A stretch of DNA of 64,000 bases from an uncultured Microbacterium sp. Its GTDB lineage: Bacteria; Actinomycetota; Actinomycetes; Actinomycetales; Microbacteriaceae. The notes below the pieces were generated by a model. That model searched no databases. It saw only the letters and a list, made by a program, of their open reading frames with translations, and was not told the DNA's origin. Position numbers and translations under genes: made by a program. Location: positions 43,569 through 107,568 of the forward strand of contig CAJYJO010000017.1 in the NCBI GenBank assembly GCA_913774845.1, in the 5' to 3' direction. Below are positions 1-64,000 of this stretch, one piece after another; position 1 is the stretch's first letter, and the number at the start of each line of letters is the position of its first letter.

Positions 1-155
1 GCGGCGACCGGCGCCGGCTCGGGCCGCAGCAGGGCGAAGGCGAAGACGCCGGCGACGGCGGCGACGACGATCGCGGCGACCGCGATGGCGGCGATGAGCC
101 CGGCGGATCCGCGCCGTCTGCGCGGCGTCCGGGACGGCGTCGTCTCGCGTGACAT
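1..155 (-). CDS. N-terminus of a membrane-anchored protein, cut by window edge
   Basis: Only the first 51 codons are inside the window; the gene runs off the left edge. The visible part is a basic N-terminus with an RRRR run at residues 12-15, a hydrophobic helix at about residues 18-42 and then a proline-rich RPEPAPVA stretch. This is the pattern of a single-pass membrane-anchored or exported protein. The ATG at 155 follows a GGGGGAG ribosome binding site. The family cannot be told from this fragment. Confidence 0.6.
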   Translation of the reverse strand, partial: MSRETTPSRTPRRRRGSAGLIAAIAVAAIVVAAVAGVFAFALLRPEPAPVA

Positions 156-340
156 CCGGCTCTCCCCCACGGCGTCGGTCGATGGCATCCGCTCCCGCTG
201 GCGGGACGATCTCGCGATAACCGGGAACGGCTGATCCGCGCCCGAGTGTAGGCGAGGTCGGGAGCGGAGTTCAATACGCCACTCGACGGGGTAAATCAAG
301 CCCTTCCCTCGCGGCGTTTCGGCTGAATGAAATTTTGAGA

Positions 341-376
341 CGGGTGACATTTCGGGTGACATTGGCCTGTTACTGT
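341..376 (+). promoter_or_regulatory. 12-bp-phased direct repeats and -10 box before the sugar transferase
   Basis: The 11-mer CGGGTGACATT occurs twice, at 341-351 and 353-363, with a period of 12 bp (about one helical turn). A TACTGT hexamer at 371-376 could be the -10 box of the downstream sugar transferase gene, which puts the repeats over the -35 region as an activator site would be. Related CGGGTGA repeats with similar phasing lie before the LuxR-type regulator gene (7529-7558). The repeats are seen directly; their role is inferred. Confidence 0.5.
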
Positions 377-422
377 TCGCCGAGTGGGATCGGCGTTCGT
401 CGATCGGGGGAGGCAGGCGATC

Positions 423-1994
423 GTGACGTTCGAGCTCCGCGCGGACGCATCGGCGGGAGAACCGGACGCGCCCACCCCAGCCTCCGACGGCGCTTCTGCG
501 ACAGCCACGGCCCCCTCCACAGCCCACGGCGAGTCGCTCCCCGCGGCGCCACCGCGCGACCCCTGGCGCCGCAGGTATCGGCGCAACCTCGTGCTGACCG
601 ACCTCGCCTCCCTGATCTGGGTGGTGTACGGGACGCAACTGTTGTGGTTCGGACTCGGCAACGCGCAGCTCGCGGCCGGCCGCGACAGCCGGATCAGCGA
701 TCTGTCGTATTGGGCGTTCTCGGCCATCCTCATCGTGACGTGGATGTGGGCATTGGCGTTCGTCGAGTCGCGCAGCGACCGCGTGATCGGCACCGGCTCC
801 GCCGAGTACGTGCGCATCGCCGACGCGAGCTTCCGACTCTTCGGCGCCGTGGCGATCATCGCCTTCCTGACGCAGATCGACGTCGCGCGCGGGTACCTGC
901 TGGTCAGCCTGCCCCTCGGCATCATCGTGCTCTTCTTCACGCGCTGGATGTGGCGCCAGTGGCTGGTCGTGCAGCGATCGCGCGGCCGCTACTCGGCGAA
1001 CGTGCTCCTGGTGGGATCCCTGCACTCCGTGACGCAGCTCGCCAGCGAGTTCGCGCGCACCCCGAGCGCCGGGTACCGCGTCGTGGGCGCCTGCGTGCCC
1101 AACGGGCGGATCGCCGACACCATTGCCGGAACGGTCATTCCGATCATGGGGCACGTGGGCGACGTCACCCGCGCCCTGCAGGCCACCGGTGCCGACACCG
1201 TCGCCGTCACCAGCGCCGACGAGCTGCCCGCCGACAAGGTCAAGCAGATCTCCTGGAGCCTCGAGGCGGGCAGACAGCACCTCGTGCTCGCGCCCAGCAT
1301 CGTCGACATCGCCGGCCCCCGCCTGCACACCCGCCCCGTCGCCGGGCTGCCCCTCATCCACGTCGAGACGCCCAAGTTCTCACGCGGTCAGAGCTTCCTC
1401 AAGCGCAGCGTCGACCTTCTCGCCGCCTCCGTCGGCGTCCTGCTGCTCAGCCCGCTGCTGGTGTTCCTGATGATCGCCGTGCGCCTCTCGAGCGAGGGGC
1501 CGGTGTTCTTCCGTCAGACACGCGTCGGCTTCCGCGGACGCGAGTTCACCATGATCAAGTTCCGGTCGATGGTCGTCAACGCCGAGGACCTGCTCGCCCA
1601 GCTGGCCGCCCAGCAGCGCGACGCGGGCAACGAGGTGCTGTTCAAGATGAAGAACGACCCGCGCGTGACGCCGATCGGTCGCATCATGCGTAAGTACAGC
1701 CTCGACGAGCTGCCGCAGTTGTTCAACGTCCTCGGCGGATCCATGTCGCTGGTGGGCCCGCGACCGCCGCTCCCCTCCGAGGTGGCCGTCTACGCCGACC
1801 ACGTGCACCGGCGCTTCCTCGCCAAACCCGGGATCACCGGCCTCTGGCAGGTGAGCGGACGCTCCTCCTTGTCGTGGGAGGAGTCGGTCCGGCTCGACCT
1901 GTCCTACGTGGAGAATTGGACCTTGCTGGGAGACTTCGTCATCCTGGGAAGGACAGCCCGCGCCGCCCTGGCGCCGGGCGAGACCGCTGCGTGA
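423..1994 (+). CDS. Exopolysaccharide polyprenyl-phosphate sugar-1-phosphate transferase
   Basis: This 523-residue protein matches the bacterial sugar transferase family that starts exopolysaccharide repeat-unit synthesis by moving a sugar-1-phosphate from a nucleotide sugar to undecaprenyl phosphate. The N-terminal third has four predicted membrane helices (about residues 55-190), followed by a Rossmann-like segment. The catalytic part begins near residue 325 with KRSVDLLAAS, a membrane helix and PVFFRQTRVG, and includes KFRSM, YSLDELPQ, NVLGGSMSLVGPRP and PGITGLWQVSGR, the usual signature blocks. The GTG at 423 is chosen because GGGGGAGG lies 9-10 bases upstream; an in-frame GTG at 384 lacks such a site. 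A UDP-glucose dehydrogenase gene follows. The exact sugar is not readable from the sequence. Confidence 0.92.
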   Translation: MTFELRADASAGEPDAPTPASDGASATATAPSTAHGESLPAAPPRDPWRRRYRRNLVLTDLASLIWVVYGTQLLWFGLGNAQLAAGRDSRISDLSYWAFSAILIVTWMWALAFVESRSDRVIGTGSAEYVRIADASFRLFGAVAIIAFLTQIDVARGYLLVSLPLGIIVLFFTRWMWRQWLVVQRSRGRYSANVLLVGSLHSVTQLASEFARTPSAGYRVVGACVPNGRIADTIAGTVIPIMGHVGDVTRALQATGADTVAVTSADELPADKVKQISWSLEAGRQHLVLAPSIVDIAGPRLHTRPVAGLPLIHVETPKFSRGQSFLKRSVDLLAASVGVLLLSPLLVFLMIAVRLSSEGPVFFRQTRVGFRGREFTMIKFRSMVVNAEDLLAQLAAQQRDAGNEVLFKMKNDPRVTPIGRIMRKYSLDELPQLFNVLGGSMSLVGPRPPLPSEVAVYADHVHRRFLAKPGITGLWQVSGRSSLSWEESVRLDLSYVENWTLLGDFVILGRTARAALAPGETAA

Positions 1995-2071
1995 CCTCAC
2001 TCGATCTCGACTCGCCGTCGCGCGCGTGCACCCCCCGGTGTGCGGCCCGGCCGACCTGAAAGGCTCCTCCC

Positions 2072-3397
2072 GTGCGTCTATCTGTAGTGGGGTGCGGCTA
2101 CCTGGGTGCCGTGCACGCCGCCGCCATGGCATCCATCGGCCACGACGTCGTCGGCATCGACGTCGACGAGCGCAAGGTCGCCGCCCTGTCGAAGGGCGAG
2201 GCCCCCTTCTTCGAACCCGGCCTGCAGGAGATCCTCACCGAGGGCATCGCGTCGGGGCGCCTGTCGTTCACCACCGACATGTCGGCCGCTCAGGGGGCGA
2301 AGGTGCACTTCGTCGGCGTCGGTACGCCTCAGCAGGCCGGGGGGTACGCCGCCGACCTCACTTATGTCGACGCCGCCATCGACGGCCTCCTGCCGTACCT
2401 GGCCGAGGGCGACATCGTCGCGGGCAAGTCCACGGTCCCCGTCGGCACCGCCGCGCGATTGGCTCCGCGCGTCACGGCGACCGGGGCGACGCTGGTGTGG
2501 AACCCCGAGTTCCTCCGCGAGGGCTGGGCCGTGCAGGACACCGTCGACCCCGATCGCCTGGTCGCCGGCGTCCCCAGCGACGACGGGGCTCCCACCGCCG
2601 AGGGCGAGCGAGCCGCCGGCATCCTCCGCGAGATCTACCACCCCTCGGTCGGCAAGGGCACGCCCTTCATCGTCACCGACTACGCCACCGCCGAGCTGGT
2701 CAAGGTCGCGGCCAACGCCTTCCTGGCGACGAAGATCTCCTTCATCAACGCCATGGCCGAGATCGCCGAGGTCACCGGGGCCGACGTCACGACCATCGCC
2801 GACGCGATCGGACACGACGCCCGCATCGGCCGCCGTTTCCTCGGCGCCGGCATCGGCTTCGGCGGCGGCTGCCTGCCCAAGGACATCCGCGCGTTCTCGG
2901 CCCGTGCCGAGGAGCTCGGTCGCGGCGAGTCCGTCGCCTTCCTTCGCGAGATGGACGCGATCAACCTCCGCCGTCGCGACCGCGCCGTCGACCTCGCCGT
3001 CGAAGCCCTCGGCGGAACGGTGTTCAAGAAGAACGTCACCGTCCTCGGCGCCGCCTTCAAACCCCACAGCGACGACATCCGCGACTCCCCCGCCCTCGAC
3101 GTCGCCGTCCGCCTGCACGGCCTCGGCGCCTGGGTCACGATCACCGACCCCGCCGCGATCGAGAACGCCCGTCGCGTCCACCCGCAGCTGAACTACGTCG
3201 ACGACCGCGACGAGGCCCTGCGCGAAGCGGACGCGGTGATCGTCGTGACGGAGTGGGACGAGTATCGCCGCGAGCTCTCCCCCGAGCACGCCGCGACCCT
3301 CGCTCGCGGGCGCATCGTGATCGACGGCCGCAACTGCCTCGACGCCGCTTCCTGGCGCGCCGCCGGCTGGACCTACCACGGCATGGGGCGCCCCTGA
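2072..3397 (+). CDS. ugd: UDP-glucose 6-dehydrogenase
   Basis: The enzyme oxidises UDP-glucose to UDP-glucuronate with two NAD+, supplying uronic acid for surface polysaccharides. The 441-residue length is normal. The N-terminal Rossmann motif VVGCGYLGAVHA binds NAD, the middle has GKSTVPVGT and NPEFLREG, and the catalytic cysteine is Cys267 in GFGGGCLPKD. The C-terminal UDP-binding domain has LGAAFKPHSDDIRDSPA. The start is a GTG at 2072 with a weak AAAGG upstream, 77 bases after the sugar transferase stop, so co-transcription with that gene is likely. A strong hairpin follows the stop codon. Confidence 0.95.
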   Translation: MRLSVVGCGYLGAVHAAAMASIGHDVVGIDVDERKVAALSKGEAPFFEPGLQEILTEGIASGRLSFTTDMSAAQGAKVHFVGVGTPQQAGGYAADLTYVDAAIDGLLPYLAEGDIVAGKSTVPVGTAARLAPRVTATGATLVWNPEFLREGWAVQDTVDPDRLVAGVPSDDGAPTAEGERAAGILREIYHPSVGKGTPFIVTDYATAELVKVAANAFLATKISFINAMAEIAEVTGADVTTIADAIGHDARIGRRFLGAGIGFGGGCLPKDIRAFSARAEELGRGESVAFLREMDAINLRRRDRAVDLAVEALGGTVFKKNVTVLGAAFKPHSDDIRDSPALDVAVRLHGLGAWVTITDPAAIENARRVHPQLNYVDDRDEALREADAVIVVTEWDEYRRELSPEHAATLARGRIVIDGRNCLDAASWRAAGWTYHGMGRP

Positions 3398-3402
3398 TCG
3401 TC

Positions 3403-3442
3403 CCCGCGGACTCCCCGGCCGGAGGGTCGGGGCGTCCGCGGG
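3403..3442 (+). terminator. Hairpin terminator after ugd
   Basis: A 15-bp stem with one mismatch (3403-3417 pairing with 3428-3442) starts five bases after the ugd stop. The loop is about 10 bases. There is no T-run after it, which is common for terminators in high-G+C actinobacteria. Confidence 0.7.
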
Positions 3443-3553
3443 TTCGGCGAGGAGACGTGACGAATCGCGCGCGGAGCACGTCTGATCAGTGACGAGCCGT
3501 GGCCGCCCACCGGGGCGCGCACCGACCGGACGCTCGTCGGACTGGAGGATGCC

Positions 3554-3778
3554 ATGCGCACCAAGCTCGTCCTGATCGGCGCCGTCGCGCTGCTCGCCTA
3601 CGTCATCGGCACCCGCACGCCCCGCGTGCAGGTGAAGAACCGGGAGTCGGTCGGCCACCAGATCGTCCGTCTGTGGAACGACCCCGCAGCCCGCAAGCGC
3701 CGCCGCAAAGCCGCCAAGAAGGCCGCAGCCGCCGCCGAGAGGCGCGCCAAGAAGACGTTCCGCGAGCTCCGCGGGTGA
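3554..3778 (+). CDS. Small single-pass membrane protein, function unknown
   Basis: This 74-residue protein begins with a short hydrophobic helix (LVLIGAVALLAYVIG, residues 5-19) and ends in a strongly basic, Ala/Lys/Arg-rich tail with RKRRRKAAKKAAA. An N-terminal anchor with a basic cytoplasmic tail is likely. The ATG at 3554 follows GGAGG at 3544-3548. Similar short proteins are common in Microbacteriaceae as hypothetical proteins; I assign no function. Confidence 0.7.
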   Translation: MRTKLVLIGAVALLAYVIGTRTPRVQVKNRESVGHQIVRLWNDPAARKRRRKAAKKAAAAAERRAKKTFRELRG

Positions 3779-3865
3779 GCCTCGTGCGGTCGGTCGCCCC
3801 TCTCGCGACGGCCGCCATGCGCTCCCGTCGACCGGCTGTGGACAACGCCCTCCCCCTGACGTGCG

Positions 3866-3883
3866 CATGTGAGAATGCACATG
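3866..3883. promoter_or_regulatory. Inverted repeat CATGTG-N6-CACATG
   Basis: A 6-bp inverted repeat (3866-3871 and 3878-3883, spacer AGAATG) sits 18 bases before the start codon of the small zinc-ribbon-like gene at 3901. Its position between promoter and start would suit an operator. A related ACATG-AA-CATGT repeat lies at 7386-7397 upstream of the XRE regulator gene. The regulator is unknown. Confidence 0.35.
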
Positions 3884-3900
3884 TCACCAGAGGAGGACCG

Positions 3901-4074
3901 ATGCAGCGGACGACGCGCGTGATCGAACCGGCCGACACCGCCGGATCCGACGAAGACGAGACCCTGAGCGGATTCGCGCCGCGCTGTGACGCCTGTTTGC
4001 TCACCGCCGAACCGTCCGGGTCGGCGCGCGCGGCGTTCTGGTCCTGTCCGGGGTGCGGGCTGGCGCTTCTCTGA
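3901..4074 (+). CDS. Small putative zinc-ribbon protein
   Basis: This 57-residue protein has an acidic N-terminal half and two CxxC pairs, RCDACLL and SCPGCGLALL, which together suggest a small zinc ribbon. The ATG at 3901 follows a good AGAGGAGG site ending four bases upstream. It lies 26 bases before the AarF-like gene start but that gene seems to have its own leaderless promoter. The function is unknown; metal binding is inferred only from the cysteine spacing. Confidence 0.65.
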   Translation: MQRTTRVIEPADTAGSDEDETLSGFAPRCDACLLTAEPSGSARAAFWSCPGCGLALL

Positions 4075-4100
4075 GAGCCCCCGGCGGCTACGCTGACCCC

Positions 4101-6104
4101 GTGGTCGCCACCATCCTCATCTCGATGGCCGCCGTCGTCTCGGCGGTGCTGGTGGGGTTCGTCGCGCGGCGCGTCCTCGGCACCCCCGTGGGCTGGCCCC
4201 GCAGCATCGCCGTCGGCCTCCTCGTCTTCTTCCTCGGCGTGCCGTCGGTCGCGTGGACGCTCCAACAGACGGGTTTCGACGGCTCCCGCGACGTGCCGCC
4301 CGAGGACGTCTGGCTCTGGCTGGGCCTGATCGTGCTGTCGTTGGCGTGGGTCTTCGCCCTCGGGGTGGCCGCCCTCGTCGCCAGTGAGGCCGTCTTCCCC
4401 ACCCGCCCCCTGCCGAACCCGATCGACGTGGTCCGCGCCGCCCTGCGCCAACGCAAGCGCACGCGCCGCTACCTCGAGATCCTGACGATCGCCTCGCGGC
4501 ACGGCGTGGGCTGGTTGTTCCACGGCGGACGAGCGCGCGTCGAGGCCGAGCTCAGCACGTCGGAGGAGCGGGCGCGCGCGATCGTGGCGACCATCAACGA
4601 TGCCGGTGTCAGCTTCGTCAAGCTGGGGCAGGTGCTGTCCAGCCGACGCGACCTGGTCCCCGAGCCGTACCTCAGCGCTCTGGCCTCCCTGCAGACCAGC
4701 GCCGCCACCCTGCCGTGGGAGACCGTGCGCGCGGTCATCGAAGCCGACCTCGGCATCACCCTCTCGGAGGTGTTCGCCGAGGTCGATCCCGTGCCCCTCG
4801 CCGCCGCCTCGGTCGCACAGGTGCACCGAGCGCGCCTGCTCGACGGCACGACCGTCGTCGTCAAGGTGCAGCGTCCGGCCGCCCGCGCGCAGGTCGAAGC
4901 GGATGCCGACATCATCGGCCGCCTCGCGCACCGCGCCGAGACGCACACCCGCGTCGGTCGCGACCTTCGCATCGAGTCGGTGGCCCGCGGCTTCACGGCC
5001 ACCCTCCTGGAGGAGCTCGACTACCGCATCGAGGCGCGCAACACCCGGATGATCGGCGCCACGCTCGAGCTCATCGACCGCGCCGACCCCGGTCGGCGCG
5101 GGATGATCGCGGTGCCCGCGATCGTCGACGCGGCCTCCCACCAGCGCGTGCTGACGATGGGGCTCGTCGACGGCGACGCCCTCGGCGACTCGGCCGAGCG
5201 CCTCGCGGCGATGGATGCCGAGCAGCGCGACCGCCTCGCCCAGGTGCTGATGTCGACCGTGATCGAGCAGATCCTCGTCTACGGCGTCTTCCACGCCGAC
5301 CTGCACCCCGGGAACGTCCTGCTCACCGACGACGGCACGCTCGGCATGATCGACTTCGGTGCGGTCGGGATCATCGAGCGCAGTCGCCGCCAGCACATGA
5401 CGGCGCTCCTGCTCGCGGCGCTCAGCGAGAACGATGTCGCTGCCGCCGATGCGCTGCTGCTCATCGTCGACGCCCCCACCGACCTCGACGTCGACGCGTT
5501 CCGACACGACGTCGGGGTGGTCCTCACCACGGAGCACCTGCGCACGAGCGGCCAGGGCTCGATCTTCACGCGGATGCTCGACGTGATCCGGCAGCACCGC
5601 ATCGCCCTGCCCGGCGAACTGGCTTCCGCCTTCCGCAGCTTCGCGACGCTCGAGGGGTGCTTGCGCGTCCTCGTCGACGACTTCGACATGGTCGGCCGGG
5701 CCCTTCCGCTCATGCCGACTCTCCTGCGTCGGACCGTCTCGATGAAACGCGTGGCCACCGACCTGCAGGCGCAGTCGGTGATCAACCTCGCGCGTCTGGA
5801 ACAGATCCCGCGGCGGATCGATGCCCTGCTGACCGGCGCGGAGAAGGGCTCGATCGGCGTCACGCTGCGCGGTACGAACGGCGACGACCTCGGCGCGCTC
5901 CTCGGTCGGACCACCAACGACGTCGCCTCGACCCTCGTGGCCATCGCCGCCGTCGTCCTCGCGGTCGTGCTGGTGATCGCCGGCGGTGGACCGGTGCTCG
6001 GCGGCTCGATCACGCTGTTCGGCGTGCTGGGGGCGGTGATCGGCCTCTTCGGATTCCTCGGACTGCTGCGCATCATCCGCAAGACCTTCGGTGACCGAAG
6101 ATGA
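4101..6104 (+). CDS. ABC1/AarF/UbiB-family atypical kinase
   Basis: This protein of 667 residues carries the ABC1 (AarF/UbiB) protein-kinase-like fold. Visible blocks are FVKLGQVLSSRRDLVP (the KxGQ motif of the family), VAQVHRARLLDGTTVVVKVQRP with the nucleotide-binding lysine, and HADLHPGNVLL...GMIDFGAVG corresponding to catalytic loop and metal-binding DFG. Two or three membrane helices precede the kinase domain and two more close the C-terminus (VVLAVVLVIAGG, LFGVLGAVIGLFGFLGLL). The GTG at 4101 is preferred because a TACGCT -10 box ends six bases upstream, giving a leaderless transcript. The stop overlaps the next start (ATGA). In ubiquinone makers the family supports quinone synthesis; its role in actinobacteria is not settled. 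Confidence 0.88.
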   Translation: MVATILISMAAVVSAVLVGFVARRVLGTPVGWPRSIAVGLLVFFLGVPSVAWTLQQTGFDGSRDVPPEDVWLWLGLIVLSLAWVFALGVAALVASEAVFPTRPLPNPIDVVRAALRQRKRTRRYLEILTIASRHGVGWLFHGGRARVEAELSTSEERARAIVATINDAGVSFVKLGQVLSSRRDLVPEPYLSALASLQTSAATLPWETVRAVIEADLGITLSEVFAEVDPVPLAAASVAQVHRARLLDGTTVVVKVQRPAARAQVEADADIIGRLAHRAETHTRVGRDLRIESVARGFTATLLEELDYRIEARNTRMIGATLELIDRADPGRRGMIAVPAIVDAASHQRVLTMGLVDGDALGDSAERLAAMDAEQRDRLAQVLMSTVIEQILVYGVFHADLHPGNVLLTDDGTLGMIDFGAVGIIERSRRQHMTALLLAALSENDVAAADALLLIVDAPTDLDVDAFRHDVGVVLTTEHLRTSGQGSIFTRMLDVIRQHRIALPGELASAFRSFATLEGCLRVLVDDFDMVGRALPLMPTLLRRTVSMKRVATDLQAQSVINLARLEQIPRRIDALLTGAEKGSIGVTLRGTNGDDLGALLGRTTNDVASTLVAIAAVVLAVVLVIAGGGPVLGGSITLFGVLGAVIGLFGFLGLLRIIRKTFGDRR

Positions 6105-6580
6105 GGGGCCGGTGCCGTCCCACCGCCGTCCTGCGCCGCCCCGGCCGCTCCACCCCCGGGGTCTCCCGACGCCGGCCGTCGGTCGGCGCCGTGGTCGCCG
6201 CGGTGTACCTGCTCGCCCTCGCGGTGATCCTGCTCTGGCCCGAGCATCTCGACCGGCACGCGGGCGCCGTGTACCGCGTCTTCTTCCGCCTCTTCCCCGG
6301 GGCGGGCGCCGACTCCGCCGACGTCGTGATCAATGTGCTGCTGTTCCTCCCCCTTGGAGCCCTCCTCGCCCCGCTGTTGACGCGCAGACCGTGGGCGGCC
6401 CTCGTTGTCGCGATAGGCGTGCCCACGCTGGTCGAACTGACGCAGGCGGTCTTCCTCCCCGGGCGCACGGCCAGCGTGCTGGATGTGATCGCCAACGGCG
6501 CGGGCACGATCGCCGGCGCCGTGGCGGTCGCGCTCTGGCGCCGCCGCGCGAGCGCGCGTGAGAGGGTCAGCGGGAGCTGA
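6101..6580 (+). CDS. VanZ-like membrane protein
   Basis: This 159-residue protein has four predicted membrane helices and the typical VanZ-like layout. A first helix (VVAAVYLLALAVILLWP) precedes a short extracytoplasmic loop; then come DVVINVLLFLPLGALLAPLL, the VELTQAVFLPGRTASVLDVIANGAGTIAG-type core with its conserved E/Q and DxxxN residues, and a last helix. VanZ-family proteins have been tied to low-level teicoplanin resistance in enterococci, but most members are uncharacterised. It overlaps the upstream kinase-like gene by four bases, so translation is probably coupled. Its stop overlaps that of the convergent gene at 6567 by 14 bases. Confidence 0.85.
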   Translation: MRGRCRPTAVLRRPGRSTPGVSRRRPSVGAVVAAVYLLALAVILLWPEHLDRHAGAVYRVFFRLFPGAGADSADVVINVLLFLPLGALLAPLLTRRPWAALVVAIGVPTLVELTQAVFLPGRTASVLDVIANGAGTIAGAVAVALWRRRASARERVSGS

Positions 6581-6980
6581 GCTCGCCGGCCTCAGCCCGG
6601 TGCGCGTCCGCGCGTGCCGGGGCGGCGGACGCACCCATGGGCCCGGGCTCGAGCGGGGCACCGGCGTCGGCGAGTTCGCGACCGAGGCGGCATGCGAGCG
6701 CACGCGCATCGACGAGCGGAAGCGCGAGCGACACCCCCGCGCCCGACTCGATCGAGATCCACGTCTCGGCGTCGCCTCGGCGCCGCAGCACACCGATCTC
6801 GAAGTCGACGATCTCGCCGCCGCCGCGGGAGGAGCCGTCACGCACGCGCGCGGCGAAGCCCGAGCCCTCGCTGCGGTGGTCTTCGTCGTCGGGGTGGACC
6901 GTGCGGCCGTGGTCCGTGACGCACCACGCGTACGCGCACCGCACCCGCTCGCGCTCGTCGGGGGAGTTCGCCGATTTCAT
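6567..6980 (-). CDS. Hypothetical protein resembling the DUF6907 group
   Basis: This 137-residue soluble protein has an N-terminal part with CAYAWCVTDHG and HPDDEDHRSEG, then a small beta-rich domain ending in VDARALACRLGRELADA. The Cys/His/Asp pattern looks like actinobacterial proteins annotated DUF6907, an assignment from memory. The ATG at 6980 is chosen over upstream starts because GAGGAAGGTG precedes it. The C-terminal tail is Ala/Glu-rich and low in complexity. It lies just downstream of the XRE regulator on the same strand and may be in its operon. Confidence 0.65.
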   Translation of the reverse strand: MKSANSPDERERVRCAYAWCVTDHGRTVHPDDEDHRSEGSGFAARVRDGSSRGGGEIVDFEIGVLRRRGDAETWISIESGAGVSLALPLVDARALACRLGRELADAGAPLEPGPMGASAAPARADAHRAEAGELSSR

Positions 6981-7074
6981 GCCAGACACCTTCCTCGCGG
7001 AGTCGCCGGCATCGCCGACGACTCGTAAAACGGTGGGCACACGATCAGTTGATCACCAACCTCCGACATCACTG

Positions 7075-7356
7075 TCAGCGACTGGGCGGCAGCCCTTTCG
7101 GCGGCGTCGGGATGAGACGGTCGAGGGGGACGTCGAGCACCTCGGAGAGCGCGACGAGGGTACGAAGGCGCGGATTGGCAGCCGTGCCGGGATTCGACTC
7201 GCCCTTCTCCAGCTTCCGGTAGGTGAAGGTGGCGAGACCGGCCGCATGGGCGACCTGCTCCTGGGACATCTTCTTCTCCGCGCGGGCACGAAGCATCCGC
7301 ACACCGAGCTCTCGGGCGAATTCGGTCCAGGGATCGGGATCGGGAGCGTCGCTCAT
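7075..7356 (-). CDS. XRE-family transcriptional regulator
   Basis: This 93-residue protein is essentially one Cro/C1-type helix-turn-helix domain. Residues about 15-75 read ELGVRMLRARAEKKMSQEQVAHAAGLATFTYRKLEKGE...PRLRTLVALSEVLDVPLDRL, with the expected SQEQVAHAAG recognition region and hydrophobic core. There is no effector domain. It is divergent from the LuxR-type regulator gene and upstream of the DUF6907-like gene. An ACATG-AA-CATGT inverted repeat 30 bases before its start is a candidate operator for self-regulation. Its ATG has only a weak ribosome binding site. Confidence 0.87.
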   Translation of the reverse strand: MSDAPDPDPWTEFARELGVRMLRARAEKKMSQEQVAHAAGLATFTYRKLEKGESNPGTAANPRLRTLVALSEVLDVPLDRLIPTPPKGLPPSR

Positions 7357-7705
7357 CCGTCCAGCTTGGTCGGCGGGTCAATCTCACATGAACATGTAAA
7401 CATTCCGTACTTGGCGCGCCTCACTTCGCCGAGGGTGAATTCTGTCATCCGATCGTCGTGCGCAGCGCCTCGGCAGCGGGACGCGTAAGCAGAGGATCCA
7501 GGGTCCTCGCGCGCGAAGATGCGGGCAACGGGTGACAGAACGGGTGAGATGTCGGTGAAGAAGGGGATGAAAGATCGCCGCCGGGCGGGGGTCGCTCCGC
7601 GATCCCGGTCAGGATCGTGGATAGGCGACCGGTCTTGCGCCGGGCCGGGTCCGGCTTCGCGATGACAGACGCGTGACGAGACCACCCTTCTCCTCCGGAG
7701 GCACC
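7357..7705. promoter_or_regulatory. Divergent regulatory region between XRE and LuxR-type regulators
   Basis: This 349-base gap has no convincing gene. It holds an inverted repeat ACATG-AA-CATGT at 7386-7397, close to the XRE gene start. It also holds three in-phase copies of a CGGGTGA-type element at 7529-7535, 7541-7547 and 7552-7558 (the last reads TCGGTGA), spaced 12 and 11 bp. The same element is duplicated before the sugar transferase gene (341-363). A GGGTGAATTC 10-mer at 7433-7442 recurs at 11160-11169. These are candidate sites for one or both flanking regulators. Confidence 0.5.
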
Positions 7706-10159
7706 ATGCTCATCGACGCGGATCCCCCTCGACGCGGCCCCCGCCCCCAGCGCCGGTCCAGTCGCTACTGGGCCCCTCGCACCGGTTCCCTCACCGCGCT
7801 CGACGAGTCGCTGACGAGCGACGTGGTCCTCGTGCGAGGACCTTCCGGCATCGGGAAGACGGCACTGCTTCGCCAGTGGGCGGCCGAGCTCGAGCTCGAT
7901 CCCGGTCACGGCGTGCGTCTCCTCGACGGCGGGCGGATCGACGCCGACGATCTGGCGCGCGTCCGCGCCGAGTTCTCCGACGGACCGGGCTCGCACGTCC
8001 TGCTCGTCGACGACTTCGTCGAGCGCCCGGGGCTCACCGGCGACGATCTCCTCACCCTGCTGCACGAGGACGCGGCGCTGCGCCTCGTGGTCGCCTCCCG
8101 GTGCGCGACGACGTTGGAGAGCCCGCGAGCCACGCTCGACTTCGACGTGCACGTCGTCCCACCCTCGCACCTGCTCATGACGCGCGACGATGTGGCCCGC
8201 GTCCTCGCCCTCAACGGCGTGGATGCCGCGGGCGTCGGGATCGACGCCCTGGCCGAGCGCACCTACGGGTGGCCGGCCCTGATCCACCTCGCGAGCGCTC
8301 GGTTGCGCCTCGAGCAGATGCCGCTGCGCACCCGCGACGAGGCGGAGGCGGTGGCGGACGACGTGATCACGGCCCTGACCGCCGCGATGGAGGGCCGGTT
8401 GCCGGTCGAGGTGACCGACACGCTCCGGATCCTGGCCGTCGCGCCGCACCTGACGCCGGACATCATCGACGCGCTCGGGGTCCCGGCACCGACGGACACG
8501 GACGACCTCCTCCGGCTGCTGCAGAAGGCGGGGCTCGCGTGGCCGAGCTCCACCCGGTCGACACTGGCGGAGCCGATCCGTGAACGCTGGTTGCGCGCGA
8601 TGGAACAGAGCGACCCCCGCCGTGTGCTGCGGGCGCGTCATCACCTGCTGGATCACCTGGCCACGGGACCCGACCCGCTCCTCGCCGCGCGTCTCGCTGC
8701 CGATCTGCGACAGCACGCGGCGCTCACCCGGATCCTGCGATCCGCGAGTCCGGAGATCTGGGCGCGGGACGCGAACGCCTTTGGACGCTTCGTGCAGGTC
8801 CTGCGCGCACTGCCGCCGTCGCCCCCGACGCTCGAGGTGCTCCTGGCCCTCGACCCGGGGGCGGCGACCTCGTCCGACACTCCCACCGTGGCCGCAACGC
8901 TGCTGGAGAAGGTGCCGGGGTCCCGCGGCGGGGTCGACGTCCTCGCTCTCCGCGTGAGCCTGCAGAGGGCGGCGGGCCGGTTCGCCCTGGCGTCGGAGAC
9001 CTCGGGCCACCTGGGCGAAGCCCTGCGCCACTCCCGCTCACTTACCTCGGAGAGCGCGTGCGAGGGGTGGTACCAGACCGGAATGTCATCCCTGGCGATG
9101 GGCGCCCTGCGCGACGCGCGATCGGGGCTGGAGCGCTCGGCGCAGACGGCCCCGCCCGCTCGGCGTCTTCGCGCTCGGGGCGTCCTCGCGCTCCTGGATC
9201 TCATCGAGGGCGATGTCGCGGCCGCGCGCGTCGCTGCGGAAGCGGGGCGAACCGACGAATGGTTCCGCTCCCCCTGGGGAGAGGCGATGCGTCTGGCCGA
9301 TGCCTGGGTGCTCCTCGAGAGCGGCGATGCGAGGGGCGCTCGTACGCTCCTCGACGACCTCACCGCCACGGAGGGCGCTCGCGAGCTCTGGCCTCTCGTG
9401 GCCGCCGCGCACGCCGTCGCGGCCCTGCTCTGCGGCGACGCCCCCGACGCCGCGGGTCTGCTCCGATACTGGAGCGCCCGCGGACGGAGCACTCCCGCGC
9501 CGCATTTCCTGTCGGCTCAGCTGCTGTTCGCGCGCGCCAAGGTCCTCATCGCGCTCCGCCAGGCCCGCAAGGCGGTCTCCCTGTTCGAGGGGGCCTTCGC
9601 GCTGGCTCCCGCCACGGCCCCCGCCATCGCGTTGTCGCAGTTGTACGCCGGCCAGCCCCATGAGGCATTCGTCGTCAGCATGAAGTGGGGCCTGCACAAC
9701 GAACCGTCCCCGCGCACCGCCCTCGACAACCTCGTCGTGAGCCTCGTCGCCGACGCGCGCTTGAACGGGTACGTCACGCAGATCGCCACCGCCCAGCGAG
9801 CCGAGGCGATGAGTCAGCGGCACGACCTGTGGACACCGTGGAGCCTCGTCTCCCCCGAGGATCGACCGCTCGTCTTCGAGGCGCTGTCCCCGCGATCACG
9901 GGAGCTCATCGCGGCACGGCCGTCGCTCTTCGACACGTCGGTGAGCGTTCCCCAGCTCACCCGACGGGAGCAGATCGTGCTCGCCCGACTGACACCGACC
10001 TCCACCGTCTCCGAGATCGCCACGGCGCTGGTGGTCTCGCCCAACACGGTCAAGACGCAGCTTCGCAGCCTCTATCGCAAGCTGCGGGTCACCGATCGCG
10101 TGAGCGCGATCCGCGCGGCGCACGCGTGGGGACTCGTCGAGGAGGACGCGGAGATGTGA
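7706..10159 (+). CDS. LuxR-family ATPase regulator (LAL/MalT-like)
   Basis: This 817-residue protein has the architecture of large ATP-binding LuxR regulators. A P-loop (GPSGIGKTALL) lies near residues 43-54, a Walker B-like HVLLVDDF near residue 96, and a long helical, TPR-like middle region follows. The C-terminus is a LuxR helix-turn-helix at about residues 750-812 (LTRREQIVLARL...VSEIATALVVSPNTVKTQLRSLYRKL). The ATG at 7706 follows CCGGAGG. The protein probably couples ligand and ATP binding to DNA binding at direct repeats; the CGGGTGA repeats upstream are candidates. No metabolic target gene is adjacent, so the signal is unknown. Confidence 0.9.
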   Translation: MLIDADPPRRGPRPQRRSSRYWAPRTGSLTALDESLTSDVVLVRGPSGIGKTALLRQWAAELELDPGHGVRLLDGGRIDADDLARVRAEFSDGPGSHVLLVDDFVERPGLTGDDLLTLLHEDAALRLVVASRCATTLESPRATLDFDVHVVPPSHLLMTRDDVARVLALNGVDAAGVGIDALAERTYGWPALIHLASARLRLEQMPLRTRDEAEAVADDVITALTAAMEGRLPVEVTDTLRILAVAPHLTPDIIDALGVPAPTDTDDLLRLLQKAGLAWPSSTRSTLAEPIRERWLRAMEQSDPRRVLRARHHLLDHLATGPDPLLAARLAADLRQHAALTRILRSASPEIWARDANAFGRFVQVLRALPPSPPTLEVLLALDPGAATSSDTPTVAATLLEKVPGSRGGVDVLALRVSLQRAAGRFALASETSGHLGEALRHSRSLTSESACEGWYQTGMSSLAMGALRDARSGLERSAQTAPPARRLRARGVLALLDLIEGDVAAARVAAEAGRTDEWFRSPWGEAMRLADAWVLLESGDARGARTLLDDLTATEGARELWPLVAAAHAVAALLCGDAPDAAGLLRYWSARGRSTPAPHFLSAQLLFARAKVLIALRQARKAVSLFEGAFALAPATAPAIALSQLYAGQPHEAFVVSMKWGLHNEPSPRTALDNLVVSLVADARLNGYVTQIATAQRAEAMSQRHDLWTPWSLVSPEDRPLVFEALSPRSRELIAARPSLFDTSVSVPQLTRREQIVLARLTPTSTVSEIATALVVSPNTVKTQLRSLYRKLRVTDRVSAIRAAHAWGLVEEDAEM

Positions 10160-10352
10160 CAGCGCGGGCACGCCGTCGCCCGGCGAGCACCAGCCCGGCC
10201 ACTCGCGCGAACGCGATCACGACGACGACAGCGACCACGCCCGGGACCGTGAGCGGGACCCCCGCTCCGCGCAGCACCGCGAGGATCACCACCGCGGCGA
10301 CCACGGGCAGGAGTCCGACGACGATCCTGCGAACCCGCGACGGCCGTCTCAC
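10089..10352 (-). CDS. Small two-helix membrane protein, coupled to the upstream gene
   Basis: This 87-residue protein has two hydrophobic stretches (VVGLLPVVAAVVILAVL and VVAVVVVIAFARVAGLVLAG) and a basic Arg/Pro tail. Its GTG start overlaps the stop of the DUF998-like gene as GTGA (10349-10352), which supports coupled translation. Its last 71 bases are antisense to the end of the LuxR-type gene, so the tail coding is constrained by that gene and may not be conserved. The reading frame is convincing for the membrane part only. Confidence 0.5.
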   Translation of the reverse strand: MRRPSRVRRIVVGLLPVVAAVVILAVLRGAGVPLTVPGVVAVVVVIAFARVAGLVLAGRRRARAVTSPRPPRRVPTRAPRGSRSRDR

Positions 10353-11077
10353 GTCGTCCGAGCGGGAGAGGCGTGCACGGCTGCGCCGGCGGCAGCGGCG
10401 TGGTGACCGGATCGGACGTCCCGTTCGTCGAAGGCGACCTGGAAGCCCAGCACGCCGAACCACACGATCGCCAGGGTGGCCGCGGTGAACTCGAGGTTGC
10501 CGCCGAGCACGGTGTCCGCGCGTCCCAGCGCGATCATCGCGCCGGTGAACGACGTCACAGCGACGGCGATCAACGTCGCCGCACTGGTGGCACGCATCCA
10601 GGGACGTGCACGGATGGCGGCGACCTGCCCCATCGCGATGAGGGCGAGCACGAAGCCGAGGACGGCGAAGCAGATGTGCACGAGGTCCTGCGGAAGCGCC
10701 CCGGGGGTGAAGGGGACGGGGCAGCCGGGCGAGCAGGTGACCGCTGATGCCACGCCGAAGCAGAGTCCACACAACAGCAGCGTCGTGGCCACCGGCCAGC
10801 CGACGACGTAGCGGGAGCGTCCCGCGACCATCGCGCGGTCCACGACGACGGCGGCGAAGGCGAGCAGGAACAACGCGAGGTTGAACACCGGGGCCGTCGG
10901 CGCGCCGGTCGATCCCAGCTGACTGACGTAGTGGACGCTCGGGTCCCACAGGCGGCAGATCCAGATGAGCCCGGCGCTCGTGAGCGCCGCGAGCCCGCCG
11001 ACGACGGCCCATCGCGATGCCCGGGATGCCACGGGCGTCGCGCGCGGGAGGGCGCGCACCTGGTCGTCGTCTGTCAT
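10349..11077 (-). CDS. DUF998-family integral membrane protein
   Basis: This 242-residue protein has six predicted membrane helices and fits the DUF998 family. The first helix WAVVGGLAALTSAGLIWICRL is followed by the extracytoplasmic segment WDPSVHYVSQLGSTGA, which carries the family's SxLG-type motif. Later loops contain CSPGCPVP and HICFAVLGF. The ATG at 11077 follows CAGGAGA. The small protein at 10089-10352 overlaps its stop. DUF998 proteins have no established function; this one is likely a cytoplasmic-membrane protein. Confidence 0.8.
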   Translation of the reverse strand: MTDDDQVRALPRATPVASRASRWAVVGGLAALTSAGLIWICRLWDPSVHYVSQLGSTGAPTAPVFNLALFLLAFAAVVVDRAMVAGRSRYVVGWPVATTLLLCGLCFGVASAVTCSPGCPVPFTPGALPQDLVHICFAVLGFVLALIAMGQVAAIRARPWMRATSAATLIAVAVTSFTGAMIALGRADTVLGGNLEFTAATLAIVWFGVLGFQVAFDERDVRSGHHAAAAGAAVHASPARTT

Positions 11078-11379
11078 CGCGGTCTCCTGGATGGGGCTCG
11101 GCCACACTACCGCCTCGACCCGCGCGGCTTCACCCGCGGGTGATGGTCGCACGAACCATGGGTGAATTCGCCAGGGTTCTGGCGTCTCCGTCGCCGGTGC
11201 GCCCCGATGCTGGGTCCGCGGGTGGGGCCGGCGTCGCCTGCGAGCCGGGGGGCCGTACCGATCGACGCCCGGCTCCACCCGCGTCTCTCTGGCGGCCGGT
11301 TGTGAACCTCCCGCGAAGTCCGGCCCCGAGATCTCGCGTGAGGTTGAATCGAGAGGCACCCGCCCCGAGGAGGATCACC
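11078..11379. promoter_or_regulatory. Divergent intergenic region with a CGGGTGA palindrome
   Basis: This 302-base gap separates the DUF998-like gene from the DivIVA-like gene and holds no convincing gene. It contains a perfect 14-bp palindrome, TCACCCGCGGGTGA, at 11130-11143. A further TGGGTGAATTC lies at 11159-11169 and shares a 10-mer with the region before the XRE gene. The palindrome is made of two head-to-head CGGGTGA elements like those before the LuxR-type and sugar transferase genes. No clear -10 box was found for either flanking gene. Confidence 0.4.
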
Positions 11380-12750
11380 GTGACCGAGCCCCACGACGAC
11401 GACGTCACCCGCGACGACTCTCTCGATCCCGGAGCGTCCCGCTCCGGTTCCGACTCGCCGCTCGACGATCTGCTGCGTTCGGCGGAGGCCGGAGACGATC
11501 TCCACGCCGTCTTCCCGATCGGCTTCCGCGGTTACGACCGCGATGCGGTCGACGCCGCCGTCCGCGAACTCGGCGAGCGCGTGCGCCGCGCCACGGCCGA
11601 CGTCGAAGAGGCGAAGCGCCGCGCCGAGGCGATGTTCGCCCAGCAGCGCGCGGAGCACGACGAAGAGCTCGAAGAGGCCGCACGCCGGCACGCCGAGGAG
11701 AACGGCTCCCTGCAGGAGCAGCTGCGGGAGGCGGCCGCGCGCGCCGCCGAGGCGGAGACCCAGGTGTCGGCGCTGTCCAACGATTTCGCCGCCCGTCGCG
11801 GCGACGATGCCGATCCGCAGCAGGAGCGCCAGCAGTTCGACACGATCCTCCGCGTCGCGGAGGAGCAGGCCTCGGTGCTCGTGCAGAATGCCGTGGCGCA
11901 GGCCGACCGGCTCCTGGCGGCGGCGAAGGACGAGGCTTCGACGGTTCGCGAAGAAGCCGTCGCGGAGCAGGCGCGGCTGCGGTCCGAGGCGCAGCACGAC
12001 GCCGATCAGGTGCGACTGCGCATCGAGACCGAGTCCACGGCGCACGCCGCCCGCCTCGAGCGCGAGGCCGCCCACGCGGCCGAACGGGTCGCGCAGGCGT
12101 CGCGGGAAGCCGACGCGATCCGCACGGAGGCCGAGAAGGGCGCGGCGGCGCTGCGTTCGATGGTGTCGCGCGAGACCGGCGAACTGCGGGCGAAGGCGGA
12201 GCGCGACGTTCGCGAGATGACCGCGCGCGTTCTCGAGTTCGAGGAGTCGCTCACCCGACGCCAGGACGAAGCGCAGCAGGAGTTCCTCGTGCTGCACAAC
12301 CAGGCCGTCGCGCACGCGGAGCGCATCACCTCCGACGCGAGCGAGCAGGTGGAGGCCGCCCTCGCGCACGCACGTCGCATCAGCGCGCGCGCCGACGACT
12401 ACGAACGCCTCGCGCGGGCGCAGGCGCAGCAGGTCGAAGCCGACGCGCAGGTGCGCGCCCGCGAGATCCTCGACGATTCGCGCGAGAAGGCGCAACGGAT
12501 CGCCGACACCATCACCTCGCACGCCTCGGGCGTGCTGCGCGACGCCGAGGACCGCACCCGCGATCTGCGTTGGCAGCAGCAGCAGCTCGGCAGCTTCATG
12601 TCCGAGATGAACGAACTGCTGCGCGCCGCACCCCGCGGGGCCCGGACGGAGCACGTCGACGACGCCGCCGCCGCCGATGCACCCGACGCCGACGGCCACG
12701 CAGACGAAGTCGCCTTCGAGGAGCACTCGATCGTCGACGAACGCGCCTGA
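11380..12750 (+). CDS. DivIVA-like coiled-coil protein
   Basis: This 456-residue acidic protein starts with a low-complexity Asp/Ser stretch. At about residue 44 comes a DivIVA-like motif, VFPIGFRGYDRDAVDAAVREL, equivalent to the membrane-binding F...R.GY....V segment of DivIVA/Wag31. The rest (about residues 65-420) is an almost unbroken coiled coil rich in Ala, Glu, Arg and Gln. Proteins of this type mark poles or septa and scaffold wall growth; here no neighbour points to a specific role. The GTG at 11380 follows GAGGAGG. It is probably not the primary DivIVA, which normally sits by ftsZ/sepF. Confidence 0.75.
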   Translation: MTEPHDDDVTRDDSLDPGASRSGSDSPLDDLLRSAEAGDDLHAVFPIGFRGYDRDAVDAAVRELGERVRRATADVEEAKRRAEAMFAQQRAEHDEELEEAARRHAEENGSLQEQLREAAARAAEAETQVSALSNDFAARRGDDADPQQERQQFDTILRVAEEQASVLVQNAVAQADRLLAAAKDEASTVREEAVAEQARLRSEAQHDADQVRLRIETESTAHAARLEREAAHAAERVAQASREADAIRTEAEKGAAALRSMVSRETGELRAKAERDVREMTARVLEFEESLTRRQDEAQQEFLVLHNQAVAHAERITSDASEQVEAALAHARRISARADDYERLARAQAQQVEADAQVRAREILDDSREKAQRIADTITSHASGVLRDAEDRTRDLRWQQQQLGSFMSEMNELLRAAPRGARTEHVDDAAAADAPDADGHADEVAFEEHSIVDERA

Positions 12751-12787
12751 GCGGCCCTGCGCCCGAGACGGCGGCTACCGTGGACGG

Positions 12788-13726
12788 ATGAGAAGCGTCC
12801 CCCTCGGCTCCACGGGCCTGTCCGTCCCCAATGTCGTCGCCGGAATGATGCGCATCGACGGCAAGAGCGACGCGGAGGTGCGCGACCTCTATGAGGCCGC
12901 CCGCGGGGCCGGCATCGATTTCTTCGATCACGCCGACATCTACGCCCGCTCCCTGCACTCCGCTGAAGAGCGTTTCGCGCAGGCCCTGCGGCTCTCCCCC
13001 TCAGAGCGCTCCGAGATCCGCCTGCAGACGAAGGCGGGCATCGTCCGCGAAGGGCCCTTCTTCGACTTCTCCTTCGATCACCTGGTCTCATCGGTCGAGG
13101 CGTCGCTGCGGGCCCTGCAGACCGACTACGTCGACGTCCTCCTGCTGCACCGCCCCGACGCCCTCGTCGAGCCCGACGAGGTCGCCCGGGCTTTCGATCA
13201 TCTCGAGAGCAGCGGCAAAGTGCGCGCGTTCGGGGTGTCCAATCACACGCCGCGGCAGATCGACCTGCTGCGCACTCGCGTGCGTCAGCCGATCGTCGCG
13301 AATCAGGTGCAGCTGTCGATCGCGCACGCCCCGCTGGTCATGCAGGGGGTGGCCGCCAACATGGAATCGGCCGCTCAGTCGGTCGTGCGCGACGGCGGCG
13401 GCCTCGTGGAGTACTGCCGCGTCGAAGGGATCACCCTCCAGGCGTGGTCGCCGCTGCAGGGAACGCGCGGCGACGGCGGCGTCTTCATCGATCACCCCGA
13501 CTACCCCGAGCTCAACGAGCTGCTGCGCGAGCTCGCCGAGTCGTACGCCGTGACACCGCTGGCGGTCGCCGTCGCCTGGATCACTCGGCATCCCGCCGAC
13601 ATGCAGGTGGTGCTCGGTACGACGACGCCGTCGCGGGTGACCGAGGCGGCCGCGGGTTCCGACCTGCGCCTCACCCGCTCGGAGTGGTACGCACTGGTCC
13701 GGGCAGCCGGCTACCTCGTGCCCTGA
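12788..13726 (+). CDS. Aldo/keto reductase
   Basis: This 312-residue protein is a TIM-barrel NAD(P)H-dependent aldo/keto reductase of the YdhF-like subgroup. The tetrad is visible as Asp and Tyr in FFDHADIYA, Lys in LQTKAGI and His in LLLHRPD. NAD(P) contacts are suggested by FGVSNHTPRQI and VVLGTTTPSRV near the C-terminus. A TACCGT -10 box ends six bases before the ATG at 12788, giving a leaderless transcript. The physiological substrate is unknown. It follows the DivIVA-like gene by 37 bases but appears to have its own promoter. Confidence 0.9.
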   Translation: MRSVPLGSTGLSVPNVVAGMMRIDGKSDAEVRDLYEAARGAGIDFFDHADIYARSLHSAEERFAQALRLSPSERSEIRLQTKAGIVREGPFFDFSFDHLVSSVEASLRALQTDYVDVLLLHRPDALVEPDEVARAFDHLESSGKVRAFGVSNHTPRQIDLLRTRVRQPIVANQVQLSIAHAPLVMQGVAANMESAAQSVVRDGGGLVEYCRVEGITLQAWSPLQGTRGDGGVFIDHPDYPELNELLRELAESYAVTPLAVAVAWITRHPADMQVVLGTTTPSRVTEAAAGSDLRLTRSEWYALVRAAGYLVP

Positions 13727-13735
13727 GGTCAGTCT

Positions 13736-13776
13736 CCGCGTCGCCGCTGCGGCGGCACCGCTCTGCGGGGACGCGG
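13736..13776 (+). terminator. Branched hairpin after the aldo/keto reductase gene
   Basis: An outer 7-bp stem (13736-13742 with 13770-13776) encloses an inner 5-bp GC stem. It begins nine bases after the reductase stop codon and has no T-run. Confidence 0.4.
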
Positions 13777-13893
13777 TGGTCGGCGTCGCACGTGGCGGGG
13801 CGACCACGTGACGGTAGACGGCCGTCGTCCGACGCGATATGGCCGACGTGGGCACCCTCGCTAGGCTGGCACCATCGCGGCAGGAGAATCGGC

Positions 13894-14115
13894 ATGAGAC
13901 GAGCGACGAGGCGCCCCTACGGTGCGATCGTGAGCGCGGTCGCGGCGCTCACGTGCGCGGCGCCGACGCTCGTGTTCCCGGCCGACTCCCCCATCGCACC
14001 CAAACTCGCGTTCGCGGCCGTGGGCGCGGTGTTGTTCGGCATCGCCGTGGTGCGCACGCGGAGCGAGGGCACCCCGCCCGGCGATCACGACGAGAGCGGC
14101 GACGGCGGGCGGTGA
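13894..14115 (+). CDS. Small two-helix membrane protein, function unknown
   Basis: This 73-residue protein has two hydrophobic segments (GAIVSAVAALTCAAPTLVF and LAFAAVGAVLFGIAVV) joined by a short loop with PADSP, then an acidic C-terminal tail. The ATG at 13894 has CAGGAG upstream, and a TAGGCT hexamer at 13864-13869 may be its -10 box. I do not recognise the family. Confidence 0.65.
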   Translation: MRRATRRPYGAIVSAVAALTCAAPTLVFPADSPIAPKLAFAAVGAVLFGIAVVRTRSEGTPPGDHDESGDGGR

Positions 14116-14139
14116 CCCGGACGCCGACGCCGGCGAGCC

Positions 14140-14226
14140 TCAATGAGAAGCGAGGGCGGGCACGGCCTCGGCGGGGATGATCGAGATCGGCTCGGTGGGA
14201 ACGTCCCACGATGCGACGGTGTCCAT
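14140..14226 (-). CDS. 28-residue micro-protein downstream of the MarR-linked operon
   Basis: A short reading frame starts with ATG at 14226, preceded by CCAGGGAG at a normal distance, and encodes 28 residues. The peptide is acidic and Pro-rich with one Trp (VASWDVPTEPIS near the start) and ends in LASH. It lies 22 bases after the stop of the 92-residue gene on the same strand, so it may be the last cistron of that operon. It could be a real small protein or a chance frame; the good ribosome binding site favours the former. Confidence 0.4.
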   Translation of the reverse strand: MDTVASWDVPTEPISIIPAEAVPALASH

Positions 14227-14248
14227 GTCTGTCTCCCTGGAGGACGGT

Positions 14249-14527
14249 TCAGCGAAGAAGCGAGGTGCGCGCCCGCGCGATCAACGCGCTCAGACCGGTG
14301 CGCCGTGGGGGCAGGGGCGGGGTGCCGAGTGCCCGGCGCGCGTCGCCCGGATCGTCGAAGACCCCGACCTGCCGGGCGTGATCGTCGAAGAGGACGTACG
14401 TCGCGGCGGATCGCCGGTCGATGTATCCGGCGAACGCGCCGGCTCGGGTGGCGACGGTGAGGTCGCCGTCGACTCGGGACCAGACGAGCTCGGGGACGCC
14501 CACTGATCGTCCGGCCTGCGCGATCAC
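14249..14527 (-). CDS. Hypothetical 92-residue protein coupled to the small-protein-family gene
   Basis: This 92-residue protein starts at a GTG that overlaps the upstream stop codon as GTGA (14524-14527), so it is translationally coupled to the 125-residue family protein. Its sequence has a mixed alpha/beta composition (DGDLTVATRAGAFAGYIDRR, YVLFDDHARQVGVFDDPGDARRAL) and ends in a basic segment. It resembles small single-domain proteins seen beside this family in Microbacteriaceae, but I know no function. Confidence 0.65.
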   Translation of the reverse strand: MIAQAGRSVGVPELVWSRVDGDLTVATRAGAFAGYIDRRSAATYVLFDDHARQVGVFDDPGDARRALGTPPLPPRRTGLSALIARARTSLLR

Positions 14528-14901
14528 GCGGCGCGCACGAGGGGGCGACCGGCCTTCGCCGCCGGCGCGGCAGCCCGGGCGGTGACCCGCGGCGCGACCG
14601 GCTCGTCGAGCGGAACGTCGAGGCTCAGCCCGCGCGAGGAGTTCGCGTCGTTCGCGAGGCGCTTGAGGAGCTTCTGGTCGAGAGCCTCAGGCTGCTCGGA
14701 GTCGAAGACGAAACGCAGCGGGATCGAGGGCTGGAGCCAGATGGTGGAGCGCCCGACGGGCTCTTGGGGTCCGTGCACCCAGGAGAGGGTGAAGCTCTCG
14801 CCGCGGCGGAGCTTGGTCGCCACGACGACCTTGACGTGCGCCAGCATGCGGTCGTCGATCGTGATGGGCTCGGGCGTGGTGCCGTAGAAGAGCTTCGCCA
14901 T
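14524..14901 (-). CDS. MarR-linked small protein, copy A of a three-copy family
   Basis: This 125-residue protein is one of three paralogues in the window. Shared blocks are the start M-(A/G)-x-L-x-Y, then IDDRMLAHVKVVVATKLRRGESFTLSW, RSTIWLQPSIPLRFVF and a C-terminal LLKRLANDANSSRGL. Copy A has an extra Ala/Pro-rich basic tail of about 25 residues. It is soluble with no known catalytic motif. Similar actinobacterial proteins have been labelled ATP-dependent DNA ligase or DUF7882 in databases (from memory); no ligase motif is visible here. The ATG at 14901 follows AGAGAGGG, and the gene is divergent from a MarR regulator gene. Confidence 0.8.
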   Translation of the reverse strand: MAKLFYGTTPEPITIDDRMLAHVKVVVATKLRRGESFTLSWVHGPQEPVGRSTIWLQPSIPLRFVFDSEQPEALDQKLLKRLANDANSSRGLSLDVPLDEPVAPRVTARAAAPAAKAGRPLVRAA

Positions 14902-14984
14902 GATGTGTCCCTCTCTGCTCGTTGCTCGTTTTCTAACTTACTAGGTAGACTAGCGAATAGGCAAGCGAGATATTAGGAGCGTCG
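14902..14984. promoter_or_regulatory. Divergent promoter/operator between family gene A and marR
   Basis: This 83-base region is far more A+T-rich than its surroundings. Read toward the family gene (minus) it has TTGCCT, an 18-base spacer and TAAGTT, with CTAG elements in the spacer at 14941-14944 and 14950-14953. The second family gene has a parallel arrangement (TTGCGG, 16 bases, TAAAAT) that also ends in CTAGTAA. The overlap of CTAG-rich sequence with the -10/-35 spacer suits repression by the adjacent MarR protein. The binding site itself is inferred. Confidence 0.55.
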
Positions 14985-15569
14985 ATGACAGCCGAGAGCA
15001 CCTCGCCCCCGTCCTACTGGTACAGCGAGAGCACCGAGGACGAACGCGGGGCACGCATCATGGAGGCGATGCGCGCGTACCGCGCCGCCGAGATGACGAT
15101 GCGCCGGCGCACCCAGGACGCGATGGCGATGGGTGAGAACGAGCTCCTCGTCCTGCGCTACCTCACCCGCGCGTCGGGGACGGGGCGCGAGGTCACCCCG
15201 ATCGACTTGGCCCGCCATCTCGGGGTCTCCACCGCGTCGATGACGGCCCTCCTCGACCGCCTCGAGCGCTCGGGGCACCTGCGCCGCGATCCTCATCCCA
15301 CCGACAGACGCAAGGTCGTGGTCTCCACCACGGGTCACGCCGACGACGAGATGCGCGAGACCCTCGCCGCCATGCACGCGCGCATGATGCAGGCGACGCG
15401 CGGCATGAGCGAGAGCGAAACCGTCGCGGTGACCTCCTTCCTTCAGCGCATGCGCTGCGCCGTCGCCGAGATCTGCGACGTCGAGGAACGACGCTGCTGC
15501 CCGCGCGCGGCATCGCTGCCGGTCACGACCTCCGCCGCGACCGACCAGCTCCCCCCGGCCGCCGCGTGA
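14985..15569 (+). CDS. MarR-family regulator with a cysteine-rich C-terminus
   Basis: This 194-residue protein has a MarR winged helix: NELLVLRYLTRAS, IDLARHLGVSTASMTALLDRLERSGHLRRDPHPTDRRKVVV, where TDRR is the wing tip. It is longer than usual for the family. The extra C-terminal part has four cysteines in RCAVAEICDVEERRCCP, which might sense thiols, oxidants or a metal. The ATG at 14985 follows TAGGAG. It is divergent from family gene A and overlaps the transglutaminase-like gene by GTGA. Autoregulation and control of gene A are the likely roles. Confidence 0.87.
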   Translation: MTAESTSPPSYWYSESTEDERGARIMEAMRAYRAAEMTMRRRTQDAMAMGENELLVLRYLTRASGTGREVTPIDLARHLGVSTASMTALLDRLERSGHLRRDPHPTDRRKVVVSTTGHADDEMRETLAAMHARMMQATRGMSESETVAVTSFLQRMRCAVAEICDVEERRCCPRAASLPVTTSAATDQLPPAAA

Positions 15570-16357
15570 GGACCGTCGTCACCGTCGACATCGCGCTGAC
15601 GGTCTCCGTCGCCGCCGAGGTGGTGTTCTCCGTCGTCCCGGCGACCGGGTGGGCCACGGAGGAGAGACTTGACCTCGCCGCCGACGGGCACGCCATCGTC
15701 CCCGTCGAGCGCGAGGACGCGCACGGCACGCGGCTGCACCGCGCGGTCCTCCCCGCCGGCGCGGCATCCCTCACCTACCGCGCCGAGGTGTCCCCGCCCG
15801 CCGCACCCGCCACCTCGGACGATCTCGACCCCGTGCGCTACCTCCGACCCAGCCGCTACGTCCCGTCCGATCTGCTGAGCGACGAGGCGTCCGCGTTCGT
15901 CGGGCTGCCGCCGCGAGAGATCGTGACCCGCGTGCTGCGCGAGGTCGCCGCGCGCCTCGAGTACGCGCCGGGTTCGAGCGGACCCACCGACTCCGCCCTC
16001 GACGCCCTCCGCGCGGGGGTGGGCGTCTGCCGCGACTTCGCGCACGTCACCATCGCACTGCTGCGGGCGAGCGGGGTACCGGCCCGGCTCGTCTCCGCCT
16101 TCGCCCCGGGGCTGGACCCGATGGACTTCCACGCCGTCGTCGAGGCGTTCGTGGAGGGCCGGTGGGAGGTCGTGGATGCCACCCGCCTGGCGCCTCGAGC
16201 CCATCTGGCGCGTATCGCCACGGGACGCGACGCCGCCGACACGGCGTTTCTCACCACGATCTCCGGTGCCGTCGCGCTGGACTCCGTCGAGGTCACCGCC
16301 GTCGCGCGCGGCGACCTGCAGCTCGACGACACGGAAAGCGCGGTCCTGCTGCGCTGA
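15566..16357 (+). CDS. Transglutaminase-like domain protein
   Basis: This 263-residue protein has an N-terminal beta domain and a transglutaminase-like (papain-fold) core. The triad is visible: Cys155 in GVCRDFAH, His189 in DFHAVVEAF and Asp204 in VVDATRLAP. Spacing and sequence match bacterial TGc-domain proteins, which act as peptidases or transglutaminases, often on unknown substrates. There is no signal peptide, so it is probably cytoplasmic. The GTG start overlaps the marR stop (GTGA), showing coupled expression. The substrate is not known. Confidence 0.88.
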   Translation: MRTVVTVDIALTVSVAAEVVFSVVPATGWATEERLDLAADGHAIVPVEREDAHGTRLHRAVLPAGAASLTYRAEVSPPAAPATSDDLDPVRYLRPSRYVPSDLLSDEASAFVGLPPREIVTRVLREVAARLEYAPGSSGPTDSALDALRAGVGVCRDFAHVTIALLRASGVPARLVSAFAPGLDPMDFHAVVEAFVEGRWEVVDATRLAPRAHLARIATGRDAADTAFLTTISGAVALDSVEVTAVARGDLQLDDTESAVLLR

Positions 16358-16407
16358 TCCTCCGTGCGGGGGATCCGCCGCGCGGGCCGGATCGATAGCG
16401 TCGACTC

Positions 16408-18258
16408 ATGGACGTCCTCGCCCGACCGCGCCCCTTCCTCCGCTTCATCTCGGCGGCGGCGCTGCTCCTGCTGGCCGCACTGCTGACGGTGGGAGCTCCC
16501 CTCCCCGCTCGGGCCGATACCGACGACTTCACCTTCGATGCTATCGACGCCGACATGACCCTGTCCCGCGGCGCCGACGGTCACGCCGAGCTGGCCGTGA
16601 CCGAGACTCTGGTCGCGCGCTTCCCCGACGAGGATCAGAACCGCGGTCTCGTCCGCGTGATCCCCGACGACTACGACGGCGTCCCCCTGCACACCCGGAT
16701 CGTGTCGGTCACCGACGCCGCGGGCGCCGCCGTGCCCTTCGAGGTCGAGACCGACCGTCGCCAGGTGACCGTCCTCACCGGGGACGACGAGTACGTCCGG
16801 GGCGTGCAGACGTACGTCCTCCGCTACACGCAGCGCGACACCATCCGCGCGTTCGCCGACACCGACGCCGACGAGTTCTATCGCGACATCAACGGCACCG
16901 ACTGGGCGCAGCCGTTCGGCGAGGTGACCGCGCGCCTGCGGCTGGATCCGGCGCTCGAGTCGGCGGCCCTCGACGGCGCCGCCGCCTGTTACGTCGGCGC
17001 GCAGGGGTCGACCGCCCGGTGCGATATCGCCCGGTCCGGCGGCGATGGGGCCCCGCTCGTGTACGAGGCGGGCGCGACCGGTCTCGGGCCCGGGGAGAAC
17101 GTCACCATCGCGATCGGACTCACGGCGGGGACGTTCGTCCCCGGCGAGGTCGTGCGCACCCCGATCGAGCAGTTCTCCGTCGACGCCGCGCCGGTGCTGG
17201 CCGCGTCGTCCCTCGGCGCGCTGGTCCTCGCCCTCGCCGGCGTCGCCACGGCCCTCCTCGCACGTCGTCGCGGTCGTGACGCCCCGGGGCGCGGTGTGAT
17301 CGTCCCCGAGTACGAGCCGCCCGCCGGCGTCGACGTGCTCGAGGGCGCGGAGTTGGCGGATCGCCGGGGTGCCGGCATCCCGGCCGCCCTCCTCGACACG
17401 GCGGTGGCCGGACACCTGCGCATCATCGAGGTGCCGGATCGGCCCAAGGCGCTCGAGCTCGAATTCGTCACCGGGGAGCGCGCGACGCCGTTGCGCTCCG
17501 CGGTGCTGCGGGCTGTCTTCGGCGACGCCCCCTCCCCCGGCGCGCGCGTCGTTCTCGGCGCCGATCGTCAGGACGTGGCGAAGGCGCTGCAGAAGCTGCC
17601 GTCCGCGGCGTCCGCGGAACTCCGCGCCCGCGGGTGGACGAGCCGTCAGCGGGTCGGCACGCGGGTGGCCGCCGGCCTGCTCGCCGTCGGCGCCTTCATC
17701 GTGGCGGTGCTCGTCGTCATTCTCGCCGCCCAGGGCACCGCTCCCGCGTGGTGGCAGATCGCCGCCGTCCCCGCCACGGTGGTCGTCGGCATCCTGGCCT
17801 TCGTGCTCCTGCGGTACCGCGATCGGATCACGGATGCCGGCGCTCCCGCGCGCGACCACCTCCGGGGACTGCGCGACTACCTGCAGCTGGCGGAGGCGGA
17901 CCGCCTGCGCGTCCTGCAGAGCCCGGAAGGGGCGGAACGGCGCCGAATCGACCCCGGCGATGCCGCCGAGATGCTCCATCTGTACGAGCGCCTGCTGCCC
18001 TGGGCCGTCGTGTGGGGCGTCGAGAGGGAGTGGGCGCACGCTCTCGACACGCGGGTGCGCGAGGCGGGCGGCGACCTGTCGTGGTACGCCGGCCCCCAGG
18101 GCTTCTCGAGTGCGGCGTTCACGACGACGCTGGGTTCGATGCGTGCCGCGAGCATACCGGTGACGACCAGCAGCGGATCGGGGAGCTTCTCCGGCGGATC
18201 CTTCGGCGGGGGCTTCTCGGGCGGCGGGATGGGCGGTGGCGGCGGCGGCGGGCGCTGA
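16408..18258 (+). CDS. DUF2207-family predicted membrane protein
   Basis: This 616-residue protein has a signal peptide (residues 1-36, ending PARADTDD), an extracytoplasmic beta domain with the DUF2207 start pattern FDAIDADMTLSRGADGHAELAVTETL, a membrane helix near residues 265-285, a cytoplasmic segment, two more helices (LLAVGAFIVAVLVVILAA, IAAVPATVVVGILAFVLL) and a C-terminal Gly/Ser tail (SFGGGFSGGGMGGGGGGGR). Signal, DUF2207 core and glycine-rich tail are all usual for the family, whose function is unknown. A TAGCGT -10 box ends six bases before the ATG at 16408, so the transcript is leaderless. Confidence 0.88.
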   Translation: MDVLARPRPFLRFISAAALLLLAALLTVGAPLPARADTDDFTFDAIDADMTLSRGADGHAELAVTETLVARFPDEDQNRGLVRVIPDDYDGVPLHTRIVSVTDAAGAAVPFEVETDRRQVTVLTGDDEYVRGVQTYVLRYTQRDTIRAFADTDADEFYRDINGTDWAQPFGEVTARLRLDPALESAALDGAAACYVGAQGSTARCDIARSGGDGAPLVYEAGATGLGPGENVTIAIGLTAGTFVPGEVVRTPIEQFSVDAAPVLAASSLGALVLALAGVATALLARRRGRDAPGRGVIVPEYEPPAGVDVLEGAELADRRGAGIPAALLDTAVAGHLRIIEVPDRPKALELEFVTGERATPLRSAVLRAVFGDAPSPGARVVLGADRQDVAKALQKLPSAASAELRARGWTSRQRVGTRVAAGLLAVGAFIVAVLVVILAAQGTAPAWWQIAAVPATVVVGILAFVLLRYRDRITDAGAPARDHLRGLRDYLQLAEADRLRVLQSPEGAERRRIDPGDAAEMLHLYERLLPWAVVWGVEREWAHALDTRVREAGGDLSWYAGPQGFSSAAFTTTLGSMRAASIPVTTSSGSGSFSGGSFGGGFSGGGMGGGGGGGR

Positions 18259-18272
18259 CGTCCGGCGGGCCG

Positions 18273-18977
18273 TCACTCCGCGACGCGGACGACCTCGGCG
18301 ATCACGCGCGGGTCGGCGAGCACGCGGAAATGTCCTCCGCCGTCGAGGCGGACGTTGCGCGCTCCGGCGAGTTCGCTGCCCTCGGGGATGTGCGGGTCGA
18401 ACGCGCCGTACACCGAGGTGATGCGGGCGTTCGCCTCGGCGGCGGCGGCGAGGGCGCGCATCGTCGCGTCGCCCGAGCGGAATGCGCGCAGCGACGGCGT
18501 CGGCATGAGGCTGCTGTAGCGCGACCCGCCGAACGGGGTGGCGACGGCGACCATCGCACGCACCCGTTCGCCCGCCGGGTCGAAGGCCATCACGTGCTTG
18601 CCGATCAGCCCGCCCTTGCTGTGCGCGACGAGGACGACGTCGTCGAGCCCCCGCTCGATCAGGAGCGCGGCCACGCGACCCGCCGCCTCGGCGATGGGAC
18701 GGCGGTTGTCGCCGAGCGCGGTGACGGCGTGAACGGGGTGGCCGCGATCGTGGAGCACGCGGGCGAGCGGTTCGAGGAAGCGCCAGGTCTCGTAGATCCC
18801 GGGCAGCAGCACGAGCGGGGTGCCTTCGCCCCTGGCGAGGTCGTCCGGGACGCTGCGTCCGAGGAGCGCGCGCACCTGCCCGTTCAGCGCGTACGCGTAG
18901 TCGCGTACCCACCAGTCGAGGTCGCGGACCCCCGCGGCGATCCGCGAGACGTGGCGTGGTCCGGCATCCGTCGACAT
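18273..18977 (-). CDS. Alpha/beta hydrolase, lipase/PGAP1-like
   Basis: This 234-residue protein has an alpha/beta-hydrolase fold with LVLLPGIYETWRF (oxyanion region), the nucleophile elbow VLVAHSKGG containing the catalytic serine, and VAVATPFGGSRYSSL. A late GGGHFRVL supplies the likely catalytic histidine, with an aspartate in GAFDPHIPEG. No signal peptide is present. The start at 18977 is chosen for the GGGAGGATGGG site upstream. It is convergent with the DUF2207-like gene. Lipase, esterase or acyltransferase activity is possible; the substrate is unknown. Confidence 0.85.
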   Translation of the reverse strand: MSTDAGPRHVSRIAAGVRDLDWWVRDYAYALNGQVRALLGRSVPDDLARGEGTPLVLLPGIYETWRFLEPLARVLHDRGHPVHAVTALGDNRRPIAEAAGRVAALLIERGLDDVVLVAHSKGGLIGKHVMAFDPAGERVRAMVAVATPFGGSRYSSLMPTPSLRAFRSGDATMRALAAAAEANARITSVYGAFDPHIPEGSELAGARNVRLDGGGHFRVLADPRVIAEVVRVAE

Positions 18978-19092
18978 GCCCCCATCCTCCCGGGGGCCGC
19001 GGAGAAGGCCAGGCGGGTTGCGCCGCCGCACATCACGGCTCGTCGCGCAACCCCGGGATCCGGCGATGGGGAGCCGCTCTAGCGTGTGGGCC

Positions 19093-19332
19093 ATGGACAT
19101 CTCGGACATCCGTTGGAACGAACCCGCCCGTCAGAAGATCCTCGACGACGCCGACTCCGTGCTCCGCGAGGCCGTCGTCGCCATCGCCCGCGAGAGCGAC
19201 GGCATCTCGTCGGACGAGGCGTTCGCGCAGATCAACGCCCGCATCAAGGACCGCTTCATCGACTACGAACCGGGCCCGGACATCCGCACCTACGCCGACG
19301 CGATCGCCGCCGGCGAGGTCCCTACCGACTGA
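19093..19332 (+). CDS. Small soluble hypothetical protein
   Basis: This 79-residue acidic protein is predicted helical (DISDIRWNEPARQKILDDAD, EAVVAIARESDGISSDEAFAQINARIKDRF) and has no membrane segment. A TAGCGT -10 box ends seven bases before the ATG at 19093, so the mRNA is probably leaderless. Similar small proteins are widespread in Microbacteriaceae without assigned function. It stands alone between convergent and divergent neighbours. Confidence 0.7.
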   Translation: MDISDIRWNEPARQKILDDADSVLREAVVAIARESDGISSDEAFAQINARIKDRFIDYEPGPDIRTYADAIAAGEVPTD

Positions 19333-19535
19333 CGACGCCCCGGAGGGGGCGAATGCGCTCGGCGCCTCCTTGGGATCAGCTGGGACATCGCGTCACGACG
19401 GCGACGCGAGCGTACTGTTCTGTCGTATCCCACCCCGGCATCGCCGGCGCGGATGACGCCGCTCATGGCGTCCCCGACGACTCCCGCCCGTCGAGCCCGT
19501 CCCCCACCGGCTCCGGACGGGAGTCGTCGTCCGTC

Positions 19536-19724
19536 TCAGCGGTCTTCGCCGTAGCCGCGGATGCTGCGCAGGTCGTCCTTGAGATCCTCCTGCGCGAGGT
19601 CGTCGTCGGCGACGGCGGCGTCCGCCGCACGCTGCTCGCGCGCGCCGTCCTTCTTCTCCTCCACGCCCGCGTCGGTGGCACCGTCCATGACGGGGGCGTC
19701 CTGGGTCTCTTCGCGTTCGGTCAT
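19536..19724 (-). CDS. Small highly acidic hypothetical protein
   Basis: This 62-residue protein is rich in Asp, Glu and Ala and looks intrinsically disordered apart from the C-terminal LAQEDLKDDLRSIRGYGEDR. The ATG at 19724 has an excellent GAGGAGG site. I do not recognise the family. It lies just downstream of the broken MMPL gene on the same strand, but probably has its own promoter. Confidence 0.6.
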   Translation of the reverse strand: MTEREETQDAPVMDGATDAGVEEKKDGAREQRAADAAVADDDLAQEDLKDDLRSIRGYGEDR

Positions 19725-19814
19725 CGTCGTCCTCCTCGGAAAGGGTGTCGTCTCGGAATCCTGACAACCGCAGCCGACCGGACGGCGGGGCTTGCGCCCC
19801 GCACCGCCGGGTGC

Positions 19815-21024
19815 TCAGACCCCGTGAGGGGACGGGTGACGGCGCTCGAGCGCCGATCCTTCGACATCGACGTTCGGCCCGATGCGGTCGAGCCACGTCG
19901 GCAGCCGCCGCGCAGCCCCGCCCAGCACGTGCATGCCGGCGGGCATGAGGAGCATGCGCACGACGAACGCGTCGAAGAGCACACCGAGGCCGAGACCCAG
20001 ACCGGACGACGTGATGATGACGGCCTCCGAGGTGATGAAGCCCGAGAACATCGAGACCATGATGATGGCCGCGGCGATCACGTGGGTGCGTCCGGCCCGG
20101 AATCCCTGGGCCACCGCGAGCCGCGGAGCCGCTCCGTGCGCCCACGCCTCGCGCATGCCCGTGGTGAGGAAGAGCTGGTAGTCCATGGCCAGACCGAACA
20201 GGATGCCGACGAGGATCACCGGCAGGAAGCTCAGGATCGGGCCGGGGTCGTGCACCCCGAAGAGCACGCTCAGCCAGCCCCATGGGAAGACGGCGGTCAC
20301 CGCCCCGTAGGTGGCGAACAGCGACAGCACGAAGCCGAGCGTCGCAATGAGGGGCACGAGGAGCGAGCGGAAGACCATCACCATGATGAGGAACGGCAGG
20401 CCGACGACCACGACGAGGTAGAGGGACAGCACGTCGGCGAGTCCCTCGGAGATGTCGATGTCGATCGCCGCCGCACCCGCGACGCCGAGGTCGATGTCGC
20501 CGTCCACCGGCGGGAGGGAGCGCAGCTCGCGCACCAGGCGGTCGGTCGACACCGCGTTGGGGCCCTCGGTCGGGATGACATGGAAAGCGGGGGTGCTCCT
20601 CCACGTCGACGGGCGCGGTGCGCGCGGCCCGGCGCGGGTGCTCCGCGGCGTCCGCGGCAGCGGTGGCCCGCGCGCGAGCCTTCCGGTTGAGGATGCGCAT
20701 CCCGGCGAGCCCGAGAAGAACGGGCGTGAGCGACACCGCGATGAGGACCGCGACCAGCACGCTCACCGCACCCGCGGTGCCCATCAGGCCCAGGAACGGG
20801 ATGCCGGTGATGTTGAGCGCGAGCAGGGCGACGATCACCGTCGACCCGGCGAAGACGACGGCGTTTCCCGCCGTCCCGTTCGCGAGGCCGATCGATTCTC
20901 CGACGTCCGCCCCGGCGAGGAGCTGGCGACGGTGGCGGTAGAGGATGAAGAGCGCGTAGTCGATGCCGACCGCGAGTCCGACGCGGTCGTGGGCGGCGCC
21001 CTCCCCCGATGAGGCACACGCCAC
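19815..21024 (-). pseudogene. MMPL-family transporter, truncated and frame-disrupted
   Basis: Two parts of an RND/MMPL transporter are in different frames. From about 20985 to 20600 one frame reads VGLAVGIDYALFILYRHRRQ...GNAVVFAGSTVIVALLAL...FLGLMGTAGAVSVLVAVLIAVSLTPVLLGLAGMRI. From about 20590 to 19815 a second frame continues with HVIPTEGPNAVSTDRLV...LPVILVGILFGLAMDYQLFLTTGMREAW, followed by the normal C-terminal helices. The N-terminal 200 or so residues are missing. The middle extracytoplasmic domain is also missing at the frame break, so this is deletion rather than a single-base error. It is a decayed gene unless a shortened second half (from ATG 20552) is still made. Confidence 0.8.
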
Positions 21025-21100
21025 GCAGGGCGGCTACCACAGCCGAGCGATCCATGTCCAGGCCGGGCTCGCTCAGATGCATGCCCTAGAATCGATCCAG

Positions 21101-21208
21101 CAAGGGGAGTACTCCCACCGCGACGATCTCGTCAATACGGACCACGCCATCGTGGTCCCGGGACGTCGGCCCGGCTCGCCGGGTGGAGGAGACCTTGGTG
21201 TCTTGCCG
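21101..21208 (+). promoter_or_regulatory. yybP-ykoY-type manganese riboswitch before terC
   Basis: The leader contains AAGGGGAGTACTCCC at 21102-21116 and, about 75 bases later, GGAGGAGACCTTGGTGTCTTG. These two blocks correspond to the conserved internal-loop sequences of the yybP-ykoY RNA (GGGGAGUA and GAGACC). The segment between them folds into stems, for example the ACCACG/CGTGGT pair at 21141-21146 and 21151-21156. A TAGAAT hexamer at 21087-21092 is a likely -10 box. In many bacteria this Mn2+-sensing RNA sits before TerC/MntP-type genes, and it does so here. The call is made by eye. Confidence 0.75.
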
Positions 21209-21234
21209 TACACCTATTTCCCTTGGAGGCCGCC

Positions 21235-22257
21235 ATGGGCGTCACCCCCCTCATCTGGATCATCACGATCGCGGTCACCGTCGCGTTCTTCGTGTTCGAG
21301 TTCTTCGCGCACGTGCGCAAGCCCCATGAACCCTCGATCGCCGAATCCGCGCGATGGTCGGCGTTCTACATCGGCCTGGCCCTGCTGTTCGGCGTCGGGA
21401 TCGGCGTGTTCTCCGGCTGGACCTATGGCGGTGAGTACTTCGCCGGGTACCTGACCGAGAAGGCGCTGTCGATCGACAACCTGTTCGTCTTCCTGATCAT
21501 CATGACCGGGTTCGCGGTGCCGAAGATCTATCAGCAGAAGGTGCTGATGATCGGCATCGTCATCGCGCTCATCATGCGCGGTGCCTTCATCGCGGTCGGC
21601 GCGGCGCTGATCGAGAACTTCTCCTGGATCTTCTACCTCTTCGGCGCCCTGTTGCTCTTCCTCGCCTACCGTCAGGCGTTCTCGCACGGCGAGAGCGACC
21701 CCGCCAACGGTAAGTTCATGACCTTCGTGCGGAGGGTGCTGCCGGTCAGCGAGGAGTACAACGGAGACAAGCTGACCGTGCGCAAGAACGGCAAGCGCTT
21801 CGTCACCCCGATGCTGCTGGTCATCATCGCGATCGGCTTCATCGACCTCGTCTTCGCGGTCGACTCCATCCCCGCCATCTACGGGCTGACGAACGAGGCG
21901 TACATCGTGTTCACCGCCAACGCCTTCGCCCTGATGGGTCTGCGTCAGCTGTACTTCCTCATCGGCGGTCTGCTGGAGCGTCTGGTCTACCTCGCCCAGG
22001 GCCTGGCCGTGATCCTCGCGTTCATCGGGGTGAAGCTCGTCTTCCACGCCCTGCACGTCAACGAGGTGCCCTTCATCAACGGCGGCGAGCCGCTGCTGTG
22101 GGTGCCCGAGATCCCGATCTGGTTCTCGCTGCTGTTCATCGCCGCCACCGTGGCCGTGGCGACGTTCCTCAGCCTCCGCAAGACCCGCAACGACCGTGAG
22201 AAGAAGGACCGCAAGACCTTCGAGGGCGAGAAGGTCGTCCACGCTCCCGAAGACTGA
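21235..22257 (+). CDS. TerC-family integral membrane protein, probable manganese exporter
   Basis: This 340-residue protein has about eight or nine membrane helices and the TerC signatures: EKALSIDNLFVFLIIM and the repeated-half motif FIDLVFAVDSIPAIYGLT, whose acidic residues lie in the membrane. A loop with KLTVRKNGKRFVTP separates the halves and the C-terminal tail is basic. TerC/Alx proteins were named for tellurite resistance and several export Mn2+, for example to metallate secreted enzymes. The riboswitch upstream supports the manganese role. The ATG at 21235 is used because TTGGAGG lies six to twelve bases upstream; an earlier TTG would overlap that site. Confidence 0.92.
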   Translation: MGVTPLIWIITIAVTVAFFVFEFFAHVRKPHEPSIAESARWSAFYIGLALLFGVGIGVFSGWTYGGEYFAGYLTEKALSIDNLFVFLIIMTGFAVPKIYQQKVLMIGIVIALIMRGAFIAVGAALIENFSWIFYLFGALLLFLAYRQAFSHGESDPANGKFMTFVRRVLPVSEEYNGDKLTVRKNGKRFVTPMLLVIIAIGFIDLVFAVDSIPAIYGLTNEAYIVFTANAFALMGLRQLYFLIGGLLERLVYLAQGLAVILAFIGVKLVFHALHVNEVPFINGGEPLLWVPEIPIWFSLLFIAATVAVATFLSLRKTRNDREKKDRKTFEGEKVVHAPED

Positions 22258-22269
22258 CCCCGGCGACGA

Positions 22270-22296
22270 CGGGCCCGCGGCGACGCCGCGGGCCCG
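22270..22296 (+). terminator. Hairpin terminator after terC
   Basis: A perfect 12-bp GC stem (22270-22281 with 22285-22296) with a 3-base loop starts 12 bases after the terC stop and is followed by GTTGCC. The stem stability makes factor-independent termination likely despite the weak T-tract. Confidence 0.8.
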
Positions 22297-22362
22297 TTGC
22301 CGTATCCGCACCACGAACGCAACCCCGGCGAGCGCGCTCGGAAGCCGCCCTACCGTGGCGGC

Positions 22363-23328
22363 ATGACGCGATTCGGCTACACCCTCATGACCGAGCAGAG
22401 CGGCCCCAAGGCCCTCGTCGACTACGCCGTCGGCGCCGAGCGCGCCGGCTACGACTTCCTCGTCTCGAGCGACCACTACTCCCCCTGGTTGACGAGCCAG
22501 GGCCACGCGCCCTACGCCTGGACCGTCCTCGGGGCCGTCGCGCAGGCGACGACGGACGTCGAACTGATGACCTACGTCACCTGCCCCACGGTGCGCTACC
22601 ACCCGGCCGTCGTCGCGCAGAAGGCGGCGACCCTGCAGCTGCTCTCGGACGGCCGTTTCACGCTCGGGCTCGGTTCGGGCGAGAACCTCAACGAGCACGT
22701 CGTGGGCGAGGGATGGCCCGCCGTCCACGCCCGCCAGGACATGCTCGTCGAGGCGATCGAGATCATCCGCGCGCTGCACACCGGAGACCTCGTGACCTAC
22801 GACGGCGAGTACTTCCGCGTGGACTCGGCACGCGTGTGGGATGCCCCCGACGGAGGGGTCCCCATCGGCGTCGCGGTGTCCGGCGAGCACTCGATCCAGC
22901 GCTTCGCCCCTCTCGGCGACCATCTGATCACCACGGAGCCCGACGGCGACCTCATCCAGGGCTGGGACGAGCACCACGAGGGCGAGTCCCGCAAGATCGG
23001 TCAGATCCCCATCAGCTGGGACCCCGATAAGGACGCAGCCGTCGCCCGCGCCCACGACCAGTTCCGCTGGTTCGCGGGCGGCTGGGCCGTCAATGCCGAC
23101 CTCCCGACCCCGGCCGGCTTCGCGGGCGCGTCCCAGTTCGTGCGCCCGGAGGACGTCGCGGAGTCCATCGCGTGCGGCCCCGACCTCGACGAACTCGCCG
23201 AGAGCGTCCGTCCCTTCATCGACGCCGGCTTCACCGACATCGCGATCGTGCAGGTGGGCGACGAGCAGCAGCAGCGCTTCGTCGACGAGATCGCGGCTCC
23301 GCTGCTCGAGAAGCTGCGCGCGCTGTGA
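22363..23328 (+). CDS. LLM-class F420-dependent oxidoreductase
   Basis: This 321-residue protein has the luciferase-like TIM barrel of F420-dependent dehydrogenases of the glucose-6-phosphate dehydrogenase-like group. Blocks include FGYTLMTEQSGP, FLVSSDHYSPW, VTCPTVRYHPAVVAQKAATLQ, FTLGLGSGENLNEHVVG and IGVAVSGEHSI. The glycine-rich GSGENLNEH loop fits phosphate or cofactor binding. A TACCGT -10 box ends six bases before the ATG at 22363 (leaderless). The substrate is unknown; a sugar phosphate or another alcohol is possible. It presumes F420 synthesis elsewhere in the genome. Confidence 0.88.
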   Translation: MTRFGYTLMTEQSGPKALVDYAVGAERAGYDFLVSSDHYSPWLTSQGHAPYAWTVLGAVAQATTDVELMTYVTCPTVRYHPAVVAQKAATLQLLSDGRFTLGLGSGENLNEHVVGEGWPAVHARQDMLVEAIEIIRALHTGDLVTYDGEYFRVDSARVWDAPDGGVPIGVAVSGEHSIQRFAPLGDHLITTEPDGDLIQGWDEHHEGESRKIGQIPISWDPDKDAAVARAHDQFRWFAGGWAVNADLPTPAGFAGASQFVRPEDVAESIACGPDLDELAESVRPFIDAGFTDIAIVQVGDEQQQRFVDEIAAPLLEKLRAL

Positions 23329-23367
23329 CCGGCCGCGGGGCGCGCCGCCCGGCGCGCCCCGCCGTCG

Positions 23368-24264
23368 TCACCGTCCGATGTACCCCGCCTCGGTGACCCA
23401 CTGCTCCAGCCGCCATACGGGCACACGGAACACCCGTGCGACCGCGGTGATCGAGTGCTCGCCCTCGACGACGGAGGCGACGGCGAACTCCCGCAGGGAG
23501 CGGAACGCGCGACCCGCGAGCGGTCCCTCCCGCAGGTCGGAGAACGTGCGCGGTTCCTTGGGCCCCGTCGTCCCCGGCGCGACGAAGACGTATCTCGAGG
23601 CCCCCTGCATCCCCTGTTCCGCCGCGCGCCGGTGCACCTGCGTCGCGGCGGACTCGTGGATCGTCCCCGACACGGGAGGGCGGGATGCCGCGGGCGCGGC
23701 GTCCGGCGGCCGGAGAGCGGCCGCCTCGGGCCCGGACACCGGGGGAACCGACGCGCTCCACGTGTGCTCGGTGCGCGGGAAGGACGCGTCCGCCGGTGCG
23801 GACACCGGGTCGAACGCCGGCATCTCCGCGGCGGCGACCGCGCTCGTCCAAGGCGCGGCCGGGAGCTCACCGCCCCACACGACGTCGCTCGCGACGACGT
23901 ACGGGCTGGCCGCGGGAGCTGCCGGCGTCGTCGTCAGCCACGGCGCGGGCGGCAGTTCTCCGCCCCAGACGACCTCGCTGGGCACCACGTAAGGACTGTC
24001 GAACCCGCTCTGCGCCGGGGACGCTTCGGTGTCGCCGAAGAGCGCCGACACCTCGATCTCGAACGTCTCGGCGAGCGCCACCAGCGTCGCGAGGGATGCC
24101 GTCGTGCGGCCGCTCTCGATGGCTCGGACGCGTGACTCGGACAGCCCGGCCTCGAAGGCGAGCGCGGGAACGGTGAGGCCGCGTTCCTCGCGAAGTCGAC
24201 GGATCCGCGCGGAGAGGGCACGCAGCACCTCGTCGAGTCGCCCGTCGATCGGAGCTTCGCTCAC
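23368..24264 (-). CDS. XRE-family regulator with repeats and a shared C-terminal module
   Basis: This 298-residue protein starts with an XRE helix-turn-helix (about residues 12-72: LSARIRRLREERGLTVPALAFEAGLSESRVRAIESG). Next comes a Pro/Ala-rich linker with two tandem copies of a segment containing PYVV-x-S-x-VVWGGEL-P-APW, then a C-terminal module at residues 240-294. That module is about 64 percent identical (35 of 55 positions) to the cytoplasmic tail of the beta-helix membrane protein encoded just upstream, and looks like a second HTH (AVARVFRVPVWRLEQWV). The GTG start overlaps the upstream stop as GTGA. It is the last gene of the glycosyltransferase operon and probably controls it or partners the membrane protein. 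Confidence 0.8.
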   Translation of the reverse strand: MSEAPIDGRLDEVLRALSARIRRLREERGLTVPALAFEAGLSESRVRAIESGRTTASLATLVALAETFEIEVSALFGDTEASPAQSGFDSPYVVPSEVVWGGELPPAPWLTTTPAAPAASPYVVASDVVWGGELPAAPWTSAVAAAEMPAFDPVSAPADASFPRTEHTWSASVPPVSGPEAAALRPPDAAPAASRPPVSGTIHESAATQVHRRAAEQGMQGASRYVFVAPGTTGPKEPRTFSDLREGPLAGRAFRSLREFAVASVVEGEHSITAVARVFRVPVWRLEQWVTEAGYIGR

Positions 24265-26345
24265 GTGAACGTCCTCCCGGATCCGGCGGGCGCGGAAGCG
24301 GCCTCGTCCACCCACTTTTGCAGACGCCACTGCGGAATGCGGAACAGACGCGCGATCGAACCGACGGAGAAGCCTCCCTCCACGACCGCGGCGACGGCGA
24401 ACTCCCGCAGGGAGGCGAACGTGCGTCCTTCCAGCGGGCCGGTGCGCAGATCGGCGAAGGAGCGGGGCCGATCCGCACGGGCGTCTCGTGCGAGCCGAGC
24501 GGGCTCCCCGGCGAACAGCGGCGGCGCGGACGCGGGGGGCGGCACCGGTGTCGGCACCGGTGTCGGCACCGGCGTGGCCGGGTCCTCCGCGGCGGATCCG
24601 CCGTACGCCGCCACGCGTTCCTGCCCATCGCGCAGCAGAGCGTCGCGCAGCAGCCGACGCAAGCGACGGTGCTCCCGGGCCCGGCGCCACAGCAGGGGGA
24701 CGCCGATCGCGGGGATGAGGAGCACGAGCGCCCACATCCACATCATGGGATGTTCGTTCATCCACCCCACCCACGCCCATTGGAAGCTCCAGTGGGAGTC
24801 ATCGTTGTCGGCCTGCATCGTGCGCGCCCCCGACCACATCGCCACGGCGTCCTGCCCGATCCCGCGGAAGACGTTGCCCGTGAGGTCGGCACGAGCCTCG
24901 TCGGCGAGCTCCACGGCGTAGCCCGACGACACCGTCAGGTCGTTGTCCTTCACGATGACGGCGGCGCCCGCGAGCGCGAGCGCGATGCGGCGCCCCACGA
25001 GGCGGGAGCCCGAGACCGTGGCATCCGTGATGCGACCCGTGATGTCCAGGGCCCGCAGCTCGCTCGACGACAGGTCGGCGTTCGCGACCGTCAGTCCCTT
25101 CGACGGCCCCTCGACGAGCACGGCGGTGCGGACCTCGTCGATCGTGGTGCGCGTGATCTCGGTCGTGTCGTTCGAGATGACGCGGACGCCGCCGTCGCGG
25201 TTGTCCTGCACCCGGGATTCGGTCAGGGTGAAGCCGCTCGCCGGGTCCAGGCCGTAGCCGCCGCTGGTGGGACCGGCGGCGAGCGCGGACCCGTCGACAC
25301 GGATCCCCCAGCCGGCGGAGCCCTCCACCGTCGTCTCGGTGAGCGAGAGATCCTTCGACTGCCGCGACAGGGAGATGCCGTCTCCGCCGGAGTCGCGCAC
25401 GATCGCGCGCTGCAGCACGAAGTCGTGTCCGCCGTTGGTCAGCTCGACACCGGTGAGGGTCGAACCCGTGATGGTGGTGTCGAAGACGCCCACGCCGGTG
25501 CTCTCCGAGGCGAACAGGCCGTAGTGCAAACCGGTGATCGTGGTGTTCTGCAGCCGAACGCCGGCATCGACCGTCCCGCTCCCGGTGACCGCGAGACCGC
25601 CCGTCCGACCGCTCCAATAACCGAGCGAGGCGAAGTCGGCGAAGAAGGTCAACATGATCCCGTCGCGCACGCGGATGTAGGCGCGCCCGTCGGACTCGTC
25701 GACATCGGGACCTCCACGATCGTCGTCCCACGACGTGATCGTCATGCGCTCGCCCTCCGTGCCGGCGAACTGCAGGTGCCCGCCCCACCCGACGATGCTG
25801 GTGGTGCCTGCGGGCGAGCTGGCCATCCGCAGCGTCACCCCGGGAACGATGAGGTCCAGCTCCACGCCGGCGCGCACCACGACGTTGCGTACGAGGGTGA
25901 AGGTCTTGTCGTCGTCCCGCCGAACAGCTCCGAGAGCCACGAGGTCGTCGAGGACGTAGATCGTCGCCTGGCCGCCCTTCGCCCCGAGGACGACCGTGTT
26001 CCACTTCTCGATCAGCGCCGGGTCGGTGCTGCCGAGCGCCGCGACCGCGGACAGCCGCTCGTCCTCCGACGCCACGCGCTCAGCGGGCGTCTGGGGCGTG
26101 GTGCCGTCGTCCTCCGCCGATGCGGAGGGGGTCGGAGCCTCGCCCACCACCGCGGTCGTCGAGGCGGTGGCGGTGCGCAGCCACGGGAAGAAGGTGCCCG
26201 TGTGCACGAAGTTGCCGGTCAGGACGACACCCGCGACGAGCACGACGACGGCGACCAGCATGACGATCCGCCCGATGCCGCGCAGCGCGACGTGGGTGTC
26301 GCCTCGCTCGCGGGCGGTGAGGGCGGCGGCGTCGTCACCCGACAC
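24261..26345 (-). CDS. Membrane-anchored right-handed beta-helix protein, epimerase/lyase-like
   Basis: This 694-residue protein has an N-terminal membrane helix (residues about 25-46) and a long extracytoplasmic region of parallel beta-helix repeats (TTITGLHYGLF, GVELTNGGHDFVLQRAIVRDSGGDGISL and similar) like mannuronan C5-epimerases and pectate lyases. A second helix follows near residue 533 (MMWMWALVLLIPAIGVPLLW). The cytoplasmic tail has a PTPVPTPVPTPVPPP linker and, at residues 629-683, the HTH-like module shared with the adjacent XRE protein. The GTG at 26345 is chosen because CCGGAGG stands six bases upstream; it overlaps the glycosyltransferase stop by 11 bases. Enzyme activity is inferred from fold only; no catalytic residue is assigned. 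Confidence 0.78.
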   Translation of the reverse strand: MSGDDAAALTARERGDTHVALRGIGRIVMLVAVVVLVAGVVLTGNFVHTGTFFPWLRTATASTTAVVGEAPTPSASAEDDGTTPQTPAERVASEDERLSAVAALGSTDPALIEKWNTVVLGAKGGQATIYVLDDLVALGAVRRDDDKTFTLVRNVVVRAGVELDLIVPGVTLRMASSPAGTTSIVGWGGHLQFAGTEGERMTITSWDDDRGGPDVDESDGRAYIRVRDGIMLTFFADFASLGYWSGRTGGLAVTGSGTVDAGVRLQNTTITGLHYGLFASESTGVGVFDTTITGSTLTGVELTNGGHDFVLQRAIVRDSGGDGISLSRQSKDLSLTETTVEGSAGWGIRVDGSALAAGPTSGGYGLDPASGFTLTESRVQDNRDGGVRVISNDTTEITRTTIDEVRTAVLVEGPSKGLTVANADLSSSELRALDITGRITDATVSGSRLVGRRIALALAGAAVIVKDNDLTVSSGYAVELADEARADLTGNVFRGIGQDAVAMWSGARTMQADNDDSHWSFQWAWVGWMNEHPMMWMWALVLLIPAIGVPLLWRRAREHRRLRRLLRDALLRDGQERVAAYGGSAAEDPATPVPTPVPTPVPPPASAPPLFAGEPARLARDARADRPRSFADLRTGPLEGRTFASLREFAVAAVVEGGFSVGSIARLFRIPQWRLQKWVDEAASAPAGSGRTFT
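24541..24576. repeat. 12-bp tandem repeat, three copies
   Basis: The unit GGCACCGGTGTC is present twice and is followed by GGCACCGGCGTG. It encodes the PTPVPTPVPTPV linker between the second membrane helix and the C-terminal module of the beta-helix protein. Copy number may vary between strains, which would change linker length. Confidence 0.85.
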
Positions 26346-27603
26346 GCGGTGCCTCCGGCTCCGGCGTCGGGGGCGCGGCATCCGTCGGGTCGAGCAGGCT
26401 CGCCTCGGTCTGCCCCTCTCCCCCCTGCGTATCGGCCGAACGCGTGAGCCATCCCTGCTTGTTCATCGTGAACAGCGCGTACAGCTTGATCGGCAGCGAG
26501 ACGAAGATGATGACGACCGTCACCAGGGGCAGGAGCACGATGTCCTCGGGACGGCGCCACAGGTGGGACATGCCCCGGATGCCGCGACCGACGAACATCC
26601 ACACCACCGCGAGCACCATGGCGAGCACCGGATGCTCGGCGCGCACCGCCAGCACGATGTAGGCGAGGGCGACGAACATCGTGAAGGGGGTGAGCAGGAT
26701 CTGCATCATCGTGATCTGCGAGATCAGCGGCACCTTGAACACCCAGCCGTGCCGGATCGCGGTGAGATAGCACCGGTACGAGTTGCGGCTCCACCGCACC
26801 CGCTGCTTCACGAACGCGCGGAAGGTCCCGGGGAACATCGACAGCGCGCGGGCGCTGTCCTGGTGGGCCACCCGGAACCCCTGGGACAGCACGAGCCAGG
26901 TCATGCGCCCGTCGTCGCCCGCCACGCACTGCCGACCGAAGAACGTCTCGTTCTCGAGCTCTTCGACGCGCGGCACGATCGCCGACGTACGGTAGGCCGC
27001 CGTCCGCCCGGACGCGCAGATGACGCCGCCGAACCGCCCCATGGCCGGGGCGTAGTCGGTGCAGCGCAGGTCGATGATCCAGTCGGCCACGCGTCGCCAC
27101 ACGCTCGACTTCGGGAGGTAGACGTTCTGCCGGGTGCTGACCGCCCCCACCGCGGGGTCGATGAAAGGCATCTGCACCGCCGCGAGCATCCCGTCCTCCC
27201 ACGCCGTGTCGGAGTCGACGAACACGATGAGCTCGGTGTCGACCATGCGCATACCGACCCCCAGCGCCGACCGCTTGCCGCGGTGCTTGAACATCACCAC
27301 GTCGACGGTGGGGAGCTCCATCGCCTCGATGCGGCGCTGCGCCTCGGTGTCGGCCAGGTCGAGGACGATGATGACGCGCGAAGGCCCCTGTCGCACCCAC
27401 GTCTTCAGGCAGCGGATGAGGACGTCGGGGTCCTCGCGGAACGAGGGCACCACGACCGTCGTCGTCGTGCGGAAGTCGTTGCGCACCGGGCGGGCGGTCG
27501 CAGCCAGGATCTTGCGGACGATCCAGAACCCCCAGGACACCATCCCGAGGTACCCGAAGGGCAGAACCCACATCAGCTGGTCGCTGAACGACGCGTCGCC
27601 CAC
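26335..27603 (-). CDS. Processive GT2 glycosyltransferase, hyaluronan/mannuronan synthase-like
   Basis: This 422-residue membrane protein has an N-terminal helix, a GT2 GT-A domain and four or five C-terminal helices. Catalytic blocks are VVPSFREDPDVL, the metal-binding VDSDTAWEDG, CVAGDDGRMTW (TED-like position) and the processivity motif QRVRW. The order of motifs and the length resemble hyaluronan synthase or Alg8-type polymerases, which polymerise and export the chain. The GTG at 27603 follows GGGAAGGAG. It is the first gene of an operon with a beta-helix protein and an XRE regulator. The polymer is unknown; a uronic-acid polymer is an inference from the neighbour fold. Confidence 0.85.
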   Translation of the reverse strand: MGDASFSDQLMWVLPFGYLGMVSWGFWIVRKILAATARPVRNDFRTTTTVVVPSFREDPDVLIRCLKTWVRQGPSRVIIVLDLADTEAQRRIEAMELPTVDVVMFKHRGKRSALGVGMRMVDTELIVFVDSDTAWEDGMLAAVQMPFIDPAVGAVSTRQNVYLPKSSVWRRVADWIIDLRCTDYAPAMGRFGGVICASGRTAAYRTSAIVPRVEELENETFFGRQCVAGDDGRMTWLVLSQGFRVAHQDSARALSMFPGTFRAFVKQRVRWSRNSYRCYLTAIRHGWVFKVPLISQITMMQILLTPFTMFVALAYIVLAVRAEHPVLAMVLAVVWMFVGRGIRGMSHLWRRPEDIVLLPLVTVVIIFVSLPIKLYALFTMNKQGWLTRSADTQGGEGQTEASLLDPTDAAPPTPEPEAPRVG

Positions 27604-27684
27604 CGTGCTCCTTCCCGACGTGCAGTCGTAGACCGTGCCGGGGGAGACACTGAACGATAGCGCGTTCGCGCCGCCGGTGTCGTC

Positions 27685-28689
27685 TCAGCAGCCGTCGACG
27701 CCGAGGGCCGTCCCCTCGGCCACGGTGTTGTCGCACGCGACGAGGTTGTCCGCGGACGCCGCAGCGCCGACGAGGTGCACACCGCGCCCGCCCGTCGCCG
27801 CGCGCAGGACCGATCCGGAGACGGTGTTGCCCGAGCCCCACGGGGCGAGGATGACGTGGATCGACACCGCCTCGGCGGGGCCCGTCACCGTGCTGGACTC
27901 GACCCGCCAGCCGCTGCCCTTGAGATCGATCGCGCTGTCGACGACGGCATCCGGGGCGATCGACAGGGTCGACGAACGGATCACTCCGTCGCTCGTCCCC
28001 TCCTTGACGTCGACGGCCTCGGCACGGGTGTCGGCGACCGACAGCGACTCGAAGACGTTGCGATCGCTGCGATCGGGCCCGCAGGCGGTGTACCGGCACC
28101 AGTTGGACTCGGCGGAGCCGATGTACACGCCCTCGCCGAATTCGGGGTCGCTCAGCCCCGTGCGCGACACCGACACCGCGCGGACGAGGTTGTCGGAGCT
28201 GCCGCTGCGCAGGTGCAGTCCCTCCTGCCCCACGTCGGCGATGCGCACGCCCGACAGCGTCGCGCCGGACACGGCATCCAGGACGACGCCCTTCTGTCCC
28301 CCGCGCACGGTGAGATCGCGGACGACCCAGTGCGAGGCGCCGTCGAGGTGGAGCGTGTAGCCGGAGCCGAGGTCGCCCCCGTCGAGCACGCTCCCCTCGA
28401 CACCGCAGAGCACGACGGGGGCGTCGTCGGTCCCGGGGACCTGGGCGTGGAAACGGCCCGAGTAGACCACCGGCGACAGCTGCAGCACCGCACCGGGACG
28501 GGCGGTGTCGAGCGCGCGCTGCAGATCATCGGCGTCGGGACCGACCTCCACCGCACCCGGCGCGCACGGCACCGCGGTCGTGGTGGCGACGGCCGGCGCG
28601 CCCACGACCGAGTCGTTCGAGGGAGCGCACCCCGCCAGCAGCACCGCGGCAAGCGCCATCGGCACCACGAGACGCACGAAAGAGGACAT
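27685..28689 (-). CDS. Right-handed beta-helix lipoprotein
   Basis: This 334-residue protein has a lipoprotein signal peptide with lipobox LLAGC (lipidated Cys21) and a parallel beta-helix domain: YTLHLDGASHWVVRDLTVRG, GVVLDAVSGATLSGVRI, GLHLRSGSSDNLVRAV. Three late cysteines (WCRYTACG, LVACDNTV) may form disulfides. The fold is that of polysaccharide lyases and epimerases. It lies 81 bases upstream of the GT2 operon on the same strand, so it could modify, trim or bind the polymer outside the membrane. GATACT seven bases before the ATG is a possible leaderless -10 box. No catalytic residues can be assigned. Confidence 0.82.
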   Translation of the reverse strand: MSSFVRLVVPMALAAVLLAGCAPSNDSVVGAPAVATTTAVPCAPGAVEVGPDADDLQRALDTARPGAVLQLSPVVYSGRFHAQVPGTDDAPVVLCGVEGSVLDGGDLGSGYTLHLDGASHWVVRDLTVRGGQKGVVLDAVSGATLSGVRIADVGQEGLHLRSGSSDNLVRAVSVSRTGLSDPEFGEGVYIGSAESNWCRYTACGPDRSDRNVFESLSVADTRAEAVDVKEGTSDGVIRSSTLSIAPDAVVDSAIDLKGSGWRVESSTVTGPAEAVSIHVILAPWGSGNTVSGSVLRAATGGRGVHLVGAAASADNLVACDNTVAEGTALGVDGC

Positions 28690-28764
28690 CGGGTCGAGTA
28701 TCGCAGGACCGATGGCATGGCGGATGCCGCAGCCTCGGGACCGAGACCGGCGGCGGCGCGAGCG

Positions 28765-29256
28765 TCAGGCGCCGTCGCGCAGATCGCGGAAGAACGTGTC
28801 GACGTGCGTGCGCAGCGCCGCCACCCTCCGGTCGCGCGCAGCGTGCGCATCGTGGCCGAGGTACGCGGGCGGATCGAGCCGTCGGACGTTGCGCGAGCAC
28901 TGGAAGTCCGCGCACAGCAGGGTTCCCACGGTGTTGCCGGCCCGGCCCGCCTTGCCCGCGCGACGGGCCGCGAAGAACACCACGTCGTTGGGCAGGGTCA
29001 CGTCGGCGCACCAGGAGCACTGCGGGCGAGAACGGGTCGGCTGCTCGGCCTGGCGCAGCTGCAGGCCGACGGGAGCGCCGTCGATCTCGGCGACGACGAA
29101 GCCCAGCAGGGGGCTCTTGGGGTCGCGCCAGCCGACGTAGTCGAGTCGATCCCAGTCGCGGCCGTCGATGTCGGCCGGGATGACGAGAGCGGCGCGTTCG
29201 CGCGTCGAGACGTTGACGAAGCTGGAGCGGAGGGCGGTGGCGGAGAGAGCGTGCAT
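28765..29256 (-). CDS. FBP-domain (EF-G-binding-like) zinc-finger protein
   Basis: This 163-residue protein resembles the FBP family, whose C-terminal treble-clef zinc finger is related to fusidic-acid resistance proteins that bind EF-G. The N-terminus reads ALSATALRSSFVNVSTRERAAL. The zinc ligands are visible as CSWC and, about 40 residues later, CADFQC. The region between has the conserved VFFAARRAGKAGR...NTVGTLLCAD. The ATG at 29256 is chosen because its position fits the family N-terminus, although the ribosome binding site is poor. A ribosome or EF-G role is inferred from the family. Confidence 0.82.
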   Translation of the reverse strand: MHALSATALRSSFVNVSTRERAALVIPADIDGRDWDRLDYVGWRDPKSPLLGFVVAEIDGAPVGLQLRQAEQPTRSRPQCSWCADVTLPNDVVFFAARRAGKAGRAGNTVGTLLCADFQCSRNVRRLDPPAYLGHDAHAARDRRVAALRTHVDTFFRDLRDGA

Positions 29257-29503
29257 GAGGAGTCCCGTCGGAGGGCCGCGGCGGACGCCGCGGCGGGAGC
29301 ACCCGCGCGAACGCGGGAAGGAGCCCACCTTGAGAGGGCGGGCGGGAGGGCGCGAGCATCGGGCTCAGCGCCGGCGCCGGTCACCCGGCGAAGGACGCGG
29401 CGTGCGCGATGCCTCTGCCGTCGGCGCTCCGCGCACCGACGACCTCCTCACGCCCGACGGGCATCGACGAGGAGGACGGGGACATGGCCCCAGGATACGC
29501 CCG

Positions 29504-29881
29504 TCAGGCGCGAAGAGAGGCCGAGCCCAGCATCCGCTCCACGGTGAGCTCCAGCACGACACGGTCGGGGTTGACGCGCGGCTGGCGGTACCGCGCCGCG
29601 TAGAGCTCGACCGCCCGGGCCACGGCATCCGGATCGTCGGTGACGCGCGCGGGCCCCTCGAAGCTCAGCCATCTCGCCCCGTCGACCGAGCACACCGAGG
29701 CGCGGCCGCTGCGCTCGGCGTTGACGAACTTCTGCGTCCCCCGTGAACCGATCACGCGCACGACACCGTCCTCCCACGTGAAACCCACGGGCACCGCGTG
29801 CACGCGCCCCGATCGCCCGATGGTCGACAGGGTGGCCAGGTGGTACTCGCGCAGGAAGGCGAGCGCGTCGTCGGTCAGCAC
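29504..29881 (-). CDS. PPOX-class (pyridoxamine oxidase-like) F420/FMN protein
   Basis: This 125-residue protein has the split-barrel flavin/F420-binding fold: FLREYHLATLSTIGRSGRVHAVPVGFTWEDGVVRVIGSRGTQKFVN, then RASVCSVDGARWLSFEGPARVTDD. These are the usual features of short PPOX-class F420-dependent proteins of actinobacteria. The GTG start overlaps the stop of the upstream 2'-5' RNA ligase-like gene by seven bases and its ribosome binding site is unusually close, so translation is probably coupled. The substrate is unknown. The F420-type oxidoreductase at 22363 also suggests F420 use. Confidence 0.82.
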   Translation of the reverse strand: MLTDDALAFLREYHLATLSTIGRSGRVHAVPVGFTWEDGVVRVIGSRGTQKFVNAERSGRASVCSVDGARWLSFEGPARVTDDPDAVARAVELYAARYRQPRVNPDRVVLELTVERMLGSASLRA

Positions 29882-30417
29882 CCCTCCAGCGTGCCACGCC
29901 CGAGCAGATCCGTGGTCGTCCGCGTGGCGGCATCCCAGCGGCGCAATCCGACCGCCGTCGCCGCGAGGTCGCCGAGCCCCGCATCGGCGAGCACCCCGAG
30001 CGCCTCCCCCACGCGATCGAGGGGGACGCGCCGCGCGAGCGTCACGTGCGCGGTCCACTCGCCCGGGCGCGTGTGCGGAGCGTCGTCGCCGTCCCCGGCG
30101 AGCGCGTGCAGTCTCTCGTGCAGCTGGAGGAGCGAGCCCGTCGGGATGACCGACCGGGCGATCACCCGGGTCCGCCCGATACCGAACAGCACGGGTGCCC
30201 CGAGGGTCAGCGGCAACGGCAGGGCGTCCGCCAGCACGGAGACGTCGATCCGGGCCAGCGGAGGACGCACCAGCATCGTGATGTGCGGCCGGTTGCTCGC
30301 CCCCGTGTGCTTCGCCTGACTCGGCAGCTCCGCGCGGGCGAGCGCGTCCCACTCGGCGCGGACCGCGGCATCCGCGGCGTCGTCGAGGACGAGTTCGAGA
30401 CTGGTGACCTCCGCCAT
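29875..30417 (-). CDS. 2'-5' RNA ligase-family (2H phosphoesterase) protein
   Basis: This 180-residue protein has the two HxT/S motifs of the 2H phosphoesterase superfamily, RPHITMLV and WTAHVTLAR, separated by about 75 residues. The domain is complete. 2H enzymes act on 2'-5' linked or cyclic phosphate RNA ends and small nucleotides; the true substrate here is unknown. It is between the DoxX-like gene (7 bases from its stop) and the PPOX-like gene (overlap), so these three genes look like one operon. Confidence 0.85.
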   Translation of the reverse strand: MAEVTSLELVLDDAADAAVRAEWDALARAELPSQAKHTGASNRPHITMLVRPPLARIDVSVLADALPLPLTLGAPVLFGIGRTRVIARSVIPTGSLLQLHERLHALAGDGDDAPHTRPGEWTAHVTLARRVPLDRVGEALGVLADAGLGDLAATAVGLRRWDAATRTTTDLLGRGTLEGC

Positions 30418-30423
30418 CGTCGC

Positions 30424-30801
30424 TCAGCGCGTCGACCACCAGGCGGCCGCCACGAGCAGCGGCTGGAAGAACAGACGGCCGAAGCGCTTCTGATCGGTGT
30501 CCAGTCCGAACGCCGAGCGACCCTTGCGCCACTGGTCGATGTTGCCCGGGAAGATGGCGACGAAGAACGCCGCCAACGCCGCGCCGATGCGCCGTCGCTC
30601 CCGAGGGAGGGCGATCAGGGCGAGACCGAACGCAGCCTCGACGACCCCGGATGCCACCACGACGGCGTCGCGGTCGAGCGGGCCGCGCTCCACCAGCGCG
30701 TCCGGCACCTGCGCCTGGAAGTCCCGGCGGGCGAACGTCAGGTGGGAGACGCCGGCGAACACCATCGCCAGGGCCAAGGTCCAGCGCACGAAATGTCTCA
30801 T
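30424..30801 (-). CDS. DoxX-family membrane protein
   Basis: This 125-residue protein has four predicted membrane helices and DoxX-like features: WTLALAMVFAGVSHLTF, then a loop with QVPDALVERG, VVVASGVVEAAFGLALIALP and IGAALAAFFVAIFPGNIDQW. Such proteins act in membrane redox or thiol metabolism in some species, but most are uncharacterised. A TACCGT -10 box ends seven bases before the ATG at 30801, so the transcript is leaderless and this gene probably heads the three-gene operon down to 29504. Confidence 0.82.
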   Translation of the reverse strand: MRHFVRWTLALAMVFAGVSHLTFARRDFQAQVPDALVERGPLDRDAVVVASGVVEAAFGLALIALPRERRRIGAALAAFFVAIFPGNIDQWRKGRSAFGLDTDQKRFGRLFFQPLLVAAAWWSTR

Positions 30802-30961
30802 ATTGGTCACGGTACGGGGCGGGATTCCCCGCCTCGGCGGGCTTGACGCCCGGCGGACCGCGGTCAACGGGCGGCAATAGGCCACTCGTCCCGATTACGC
30901 AACCCCGGGCCGCCGGCGACCGACCCCTGTTGACTGGCATCGAGCCCGAAGGAGGTGCACC

Positions 30962-31255
30962 GTGACCATGACCGACGCTGCGTCCCCCGCGACGCGTGAT
31001 GACGACCTCGACGCCCTCCTCGTGCGCGCCGCAACGGGCGACTGCGAAGCGTTCGTCGCGTTCTACGATGCCACCGCCCCGCGCGTGTACGCCGTTCTGC
31101 TCTCGCTCACGGGCCTGGCCGAGAAGGCCGATGCGCTGCTCGAGGGGATCTACGTCGAAGCCTGGGAGCGCATGCGCGGACGTTCGGCGCCGCCCTGCCC
31201 CGGAATGCAGTGGATGTCGGCGATCGCGCACCGGCACGCGACCGGTCGGATCTGA
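30962..31255 (+). CDS. Sigma-70 region 2-like protein lacking region 4
   Basis: This 97-residue protein resembles only the N-terminal half of an ECF sigma factor: LLVRAATGDCEAFVAFYDATAPRVYAVLLSLTG...ADALLEGIYVEAWERM, the core-binding and -10-reading region 2. Region 4 is absent and the frame simply ends after WMSAIAHRHATGRI. The GTG at 30962 has an excellent AAGGAGGTG site, so it is expressed as a short protein, not a frameshift remnant as far as the downstream sequence shows. It may be a truncated sigma factor, a modulator of RNA polymerase or a decayed gene. No anti-sigma gene is adjacent. Confidence 0.6.
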   Translation: MTMTDAASPATRDDDLDALLVRAATGDCEAFVAFYDATAPRVYAVLLSLTGLAEKADALLEGIYVEAWERMRGRSAPPCPGMQWMSAIAHRHATGRI

Positions 31256-31290
31256 CCGCCCGAAGCAAGCGGCCGGAACACGCCCGGGGC

Positions 31291-31623
31291 TCAGGGGGCT
31301 TCTGCGGACTGGGCGACGGGGACGTCGTGCGTCTCGAGGTCGATCGTCAGTCCGCTGGAGGAGTTGGCGGCGGTGGCGTACGACTGCAGGAGGGCAGGGT
31401 CGAGCATCTCCGGCTCGGCGGCGCCGAAGACGAAGCGCAGCGGGATCGACGGCTGCAGCCACAGGGTGCTGCGCCCGGCCTGCTCCCCCGACGGGTGGCG
31501 CCACGACATGGTGAAGCTCTCACCGCGCCGCAGCTTGGTGGCGATGACGACCTTCACGTGCGCGAGAACGCGGTCCGGGATGTGGATCGGGCTCTCGGAG
31601 GAGCCGTAATACAGCGAGCCCAT
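31291..31623 (-). CDS. MarR-linked small protein, copy B
   Basis: This 110-residue protein is the second copy of the three-copy family. It shares RVLAHVKVVIATKLRRGESFTMSW and RSTLWLQPSIPLRFVFGAAEP with copy A almost word for word. The C-terminal helix LLQSYATAANSSSGL is also similar and the tail is shorter. The ATG at 31623 follows GGGGAGGGG. The gene is divergent from the second MarR gene. The pairing of this family with MarR regulators at two loci argues for a shared pathway, but no function is known. Confidence 0.8.
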   Translation of the reverse strand: MGSLYYGSSESPIHIPDRVLAHVKVVIATKLRRGESFTMSWRHPSGEQAGRSTLWLQPSIPLRFVFGAAEPEMLDPALLQSYATAANSSSGLTIDLETHDVPVAQSAEAP

Positions 31624-31812
31624 GAGCGTCCCCTCCCCGGGAATTCGACGTCTCATATTTTACTAGATTGCCTAACTACCGCAAGAGTTCCGAACGGAAT
31701 CCTTACGCTGTACGCGCGATTTCTGGACGGCGACCGAAATCGATCGGCTGACTGATAACTCGTCTACCGAACTACACTGTCGTCACGGGTGGTCGGAATC
31801 CCGAGGAGACCC
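31624..31812. promoter_or_regulatory. Divergent promoter/operator between family gene B and the second marR
   Basis: This 189-base A+T-rich stretch holds, toward copy B (minus), a good promoter: TTGCGG at 31679-31684, a 16-base spacer and TAAAAT at 31657-31662. The spacer contains GGTAGTTAG and CTAG elements like those before copy A. Toward marR there is GTCTACCGAAC followed by TACACT at about 31773-31778 as a possible -10 box. GGTAG-type sequences recur at all three copies (about 14944, 31680 and 32624), so they are candidates for the MarR operator. Confidence 0.5.
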
Positions 31813-32268
31813 ATGACGATCGAGACGCACGACGATCCCGCGACGACCGCTGCACGCGCCGTCGAACGCCTCCGGCTCGCCGAGGCACGCCTCGCCCGCC
31901 GGCGTCAGTCGGATTGCGGGCCGAGCGAAAATGCTCGCTCCGCAATGCGGCTGATCCTCGAGCGAGCGGACGCCGGTACGAGCATCACCCCCACCGAGAT
32001 CGCACAGTCGCTCGCGATCTCGACGGCGTCCGTAACGGGGATGCTCGACCGCCTGCACGCCGGAGGCCTGATCGGATTCGTGGCCAACCCCTCCGACCGG
32101 CGCAGCAAATACGTCGTGCCCTTCGATCGGGACGCCGACATCGACACGATCGACCCCGTCACCGCCCGCATCCGCGCTTTCGCCCTCGAACTGCCCGAGG
32201 CGACCGCCGATCAGCTGGCCGCGTTCCTCGACCGGGTGCGCGAGGTCGTCGACGCGGAGTGCGCCTGA
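31813..32268 (+). CDS. MarR-family regulator
   Basis: This 151-residue protein has a MarR-type winged helix: ARSAMRLILERADAGTSITPTEIAQSLAISTASVTGMLDRLHAGGLIGFVANPSDRRSKYVV, with SDRR at the wing tip. It lacks the cysteine-rich tail of the paralogue at 14985. The ATG at 31813 follows CGAGGAG. It is divergent from copy B and its stop is five bases from the stop of the convergent copy C, so it lies between two members of the small protein family and probably regulates one or both. Confidence 0.85.
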   Translation: MTIETHDDPATTAARAVERLRLAEARLARRRQSDCGPSENARSAMRLILERADAGTSITPTEIAQSLAISTASVTGMLDRLHAGGLIGFVANPSDRRSKYVVPFDRDADIDTIDPVTARIRAFALELPEATADQLAAFLDRVREVVDAECA

Positions 32269-32272
32269 CGCC

Positions 32273-32590
32273 TCAGGCCGTCGAGCCCACCGCGTCGGGA
32301 TCGGGCTCGGCCACGACGCTCAGCCCGTGGGGCGTGCTCGCCTCGTTCATCAGGTCGTCGATCCAACGGCGGTTCAGCTGCGGCGCTCGACTGCCGTAGA
32401 AGTGGAACACCAGCGGGATGGACGGCGAGATCCACAGGGTGCGCGTGCCGCTGCCGTCGCCCATCGGGAAGTGGAACATGAACGGCTCGTTGCGGCGCAG
32501 CTTGTTCATGAAGACGACACGCAGGTGGGAGAGGGTGCGATCCTCGATGTCGAACGAATGACCCAGGGTGTTGTAAACCAGTTTTCCCAC
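32273..32590 (-). CDS. MarR-linked small protein, copy C
   Basis: This 105-residue protein is the most diverged copy. It keeps MGKLVYN at the start, IEDRTLSHLRVVFMNKLRRNEPFMF, TRTLWISPSIPLVFHF and a C-terminal WIDDLMNEASTPHGL. Two in-frame GTG codons are adjacent; the second (32590) is chosen because it lies six bases after a TAGACT -10 box, giving a leaderless start, and because it aligns with the starts of copies A and B. It is convergent with the MarR gene at 31813. Confidence 0.78.
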   Translation of the reverse strand: MGKLVYNTLGHSFDIEDRTLSHLRVVFMNKLRRNEPFMFHFPMGDGSGTRTLWISPSIPLVFHFYGSRAPQLNRRWIDDLMNEASTPHGLSVVAEPDPDAVGSTA

Positions 32591-32665
32591 CACGCGAGTC
32601 TATCGGGCAAGGTCGGATTAACTACCTGAGCGCCCCGCCCGCGCGGCTCGGCTAGAGTCGCCACC

Positions 32666-33691
32666 GTGGCGAGAACCCCCCGCACCGCGCGGCCCCGACG
32701 ACGCGTCCCCCGCGTGCTCCTCGCGATCGCCGCCGTCGTCGTCGTCGCGGGGCTCGTCGCCGCGATCGCCGCGATCGGCGGCGCGGTCACGACTCTCTTC
32801 CAGACGCTCGGGGCCACACCCCCCGCGGTCGACACCCGCATCGTGGCTCCCGACGAATCCAAGGCGGCTCAGGCGGCCAGAGCCGGACAAGGGGATGCCG
32901 CCGAGAACGACTCCGCGCAATGGCTCGCCGCGCAACCGACCACGTATTGGTTGACGCCCGAGATCGACCCGATCGACGAGGTCTGGGACCGCGTCGCCCA
33001 CCTCGCCGGAGAGGCGCGCGAGCAGGATGCGGCCCTCGCGATCGCCGTCTACGGGCTCCCCGACCGCGACTGCGGCAACCATTCCGCGGGCGGACTCGAC
33101 CCCGACGCCTACCGCGAATGGACGAACCGCATCGGCGACGCGCTGGGCAACGCCTCGGACATCCAGAAGATCGTGATCCTCGAGCCCGACAGCATCGCCC
33201 TGGCCTCCTCGTGCGGATCGATCTCCGACCGGGCCGGATATCTGCGTACGGCCGTCGAGAACATGCGCGGGGTGAACACCTGGATCTACCTCGACGGAGG
33301 GCATTCCGCGTGGCATCCGGCGTCGGAGATGGCCGATCTGCTGAGCGCCACCGGCCTGCTGCCCGAGGTGCGCGGCATCGCCCTCAACGTGTCGAACTAC
33401 CAGGACACCGCGGCCGAGTTCACCTACGCGCACGAACTGTCCGACCGCCTGGGAGGCATCCACGCGGTGATCGACACCTCTCGAAACGGCGCAGGGCCGC
33501 TCGGATCCCAGTGGTGCAATCCGAGCGAGCGTCTCGTGGGCGCTGCCGGGGGCTCCTACGGCGACGGAGTGGTCGACACGAACCTGTGGATCAAACCGCC
33601 CGGAGAGAGCGACGGAGACTGCAACGGGGGCCCCTCCGCCGGCACCTGGTGGCCCGATGCCGCAGCCGAGTTGACACGCGCGCAGCGCTGA
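32666..33691 (+). CDS. Membrane-anchored GH6-family glycoside hydrolase
   Basis: This 341-residue protein has a basic start and one N-terminal membrane helix (residues about 16-40), so it is anchored with the enzyme outside. The GH6 domain begins near residue 85 (PTTYWLTPEIDP). It has YGLPDRDCGNHSAGG with the likely acid, VILEPDSIALA, TWIYLDGGHSAW, IDTSRNGAGP and LWIKPPGESDG, all GH6 blocks of beta-1,4-glucanases. It is short, as in enzymes without a cellulose-binding module. A TAGAGT -10 box ends seven bases before the GTG at 32666 (leaderless). A GT2 polysaccharide synthase lies two genes downstream, so a role in polymer trimming is plausible. Confidence 0.87.
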   Translation: MARTPRTARPRRRVPRVLLAIAAVVVVAGLVAAIAAIGGAVTTLFQTLGATPPAVDTRIVAPDESKAAQAARAGQGDAAENDSAQWLAAQPTTYWLTPEIDPIDEVWDRVAHLAGEAREQDAALAIAVYGLPDRDCGNHSAGGLDPDAYREWTNRIGDALGNASDIQKIVILEPDSIALASSCGSISDRAGYLRTAVENMRGVNTWIYLDGGHSAWHPASEMADLLSATGLLPEVRGIALNVSNYQDTAAEFTYAHELSDRLGGIHAVIDTSRNGAGPLGSQWCNPSERLVGAAGGSYGDGVVDTNLWIKPPGESDGDCNGGPSAGTWWPDAAAELTRAQR

Positions 33692-33811
33692 GCACGGGCC
33701 AGCGCGGCGCGACTCGTGAAGTGTGTCAAGATTGCGCACGTCGCATCGCGACGCCGCGTCTCGGGGAAGTGCGCGGGCACGGTCTCGTGCCATGCGGGGA
33801 ATGTAGGTGAA

Positions 33812-34759
33812 ATGAGCGACAGCACCGAGTTGCTGAAAACAGCCGTGATCGTCGAGGACGATCCCGACATCCGGCACCTGCTCGTCGAGGTCCTGGAATC
33901 GGCCGGGTTCTCGACCGTGTCGGTCGGCAACGGCATCGACGGCGTGCGCGCCGTGCTCGCCTACCAGCCCCTCATCACCACTCTCGACGTCAACATGCCG
34001 GGCATCGACGGCTTCGAGGCCGCTCGCCGCATCCGCCAGCAGAGCGACACTTACATCATCATGCTCACCGGGCTCGAAGAAGAGGCCGACGTCGTCCTGG
34101 GCCTGGGAGCCGGTGCCGACGAGTACGTCGTCAAGCCGTTCCGCCCCCGCGAACTGCGCGCGCGCATCGAGGCGCTGTTGCGCCGTCCGCGCACCGGCGA
34201 CTCCTCCGCTCCGCCCGCCCCGCGACAGGACAGTGTCGGCCCGTCCTTCCCCACCGGCCGCATCGAGACCGCTCCCCCGGCGCCCACGGCATCCACCGCC
34301 GAGGCGCCGGCCGCGCCCGTGATCGTTCCGTCGTCGCAGGGCCCTGAGCCGCGTGCCGCCGCCGTGGGCACCGAGATCGTCAGCCGGCCCGCTGCCGGCG
34401 GACTCACCCCCACCGGCAGCGCATGGGTGGAGCATCGCGACCTGCAGCTCGACCCCGACAGCCGCCTCGTGCGCGTCGGCGGCGCGGAGCTGGATCTCAC
34501 CCGCACCGAGTTCGACCTGCTCGCGACCCTCATGGAGTCCAAGCGCCGCGTGCGCAGCAAGGCCGATCTCACCCTCGTGCTGCGCGGGGAGTCGTACGTG
34601 ACGAGCTACTTCGTGGGAGAGGCCGACAAGCGGGCCATCGAAGCCCACATGACCAACCTCCGCCGCAAGCTCGGGGACAACCCGGCCAACCCGCGGTACA
34701 TCGAGACCGTCCGCGGCGTCGGCTACCGTCTCACCTCGGAGCTGCTCGCCGCTCCGTGA
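33812..34759 (+). CDS. OmpR-type response regulator
   Basis: This 315-residue protein has an N-terminal receiver domain (acidic pair in VEDDPDIRHL, phospho-acceptor Asp59 in TLDVNMPG, Lys108 in VVKPFRP), an unusually long Pro/Ala-rich linker of about 80 residues, and a C-terminal winged helix (LDLTRTEFDLLATLM...IEAHMTNLRRKLGDN...RGVGYRL). The linker is much longer than in typical OmpR proteins. The ATG at 33812 has a modest TAGGTGAA site. No kinase gene is adjacent; the nearest is at 38559. A TCAAGATTGC element lies at 33726-33735 and recurs in the GT2 region. Confidence 0.9.
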   Translation: MSDSTELLKTAVIVEDDPDIRHLLVEVLESAGFSTVSVGNGIDGVRAVLAYQPLITTLDVNMPGIDGFEAARRIRQQSDTYIIMLTGLEEEADVVLGLGAGADEYVVKPFRPRELRARIEALLRRPRTGDSSAPPAPRQDSVGPSFPTGRIETAPPAPTASTAEAPAAPVIVPSSQGPEPRAAAVGTEIVSRPAAGGLTPTGSAWVEHRDLQLDPDSRLVRVGGAELDLTRTEFDLLATLMESKRRVRSKADLTLVLRGESYVTSYFVGEADKRAIEAHMTNLRRKLGDNPANPRYIETVRGVGYRLTSELLAAP

Positions 34760-34773
34760 GCCCCGAGCGAATA

Positions 34774-34811
34774 ACGGATGCCTCGACCCTCCCCAGGGCC
34801 GAGGCATCCGT
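34774..34811. terminator. Bidirectional hairpin between convergent genes
   Basis: A perfect 12-bp stem (34774-34785 with 34800-34811) with a 14-base loop lies between the convergent response regulator and GT2 genes, and is followed by GTTT on the plus side. It can serve both transcripts. Confidence 0.8.
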
Positions 34812-34847
34812 GTTTCCGGTCGTTCGGGTCGACCAGATCGGGGTCCG

Positions 34848-36317
34848 TCACACTTTGAAGCCGTGCTGACGACGGACGAGCTTGGAGAACATCAGGAGGG
34901 TCTGGAGCACGGTGACCACGCCGACGATGGGCCAGCCGATCCACAGGATCGAGGACTGCACCATCGGCCCGACCATGATCCAGATGACGGCGAGCGCGAT
35001 CGCGACCGCGATGAGCACGATCATGGGCGTCCAGTGGCCCAGTCCGCCGCCGCGCTCCGCCTTGGCCTGCATGGCCCAGTTGTCGACCTTCTTGCGCGAC
35101 AGGAAGCGGGTCCAGGAGCGTACGAAGTGGCTGATGCGGATCCACATGAAGATCTCGGCGGGGAAGAACAGCACCGCGAACATCACGTCGCGCCGGTTCA
35201 CGTTCTTCATGGTCCGGGCGATACGGAGGTTCAGCATCATGGCGATCACCGGCGGGATGAGCCACACGGGAGAGAAGACGAAGGCGCCGATCGACAGCGA
35301 GCCCGCCAGCAGGGTGAGGAAGGCCACACGGACGAACAGGTTGGTCAGCATCCCGAAGTTCTCGAACCACCGCAGACGCAGGTTCGGGTGGAAGGGCTGC
35401 CCCTTGGTGTCGCCGCGCTGTCCCGGCCACATGAGCTCGATCGCACCGTAGGTCCACTTGACCTGCTGGGCGTCGTATCCCGAAAGGGTCGTCATGCCGC
35501 CCACGTCGGCGCGGGCGTACGGGCTGATCTTGGTCAGGTAGCCGGCGCTCTTGATCTGCAAGGACAGCAGCGAGTCCTCCACCTCGGAGTCCTTCACCCA
35601 GGGCGAGGTCTGGTGGTTCTGCGTCATCGCGTCGCGCAGGGCATTGGTCGAGAAGATCGAGAACTGCCCGCCGAGGACGGCCATGTTGCGACCGCGCAGC
35701 ATGTTCTGCAGGTTGAAGGCGGCGAACTGGGTGCGCTGACCGGCCGTCAGGAACTTCGCCATGAGCCCCTTGATGGGCTTGTCGTCGATCGTGTAGATCG
35801 CCGAGATGCCACCGATGCGGGAGTCGGAGACCGCCTCGGTCTCGAGGTACTCGACCGCCTTGGTGTCGGCGATCGTGTCTCCGTCCACGCCGAGGAGGTA
35901 GTCGTAGCCCTCGACGAGCGAGTAGCCGTAGTTCAAGGCGCCGACCTTCTTGTCGGGGTTCTTGCCGATGTCGTGCACGAACACCTCGGTGAACTGCTCG
36001 CCGAGCTCGGTCAGCAGCTCGTGCGGCCCGCTGTACTCGCTGGCGATCTTCACGGTCGCGTCGGAGGTGTTGTTGACCACCACGTGGATGACGTCGGGCA
36101 CGCGGGTCTGAGCCAGCAGCGCCTCGATCACATCGGCGATCGACTCCTCCTCGTTGTAGGCGGGGATGACGCAGCCGATGGTCGAACGGTGCACCGAGGT
36201 GTTCTCGAGGACGGCGGCGAAGTCGTCGGCGAAACCGTGCTCCCCCGCCGATGTCAGCACGCGGGGGTGCATACCGAAATCGCCCGCCGGGGAGGTGTAG
36301 CTGCGCGCATCGGTCAT
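34848..36317 (-). CDS. Processive GT2 polysaccharide synthase
   Basis: This 489-residue protein has a GT2 domain and C-terminal membrane helices. Visible blocks are TIGCVIPAYNEEESI, the metal-binding GVDGDTIAD, VKDSEVEDSLLSLQI (ED general-base region) and QQVKWTYG, a Q-x-x-K-W variant of the processive QxxRW motif. C-terminal helices include TLLAGSLSIGAFVFSPVWLIPPVIAMML and MIVLIAVAIALAVIWIM. The N-terminal 60 residues are soluble. Such enzymes make beta-linked glycans such as poly-GlcNAc or cellulose-like polymers. The ATG at 36317 follows CAGGAAGA. The product cannot be told from sequence. Confidence 0.87.
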   Translation of the reverse strand: MTDARSYTSPAGDFGMHPRVLTSAGEHGFADDFAAVLENTSVHRSTIGCVIPAYNEEESIADVIEALLAQTRVPDVIHVVVNNTSDATVKIASEYSGPHELLTELGEQFTEVFVHDIGKNPDKKVGALNYGYSLVEGYDYLLGVDGDTIADTKAVEYLETEAVSDSRIGGISAIYTIDDKPIKGLMAKFLTAGQRTQFAAFNLQNMLRGRNMAVLGGQFSIFSTNALRDAMTQNHQTSPWVKDSEVEDSLLSLQIKSAGYLTKISPYARADVGGMTTLSGYDAQQVKWTYGAIELMWPGQRGDTKGQPFHPNLRLRWFENFGMLTNLFVRVAFLTLLAGSLSIGAFVFSPVWLIPPVIAMMLNLRIARTMKNVNRRDVMFAVLFFPAEIFMWIRISHFVRSWTRFLSRKKVDNWAMQAKAERGGGLGHWTPMIVLIAVAIALAVIWIMVGPMVQSSILWIGWPIVGVVTVLQTLLMFSKLVRRQHGFKV

Positions 36318-36412
36318 GGGGGTGTCTTCCTGTCGGCGAGGTGGCCTGTCAGCCGAATCCCACTCTGGTACGTTCACCACAAGACGACCGCCGCCCGAGA
36401 CCACCGTCCCCG

Positions 36413-36430
36413 CAAGATTCCCTCAAGATT
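36413..36430. promoter_or_regulatory. 11-bp-phased CAAGATT direct repeat
   Basis: CAAGATT occurs at 36413-36419 and 36424-36430, an 11-bp period typical of OmpR-family binding sites. The second copy lies in TCAAGATTGC, a 10-mer found also at 33726-33735 before the response regulator gene. The repeat is in the divergent region between the GT2 synthase and the GGDEF-like membrane protein gene. Binding by the response regulator at 33812 is inferred. Confidence 0.5.
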
Positions 36431-36460
36431 GCACCGTGACGCAGAAGGAGACGACCCTCT

Positions 36461-37540
36461 GTGATCGTCCTCGCTCTCCTCTCCTCGATCGCCGCCGCGG
36501 GGATCGCCCTGACCATGCTCCTCCTCACGCACGGGCGCCCCGACGACGATCGCGGCGGACCCCGCGCGGACATGGTCCGCTACTTCGGCATGGCCGCGAT
36601 CGCGGCGCTGCTGTGCGGGGCGATGAACGTGTTCGAGACGACGGGCGGCGGGGCGACGGCCGCGGCGGTCGGCAACGCCACGAACCTGCTCGCCGCGGGA
36701 CTGCTGTGGGCGGGCGCGCGACGACTGAACGGCCGCCGGGCGATCGGTGCGGTCAGCACCGGAGCCGGCGGCATCCTGATGCTGGGGCTGACCTTCCTCG
36801 TCCCCCTCGATGACGCGACCCTGCTCAAGACCGCGGGACTGGTCGTCTTCGGCGCGCTCGGCGCGCTCGAGTGCTCGCGCCGCCCGCTGAGCGAACTGCA
36901 CGGCGCCCGACTCCTGTCGTGGACGCTCAGCCTGTACGCGGCCTACAACCTGGCCCGTCTGGCGGTCGTGGCCTTCTTCGGGCGAGGGCTGCTCGTGGGC
37001 CAGGGGCCGGTGTCGGCCGAGGCCACCGCCGCGGTGAGCGCGGTCGTCATCGCCCTGGTCTCGTGGGGCGCCGTGCGGATCGGGCGACAGCTCGACGACG
37101 ACCCCGCGCCCGGGACGCGCGCCCACGACCGCGGCACCCTCCGCCGCGAGACCGCCCGCCTGATCGAGGCGCACGCCCTCGTCCGCGTGAGCGTGGTGCG
37201 CGTGCCCGAGATCGATCTCATCCGGGCGGCGCACAGCGCGGAGCGCGGCGAGACGATGCTCCGCGCGGTGGCGGATGCCGTGGACGACGCGCTCCCCGAG
37301 GTCGTCACCGGCGTTCCGGCTCGCGACTCGGTGTTCGCGGTCGCGCCGTCCACGCTCGACGCCGCCGAGGTCGAGCAGGCGGTTCGACGCGCGTTCGCGC
37401 GCCGTATGCCGACCATCGACTACGCCGACGTGCCCGACCTGACGTTCGAGCACTACCTGGCCCGTGACGTCGACGATCTGTCGCTGCTCATGGAGAGCCG
37501 GCGTCTGCGGCCCCGTCAGGGACAGCTCGGGACGGCCTGA
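36461..37540 (+). CDS. Membrane protein with a degenerate GGDEF-like C-terminal domain
   Basis: This 359-residue protein has six or seven membrane helices in its first 215 residues, then a cytoplasmic domain of about 130 residues. That domain (RVSVVRVPEIDLIRAAH...MLRAVADAVDDALPEVVTGVPARDSVFAVAP...QAVRRAFARRM) follows the order of a GGDEF domain but has no GGDEF motif. It is related in layout to the protein at 40220. The GTG at 36461 follows AGAAGGAGA at a somewhat long distance. It is divergent from the GT2 synthase; a regulatory or sensing role in polymer synthesis is plausible but unproven. Confidence 0.65.
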   Translation: MIVLALLSSIAAAGIALTMLLLTHGRPDDDRGGPRADMVRYFGMAAIAALLCGAMNVFETTGGGATAAAVGNATNLLAAGLLWAGARRLNGRRAIGAVSTGAGGILMLGLTFLVPLDDATLLKTAGLVVFGALGALECSRRPLSELHGARLLSWTLSLYAAYNLARLAVVAFFGRGLLVGQGPVSAEATAAVSAVVIALVSWGAVRIGRQLDDDPAPGTRAHDRGTLRRETARLIEAHALVRVSVVRVPEIDLIRAAHSAERGETMLRAVADAVDDALPEVVTGVPARDSVFAVAPSTLDAAEVEQAVRRAFARRMPTIDYADVPDLTFEHYLARDVDDLSLLMESRRLRPRQGQLGTA

Positions 37541-37583
37541 CCCCCGGCGGCGCAGGTCCGCGGATCGGTACGCCCCGCGGCGC

Positions 37584-38384
37584 TCACCCCTGGTCGGTGG
37601 TCTGACCCCAGCCCGGCGCGCGGCCGGTGCTGCTCTGCGTCCCCGAACCCTGGTTCGTCGGGCTCTGCCCCTGCTCCGCGGAGATCGCGATCGGCAGGTA
37701 CTGGTAGACCGTCTGCTGTGAGAACGCGTCGCTGTTCGCCGTCCCCTCGACGGCGACGTTGAGCGCGAACTCGAGGGTCAACCCGTAGGTGTCGGCGGGC
37801 AGCTGCCGGATCGAGGTGGTGGGCACGAGCAGACCACCCTGGAAGCTGTTCAGCAGCAGACCCCGGTCGGAGCGCAGGGTGTCGGTCGGCACGAGGGTGC
37901 GCGGATCGGCGCTGAACTGGAAGGGGTTCGAGACCTGTCCGTTCGTCTGCGCGGTCTGCGAGGTGATCGACACCGACGACACGTACACGCGCCGCTTCTG
38001 CGCCAGCACCGCCTTCTCGTCGACACGGTGGTCGACGACGTTCACCGCGAAACCGAGCTGCTTCTCGTTCGTCGGGGTCCACTCCATGGTCCGCTTGGGG
38101 TTCACCGCCCAGACGTCCAGGCGCACCTCGAGACCGTCGGCCACCTCGCTCGTCAGCGAGACCGATCCGTCGTACGTGAACCGCGAGTCGAAGGGCATGG
38201 CATCCGCGCTGGACTGCGGCACGGGCGTCGCGACGACCACGGACTGTGCGCCGGCGCCGATCTGGCCGGGCAGGGCGTTGAACATCTCCGCGACCTGCGT
38301 GCATCCGGTCAGCGTCGCCGGCGCCACGAGGGCGAGGACGACGGTGAGGGCGCAGGCACGAGCGCGGCGGCGAGGGGTGCTCAC
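37584..38384 (-). CDS. Putative lipoprotein, paralogue 1
   Basis: This 266-residue protein has a lipoprotein signal peptide with TLTGC (lipidated Cys28) and a beta-rich exported domain: DSRFTYDGSVSLTSEVADGLEVRLDVWAVNPKRTMEWTPT, RVYVSSVSITSQ, GLTLEFALNVAVEG. The C-terminal tail is Gln/Gly/Ser-rich. It resembles the lipoprotein at 41339 in the W-T-P-T segment, the beta-strand order and the late F-x-x-Q-T element. The GTG at 38384 follows CAGGAGA. It is divergent from the histidine kinase gene. The function is unknown; ligand or polymer binding outside the membrane is possible. Confidence 0.7.
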   Translation of the reverse strand: MSTPRRRARACALTVVLALVAPATLTGCTQVAEMFNALPGQIGAGAQSVVVATPVPQSSADAMPFDSRFTYDGSVSLTSEVADGLEVRLDVWAVNPKRTMEWTPTNEKQLGFAVNVVDHRVDEKAVLAQKRRVYVSSVSITSQTAQTNGQVSNPFQFSADPRTLVPTDTLRSDRGLLLNSFQGGLLVPTTSIRQLPADTYGLTLEFALNVAVEGTANSDAFSQQTVYQYLPIAISAEQGQSPTNQGSGTQSSTGRAPGWGQTTDQG

Positions 38385-38558
38385 GGTGTGTCTCCTGAGG
38401 GTCGGCGCAAGGGCGCAGAGGTCGCTGAACGACCATCACGCTGCGGGATGCAGGCCTCAGGGGGAGTCTGACCGGGCGACGCGAGGGTGTCCTCACGCGC
38501 GGCGAGCAGAGACAGGATGGCGCGCAGAAGACTACACCACTCTCTATACACTCGAGGA

Positions 38559-40223
38559 ATGGCATCCCTGAGGAGCGTCCGACCGGCGGTTCCTCCGGAT
38601 GGCGTCCACGAAGACGACGCGAGCCCCGGTAGCCGCACCCGCTCCGTCTGGCTGCAACAGCTCGTGCTCGGCGCGGGCGTCGTGATCACCGTCCTGCTCG
38701 TCCAGGCGCTGGAGCCGTCGCTGTTCGCACAGTGGCCGTTCTCCTCGGGCGTGGGCGTCGTCATTACCCTCACGGCCGTCGCCATCGTGGTGCCGTGGCA
38801 TCGCCTGCCCCGGGCGGCGGTGTCGGTCATCCCCCTCGGCGACATCCTGGGCATCGGCCTGCTGAGCTTCGACACCGACCTGCGCTTCGGATTCTTCTGG
38901 GTCTTCCCGATCATCTGGATCGCGACGCACTTCTCGCTCGCCTACCTCGTCCCGGCGCTCGGCTCGGTGGGCGTCATCATCGTCGTGGATGCCGCGATCG
39001 CCGACTCCGGTCCGTTGAGCGCCCTGCGCCTGATCGTCGTCCTGCTGTCGCTGACCTTCATCGCCATCACCGCCCACCTGTCGGCACGGCAGACCCGGGC
39101 GTTCAAACAGCTCCTGCGGCGGCAGGCGAGCCGCCTGCAGGGCACGCTTCAACGCGTCTCCGGACAGGAGCGGCGCGTCTCGCAGATGCTGAACGGCCTC
39201 GACACCGGCATCGCGCGGCTCTCCGCCGACGGCGAGGTACTCGCCCTCAACGACACCTACGTCGCCCTCTACGGCGTCGAGCGCGACGAGCCGCAACGCC
39301 CCGGGGCGGCGGTCGAGTACGCGACGCTGCGCGGCGAGCCGCTTCCGGAGTCCGAGCGCCCGTTCGCCCGGGCCGCGCGCGGCGAGCAGTTCGACGACGA
39401 GCGCGTCTGGCTGTTCGACCCGCACGGCGAGTGGCACGCCCTGTCGGCGTCGACGCGTCGTCTCATCTCCTCGGACGAGCCGGAGAGCACGCTCCTGATC
39501 GTCCACGACATCACCGCCTTGATCGAGTCCGAGCGGGCGCGTGAACGCCTCGCGGCGACCGTGTCGCACGAGCTGCGCAATCCCCTCACCGCGATCGTCG
39601 GCCACGCCGACCTCGCCCTCGACGACCCCGGTCTCTCTCCGAAGGTGCGCGAGCAGCTGGAGGTCATCGCCGCCGCCGGCGAGCGCATGCAGAAGCTCAT
39701 CTCCGAGATCCTCGCCACCTCGCGCGGTGTCTTCCGCGAGACCTCCGCCCCCGCGGGGGCCGACGCGAGTCGCATCATCGCCTCGTCGCTGGCGTCGTTC
39801 CGCCCCGCCGCGGCGGCCCGGCGGGTGAGCGTCGTCGACGAGCTGCCCGCGACCGCCGAGGTCGCCGGCGACGCCTTCCGTCTGCGTCAGGCCTTCGACA
39901 ACATCCTCAGCAACGCCATCAAGTACACCCCGGCGGGCGGCACCATCCGCATCTCCGGAGACGTCTCGCCCGACGACGTCATCCTGCACTTCGCCGACAC
40001 GGGTATCGGCATCCACCCCGACGACCTCCCGCACGTGTTCGATCCGTACTTCCGTGCGCAGTCGGTGCGCGAGAGTTCGACCCCCGGCACGGGCCTGGGC
40101 ATGGGCATCATCCGCAGCATCGTCGAGGACCAGGGCGGATCCCTGTTCCTCGAGAGCGAGTTGGGCGCCGGAACGACGGTGACGGTGATCCTGCCCGTCC
40201 GCAGCGAAGGCGCGCCCGCGTGA
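38559..40223 (+). CDS. Membrane histidine kinase with PAS-like domain
   Basis: This 554-residue kinase has five or six N-terminal membrane helices (residues about 30-190), a short coiled linker, a PAS-like domain (MLNGLDTGIARLSADGEVLALNDTYVALYG, from about residue 209), and HisKA and HATPase domains. The phospho-acceptor is His337 in TVSHELRNPLTAIVGH. ATP-lid motifs are NILSNAIKYTP, FADTGIGI and GTGLGMGII. A TACACT -10 box ends six bases before the ATG at 38559, so the mRNA is leaderless. The stop overlaps the next start (GTGA). The partner regulator is not adjacent; the orphan regulator at 33812 is a candidate. Confidence 0.92.
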   Translation: MASLRSVRPAVPPDGVHEDDASPGSRTRSVWLQQLVLGAGVVITVLLVQALEPSLFAQWPFSSGVGVVITLTAVAIVVPWHRLPRAAVSVIPLGDILGIGLLSFDTDLRFGFFWVFPIIWIATHFSLAYLVPALGSVGVIIVVDAAIADSGPLSALRLIVVLLSLTFIAITAHLSARQTRAFKQLLRRQASRLQGTLQRVSGQERRVSQMLNGLDTGIARLSADGEVLALNDTYVALYGVERDEPQRPGAAVEYATLRGEPLPESERPFARAARGEQFDDERVWLFDPHGEWHALSASTRRLISSDEPESTLLIVHDITALIESERARERLAATVSHELRNPLTAIVGHADLALDDPGLSPKVREQLEVIAAAGERMQKLISEILATSRGVFRETSAPAGADASRIIASSLASFRPAAAARRVSVVDELPATAEVAGDAFRLRQAFDNILSNAIKYTPAGGTIRISGDVSPDDVILHFADTGIGIHPDDLPHVFDPYFRAQSVRESSTPGTGLGMGIIRSIVEDQGGSLFLESELGAGTTVTVILPVRSEGAPA

Positions 40224-41338
40224 CACCGGCCGACGTGCTGTCGAACCTCGGCCTCGCTCAGGCGACGGTGGCGACGCTGGGCACCGTGATGATCATCGGC
40301 CTCGGTTTCCTGCACCGGCCATCGCGGTCCGCGCTGCTGTGGTCGCTCGCCTTCGTGCTCGCGATGGCCAGCACATGGGTGTCGGTCACGGGCGCCATCC
40401 TCGAGAACGAGATGGTGCGCCGCGCCGGGCTGGGCCTCATGCTCGGTGCCCCCGCCCTGATCTGGTCGGGTTTCCGCGCACGGCGCGGTGTCCGCGCGCT
40501 TCCCTGGCTCGGCGCCGTCCAGGCCGTGGTGACGGCGGCGGCATTCGTGGTCACCGTCGACCCGAACGCGTACGGTCTCACCTTCCGGATCGCCTTCGTC
40601 GGTGCCGCGGCGTTCGCGGGGCTCACGGTCCGGGAGCTGCGCCGCGCCGCCGACCGCCTCGAGCGACTCGCGCTGCCCTTGACGATCGTGTCCGCCGCGT
40701 TCGTCGCGCTCGGCGCCGCGGTCCTCGTATCGGGTCTCGCCGCTCCCTCCGCGATCGGCGACCTCGTCCTCCCCCGCATCATCAACGGGCTCGCGATGCT
40801 GGTGTTCCTGGTGTGCGCGACGGTCTCGCTGTTGTACTTCACGTCGGTGTCACCCAGCGGTACGCACTCCGCGTCGAACTGGCCGCACTTCGTCGTCACC
40901 GCGGGCGATCGCCTCCGTCGCGCCGGACGGGCGCGCGAGCACAGCTGGGCGGTGCTCACCATCACCCTCGACGACCCCACCCAGGTGCGCAGCGCCGCGG
41001 GCGAGAGCAACTGGCTGCGCCTCGTCGCGGCCTTCGAGGCCGTCGTGGCCGACGTCTTCCCCGCCGAGTGCGATCTCGGTCGCGAGGTCCGCGGTCGCGT
41101 CGTGCTCGTGCTCTCGCGGCCGGACTCCGTGCTGCGCGAAACCGTCCGCACCGTACTGCGCAGGATCACCGAGCTCGACGTGTCCGCCCTGGTCGACATC
41201 CAGCTCTCCGCGAGCGTCGGCTGGGTTCCGGCCGAGGCAGGAGACTTCGATCTGTCCGTGCTCGTCGCGGCGGCCGACGCCGCAGCCGCCGAAGCCACCC
41301 GCCAGGGCGGCGATCGCTGGGAGCGTGTGCGGCTGTGA
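40220..41338 (+). CDS. Membrane protein with a degenerate GGDEF-like domain, coupled to the kinase
   Basis: This 372-residue protein has about seven N-terminal membrane helices (to about residue 215) and a cytoplasmic domain laid out like GGDEF. The domain has RLRRAGRAREHSWAVLTITLDD at the start, SASVGWV and FDLSVLVAAADAAAAEATRQGGDRW at the end, all matching the edges of a diguanylate cyclase fold. The GGDEF signature itself is missing, so cyclase activity is unlikely. Its GTG overlaps the kinase stop as GTGA, so the two are co-translated. It may act as a signalling accessory of the kinase. Confidence 0.72.
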   Translation: MTPADVLSNLGLAQATVATLGTVMIIGLGFLHRPSRSALLWSLAFVLAMASTWVSVTGAILENEMVRRAGLGLMLGAPALIWSGFRARRGVRALPWLGAVQAVVTAAAFVVTVDPNAYGLTFRIAFVGAAAFAGLTVRELRRAADRLERLALPLTIVSAAFVALGAAVLVSGLAAPSAIGDLVLPRIINGLAMLVFLVCATVSLLYFTSVSPSGTHSASNWPHFVVTAGDRLRRAGRAREHSWAVLTITLDDPTQVRSAAGESNWLRLVAAFEAVVADVFPAECDLGREVRGRVVLVLSRPDSVLRETVRTVLRRITELDVSALVDIQLSASVGWVPAEAGDFDLSVLVAAADAAAAEATRQGGDRWERVRL

Positions 41339-41968
41339 TCAGCCCGTCGCGGTCGCGTCGCCGGCGATCGCGACGGTCACCGAGTCGCTCGCGGTCTGCT
41401 TGGCGAACTCGTTCGAGGTGGGCGTGGTCTGCACGAGGAACTCGAACGTGAATTGCAGGGTGACGAAGGTGGCGTCGGCGGGGACCTCGCCCACGTTGAA
41501 CGTCTGCGAATAGCTGTACGGCGAGAGCACCAGGTACCCGGGGGCATCGGTCTGATCGACCTGCGCGGCGAGCGGCGCGAGCGACTGCGAGGCGTTGCCG
41601 GGCACGGCGGTCATGGTCGCCCGCTGCAGGTAGACCTTCTGACCGTCGTTGGGGGTGACCGTGGTCTCCATCGACAGGCTGACGGGTTTGAGGGCCGTGG
41701 GCGTCCAGCGGTCCATCGACAGGGTGGACCAGTAGTCGACCGTCGCGGCCACGGAGCCGGCGGTGAGCGAGCGCTGCGTCGATCCGCCGGACAGGTCGTT
41801 GCGGACCGGCTGCGGCGCGCTCGTCGTCGTCGGCGCCGCCGAGACGACCGGCTCGGAGCCCGCCCCCTGGGCCCACGGCGGCGCGCCGCACCCGGTGAGC
41901 GCGAGCAGGGTCGCCCCCGCCACGGCCGCGCTGAAGGCCGCCCTGCCGCGACGCGCTGCGAACCGCAT
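41339..41968 (-). CDS. Putative lipoprotein, paralogue 2
   Basis: This 209-residue protein has a lipoprotein signal with LLALTGC (lipidated Cys27) and a beta-rich domain: ATVDYWSTLSMDRWTPTALKPVSLSMETTVTPNDGQKVYLQRATMTAV, VLSPYSYSQTFNVGEVP, VTLQFTFEFLVQTTPTSNEFAKQT. It resembles the lipoprotein at 37584. The ATG at 41968 follows GGGGGAGG. Its stop and that of the GGDEF-like gene abut head to head as TGATCA. The function is unknown. Confidence 0.7.
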   Translation of the reverse strand: MRFAARRGRAAFSAAVAGATLLALTGCGAPPWAQGAGSEPVVSAAPTTTSAPQPVRNDLSGGSTQRSLTAGSVAATVDYWSTLSMDRWTPTALKPVSLSMETTVTPNDGQKVYLQRATMTAVPGNASQSLAPLAAQVDQTDAPGYLVLSPYSYSQTFNVGEVPADATFVTLQFTFEFLVQTTPTSNEFAKQTASDSVTVAIAGDATATG

Positions 41969-42033
41969 GATGCCTCCCCCGGATGGTTTTCCCAGTGTAG
42001 GTGTCCGCGGTCGCACCGGGCGCGCAGGCGGGC

Positions 42034-42723
42034 TCAGACGCGGCCCGGGTATGACGCGGTGACCTCGGCGGTGATGAGGATCGGCAGGTGGTCGCTGAGT
42101 CCCTGCGGCAACGTCCGGATGTGGGCGATGTCGAAACCGATCGAGGTCGCGAAGTCGTAGTGCCCGCGGAAGAAGCGGTAGCGGGTATAGGTGCGGGCGT
42201 CGCTGAGGGTGAGTTCGTACCCCTGGTCGCGGACCTTCTGCCCGAGGTTCTCCTTGAACACCGGGTAGTTGTAGTCACCGACCATGAGCGCCGGCAGGCC
42301 CGGGCCGAGGTTCTGCAGCTCGGACAGGGCCGTGCGGATCTGATGACGCCGCAGCGAGTTGAGCGCCGTGAGCGGCGCCGCGTGGAACGAGGCCACGATG
42401 ACATCCCGTCCGTGGTCGATGTCGCGGAGCCGCACTCCCAGCATCCGTTCCTCCGCGGGCTTGAGGACGTAGTCGTGCAGCGACTTCTTCAACGCGATCG
42501 CCCGCACCTCTTCGGCGCGGAAGGTGTTCTCGCGGTAGTACAGGGCGAGCCCCAGGCGGTTGCGCTGGGTCGCCTCGGCGAGGCGCAGGTCGCCGATGGT
42601 CTCGGGGATGTCCGCGGTGTCGCACTCCTGCAGGCAGAGCACGTCGGCCTCGTGCTGGTCGACGAGAGCGACGAGTTCGCCCGCGGCACGGTGCTTGTTG
42701 AGGTTGTACGAGATGACCTTCAT
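42034..42723 (-). CDS. Endonuclease/exonuclease/phosphatase-family protein
   Basis: This 229-residue protein has the EEP (DNase I-like) fold: MKVISYNLNKHR, the metal ligand in DVLCLQECD, ASFHAAPLTALNSLRR, LMVGDYNYP and the terminal SDHLPILI with catalytic Asp/His. All core motifs are present, so it should be an active metal-dependent phosphodiesterase or phosphatase. There is no signal peptide. Substrates in this family range from DNA to phospholipids and cannot be chosen here. The ATG is preceded by TAGGCT nine bases upstream, a possible near-leaderless promoter. Confidence 0.87.
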   Translation of the reverse strand: MKVISYNLNKHRAAGELVALVDQHEADVLCLQECDTADIPETIGDLRLAEATQRNRLGLALYYRENTFRAEEVRAIALKKSLHDYVLKPAEERMLGVRLRDIDHGRDVIVASFHAAPLTALNSLRRHQIRTALSELQNLGPGLPALMVGDYNYPVFKENLGQKVRDQGYELTLSDARTYTRYRFFRGHYDFATSIGFDIAHIRTLPQGLSDHLPILITAEVTASYPGRV

Positions 42724-42785
42724 GGCCTGGACAGCCTACGACCGCCGCGGACGGTGCCGGCGAGGGGTTGCACAGCCCCCTCGAT

Positions 42786-43643
42786 TCAGGATGCCGACTC
42801 CTCGGCATCCCGCCGATTGCGCGTCTGCTCGGCACGGGCGGCGAGAAGCTCGTCGGCGGGGTACCCGACCTCCGCCAGCACGAGACCCCGCGCCGCGAGC
42901 ACCTTCGTCTCGGGGATGCGCAGGCGCGCGTCGCGGATCGCCACCACGTCATCGATCGCGATGCGCCCCTCGCCGACGGCCACGCACGCGCCCACGAGCG
43001 CGCGCACCATGCTGTGGCAGAACGCGTCGGCGCGCACGTTGGCCACCAGCACTCCGTCATCGCCTCGGTGCCAGTCGTACTCCAGCAGCGTGCGGATCGT
43101 GGTGGCCTCTTCCCGAGCCTTGCAGTAGGCGGCGAAATCGTGCAGGCCGATGAGGCGGCCGGCCGCGGCATCCATCGCGTCCACGTCGAGCGCGCTGCGC
43201 ACGGTGGTGGTCCGGTACCGGTCGAGCGGGTCGTACGCGGTGACGGCGTCCGCCAGTCGGTAGCTGTACCGTCGCCAGACGGCCGAGAAGCGCGCGTCGA
43301 AGCCCTCGGGCGCCAGAGAGGTGCGGCGCACCGTCACGTCGGGGTACGCGCCGAGCACGCCCCGCACACGCCCCGCGAGCGCGGCGACCGTGTCGGTCTC
43401 GTCGCCGTCGCGGCGGCGACGCGGGAGCCGTGCGATCTGCTCGTCGTCGAGGTCGAGGTGCGCCACCTGACCCGACGCGTGCACACCGGCATCCGTCCGG
43501 CCCGCCACGACGAGGCGCGGCGTCCCGCCGACGATGCGGGCGAGGGCCTGCTCGAGCTCGCCCTGGACCGTCCGCAGCCGCGGCTGTCGCGCCCACCCGC
43601 GGAAATGTGTGCCGTCGTAGGCGATGTCGAAGCGGATGCGCAC
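42786..43643 (-). CDS. truA: tRNA pseudouridine(38-40) synthase
   Basis: TruA converts uridines 38-40 of the tRNA anticodon arm to pseudouridine. The 285-residue protein starts FDIAYDGTHFRGWARQPRLRTVQ and has the catalytic aspartate in GRTDAGVHA, plus RRYSYRL, KAREEATTIRTL and FCHSMVRALVGACVAVGEGR. A TAGGCT -10 box ends six bases before the GTG at 43643, so truA has its own leaderless promoter behind the strong terminator that follows rplQ. Placement after rplQ is common in bacteria. Confidence 0.95.
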   Translation of the reverse strand: MRIRFDIAYDGTHFRGWARQPRLRTVQGELEQALARIVGGTPRLVVAGRTDAGVHASGQVAHLDLDDEQIARLPRRRRDGDETDTVAALAGRVRGVLGAYPDVTVRRTSLAPEGFDARFSAVWRRYSYRLADAVTAYDPLDRYRTTTVRSALDVDAMDAAAGRLIGLHDFAAYCKAREEATTIRTLLEYDWHRGDDGVLVANVRADAFCHSMVRALVGACVAVGEGRIAIDDVVAIRDARLRIPETKVLAARGLVLAEVGYPADELLAARAEQTRNRRDAEESAS

Positions 43644-43680
43644 CCCACCAGCCTACGAGCGCGGCGGGCGCGCCGACGAC

Positions 43681-43716
43681 GAAGCCCCCGCCCGGACGGA
43701 TCCGGGCGGGGGCTTC
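43681..43716 (-). terminator. Strong hairpin terminator after rplQ
   Basis: A perfect 16-bp stem (43681-43696 with 43701-43716) with a CGGA loop (43697-43700) lies 17 bases after the rplQ stop in the minus direction. It ends the alpha operon before truA. Confidence 0.88.
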
Positions 43717-43732
43717 GTGCGAGCGGGAGGGC

Positions 43733-44311
43733 TCAGGCCTTGGCGTCGTCGGTGACGGCGTCGTCGGCGGCGGCCTCCGCGGCCGCGCCCTCTTCCTGCG
43801 ACTCGGCGCCGGCGTCGGCGGCGGTCTCGTCGGTCGACGTCTCGTCGGCGGCGGTCTCATCGGCGACGGTCTCATCGGCGACGGGAGCCTCGTCGGCGGC
43901 CGGGGCGGCAGCGGCGGGGGCCGCAGCGGTCTTGGCCGACGACTTCTTCGCGACGGGCTCGAGCACGAGCTCGATCACGGCCATGGGCGCGTTGTCGCCC
44001 TTGCGGTTGCCGACCTTGGTGATGCGGGTGTAGCCGCCGTCACGCTCGGCTACCAGCGGCGCGATCTCGGTGAAGAGGGTGTGCACGACCTCCTTGTCGC
44101 CGATCACGCTCAGCACGCGACGGCGCGCGTGCAAGTCGCCGCGCTTGGCGAAGGTGATGAGGCGCTCGGCGAGCGGACGCAGGCGCTTGGCCTTGGTCTC
44201 GGTCGTCTTGATGGACTTGTGCGTGTAGAGAGCTGCCGCGAGGTTCGCGAGAAGCAGACGCTCGTGGGCCGGGCCGCCTCCGAGGCGGGGACCCTTCGTG
44301 GGCTTGGGCAT
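43733..44311 (-). CDS. rplQ: 50S ribosomal protein bL17 with a long acidic tail
   Basis: bL17 is a large-subunit protein. The first 120 residues are standard ([56 protein letters not shown]). The C-terminus is extended by about 65 residues of acidic low-complexity sequence with repeated ADET, DETA and DETS units, as in many actinobacteria though longer than in E. coli (127 residues). It is the last gene of the alpha operon, 42 bases after rpoA. Confidence 0.95.
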
Positions 44312-44353
44312 GTCGTATTACTCCAGGAGAAGGTTCGGTCGGGTCCGACGGGG

Positions 44354-45343
44354 TCAGACGGTTTCTTCGTCGTAGCCGCTGTAGAACTGGGCGCCGTCGA
44401 AACCGGGCACCGAGTCCTTGAGCGACAGGCCGAGGGAGGTGAGCTTGTCGCGCACCTCGTCGACCGACTTCTGACCGAAGTTGCGGATGTTCATCAGCTG
44501 CGTCTCGGAAAGGGCGACCAGCTCCGAAACGGTGTTGATGCCCTCGCGCTTGAGGCAGTTGTACGAGCGCACGGACAGATCGAGGTCCTCGATCGGCATC
44601 GACAGCTCGTTCGAGAGGACGGTCTCGACCGGCGCGGGGCCGATCTCGATGCCCTCGGCCTCGACGTTCAGCTCGCGGGCGAGGCCGAAGAGCTCGACGA
44701 GGGTGCGGCCGGCGGAGGCCACGGCATCGCGCGGGGCGATCGAGGCCTTCGACTCGACGTCGAGGACGAGCTTGTCGAAGTCGGTGCGCTCACCGGCACG
44801 GGTGGCGTCGACGCGGTAGCTGACCTTGAGCACGGGCGAGTAGATCGAGTCGATCGGGATCTGACCGGCCTCGGCGTACTCGTTGCGGTTCTGGGTCGCC
44901 GAGACGTAGCCGCGGCCACGCTCGATCGTGAGCTCGAGCTCGAACTTCGCGGTGTCGTTGAGCGTGGCGATGACCAGCTCGGGGTTGTGCACCTCGACGC
45001 CCGCCGGAGCGGAGATGTCGGCGGCGGTGACCTCACCGGCGCCGGTCTTGCGCAGGTACGCCGTGATGGGCTCGTCGCGCTCGCTCGAGACGACCAGCTG
45101 CTTGATGTTCAGGATGATCTCGGTGACGTCTTCCTTCACGCCCGGGATGGTGCTGAACTCGTGCAGGACGCCGTCGATGCGGATGCTCGTGACGGCCGCG
45201 CCGGGGATCGACGACAGGAGGCTGCGACGCAGCGCGTTGCCGATCGTGTAACCGAAACCGGGCTCGAGCGGCTCGATGACGAAACGGCTGCGGAACTCCC
45301 CGATCTTCTCCTCGGTCAGAGTGGGACGCTGTGCGATGAGCAC
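44354..45343 (-). CDS. rpoA: RNA polymerase alpha subunit
   Basis: The alpha subunit dimerises to seed RNA polymerase assembly. The 329-residue protein has the N-terminal assembly domain ([28 protein letters not shown]) and the C-terminal domain that reads UP elements and activators ([22 protein letters not shown]...[13 protein letters not shown]). The GTG at 45343 follows GAAAGGAA. Its upstream gap has two hairpins but no rpsD, so rpoA may have its own promoter; a TATAGC element flanked by CACGTG palindromes lies 15-40 bases before the start. Confidence 0.97.
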
Positions 45344-45458
45344 TATGTGTTCCTTTCGATCACGTGCCCGCTATATGACACGTGTAATGGGGTGAGGTGT
45401 TGAGTTGTACTCGCCGGGCGCCAGCGGCCCGAAGGGGCGTACCGGCATCCGGAAAACT

Positions 45459-45510
45459 GTTGCGCGGGAGCGCAACGTTCCCGGGGAGCGACGAGCACTC
45501 CCCGGGAACG
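45459..45510 (-). terminator. Two adjacent hairpins between rpsK and rpoA
   Basis: A perfect 13-bp stem (45476-45488 with 45498-45510) lies eight bases after the rpsK stop, and a second 7-bp stem (45459-45465 with 45470-45476) follows directly and shares one base with it. They may terminate or attenuate transcription before rpoA, in the place where rpsD is found in many bacteria. Confidence 0.7.
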
Positions 45511-45517
45511 AGACGCG

Positions 45518-45916
45518 TCAGACGCGGCGACGCTTGGGCGGACGGCAGCCGTTGTGGGCCTGCGGCGTCACGTCCTGGATCGAGCCGACCTCGAGGCCGG
45601 CCGCGGTGAGCGAGCGGATCGCGGTCTCACGACCCGAACCCGGACCCTTCACGAAGACGTCGACCTTCTTGACGCCGTGCTCCTGCGCCTGGCGAGCGGC
45701 CGACTCCGCGGCCATGCCGGCGGCGTACGGCGTCGACTTGCGCGAGCCCTTGAACCCGACACCGCCGGACGAAGCCCAGCTGATGACGGCACCCGAGGGG
45801 TCGGTGATCGAAACGATGGTGTTGTTGAACGTCGACTTGATGTGGGCCTGACCCACGGCGATGTTCTTCTTCTCCTTGCGGCGCGGCTTGCGCGCGGCGG
45901 ACTTGGCCTGTGCCAT
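45518..45916 (-). CDS. rpsK: 30S ribosomal protein uS11
   Basis: uS11 forms the small-subunit platform near the decoding centre. The 132-residue protein has [51 protein letters not shown] and ends in CRPPKRRRV, all typical. It is 36 bases after rpsM and is the last small-subunit gene before the hairpins and rpoA. Confidence 0.97.
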
Positions 45917-45952
45917 GTGCGTTCTCCTGAATCCTGACGCTCAGCCCGCGGC

Positions 45953-46327
45953 TTAGCGCGCCTTCTTCTTGCCGGCGACGGTGCGCTTGGGACCCTTGCG
46001 GGTACGCGCGTTCGTCTTCGTGCGCTGACCGCGCACGGGGAGGCCGCGGCGGTGGCGCAGGCCCTCGTAGGAACCGATCTCGACCTTGCGGCGGATGTCG
46101 GCGGCGACCTCGCGGCGAAGGTCACCCTCCACCTTGTAGGTGCCCTCGATGTGGTCGCGCAGAGCGACCAGCTGGTCGTCGGTGAGCTCCTTGACGCGGA
46201 TGTCCTGGCTGATGCCGGTCGCGTTCAGGATCTCGACGGAGCGGGTGCGACCCACGCCGTAGATGTAGGTAAGTGCGATCACCACGCGCTTGTCGCGCGG
46301 GATGTCGACGCCGGCGAGACGTGCCAT
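45953..46327 (-). CDS. rpsM: 30S ribosomal protein uS13
   Basis: uS13 sits in the small-subunit head and contacts the P-site tRNA and large subunit. The 124-residue protein begins [30 protein letters not shown] and has the basic tail [26 protein letters not shown]. The gap to rpmJ is 148 bases and carries a structured leader. Confidence 0.97.
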
Positions 46328-46360
46328 GCGGCTCTCCTCAGAGTGTCGTGGAGGTGTGGA

Positions 46361-46431
46361 GCAGGATCGGTGCTCGGGCCTCCGCCCCGAGGTGTCCTCC
46401 CTCCGCTCTCGCGAAGGGGATCTGATCCTGC
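46361..46431 (-). promoter_or_regulatory. Structured leader before rpsM
   Basis: An 8-bp pairing GCAGGATC/GATCCTGC (46361-46368 with 46424-46431) encloses an inner CTCGGG/CCCGAG stem (46373-46378 with 46386-46391). The fold lies in the gap between rpmJ and rpsM and may serve as an attenuator or a ribosomal-protein binding site. This is inferred from base pairing only. Confidence 0.4.
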
Positions 46432-46475
46432 CGGTGTGTATTCAGTTGGAAATGCGATCGAGCTCGGTGAGGAGC

Positions 46476-46592
46476 TCAGCCCTGACGCTGCTTGTGGCGC
46501 GGGTTGCTCTTGCAGATCACCATCACGCGCCCGTGACGACGGATCACCTTGCAGTGGTCGCAGATGGGCTTGACGGAGGGGTTGACCTTCAT
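46476..46592 (-). CDS. rpmJ: 50S ribosomal protein bL36
   Basis: This 38-residue protein is the smallest large-subunit protein. It keeps the zinc-binding C+ form: [21 protein letters not shown] and [11 protein letters not shown], with Cys, Cys, Cys and His ligands. The zinc form is often paired with zinc-free paralogues elsewhere in actinobacteria. It follows infA by 58 bases. Confidence 0.95.
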
Positions 46593-46650
46593 GATGTTCC
46601 TGTTTCGCTGTCTTCGACGCGCGGACGCGGTCGTTACTTCTCGGCCGGAC

Positions 46651-46872
46651 TCAGCGGTAGCGGTAGACGATACGACCGCGGGTGAGGTCGTACGGGCTCA
46701 GCTCGACGACGACACGGTCCTCGGGGATGATGCGGATATAGTTCTGCCGCATCTTGCCCGAAATGGTGGCGAGCACCTTGTGACCGTTGGTCAGTTCGAC
46801 ACGGAACATCGCGTTGGGCAGTGCTTCCGACACCGTGCCCTCGATCTCGATGACACCGTCTTTCTTCGCCAT
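46651..46872 (-). CDS. infA: Translation initiation factor IF-1
   Basis: IF-1 blocks the A site during initiation. The 73-residue OB-fold protein reads [23 protein letters not shown] and [32 protein letters not shown], complete in length. The ATG at 46872 is the family start. A promoter with TTGCCG and TATGCT 17 bases apart lies upstream, so infA-rpmJ have their own transcript start. Confidence 0.97.
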
Positions 46873-46968
46873 AAACTCGCTCACGCTCAGTTGCAGACCG
46901 GCCGGTCTGCGGTGGATGGGGATTCGGTGCCTCGACACGCCAATGAAGGCGCAACGCACCAAAGATCA

Positions 46969-46997
46969 AGCATACGTGGTAATGCCCGACCCGGCAA
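46969..46997 (-). promoter_or_regulatory. Promoter for infA-rpmJ
   Basis: On the minus strand TTGCCG (46992-46997) and TATGCT (46969-46974) are separated by exactly 17 bases, a good housekeeping promoter, about 95 bases before infA. It follows the end of the DsbA-like gene by a few bases. Confidence 0.65.
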
Positions 46998-47013
46998 CTC
47001 GCCGGGGACCTCG

Positions 47014-47718
47014 TCAGCCGTTCAGGCGGGCGACGATGTCCTTCTGCGGGTCACCGGTGAGGTTCTGCTGGTTGTTCAGCACGGTGCCGTCGACCGCGAT
47101 CGTGGGCGTCGCGATGCCGGCGGCGTTCGGCTGCAACGGCGTCTTCTGCGTCATCGCGGTGACGAACTTCGTGTAGGTACCGTCCGTGATGCAGGAGGTC
47201 ACGGCATCCGAGGCTCCCGCCGTCGTCGCGATCGAGGCGAGCGTGGCGTCATCGAGCCCCGCCGTCCCCTCCTGCGGCTGCTGCGCGTAGAGCGCCTTGA
47301 CGAAGGCGGGGACGTTGGCCACGTCGTCGACGGCGACGCAGTAGGCCGCGTTGGCCGCGCGAGTCGAGTACTGCGTCCCCTGCGACTGGCGGTCGAGGAT
47401 CGAGATCGGGTGGAAGTTCAACGTGATCGTGGAGTCGTCGGCCAACTGCTGCAGCGTCGGGCCGTAGGCCTGCTCGAACGAGTTGCAGATGGGGCACATG
47501 AAATCGACGTAGGTGTCGACGGTCTTCGGGCCGGAACCGATCGAGATCGCACCGGTCTCGGTGTTGACCGCGGACGTCTCCGGCAGCGTTCCGGGCGACG
47601 TGGCCTGGCTGTTGGCGAACCACACCACACCGCCCACGATCAGCACGACCACCACGGCCGCCGCCGTGACGCCGATCGCGAACCAGTTCGTGGACTTGCG
47701 GACAGCCGCCATCATCAT
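47014..47718 (-). CDS. DsbA-like thioredoxin-fold membrane-anchored protein
   Basis: This 234-residue protein has an N-terminal membrane anchor (FAIGVTAAAVVVVLIVGGVVWFA, residues about 13-35) and an exported thioredoxin-fold DsbA-like domain. The active site CxxC is FMCPICNSFEQAY. Late elements TPTIAVDGTVL and GDPQKDIVARL fit the cis-Pro region and final helix. It likely oxidises or isomerises disulfides outside the membrane. Three ATG codons start the gene just at the map stop (TGATG overlap); AAGGAG lies upstream. Its place inside the spc operon between map and infA is unusual in a wider view but seems to occur in related genera. Confidence 0.85.
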   Translation of the reverse strand: MMMAAVRKSTNWFAIGVTAAAVVVVLIVGGVVWFANSQATSPGTLPETSAVNTETGAISIGSGPKTVDTYVDFMCPICNSFEQAYGPTLQQLADDSTITLNFHPISILDRQSQGTQYSTRAANAAYCVAVDDVANVPAFVKALYAQQPQEGTAGLDDATLASIATTAGASDAVTSCITDGTYTKFVTAMTQKTPLQPNAAGIATPTIAVDGTVLNNQQNLTGDPQKDIVARLNG

Positions 47719-48557
47719 CAGTCGATCTCCTTCGGCACCACTCCGAACGGCGCCAGCTTCTCGGCACCGCCGTCGTGCGCGGTGAGGACCCAGATGCCCC
47801 CATCATGCACGGCGACGCTATGTTCCCAGTGAGAGCCCTCGGTGCCGTCGACCGTCGAGACGGTCCAGCCGTCGTCCTCGGTGTACGTCTCCTGATCGCC
47901 GATCACGACCATGGGCTCGATCGCCACCGCGAGGCCCGGGCGCACCTCGGGGCCGCTGTCGGCGACGGCGTAGTTGAAGATGCTCGGCGACTCGTGCATC
48001 TTGCGGCCGATGCCGTGCCCCACGTAATCGCGGAGGATGCCGTAACCGCCCTCGGGCGCGTGCTCATGGATGTACTGCTCGATCGCCGCGCCCACCTCGG
48101 AGAGGTGGCTGGCACGGCTCAGCGCCGCGATCCCCGCCCAGAGCGACCCCTCGGTCACCTCGGACAGCCGACGGCGCGGGGCGACGATCTCCTCCGGCGC
48201 GTCGCCGGGGACGATCACGGTGAAGGCGGAGTCGCCGTTCCAGCCCCGGAACTCGGCGCCCGCGTCGATCGAGAGGATGTCCCCGGCCTCGAGCGGACGA
48301 TCGTTCGGGATGCTGTGCACCACCTGCTCGTTCACCGAGGCGCAGATGGTGTGCCGGTATCCCCGCACCATCTGGAAATTCGACACCGCACCGCGCGAGG
48401 TGATGAGGGCGGATGCCGCCGCGTCGAGCTCGAGAGTCGTGACACCGGGTGCGACCAGGGCGCGAACGGCATCCAGAGCATCGGCCGTGATCAGACCGGG
48501 CTCGATCATCGACCGCAGCTGCGCCGGCTTCTTGTAGATCGAGGAGCGGAACACCAC
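47718..48557 (-). CDS. map: Type I methionine aminopeptidase
   Basis: The enzyme removes initiator Met from nascent proteins. The 279-residue protein has the five metal ligands: two Asp in SIDAGAEFRGWNGDSAFTV, His in YVGHGIGRKMHE, Glu in VAIEPMV and Glu in GSHWEHSVAVH. A catalytic His lies in GYRHTICASVNEQVVHSIP. The GTG at 48557 starts one base after the adk stop, so translation is coupled; GTG 48554 is an alternative. The DsbA-like gene overlaps the stop. Confidence 0.95.
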   Translation of the reverse strand: MVFRSSIYKKPAQLRSMIEPGLITADALDAVRALVAPGVTTLELDAAASALITSRGAVSNFQMVRGYRHTICASVNEQVVHSIPNDRPLEAGDILSIDAGAEFRGWNGDSAFTVIVPGDAPEEIVAPRRRLSEVTEGSLWAGIAALSRASHLSEVGAAIEQYIHEHAPEGGYGILRDYVGHGIGRKMHESPSIFNYAVADSGPEVRPGLAVAIEPMVVIGDQETYTEDDGWTVSTVDGTEGSHWEHSVAVHDGGIWVLTAHDGGAEKLAPFGVVPKEID

Positions 48558-48558
48558 G

Positions 48559-49155
48559 TCAGTCAGCCGAAACGGCGGTGAGGCCGCGAGCCTCGAGCGC
48601 CGCGAAGATGCGCGCGGTGACCTCGTCGAGGCTGCCGACGCCGTCGACCTCGTCGACGATGCCCCGGGTGCCGTACACGTCGAGGATCGGAGCCGTCTCG
48701 CGCTCGTAGATGCCCAAACGCGTGGCGATGGCCTCTTCGGTGTCGTCGGCGCGCCCCTGCTCCGCCGCCCGCGCGGTGAGCCGCGCCAGCGACTCCTCAC
48801 GCGGCACGACGAGAGCGATCACGGCGTCGAGCGCTTCGTCGCGACCCTCGAGGAACTCGTCGAGGTGCATGACCTGCGCCAGGTTGCGCGGGTACCCGTC
48901 GAGGAGGAACCCCTCCGCGGCGTCGGGCTGCGCGAGACGGTCGCGGACGACGGCACTGGTGAGCTCGTCGGGGACGAGGCTGCCGGCGTCGATGATGGAC
49001 TTCACCTGGAGCCCCAGCTCCGTGCCGTCTTTGACGTTCGCGCGGAACACGTCGCCGGTGGAGACGACGGGGATGCCGAAGGCCTCGCCGACGCGAACGC
49101 CCTGCGTGCCCTTGCCCGAGCCCTGCGGGCCGACGATGAGGAGACGAGCGGTCAT
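48559..49155 (-). CDS. adk: Adenylate kinase
   Basis: The enzyme equilibrates ATP, AMP and ADP. The 198-residue protein has the P-loop GPQGSGKGTQ, the AMP-binding STGDVFRANV and GFLLDGYPRNLAQ, and a short lid (ARAAEQGRADDTEEAIATRL) without the zinc-binding cysteines. Its ATG overlaps the secY stop as ATGA (49152-49155), the classic secY-adk-map order. Confidence 0.96.
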   Translation of the reverse strand: MTARLLIVGPQGSGKGTQGVRVGEAFGIPVVSTGDVFRANVKDGTELGLQVKSIIDAGSLVPDELTSAVVRDRLAQPDAAEGFLLDGYPRNLAQVMHLDEFLEGRDEALDAVIALVVPREESLARLTARAAEQGRADDTEEAIATRLGIYERETAPILDVYGTRGIVDEVDGVGSLDEVTARIFAALEARGLTAVSAD

Positions 49156-50474
49156 CGCAGGAGCCCTTCGTAGTGACGCTGCTGGAGCTGGGCGTCGATC
49201 TGCTTCACGGTCTCGAGGCCGACGCCCACGATGATGAGGATCGAGGCGCCGCCGAACGGGAAGTTCTGGTTGGCGCCCACCGTCGCCAGGGCGACGAGCG
49301 GCAGCAGCGCGATGAGACCGAGGTAGATCGAGCCCGGCAGCGTGATGCGCGTCAGGACGTAGTCGAGGTACTCGGCGGTGGGACGACCCGCACGGATGCC
49401 GGGGATGAATCCGCCGTACTTCTTCATGTTGTCGGCGACATCGACCGGGTTGAAGGTGATCGCGACGTAGAAGTACGCGAAGCCGATGATCAAGAGGAAG
49501 TACACGAGCATGTAGAGCGGGTGGTCGCCGCGCGTGAGGTACTGCGAGATCCAGGTGACCCAGGGGGCGGGCTCCTGGCCGGGCTGCGGCTGGTTGAACT
49601 GGGCGATCAGCGCCGGGATGTACAGCAGCGACGAGGCGAAGATCACGGGCACGACGCCGGCCATGTTCACCTTGATGGGGATGTACGTGTTCGTGCCGCC
49701 GTAGGTGCGGCGCCCCACCATCCGCTTGGCGTACTGCACCGGGATGCGTCGCTGCGACTGCTCGACGAAGACGACGAGGGCGACGATGACGATGCTGACC
49801 GCCAGCACCAGGAGGAAGACCTCGACACCGCGGGCGTTGAGGATCGAGATCATGGCGCCGGGGAAGGTGGCGGCGATCGAGGTGAAGATGAGGATCGACA
49901 TGCCGTTGCCGACACCGCGCTCGGTGACCAGCTCGGCGAACCACATGACCAGGCCCGTGCCGGCGGTCATGGTGATGATCATGAGCAGCTGAGCCCACCA
50001 GATGTCGTTGGTGAGCAGCTGCTGGCACTCGGGCACGCCGGCGGAGCCGAACAGCTGACCCGAGCGCGCGACCGTGACGAGCGTCGTCGACTGCAGCAGC
50101 GCGAGGGCGATCGTCAGGTAGCGGGTGTACTGCGTGAGCTTGGCCTGGCCGGCCTGACCCTCTTTGTAGAGCGTCTCGAAGTGCGGGATGACGACGCGCA
50201 GGAGCTGCACGATGATCGTCGCCGTGATGTACGGCATGACGCCGAGCGCGAAGATCGACAGCTGCAGCAGCGCGCCACCCGAGAACAGGTTGACCAACGA
50301 CAGCAGGCCCTCGGTCCCTCCCGACTGGTTCAGACACTGCTGAACGTTGGGGAAGTCGACGAAGGGCGTCGGCACGTGGGCACCCAGCCGGTAAATGGCG
50401 ATGATGCCCAGCGTGAAGGCGATCTTCCGCCTCAGGTCGGGCGTGCGGAAAACCCGCGCGATGGCGCTGAACAA
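49152..50474 (-). CDS. secY: Preprotein translocase subunit SecY
   Basis: SecY forms the protein-conducting channel with SecE and SecG. The 440-residue protein has ten membrane helices; it starts FRTPDLRRKIAFTLGIIAIYRLGAHVP. The cytoplasmic loop VVFVEQSQRRIPVQYAKR and the late loop KKYGGFIPGIRAGRPTAEYLDYVLTRIT, which contacts SecA and ribosomes, are conserved. It is separated from rplO by a strong hairpin. Confidence 0.97.
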   Translation of the reverse strand: MFSAIARVFRTPDLRRKIAFTLGIIAIYRLGAHVPTPFVDFPNVQQCLNQSGGTEGLLSLVNLFSGGALLQLSIFALGVMPYITATIIVQLLRVVIPHFETLYKEGQAGQAKLTQYTRYLTIALALLQSTTLVTVARSGQLFGSAGVPECQQLLTNDIWWAQLLMIITMTAGTGLVMWFAELVTERGVGNGMSILIFTSIAATFPGAMISILNARGVEVFLLVLAVSIVIVALVVFVEQSQRRIPVQYAKRMVGRRTYGGTNTYIPIKVNMAGVVPVIFASSLLYIPALIAQFNQPQPGQEPAPWVTWISQYLTRGDHPLYMLVYFLLIIGFAYFYVAITFNPVDVADNMKKYGGFIPGIRAGRPTAEYLDYVLTRITLPGSIYLGLIALLPLVALATVGANQNFPFGGASILIIVGVGLETVKQIDAQLQQRHYEGLLR

Positions 50475-50536
50475 GGGAGGATCCTCCAGAACGATCTCGG
50501 CGCGCGCGTCATGGCACGCACCAAAGCAGACTAACG

Positions 50537-50576
50537 CAGAAGGGGCCGACGGCCGTAAGGCCGCCGGCCCCTTCTG
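50537..50576 (-). terminator. Hairpin between rplO and secY
   Basis: A 12-bp stem (50537-50548 with 50565-50576), extended by an inner GGCC/GGCC pairing, lies ten bases after the rplO stop. It may separate the ribosomal genes from secY-adk-map or partly attenuate them. Confidence 0.75.
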
Positions 50577-50585
50577 GGTCGGGCG

Positions 50586-51119
50586 TCAGTTGACGGAACC
50601 GCCGGCGGCGACGATCTTCTGCTCAGCCGAGCCGGAGACCTTGTCGACCGAGACGGTCAGCGCGACCGAGATGTCGCCGGTGCCGAGCACCTTGACCTTC
50701 TCGTTCTTGCGCACGGCGCCCTTGGCCACGAGGTCGGCGACGGTCACGTCGCCACCCTGCGGGTAGAGCTCGCCGAGCTTGTCCAGGTTCACGACCTGGT
50801 ACTCGACACGGAACGGGTTCTTGAAGCCGCGGAGCTTCGGGGTGCGCATGTGCAGCGGCATCTGCCCACCCTCGAAGCCGACCTTGACCTGGTAACGGGC
50901 CTTGGTTCCCTTGGTACCGCGACCGGCGGTCTTACCCTTCGAGCCCTCACCGCGACCCACGCGGGTCTTGGCGGTGCGAGCACCCGGGACGGGACGCAGG
51001 TGGTGGACCTTGAGCACGCCGGGGCGCGCCGCGGGGGATTCCTTCTTCTCGGCCGTCTTCGCGGCCGAGGCCTTCTTCGGGGCGTCGACCGTAGCGGTCT
51101 CGTCCTTCTTGGCAGCCAT
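50586..51119 (-). CDS. rplO: 50S ribosomal protein uL15 with an N-terminal extension
   Basis: uL15 supports large-subunit assembly. The 177-residue protein starts with an extra Ala/Lys-rich stretch ([21 protein letters not shown]) of about 30 residues before [37 protein letters not shown], the standard start. The rest is normal. Its ATG shares one base with the rpmD stop (TAATG). Confidence 0.95.
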
Positions 51120-51304
51120 TAGTCGATCTCCTCAACCTTGACGAGGTGGGCGACGGTCTTGACGTAACCGCGCGTCTGCGCGTCGTCGGGACGGACGACC
51201 GAGTCGCCGATCCGCTTGAGACCGAGCGAACGCAGCGTGTCACGCTGGTTCTGCTTCTCGCTCACCTTGGACTTGATCTGCGTGACCTTCAGACGCTCGG
51301 CCAT
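51119..51304 (-). CDS. rpmD: 50S ribosomal protein uL30
   Basis: This 61-residue protein reads [37 protein letters not shown], the compact bacterial form of uL30. Both ends overlap its neighbours: ATG at 51304 shares a base with the rpsE stop and its TAA overlaps the rplO start. The tight overlaps show translational coupling. Confidence 0.95.
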
Positions 51305-51984
51305 CAGGCACCTACCTTCTGAGCGGCGGCCTCGGCGCGCACGAGGCGGGCCGGGGCGACCTGGTCGAACTCCAGGCCACGGCGGGCGGCCACGGCGCGG
51401 GGCTCCTCGAGCGACTTCAGCGCCTCGACGGTCGCGTGCACGATGTTGATCGTGTTCGACGAACCGAGCGACTTCGACAGCACGTCGTGGATACCGGCGC
51501 ACTCGAGCACGGCGCGGACGGGACCACCGGCGATAACACCGGTACCGGCGGCGGCGGGGCGCAGGAGCACCACACCGGCAGCGGCCTCACCCTGCACGGG
51601 GTGCGGGATGGTCGAGCCCGAACGGGGGACGCGGAAGAAGTTGCGCTTGGCCTCTTCGACACCCTTCGAGATGGCGAGGGGGACTTCGCGGGCCTTGCCG
51701 TAGCCGACACCCACCACACCGTTGCCGTCACCGACGACCACCAGAGCGGTGAAGCTGAAGCGACGACCACCCTTGACGACCTTCGAGACACGGTTGATCG
51801 TCACGACGCGCTCGAGGAACTGGCTCTCGTTGCGGTCGCGCGAACCACGGTCGCGCTGGTTGGTGTTGCGCTCGCGACCACCGCGACGCGGCTCGCGCTC
51901 ACGCTCGGCAGGGGCCTGGGCCGCAGCCGCACCCTCAGCCGGGGCAGTCTGCTCGGTCACTTCGGTCTCCTTGTTGTCACTCAC
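51304..51984 (-). CDS. rpsE: 30S ribosomal protein uS5
   Basis: uS5 acts in decoding fidelity. The 226-residue protein has an actinobacterial N-terminal extension of about 50 low-complexity residues, then [47 protein letters not shown] and [28 protein letters not shown]. The GTG at 51984 overlaps the rplR stop as GTGA. Confidence 0.96.
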
Positions 51985-52340
51985 AGGTTCAGCCCTCCTT
52001 CGCGAGCTCCGTCGGCGATCGCGGCGACGCGGCCGGCGTAGCGGTTGCCGCCACGGTCGAACACGACGTCGGACACGCCCACGGCCTTGGCACGCTCGGC
52101 GACGAGCTCGCCGACCTTGCGGGCCTTGGCGGTCTTGTCACCGTCGAAGCCGCGCAGGTCGGTCTCGAGGGTGGAAGCGGAGGCCACGGTGTGGCCCTTG
52201 CTGTCGTCCACGACCTGGACGAAGACGTGGCGCGCGGAACGCGTCACGACGAGGCGGGGACGCAGCTCGGTGCCCACGACCTTCTTGCGAAGACGCGCGT
52301 GGCGACGAGCACGAGCGACGGACTTTGTCTTGACAGCCAT
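51981..52340 (-). CDS. rplR: 50S ribosomal protein uL18
   Basis: uL18 binds 5S rRNA. The 119-residue protein reads [41 protein letters not shown] and ends [20 protein letters not shown]. The ATG at 52340 is the family start; a GTG six bases earlier overlaps the rplF stop and may also be used. Confidence 0.95.
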
Positions 52341-52342
52341 GG

Positions 52343-52879
52343 TCACTTACCACTCTTTCCGGCCTTGCGGCGGACGACCTCGCCCGCGTACCGCACACCC
52401 TTGCCCTTGTAGGGCTCCGGCTTGCGGATCTTGCGGATGTTGGCTGCGGCCTCGCCGACGGCCTGCTTGTCGATGCCGCTCACGGTGAGCTTGTTGTTGC
52501 CCTCCACCGTGAGGGTGATGCCCGCGGGCGGGTCGATCAGAACGGGATGCGAGAAGCCGAGGGCGAACTCGACCGAGCTGCCCTTCTGCGCCACGCGGTA
52601 ACCCGTGCCGACGACCTCGAGGCCCTTGGTGTAGCCCTGGGTGACACCGATGATGTTGTTGTTGATGAGCGTGCGGGTCAGGCCGTGGAGCGACCGCGAC
52701 TCGCGCTCGTCGTCGGGGCGGGTGACGAGAACCTGGTTCTCCTCGACCGACACCTCGAGGGGCTGTGCCACGGTGAGCGCGAGCTCGCCCTTGGGGCCCT
52801 TGACGGAGACCTCCCGACCGTTCACCGAAACGGTGACGCCGGCGGGGATGTCGATGGGAAGACGTCCAATACGCGACAT
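52343..52879 (-). CDS. rplF: 50S ribosomal protein uL6
   Basis: uL6 lies at the base of the L7/L12 stalk. The 178-residue protein begins [21 protein letters not shown] and ends [27 protein letters not shown], both standard. It follows rpsH by six bases and overlaps the start region of rplR. Confidence 0.97.
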
Positions 52880-52885
52880 GTCAGA

Positions 52886-53284
52886 TCACCACACGTAGGC
52901 GAGGACTTCCCCGCCGACGCCCTTCTGCTCGGCCTGACGGTCGGTGAGGAGACCGGAGGAGGTGGACAGGATGGCGACACCGAGGCCGCCGAGGACCGTG
53001 GGGACCTCCGTGGACTTGGCGTACACGCGGAGGCCGGGCTTCGAGACGCGCTTGATGCCGGCGATCGACCGCTCGCGGTTCGGGCCGTACTTCAGCGTCA
53101 TGTTGAGGGTCTGGCCGACGCGGGCGTCCTCGACGCTCCAGTCGGCGATGTAACCCTCCTGCTTGAGGATGGCGGCGATGTTGGTCTTGAGCTTGGAGCT
53201 CGGCATCGACACGGAGTCGTGGTGTGCCGAGTTCGCGTTGCGCAGACGGGTCAGCATGTCTGCGACCGGGTCTGTCATCGTCAT
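52886..53284 (-). CDS. rpsH: 30S ribosomal protein uS8
   Basis: uS8 binds 16S rRNA helix 21 and in E. coli represses the spc operon. The 132-residue protein has [33 protein letters not shown] and the C-terminal [31 protein letters not shown]. Two in-frame ATG codons (53284 and 53278) could start it. The rpsN gene that normally precedes rpsH is absent. Confidence 0.97.
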
Positions 53285-53346
53285 GTGTTGCTTCTTTCTT
53301 TCATGAGGTTTCGGCTGCCGTTACACGACAGTCGACCTTCGATGAG

Positions 53347-53370
53347 GGGCCCCCGGGATCCCGGGGGCCC
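53347..53370 (-). terminator. 24-bp perfect palindrome between rplE and rpsH
   Basis: A perfectly self-complementary 24-mer (53347-53370, centre GGATCC) starts seven bases after the rplE stop. As RNA it can form about 10 GC-rich pairs with a small loop. It lies where rpsN is found in many bacteria and could terminate or attenuate transcription, or protect the 3' end of a processed mRNA. Confidence 0.65.
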
Positions 53371-53376
53371 GGGGGC

Positions 53377-53967
53377 TCAGGCCTGAGCGTCGGCCGCCTG
53401 GAACGGGAAGCCGAGCTGACGCAGCAGCGAACGGCCCTCGTCGTCGGTCTTCGCGGTGGTGACGATGGTGATGTCGAAACCACGCACGCGGTCGATGCGG
53501 TCCTGATCGATCTCGTGGAACACGGACTGCTCCTGGAGACCGAAGGTGTAGTTGCCGTTGCCGTCGAACTGCTTGGCCGACAGACCGCGGAAGTCGCGGA
53601 TGCGGGGCAGGGCGAGGTTGACAAGGCGGTCCACGAACTCCCACGCACGGTCACCGCGGAGGGTGACGTGCGCACCGATGGCCTGGCCCTCGCGCAGCTT
53701 GAACTGCGCGATGGACTTGCGGGCCTTGGTGACGATGGGCTTCTGACCGGTGATCTTGGTGAGGTCGTCGACCGCACCATCGATCACCTTGCTGTCGCGA
53801 GCAGCCTCGCCGACACCGGTGTTCACGACGACCTTGACCAGGCCGGGAATCTGCATGACGTTGGCGTAGCCGAACTCGTCCTGCAGCGCCTTCTTGATCT
53901 CGGCGTTGTACTTCTGCTTGAGGCGGGGCTGGATCTTGCCAGCCGCCGCGGCAGTCGAGGTGCTCAT
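53377..53967 (-). CDS. rplE: 50S ribosomal protein uL5
   Basis: uL5 binds 5S rRNA and contacts the P-site tRNA. The 196-residue protein has [44 protein letters not shown] and [30 protein letters not shown]. It follows rplX by two bases. Confidence 0.97.
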
Positions 53968-53969
53968 GT

Positions 53970-54329
53970 TCAGAGGTCCTTGCCTGACTTCTTCGCGAAG
54001 CGCACGCGGACGGTGCGCTTGACGCCATCCTTCACCTGCTCCTCGACACGGTGGCCGACACGGGTCGGCTTCTTGGTCGAGGGGTCGACGAGCGCGACGT
54101 TCGAGATGTGGATCGGGGCCTCGAAGGTTTCGATGCCACCGGTCTTGGTGCCGCGCTGGGACTGGCCCACGCGGTTGTGCTTGGTGACGTAGTTCACGCC
54201 CTCGACGATGACGCGGTTCTGCTCGGTGAGGACCTCGAGGACCTTACCCTGCTTGCCGCGATCTCCGCCGCGCTCGGGCTTGGCGCCCGAGATGACCTGA
54301 ACCAGGTCGCCCTTCTTGATTTTCGCCAT
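53970..54329 (-). CDS. rplX: 50S ribosomal protein uL24
   Basis: uL24 starts large-subunit assembly. The 119-residue protein opens with the KOW motif [29 protein letters not shown] and ends [12 protein letters not shown]. Spacing to rplN and rplE is two bases each, so the three genes are one translational block. Confidence 0.97.
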
Positions 54330-54331
54330 GA

Positions 54332-54700
54332 TCAGATGACCTCCGGGGCGAGCGAGACGATCTTCATGAACTTCTTGTCGCGAAGCTCACGACCGACCGG
54401 TCCGAAGATACGGGTGCCGCGGGGCTCCCCGTCGTTCTTCAGGATCACGGCGGCGTTCTCGTCGAACTTGATGTACGAGCCGTCGGGACGGCGGGTCTGC
54501 TTCACGACGCGGACGACGACGGCCTTGACCACGTCGCCCTTCTTGACGTTTCCACCCGGGATCGCGTCCTTGACCGTAGCGACGATGACGTCGCCCAGGC
54601 CGGCGTAGCGACGGTTGGAGCCGCCGAGCACGCGGATGGTGAGCAGCTCCTTGGCGCCGGTGTTGTCGGCGACCTTCAGCCGGGATTCGTTCTGAATCAC
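54332..54700 (-). CDS. rplN: 50S ribosomal protein uL14
   Basis: uL14 contacts 16S rRNA at a bridge and binds silencing factor RsfS. The 122-residue protein reads [27 protein letters not shown] and ends [12 protein letters not shown], fully standard. Confidence 0.97.
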
Positions 54701-54735
54701 TTTTTACTCCTTGGGTTCCAAGCAAGCCGCGAGGC

Positions 54736-55068
54736 TTACTTGGCCTTCTCGAGGATCTCGACCAGGCGCCAGCGCTTGGTGGCGCTCAGCGGACGGGTCT
54801 CGTTGATGACGACGAGGTCGCCGATGCCCGCCGAGTTGGTCTCGTCGTGCGCCTTGACCTTCGAGGTGCGACGGATGACCTTGCCGTAGAGCGGGTGCTT
54901 CACGCGGTCCTCGACCTCGACGACGATGGTCTTGTCCATCTTGTCGCTGACGACGTAGCCACGACGCGCCTTGCGGTAACCGCGGGCGTTCTCGTCACGG
55001 ACGTCGTTCTCGGAGTGCTCGTGGCCGGCGACCTGCGCCTCGGCCTCTGCCTTCTTCGCGGTAGCCAT
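54736..55068 (-). CDS. rpsQ: 30S ribosomal protein uS17
   Basis: uS17 binds 16S rRNA early. The 110-residue protein has an extra 30-residue acidic N-terminus and then [46 protein letters not shown]. Its ATG overlaps the rpmC TAA stop (TAATG). Confidence 0.96.
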
Positions 55069-55379
55069 TACTCCGCCTCTTCCTTCGCGGCGTCGTCAGC
55101 GGCATCCGCCTTCTTCGCCTTGCTCTTCTTCGCCTTCGTCGCCTCGACCGGGGCCGGGGTGGCGCGGATGCCGAGCTCGCGCTCACGGATCACCGTGTAC
55201 AGACGCGCGATGTCGCGCTTGACTGCACGGATGCGGCCGTGGCTCTCGAGCTGGCCGGTAGCCGACTGGAAGCGCAGGTTGAACAGCTCTTCCTTGGCCT
55301 TGCGCAGCTCCTCGACGAGGCGCTGGTCTTCGAACGTGTCGAGCTCGCTCGGGGCGAGCTGCTTGGTGCCGATCGCCAT
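55068..55379 (-). CDS. rpmC: 50S ribosomal protein uL29 with a C-terminal extension
   Basis: uL29 lies at the peptide exit. The 103-residue protein has [61 protein letters not shown], then an Ala/Lys-rich tail of about 30 residues not found in E. coli. It overlaps rplP and rpsQ by TAATG junctions. Confidence 0.96.
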
Positions 55380-55798
55380 TACGCGTCGCCCTCCTCGCGC
55401 TTGATGATGCGTGCCTTCAGGGGCAGCTTGTGAATGGCACGGGTCAGTGCCTCGCGAGCGAGCTGCTCGTCGACACCCGCGACCTCGAAGAGGACGCGGC
55501 CCGGCTTGACGTTGGCGACCCACCACTCGGGCGAACCCTTACCGGAACCCATGCGGGTTTCCGCGGGCTTCTTGGTGAGGGGGCGGTCGGGGTAGATGTT
55601 GATCCACACCTTTCCGCCACGCTTGATGTGACGCGTCATGGCGATACGAGCGGACTCGATCTGACGGTTGGTCACGTAAGCGGGCGTCAGCGCCTGGATC
55701 CCGAACTCACCGAACGACACCTGGGTGCCACCGGTGGCCTGGCCGGAGCGGCCCGGGTGGTGCTGCTTGCGGTACTTGACCTTGCGGGGGATGAGCAT
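55379..55798 (-). CDS. rplP: 50S ribosomal protein uL16
   Basis: uL16 shapes the A site and peptidyl-transferase centre. The 139-residue protein begins [19 protein letters not shown] and has [26 protein letters not shown], both standard. It overlaps rpsC by one base (TAATG). Confidence 0.97.
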
Positions 55799-56556
55799 TA
55801 CGCCGACGCTCCTTCTGCCACGGGGGCCTCGTTGCGCGGGCCACGACGACGGTCGCCGCCGCGGTCGTCACGACCGCGCGACTTGGGCGCGTTGGCCTGC
55901 TCGCGGGCGAGCTCCTTATTGGTGAGGTCGCCCTTGTAGATCCAGACCTTCACGCCGATGCGGCCGAAGGTCGTCTTGGCCTCGTAGAAGCCGTAGTCGA
56001 TGTTCGCGCGCAGGGTGTGCAGGGGCACACGGCCTTCGCGGTAGAACTCCGAGCGGCTCATCTCGGCGCCGCCGAGGCGGCCCGACACCTGGATGCGGAC
56101 ACCCTTGGCACCGGCACGCTGCGCGCCCTGCAGACCCTTGCGCATCGCGCGGCGGAAGGCCACGCGAGCGGTGAGCTGCTCGGCGACACCCTGAGCGACG
56201 AGCTGAGCGTCGGCCTCGGGGTTCTTGACCTCGAGGATGTTCAGCTGGATCTGCTTTCCGGTGAGCTTCTCGAGGTCGGCGCGGATGCGCTCGGCCTCGG
56301 CGCCGCGGCGACCGATCACGATGCCCGGACGGGCGGTGTGGATGTCGACGCGGACGCGGTCACGCGTGCGCTCGATCTCGATGTTGCTGACGCCGGCGCG
56401 GTCGAGCGACGTGGTCAGCAGGCGACGGATCTTGATGTCCTCGGCGAGGTAGTCGGCGTAGCGCTGACCGGCCTTCGTCGAGTCCGAGAACCACCGCGAC
56501 ACGTGGTCGGTGGTGATGCCGAGGCGGAAGCCGTACGGGTTGACCTTCTGTCCCAT
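55798..56556 (-). CDS. rpsC: 30S ribosomal protein uS3
   Basis: uS3 forms the mRNA entry channel. The 252-residue protein starts [25 protein letters not shown], has the KH-domain segment [27 protein letters not shown] and the C-terminal domain [16 protein letters not shown], then an Arg/Asp-rich tail. Its start overlaps the rplV stop. Confidence 0.97.
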
Positions 56557-56954
56557 TACTTGCTCGCCTTCTTGTTGGCGCGAGCCGGGGCCGCCTCAGC
56601 GGTCTCGGGCGTCGCGAGCACGACCGTGATGTGGCTCGTGCGCTTCTTGATCTGGAAGGCGCGACCCTGAGCGCGGGGCTGGAAACGCTTCAGCGTCGTG
56701 CCCTCGTCGACGTACGCGTTCTTCACGTACAGGTCGGCGTCATCCAGGTATTCGTTCGTCTTGTCGGCGGTGACGCGAGCGTTCGCGATCGCCGAGGCGA
56801 CGAGCTTGTAGATCGGCTCGCTCGCGCCCTGCGGCGCGAACTTCAGGATCGCGAGGGCCTCCTCGGCCTGCTTGCCCTTGATGAGCGCGACGACACGACG
56901 AGCCTTCTGAGGGGTCACGCGGATGTGTCGCACGCGTGCGATGGACTCCACCAT
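56556..56954 (-). CDS. rplV: 50S ribosomal protein uL22
   Basis: uL22 lines the exit tunnel and affects macrolide binding. The 132-residue protein has [28 protein letters not shown] and the tunnel loop [26 protein letters not shown]. It follows rpsS by 22 bases. Confidence 0.97.
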
Positions 56955-56976
56955 TTCTCTCTCCTCCTCGGTCGCC

Positions 56977-57258
56977 TTAGCGGCGACGGCCCTTCTTGTC
57001 GTCCTTCACGTGGCCGCGGAAGGTGCGGGTGGGCGAAAACTCGCCCAGCTTGTGGCCGACCATGGTCTCGGTCACGAACACGGGGATGTGCTTGCGACCG
57101 TCGTGCACGGCGATGGTGTGTCCCAGCATGGCGGGGATGATCATCGAACGGCGCGACCAGGTCTTGATGACGTTCTTCGAACCGGCTTCGTTCTGCGAGA
57201 CGACCTTGCGAAGCAGGTGCTCGTCGACGAAGGGGCCCTTCTTAAGGCTGCGAGGCAT
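56977..57258 (-). CDS. rpsS: 30S ribosomal protein uS19
   Basis: uS19 lies in the small-subunit head. The 93-residue protein begins [19 protein letters not shown] and has [47 protein letters not shown]. It is complete and 12 bases after rplB. Confidence 0.97.
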
Positions 57259-57270
57259 CTTCCTCTACTC

Positions 57271-58110
<840 letters not shown>

Positions 58111-58134
58111 TGTTGTTGTCCTCTATCCCGACCG

Positions 58135-58434
58135 TCAGCCGACAGACGTGAAGATGTCGATGGTGCCCGACTTCAGCGACACGATGGCGCGCTTGGTGTC
58201 CTTGCGCTTGCCGATGCCGAAGCGGGTGCGACGGGCCTTGCCCACGCGGTTGATCGTGTTGACCGAAGCGACCTTGACGCCGAAGATCTTCTCGATCGCG
58301 AGCTTGATCTCGGTCTTCGACGAGCGGGGGTCCACCAGGAAGGTGTACTTGCCCTCGTCGATGAGCGAGTAGCTCTTCTCGGAGACGACCGGCTTCAGGA
58401 TGATGTCGCGCGGGTCCTTGTTGACGGCGGTCAT
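58135..58434 (-). CDS. rplW: 50S ribosomal protein uL23
   Basis: uL23 is at the tunnel exit and docks trigger factor and SRP. The 99-residue protein reads [50 protein letters not shown]. Its start overlaps the rplD stop by four bases. Confidence 0.97.
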
Positions 58435-59093
58435 GCCGAGACCTCCTCGGTGGCGCCGGACTTCGACGCGACGAACGCGTCGTAAGCGGCCTTGGTGAAG
58501 ACGATGTCGTCGGAGACGAGCACGTCGTAGGCGTTCAGCTGACCGAAGGACAGCACGTGGACGTACGCGAGGTTGCGCACGCTCTTGACCGTCAGCTCGT
58601 CGTCGCGGTCGATGACCACCAGGACGTTCTTGACGGCGCCGAGGGCGTTGAGCACGGTCGCGGCAGTCTTGGTCGAGGGAGCACCCTCGATGCCGAAGCC
58701 GTCGACGACGTGCAGGCGCTGGCCACGGGCCCGGTCGCTGAGCGCGCCGAGCAGAGCGGCGGCGATCATCTTCTTGGGGGTGCGCTGGCCGTAGTCGCGG
58801 GGCTTCGGGCCGTGGACGATGCCACCACCGGTCATGTGCGGCGCGCGGATCGAGCCCTGACGGGCGTTACCCGTGCCCTTCTGCTTGAAGGGCTTGCGGC
58901 CGGCACCGGAGACCTCGCCACGACGCTTGGTCGAGTGCGTGCCCTGGCGAGCCGCGGCGCGCTGCGCCACGACGACCTGGTGGATGAGCGGGATGTTCGT
59001 CTTGACGTCGAAGAGCGCGGCGGGCAGCTCGACAGAGCCGGCCTTCTTGCCGTCGGCCTTCACGACGTCGAGCGCGAGAGTCGAGTCAGCCAT
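58431..59093 (-). CDS. rplD: 50S ribosomal protein uL4
   Basis: uL4 lines the exit tunnel and in E. coli also represses the S10 operon. The 220-residue protein has [50 protein letters not shown], the tunnel loop, and a normal C-terminus. It follows rplC by two bases. Confidence 0.97.
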
Positions 59094-59095
59094 GA

Positions 59096-59755
59096 TCAGG
59101 CACCCTTCACTGCGTTGCGGACGTAGACGATGCGGCCACGAGCACCGGGGACGGCGCCCTTGACGAGCATGAGTCCCTTCTCGGCGTCGACGGCGTGCAC
59201 CGTGAGGTTGAGGACGGTCACGCGCTCGCCACCCATACGGCCGGCCATGCGCATGCCCTTGAAGACGCGGCTCGGGGTCGACGACGCGCCGATCGAGCCG
59301 GGCTTGCGGTGGTTGCGGTGCGCACCGTGGGATGCGGAGACGCCCTTGAAGTTGTGACGCTTCATGACACCTGCGGTGCCCTTGCCCTTGCTGGTGCCGA
59401 CGACGTCGACCAGCTGGCCGGCCTCGAACAGGCCGTCGACGGTGAGCTCCTGGCCCAGCGCGTAGTCTGCGGCGTCAGCCGTGCGCACCTCGGTGAGGTG
59501 ACGGCGCGGGGTGACGCCGGCGGCGTCGAAGTGAGCCGTGAGGGGCTTGTTTACCTTGCGGGGGTCGATCTGGCCGTAGCCGATCTGGACGGCGTTGTAA
59601 CCGTCCTTCTCGACCGAGCGGAGCTGGGTCACGACGTTCGGGGCGACCTCGATGACGGTGACGGGAACGAGCTTGCCGTTCTCGTCCCACACCTGGGTCA
59701 TGCCGAGCTTGGTGCCGAGAAGGCCCTTGGAGATCTTGGAGTTGATGTCAGCCAT
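59096..59755 (-). CDS. rplC: 50S ribosomal protein uL3
   Basis: uL3 starts large-subunit assembly and reaches the peptidyl-transferase centre. The 219-residue protein begins [27 protein letters not shown] and has the loop [45 protein letters not shown] with its conserved Gln-region equivalent. The ATG at 59755 lies eight bases after rpsJ. Confidence 0.97.
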
Positions 59756-59763
59756 GTCGAACC

Positions 59764-60072
59764 TCAGAGCTTGATCTCGATGTTGACATCGGCCGGGAGG
59801 TCGAGACGCATCAGCGAGTCGACGGCCTTGGGCGTCGGGTCGATGATGTCGATGAGGCGCTTGTGGGTGCGCATCTCGAAGTGCTCGCGGCTGTCCTTGT
59901 ACTTGTGGGGCGACCGGATGACGCACACGACGTTCTTCTCGGTCGGAAGGGGAACCGGGCCCACCACGGTGGCGCCGGCACGGGTCACGGTGTCGACGAT
60001 CTTGCGCGCCGACGAATCGAGTCCGGCGTGGTCGTACGACTTCAGGCGAATGCGGATCTTCTGTCCCGCCAT
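59764..60072 (-). CDS. rpsJ: 30S ribosomal protein uS10
   Basis: uS10 (also NusE) joins the small-subunit head and transcription antitermination complexes. The 102-residue protein reads [25 protein letters not shown] and [23 protein letters not shown], all standard. It is the first gene of the S10 operon, with a leader of roughly 300 bases. Confidence 0.98.
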
Positions 60073-60410
60073 TGTCTGCTCTCTCTCTTTCTCGCGTCTT
60101 ACCCGACCTGGGGCATTGGACGCACGGTGGTGCTGACGCACCCTGGCACTTCCCCTCGCTCGCGCGAGAGATGCTGCACCGCTGTTCAGCTGTCAAACCG
60201 GATGCCATGGCCTCCGGCCCGCCCCTCGCACGCACGCGCGCGGATCCCGTGAGGGAAGAGGGGGTTCGGTGTGTGTTCTGCTGTCCGCGGCCCAGGACCC
60301 TGCGCTTTCGCGCCGCCTGTGCACTGCCGTGACAGTGATCCTGGCGCACGCCGAGCGCGCACCGGAATGTGGAACTGGACTAGTCTACGGACCGCCCGGG
60401 TGTGTCGCAA
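60073..60410 (-). promoter_or_regulatory. S10 operon promoter and long leader
   Basis: On the minus strand TTGCGA (60405-60410) and TAGACT (60382-60387) are 17 bases apart, the best promoter candidate for the S10 operon. Transcription from it would give a leader of about 300 bases before rpsJ. The leader contains a second TTGACA at about 60197-60202 without a good -10 box, and a CTCTCTCTCTTT-type pyrimidine run on the plus strand (60080-60091) near the start. No gene was found in it. It may carry ribosomal-protein autoregulation; no known motif was recognised. Confidence 0.6.
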
Positions 60411-60463
60411 ACCCGGGCGTGTCGCGTCCGGCGGATGCTCAGCATCGCCCGCCGAGACGCCGA

Positions 60464-60491
60464 CGGCGCCACCCCCGTGAGGGCGGCGCCG
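60464..60491 (-). terminator. Hairpin after the small helical protein gene
   Basis: A 7-bp CGGCGCC/GGCGCCG stem (60464-60470 with 60485-60491), with further C/G pairs inside, begins 16 bases after the stop of the gene at 60507. It separates that gene from the S10 promoter. Confidence 0.7.
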
Positions 60492-60506
60492 GAAGCCCTG
60501 ATGCGA

Positions 60507-60725
60507 TCAGGCGTTGCCGATGTTCTTGTCGACGTTCTCTCGCACCTCGTCGACCTTCGCGTGATGCTCGGTGGGCACGACCTTCTTGATCGCGTCGGCC
60601 GCACCGTCGAGGATCTTGTCGCTGACCTCTTCGGCCTTCTCGCTCTTGAGAGCCTCTTCGATCTTGTCGCGATTCTCGTCGAGGAGCTTCTTGCCCTTCG
60701 CGATGATGTCGTCCACGCCAGCCAT
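60507..60725 (-). CDS. Small helical protein, possibly antitoxin-like (MT0933 group)
   Basis: This 72-residue, highly charged, helical protein reads MAGVDDIIAKGKKLLDENRD, then EALKSEKAEEVSDKILDGAADAIKKVVP and DEVRENVDKNIGNA. The repeated DK/AADAIKK pattern resembles mycobacterial proteins of the MT0933/Rv0909 antitoxin-like family, but no toxin gene is next to it. The ATG at 60725 follows CGAGGGAG. It stands alone between the tuf terminator and its own terminator. A stress-related or DNA-binding role is speculative. Confidence 0.6.
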   Translation of the reverse strand: MAGVDDIIAKGKKLLDENRDKIEEALKSEKAEEVSDKILDGAADAIKKVVPTEHHAKVDEVRENVDKNIGNA

Positions 60726-60824
60726 GTGCGTCTCCCTCGGTGAGCGGGCCGACCCGTGTGCCGGCCTCGTACTCATTCTGAAGTCGTCGCCCCGCACGGG
60801 GGAACCCCTCCGGTACCGACGACG

Positions 60825-60850
60825 AAGGCCGGGCCCGAAGGCCCGGCCTT
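60825..60850 (-). terminator. Terminator after tuf
   Basis: An 11-bp GC-rich stem (60825-60835 with 60840-60850) is closed on the transcribed minus strand by a UUCG tetraloop on a C-G pair, an unusually stable loop. It lies 24 bases after the tuf stop. Confidence 0.88.
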
Positions 60851-60873
60851 TGCCGAGTGAAGCCTGGAAGGAC

Positions 60874-62067
60874 TTACTTGAGGATCTTGGTGACGGTACC
60901 GGCACCGACGGTGCGGCCACCCTCACGGATCGCGTAGCCGAGGCCCTCTTCCATGGCGATCGGCTGGATGAGCTCGACCGACATCTCGGTGGTGTCACCG
61001 GGCATGACCATCTCGGTGCCCTCGGGCAGCGTGATGACGCCGGTCACGTCGGTGGTGCGGAAGTAGAACTGCGGGCGGTAGTTCGTGAAGAACGGGTTGT
61101 GGCGGCCGCCCTCTTCCTTGGACAGGATGTATGCCGTGCCCTCGAAGTTGGTGTGCGGGGTGACCGAACCGGGCTTCACGACGACCTGGCCGCGCTCGAC
61201 GTCGTCACGCTTGGTGCCGCGCAGGAGCAGACCACAGTTCTCGCCGGCCCAGGCCTCGTCGAGCTGCTTGTGGAACATCTCGATACCCGTGACCGTGGTC
61301 TTCTGCGTCGGGCGGATGCCGACGATCTCGACCTCGGAGTTGATCGCGAGGGTACCGCGCTCGGCGCGACCGGTGACGACCGTTCCACGACCGGTGATGG
61401 TGAAGACGTCCTCGATGGGCATGAGGAAGGGCTTGTCCTTGTCACGCACCGGGTCGGGGATCGACTCGTCGACGGCTTCCATGAGCTCGACGATGGCGTT
61501 GACCCACTGCTCGTCGCCCTCGAGAGCCTTGAGGCCCGAGACGCGGACGACGGGGGCGTTGTCGCCGTCGAAGTCCTGCGACGACAGCAGCTCGCGAACC
61601 TCGAGCTCGACGAGCTCCAGGATCTCCTCGTCGTCGACCATGTCGCTCTTGTTCAGCGCGACCAGCAGGTAGGGCACGCCGACCTGCTTGGCGAGCAGAA
61701 CGTGCTCACGGGTCTGAGCCATCGGGCCGTCGGTGGCGGCGACCACGAGGATCGCGCCGTCCATCTGAGCGGCACCGGTGATCATGTTCTTGATGTAGTC
61801 GGCGTGACCGGGCGCGTCGACGTGAGCGTAGTGACGCTTCGGGGTCTCGTACTCGACGTGCGAGATGTTGATCGTGATACCGCGCTGACGCTCTTCCGGC
61901 GCCGAGTCGATCGACGCGAAGTCGCGCTGAACGTTGGTGGCCGACGGGAACTTGTCGGCGAGCACCTTCGAGATGGCAGCGGTGAGCGTGGTCTTGCCGT
62001 GGTCGACGTGACCGATCGTTCCGATGTTCACGTGCGGCTTGGTCCGCTCGAACTTGGCCTTAGCCAC
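60874..62067 (-). CDS. tuf: Elongation factor Tu
   Basis: EF-Tu brings aminoacyl-tRNA to the ribosome. The 397-residue protein has [14 protein letters not shown] (G1), the switch-region [26 protein letters not shown] (G3) and [10 protein letters not shown] (G4), and ends [14 protein letters not shown]. The GTG at 62067 follows GAGGAGGACC. It follows fusA behind a strong terminator, so it likely has its own promoter. Confidence 0.98.
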
Positions 62068-62173
62068 TGGGTCCTCCTCAGGACGTTGGTTGCGAGGTCT
62101 CGGGCACTGGATTGCGACCGGTTCTTCGCGGGGATGGTTCTCAGATTACTAGAGAGTCGGTATTCAGTTTGAG

Positions 62174-62217
62174 CGGATGCCGGGAACCTGAGCAGAACCC
62201 GGGGTTCCCGGCATCCG
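62174..62217 (-). terminator. Hairpin between fusA and tuf
   Basis: A perfect 15-bp stem (62174-62188 with 62203-62217) with a 14-base loop starts 11 bases after the fusA stop. It may end or attenuate the str operon before tuf. Confidence 0.85.
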
Positions 62218-62228
62218 TGAGAGCGGTG

Positions 62229-64000
62229 TTACTCGCCCTTGTTCTTCTGGATGATCTCGTCGGCGACGGCCTTCGGGACGTCGGCGTAGCTGTCGAACTC
62301 CATCGAGTAGACGGCACGGCCCGAGGTCTTCGAGCGCAGGTCGCCGATGTAGCCGAACATCTCGGACAGCGGCACGTTCGCCCGGACGACCTTGACGCCG
62401 GCGGCGTCTTCCATCGACTGGATCTGGCCACGACGCGAGTTCAGGTCGCCGATGACGTCGCCCATGTACTCCTCGGGAGTACGCACCTCGACGGCCATGA
62501 TCGGCTCGAGGATGGTGGGGTTCGCCTTGCGGACGGCCTCCTTGAAGCCCATGGATCCCGCGATCTTGAACGCCATCTCCGACGAGTCGACGTCGTGCGA
62601 GGCGCCGTCGAGGAGGATCGCCTTGACACCCACCATGGGGTAGCCGGCGAGCACGCCGACGTTCATGGCGTCCTGGAAGCCCTGGTCGGTCGGCGAGATG
62701 TACTCGCGCGGGATACGACCACCGGTGACCTTGTTCTCGAACTCGTAGGTCTTGTCGGCCGTGACCTCGAGGGGCTCGATCGCGAACTGGATCTTCGCGA
62801 ACTGACCCGATCCACCCGTCTGCTTCTTGTGGGTGTAGTCGTGGCGCTCGACCGACTTGCGGATCGTCTCGCGGTAGGCCACCTGCGGCTTTCCGACGTT
62901 GGCCTCGACCTTGAACTCGCGCTTCATGCGGTCGACCAGGATGTCGAGGTGGAGCTCGCCCATGCCCTTGATGACGGTCTGACCGGTCTCGGCGTTCTGC
63001 TCGACGCGGAACGTCGGGTCTTCTTCCGCGAGCTTCTGGATGGCGACACCCAGCTTCTCCTGGTCGGCCTTGGTCTTGGGCTCGATCGCGACCTCGATGA
63101 CCGGCTCCGGGAACGTCATCGACTCGAGGACGACCTGGTTGGCCGGGTCGCACAGGGTGTCACCGGTGGTGGTGTCCTTCAGGCCGATGACGGCGTAGAT
63201 GTGACCGGCGGTGACCGAGTCGACCGGCATCTCCTTGTTGGCGTGCATCTGGAAAATCTTCCCGATGCGCTCCTTCTTGCCCTTGGTCGCGTTGACGACC
63301 TGGGCGCCGGAGTCGAGGTGACCCGAGTACACACGGATGTAGGTGAGGCGACCGAAGAACGGGTGCGTCACGATCTTGAACGCCAGGGCCGCGAAGGGCT
63401 CCTCGCGGTCGGCGTGGCGCTCGATGACGATCTCTTCGTCCTTGGGGTCGTGCGCTTCGATGGCGGGCACGTCCAGGGGCGAGGGGAGGTAGTCCACGAC
63501 CGCGTCGAGCATGGGCTGCACGCCGCGGTTCTTGAACGCCGAACCGCAGAGCACGGGGTAGAGCTCCGAGGCGATCGTCATCTTGCGGATGGCGCCCTTG
63601 ATCTCGGCGACCGTGAGCTCCTCACCGCCGAAGAACTTCTCGAGGAGGGCGTCGTCGGACTCGGCGACGGTCTCGAGCAGCTGCTGGCGGTACTCGGCCG
63701 CCTTGTCGGCGAGGTCGGCCGGGATCTCCTGGATCTCGTACTTGGCGCCCATGGTCACGTCACCCTTGGCGTCGCCGGGCCAGACCAGCGCGCGCATCTC
63801 GACGAGGTCGATGACGCCGACGAAGTCGTTCTCGGCGCCGATGGGCAGCTGGATGACCAGCGGCTTGGCCTTGAGGCGGTTGACGATGGTGTCGACCGTG
63901 AAGTAGAAGTCGGCGCCCAGCTTGTCCATCTTGTTGACGAAGCAGATGCGGGGGACGTCGTACTTGTCGGCCTGACGCCACACGGTCTCGGACTGGGGCT
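62229..64000 (-). CDS. fusA: Elongation factor G, N-terminus outside the window
   Basis: EF-G drives ribosomal translocation. About 590 C-terminal residues are visible: the end of the G domain ([11 protein letters not shown], then [12 protein letters not shown] with the G4 NKMD motif), domains II-III, domain IV ([12 protein letters not shown]...[12 protein letters not shown]) and domain V, ending [17 protein letters not shown]. The first 100 or so residues with the P-loop lie beyond the right edge. No frame break is present. Confidence 0.97.

Follow-up and report, generated by a model that had tools for sequence, protein, structure and literature searches.

In a polymer operon of Microbacterium, a membrane-anchored beta-helix protein and the XRE-family regulator encoded directly after it end in the same C-terminal module of approximately 60 residues, which is predicted to fold as a small helix-turn-helix (HTH) domain. 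The operon lies on the minus strand of the 64,000-nucleotide stretch of DNA analyzed in this study (the window). Its first gene (27685..28689), annotated from sequence, encodes a lipoprotein-like beta-helix protein. The following genes encode a hyaluronan-synthase/NodC-like GT2 polysaccharide synthase (26335..27603, sequence and structure matches), the beta-helix membrane protein (BHTM; 706 aa, 24261..26381), and the XRE regulator (298 aa, 23368..24264). The best solved relatives of the synthase are hyaluronan synthases (8smm, E 3.2e-20; 7sp7, E 7.1e-20), and models of NodC, MftF, and PgaC also match it, below the cut-off. An NDP-sugar dehydrogenase of the UDP-glucose type encoded elsewhere in the window (2075..3334, plus strand) suggests a source of UDP-glucuronate.

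The sequence and predicted structure of BHTM agree with the architecture originally proposed, in which two membrane helices flank a beta-helix resembling polysaccharide enzymes. The first membrane helix (residues 30–60, 26202..26294) and the AlgG-like right-handed beta-helix (residues 128–533, 24783..26000) were assigned from the predicted structure, the latter also from a fold-level match to AlgG (4nk8; E 6.5e-11, TM 0.59 by target length, 11% identity). The membrane part of the second helix (residues 545–566, 24684..24749) was read from the sequence, and the predicted helix extends to residue 593. The module tail should be cytoplasmic, as judged from the membrane side that the sequence implies.

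By sequence match and predicted fold, the module occupies 24291..24470 in BHTM and 23377..23556 in the XRE protein, both on the minus strand. The 55-residue match in the original prediction was reproduced: the minus-strand translations of 23383–23547 and 24297–24461 are identical at 35 of 55 residues, and the claimed 25-base identity between 23476–23500 and 24390–24414 is exact. BLASTP comparison of the whole proteins gave 37/58 identical residues with E = 2e-22, far above chance. No third copy was found in the same genome by DNA search (E ≤ 0.001) or by protein search (next match, E = 0.58). The mean third-position identity at shared residues was 0.56 for module pairs within genomes (8 pairs) and 0.53 for those between genomes (56 pairs). 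The 25-base run of the present XRE/BHTM pair was the longest among all 64 pairs, and between-genome runs reached 23 bases. These figures do not point to gene conversion: residue conservation and GC-rich codons, rather than recent exchange, account best for the 25 identical bases. Recent gene conversion or local duplication as the source of the module was ruled out by the third-position comparison together with the wide conservation described below.

The HTH assignment was likewise upheld: the module is predicted as a small HTH domain (mean pLDDT 92, pTM 0.77) with a three-helix core (helices 21–30, 36–43, and 47–56), and in the full-length BHTM model the module (residues 641–700) has block mean pLDDT values of 83–96. 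Foldseek gave no match to the module at E ≤ 0.001, and DNA-binding HTH domains made up most of its best 50 matches. No curated Pfam or NCBIfam family scored over its cut-off. The sub-threshold Pfam matches were the DNA-binding HTH families HTH_Tnp_1, HTH_Tnp_ISL3, HTH_23, HTH_28, Sigma70_r4_2, CENP-B_N, and IS630, the exceptions being DUF677 and, weakly, Rv3651-like_C. The best scores of HTH_Tnp_1 (21.4 bits, gathering cut-off 24.1, L055), HTH_23 (19.8 bits, cut-off 24.6, L080), and HTH_28 (17.8 bits, cut-off 25, L080) come from similar weak profile matches across the core helices, whereas the Microbacterium module has an additional N-terminal stretch (RxFxDLRxGxLxGRxF) and all scores are below the cut-offs. 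The only PHROGs match was an unnamed family (E 0.0024), and the module profile gave nothing significant against PDB sequences (best E 1.1). As far as sequence comparison tells, the module is an old conserved HTH-like family that is catalogued in none of the libraries searched.

Across 119 Microbacterium genomes, BHTM ends in the module at all 10 loci that are close orthologues of this one, and a diverged module forms the BHTM tail in four further genera of Microbacteriaceae. It was absent from the examined homologous loci beyond one synthase clade. Within that clade the homologous operons conserve the module rather than mostly lacking it, so that the local duplication offered as a fallback in the original prediction does not hold there. 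A second module protein was found in 50 of 366 Microbacterium genomes, namely 18/23 of those carrying the operon versus 32/343 of the others (Fisher 2.7e-13, kinship ignored). An obligate pair of BHTM and second protein is counted against by the tail-only state of 5/23 Microbacterium operon genomes, by the 32 Microbacterium genomes with a second module protein and no tail-bearing operon, and by the profile matches outside Microbacterium, which occurred once in each of 11 genomes, at the BHTM tail. Tail-only remnants adjoin XRE genes in G092 and G1067 and stand alone in G894, G991, and G1115. A module tree of 60 columns did not separate one origin of the non-BHTM modules from two. One further genome, G292, encodes an HTH-tailed protein with no same-clade synthase found within the stretches examined.

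The second module proteins are of three types: the XRE regulator, a membrane (TM) protein, and a soluble linker protein. The TM and linker-only proteins have no XRE domain, which means that regulation is not the sole job of the module. The XRE regulator consists of an N-terminal HTH_3 domain (PF01381, residues 21–73, 42.7 bits vs. a cut-off of 23), a Pro/Ala/Trp linker, and the module. Two copies of WGGELPxAPW lie in the linker (23848..23997, minus strand). The motif WGGxLPxAPW is present in 29/29 full XRE linkers and absent from four short XRE proteins, LExPxxWEP is present in 15/15 TM/linker proteins, and neither was found in the 23 Microbacterium BHTM tails (one of them partly visible). A second Trp-motif protein was sought in the same genome with no convincing copy (next match, E 0.74). 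The string LEMPEVW is common to the BHTM linker of another genus and one Microbacterium linker protein; because shuffled Pro-rich linkers had at least seven residues in common in 44 of 2000 shuffles, it serves as a lead only. The lipoprotein-like form in G007 is probably a deletion fusion of a beta-helix lipoprotein signal to an XRE linker. The start codon of the XRE gene overlaps the stop codon of BHTM (GTGA) in the window, and a GTGA/ATGA overlap occurs in 13/13 XRE operons examined, a 14th being divided between contigs.

A conserved 36-bp element upstream of the synthase (27633..27668, minus strand) overlaps a TANNNT −10-like box and probably covers the leader start. It precedes the GT2 gene in 11/12 XRE operons in one scan (13/14 with two separately read contigs) and in 0/9 operons without XRE. 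Of the 16 XRE loci without an operon, 10 also have it ahead of the XRE gene, and no further match was found in the 985 kb scanned. Its pairwise identity is 0.77 in operon loci (flanks 0.55 upstream and 0.38 downstream) and 0.88 in operon-less loci (flanks 0.36 and 0.56, respectively). The XRE operon of G1085 and six of the 16 operon-less loci gave no match at the search setting; a diverged element is visible by eye in two of these six. A 16-base core with up to two mismatches had 17 matches (one exact) in the same genome versus 8 for a reversed control, and other sites may therefore exist. The 16-base palindrome GAACG-N6-CGTTC was rejected as the XRE operator, since several loci lack the symmetry, and we limit our claim to the conserved element. 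Instead of an operator, the element may be a promoter combined with a leader hairpin. A hairpin over the ribosome site was predicted in 6/6 leaders tried (z −1.1 to −3.9); its alignment showed both-side changes in 2/11 pairs and an unfavourable covariation term (+1.22).

Some genomes have lost the polymer genes and retained the XRE gene, with the module under purifying selection and the 36-bp element often present. For the operon-less pair L036/L040, dN/dS was 0.04/0.31 in the XRE domain and 0.08/0.80 in the module, and the module ratio was 0.06–0.33 in 12/12 pairs computed. The Microbacterium recognition helix is not basic (group mean charge −0.3 to −0.8), and the last tail helix in other genera is (mean +2.4, 8 rows); net charge is non-discriminating, as the DNA-binding domain of the XRE protein also scores 0. 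Trp48 is invariant on the recognition-helix face in Microbacterium, at a position that is DNA-facing in standard HTHs; in several other genera Gly/Ala occupies these positions. Module position 55 is Asp/Glu in 10/10 BHTM modules and Arg (6) or Ala (5) among 15 XRE modules, which would fit a pairing of unlike modules.

The anatomy, predicted fold, conservation, gene overlap, co-occurrence, element, and purifying selection were computed directly, and we regard the anatomy and family history, taken alone, as highly probable. From them we infer repression, pairing, sequestration, and sensing, and tentatively propose that the module is an HTH-fold interaction domain of a synthase-dependent polysaccharide machine, through which the membrane protein captures the operon autorepressor. 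It would originally have formed the tail, on the cytoplasmic side, of a membrane-anchored, AlgG-like beta-helix protein encoded after a hyaluronan-synthase-like GT2 gene. In Microbacterium the tail would have been copied to second proteins, mostly an XRE regulator whose gene closes the same operon and is translated with overlap. The XRE domain would bind the promoter element before the synthase and repress the operon, the common module would allow the regulator to self-associate and to pair with the BHTM tail, and how much regulator is left on the DNA would depend on whether the polymer machine is present or on its state. The interaction reading is supported by the same module on BHTM and XRE, the overlapping XRE start, and the canonical HTH_3; by the element tracking XRE operons and the purifying selection after operon loss; and by the co-occurrence, non-basic recognition helix, and invariant Trp48. 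More doubtful is the specific form of a membrane-tethered partner switch, in which the HTH-fold tail of BHTM titrates the same-tailed autorepressor and neither a kinase nor a second messenger nor proteolysis takes part.

Direct DNA binding by the module is a serious rival, although rather unlikely: BHTM would be a membrane-bound one-component regulator following ToxR/CadC-like logic, and the XRE protein would have two DNA-binding domains. The predicted HTH fold, the mostly DNA-binding families among the sub-threshold Pfam and best 50 Foldseek matches, and the basic last helix in other genera argue for it, whereas the non-basic Microbacterium helix with its invariant Trp, and the failure of Foldseek and the curated families to reach their cut-offs, argue against it. 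CadC is membrane-integrated and binds DNA through an HTH on a disordered linker (PMC5936718), and BHTM shares with ToxR and CadC an extracytoplasmic domain, a membrane helix, and a cytoplasmic HTH. However, proteins of the ToxR family carry a winged HTH at the N terminus and cross the membrane with a single helix; in BHTM the HTH is C-terminal and wingless (the model shows no strands), and there are two membrane helices and an enzyme-like beta-helix.

A further unlikely reading is that the module docks onto, or scaffolds, the machinery of biosynthesis, be it the synthase, UDP-sugar enzymes, or some partner in the membrane; variable N-termini (XRE, membrane helix, or none) would then set a DNA, membrane, or cytosol location, and the linker Trp motifs would be ligands. 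The existence of TM and linker-only proteins and the strict conservation of their Trp motifs and those of the full XRE linkers are consistent with docking, as are neighbours identified by eye: linker-only genes sit between glmS and ugd in G111, G056, and G015, and the TM gene of G035 adjoins galU. Against it, the XRE form is tightly tied to its own operon and element, four short XRE proteins lack the Trp motif, and the docking partner is putative. A duplicated, functionless tail kept by chance, to which the tail-only remnants and remnant-only genomes would point, is highly improbable and already largely refuted by the low module dN/dS in all pairs, the 13 of 60 columns invariant among 30 aligned sequences, and the conservation in other genera.

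The interaction reading resembles SinR/SinI of Bacillus subtilis. SinR represses biofilm genes; its N-terminal part binds DNA and its C-terminal domain serves association, and SinI conserves the surface of that domain; SinR–SinI pairing abolishes DNA binding (PMC3163267). In the present operon an XRE HTH is joined to a C-terminal domain that a second protein also has, and association through this module is putative; the shared part of SinR/SinI is a helix pair hooking into a four-helix bundle, whereas the present module is predicted as an HTH plus one extra helix. SinI is soluble, small, and a protein of its own; the putative partner of the XRE regulator, BHTM, sits in the membrane and belongs to the polymer machine itself. 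The alginate system also combines a GT2 synthase with an AlgG-like beta-helix, and its membrane protein Alg44 has a cytoplasmic regulatory domain (PilZ). The cytoplasmic domain of BHTM is HTH-like and not PilZ, its AlgG likeness is at the fold level, and the synthase is nearest to hyaluronan synthase among solved structures. No description in the open-access literature searched was recognised as a system of this form.

To our knowledge, how Gram-positive bacteria couple the transcription of synthase-dependent polysaccharide genes to the state of the membrane machine is largely open. The present findings add an HTH-like domain with several fusion partners to those catalogued. Given the defined domain, the promoter element, and natural genomes that carry only the tail, only the second protein, or the two together, partner switching lends itself to a direct test in an environmental genus. 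If the partner switch is true, the state of an extracellular polymer machine would be fed straight back to its own operon.

The C-terminal end of the XRE protein (23368-24264, minus strand) and the inferred cytoplasmic tail of the beta-helix membrane protein (BHTM; 24261-26381, minus strand) carry the same module. The likeness in the original prediction was borne out, with identical residues at 35 of 55 positions and a 25-base exact identity present between the two stretches. Whole-protein BLASTP aligned 37 identical residues of 58 (E 2e-22), and the module is about 60 residues long, longer than the 55 compared. DNA and protein searches of the own genome, at the settings used, found no third copy. 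Silent-site identity of the modules was about the same within genomes (0.56, 8 pairs) as between genomes (0.53, 56 pairs), and modules of different genomes share exact matches of up to 23 bases, so the 25-base identity is not good evidence for sequence exchange.

The module alone, modelled with an alignment of 30, gave a confident helix-turn-helix (HTH) prediction (mean pLDDT 92). No curated family matched it above cut-off, and the sub-threshold matches were mostly HTH families; Foldseek gave weak matches, none at E ≤ 0.001, with HTH proteins making up most of the best 50 rows. The BHTM model comprised a helix (residues 30-60), a beta-helix (128-533), a long helix (545-593), and the HTH module (642-696), the linker ahead of the module being predicted at low confidence. 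Its closest structure was the alginate C5-epimerase AlgG (E 6.5e-11), which BHTM matches in structure but with a sequence identity of 11%. Residues 567-593 (24603-24683) form a long predicted helix that continues behind the second membrane helix, is alike across the HTH-tail clade, and could be a signalling helix.

The other genes of the operon encode a GT2 synthase (26335-27603, minus strand), whose best solved relatives are hyaluronan synthases, and a lipoprotein-like beta-helix protein (27685-28689, minus strand). In other genera, many of the synthase loci homologous to this one are followed by a UDP-glucose dehydrogenase-like gene, named by eye, and such a gene was also read in genomes G111 and G467; a family search found two NDP-sugar dehydrogenases in the own genome, one at 2075-3334. 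The polymer is likely to contain glucuronate. About 10 bases ahead of the lipoprotein start codon (28689, minus strand) stands the sequence TGnGATACTCGA, which recurs at this place in loci L037, L038, L042, and L044 and so in all five operons inspected. It looks like an extended -10 that would give a leaderless or nearly leaderless transcript.

Searches of Microbacterium, the genus indicated by a named relative, with one module sequence matched 22 of 119 genomes, and the module profile matched 58 of 366. Synthase orthologues at ≥75% identity occurred in 10 of the 119 genomes, all 10 with the tail (on a separate contig in G053 and G055); the locus of an eleventh synthase (57% identity) was without it. 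The family-wide profile search matched 14 of 398 genomes in five genera including Microbacterium, and the 11 matching genomes outside the genus had one match each, at the BHTM C-terminal end, with a diverged yet recognisable HTH. Among complete BHTM C-termini in the fetched loci, 21 had the tail and 36 homologues were judged, by eye and a rough pattern, to be without it; two more were cut by contig or stretch ends. In the synthase tree, whose 58 rows include one synthase twice, the 19 tail-locus rows made up one side of a single branch (support 100/99). The tail therefore probably arose once, within one Microbacteriaceae synthase clade, with G292 as an apparent exception to the pattern.

The wider operon family (L086-L100, L104) encodes a synthase, a beta-helix membrane protein, and a beta-helix lipoprotein, and often includes a UDP-glucose-dehydrogenase-like gene; in many of its membrane proteins a short tail motif like HPYxxxxPLxxLxxGVV replaces the HTH. 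The corresponding membrane protein of family f16 (L109, L110, L115, L118) has a long Pro-rich tail, which contains a motif like EPPVAAEW/DW and closes with IDLAIAxxR.

We sorted the 58 module genomes by architecture, partly by eye, with most neighbour genes named by eye. The operon with a BHTM tail was found in 23 (G053, G055, and G1015 being split across contigs, and the synthase and BHTM frames interrupted in G1061), a second module protein only in 32, and remnants only in 3. The second protein was present in 18 of the 23 operon genomes (14 XRE, 2 with a membrane helix, and 2 linker-only) versus 32 of 343 others (Fisher 2.7e-13, kinship ignored); as the genome-wide synthase search covered only part of the 366, a tail-less BHTM may have gone unnoticed among the others. 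The 50 second proteins comprised 31 XRE-derived forms (one, in G007, without the XRE domain), 4 short XRE forms, and 15 TM/linker forms. WGGxLPxAPW was kept in 29/29 full XRE linkers; outside these, the G1015 linker is cut and that of G007 lacks the exact motif. LExPxxWEP occurred in 15/15 TM/linker proteins. The Trp motifs were absent from the 4 short XRE proteins and 23 Microbacterium BHTM tails, and some kind of Trp motif occurred in 6 of 11 BHTM linkers from other genera. The membrane-anchored proteins of operon genomes G937 and G1051 (L165, 7669-7830; L178, 7056-7214) have an N-terminal hydrophobic helix, a Trp-motif linker, and then the module. A module gene in L046 (9422-9960) carries a lipoprotein-like signal in place of the XRE domain, apparently through a deletion that fused the operon's first gene to its last.

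The BHTM stop overlaps the XRE start in 13/13 XRE operons examined, a 14th being split between contigs. A conserved 36-bp element lies upstream of the synthase (27633-27668). The scan detected it in 11 of 12 XRE operons, with two further cases on separate contigs; none of the 9 operons without XRE had it, and 10 of the 16 operon-less XRE loci carried it ahead of the XRE gene. No other copy turned up in the 984,701 bases covered, which comprised module loci rather than whole genomes. Its pairwise identity was 0.88 among operon-less loci (flanks 0.36 and 0.56) and 0.77 among operon loci (flanks 0.55 and 0.38); comparing operon-less with operon loci gave 0.73 (flanks 0.32 and 0.35). Because a synthase-start relic, read from the sequence, follows the element in several operon-less loci, these loci probably lost the polymer genes and retained the promoter and regulator. 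Their XRE genes show high synonymous change and little change in the XRE domain and module. The element may be an operator, a leader structure, or both, since the leader can fold over the synthase ribosome site and covariation support is not clear. In the leader hairpin (27604-27660), TCTCCCC can pair with the ribosome site, GGGGAGA-like in sequence, that precedes the synthase start; equivalents occur in L037, L038, L042, L044, and L041, and one operon-less locus could still form the pairing. The 16-base element core had 17 matches at ≤2 mismatches in the own genome outside the window, versus 8 for the reversed control; two of the 17 have a single mismatch, and the XRE protein may have additional sites among these matches.

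The module might bind DNA directly, a reading that resembles CadC (PMC5936718), and the basic last helix of the tail in other genera suits this reading better. The Microbacterium modules lack a basic recognition helix and have an invariant Trp48. Position 55 is acidic in 10/10 of the counted BHTM modules, a count that excludes two rows differing in length, and in XRE modules it is Arg in 6/15 and Ala in 5/15. With modest confidence, we favour protein-to-protein pairing of the module over DNA binding. The nearest working analogue is SinR/SinI (PMC3163267), a likeness of logic and not of descent. A homotypic module would account for the regulator keeping the module after BHTM loss, through self-association, for BHTM keeping its tail without a regulator, and for the frequent co-presence of the two.
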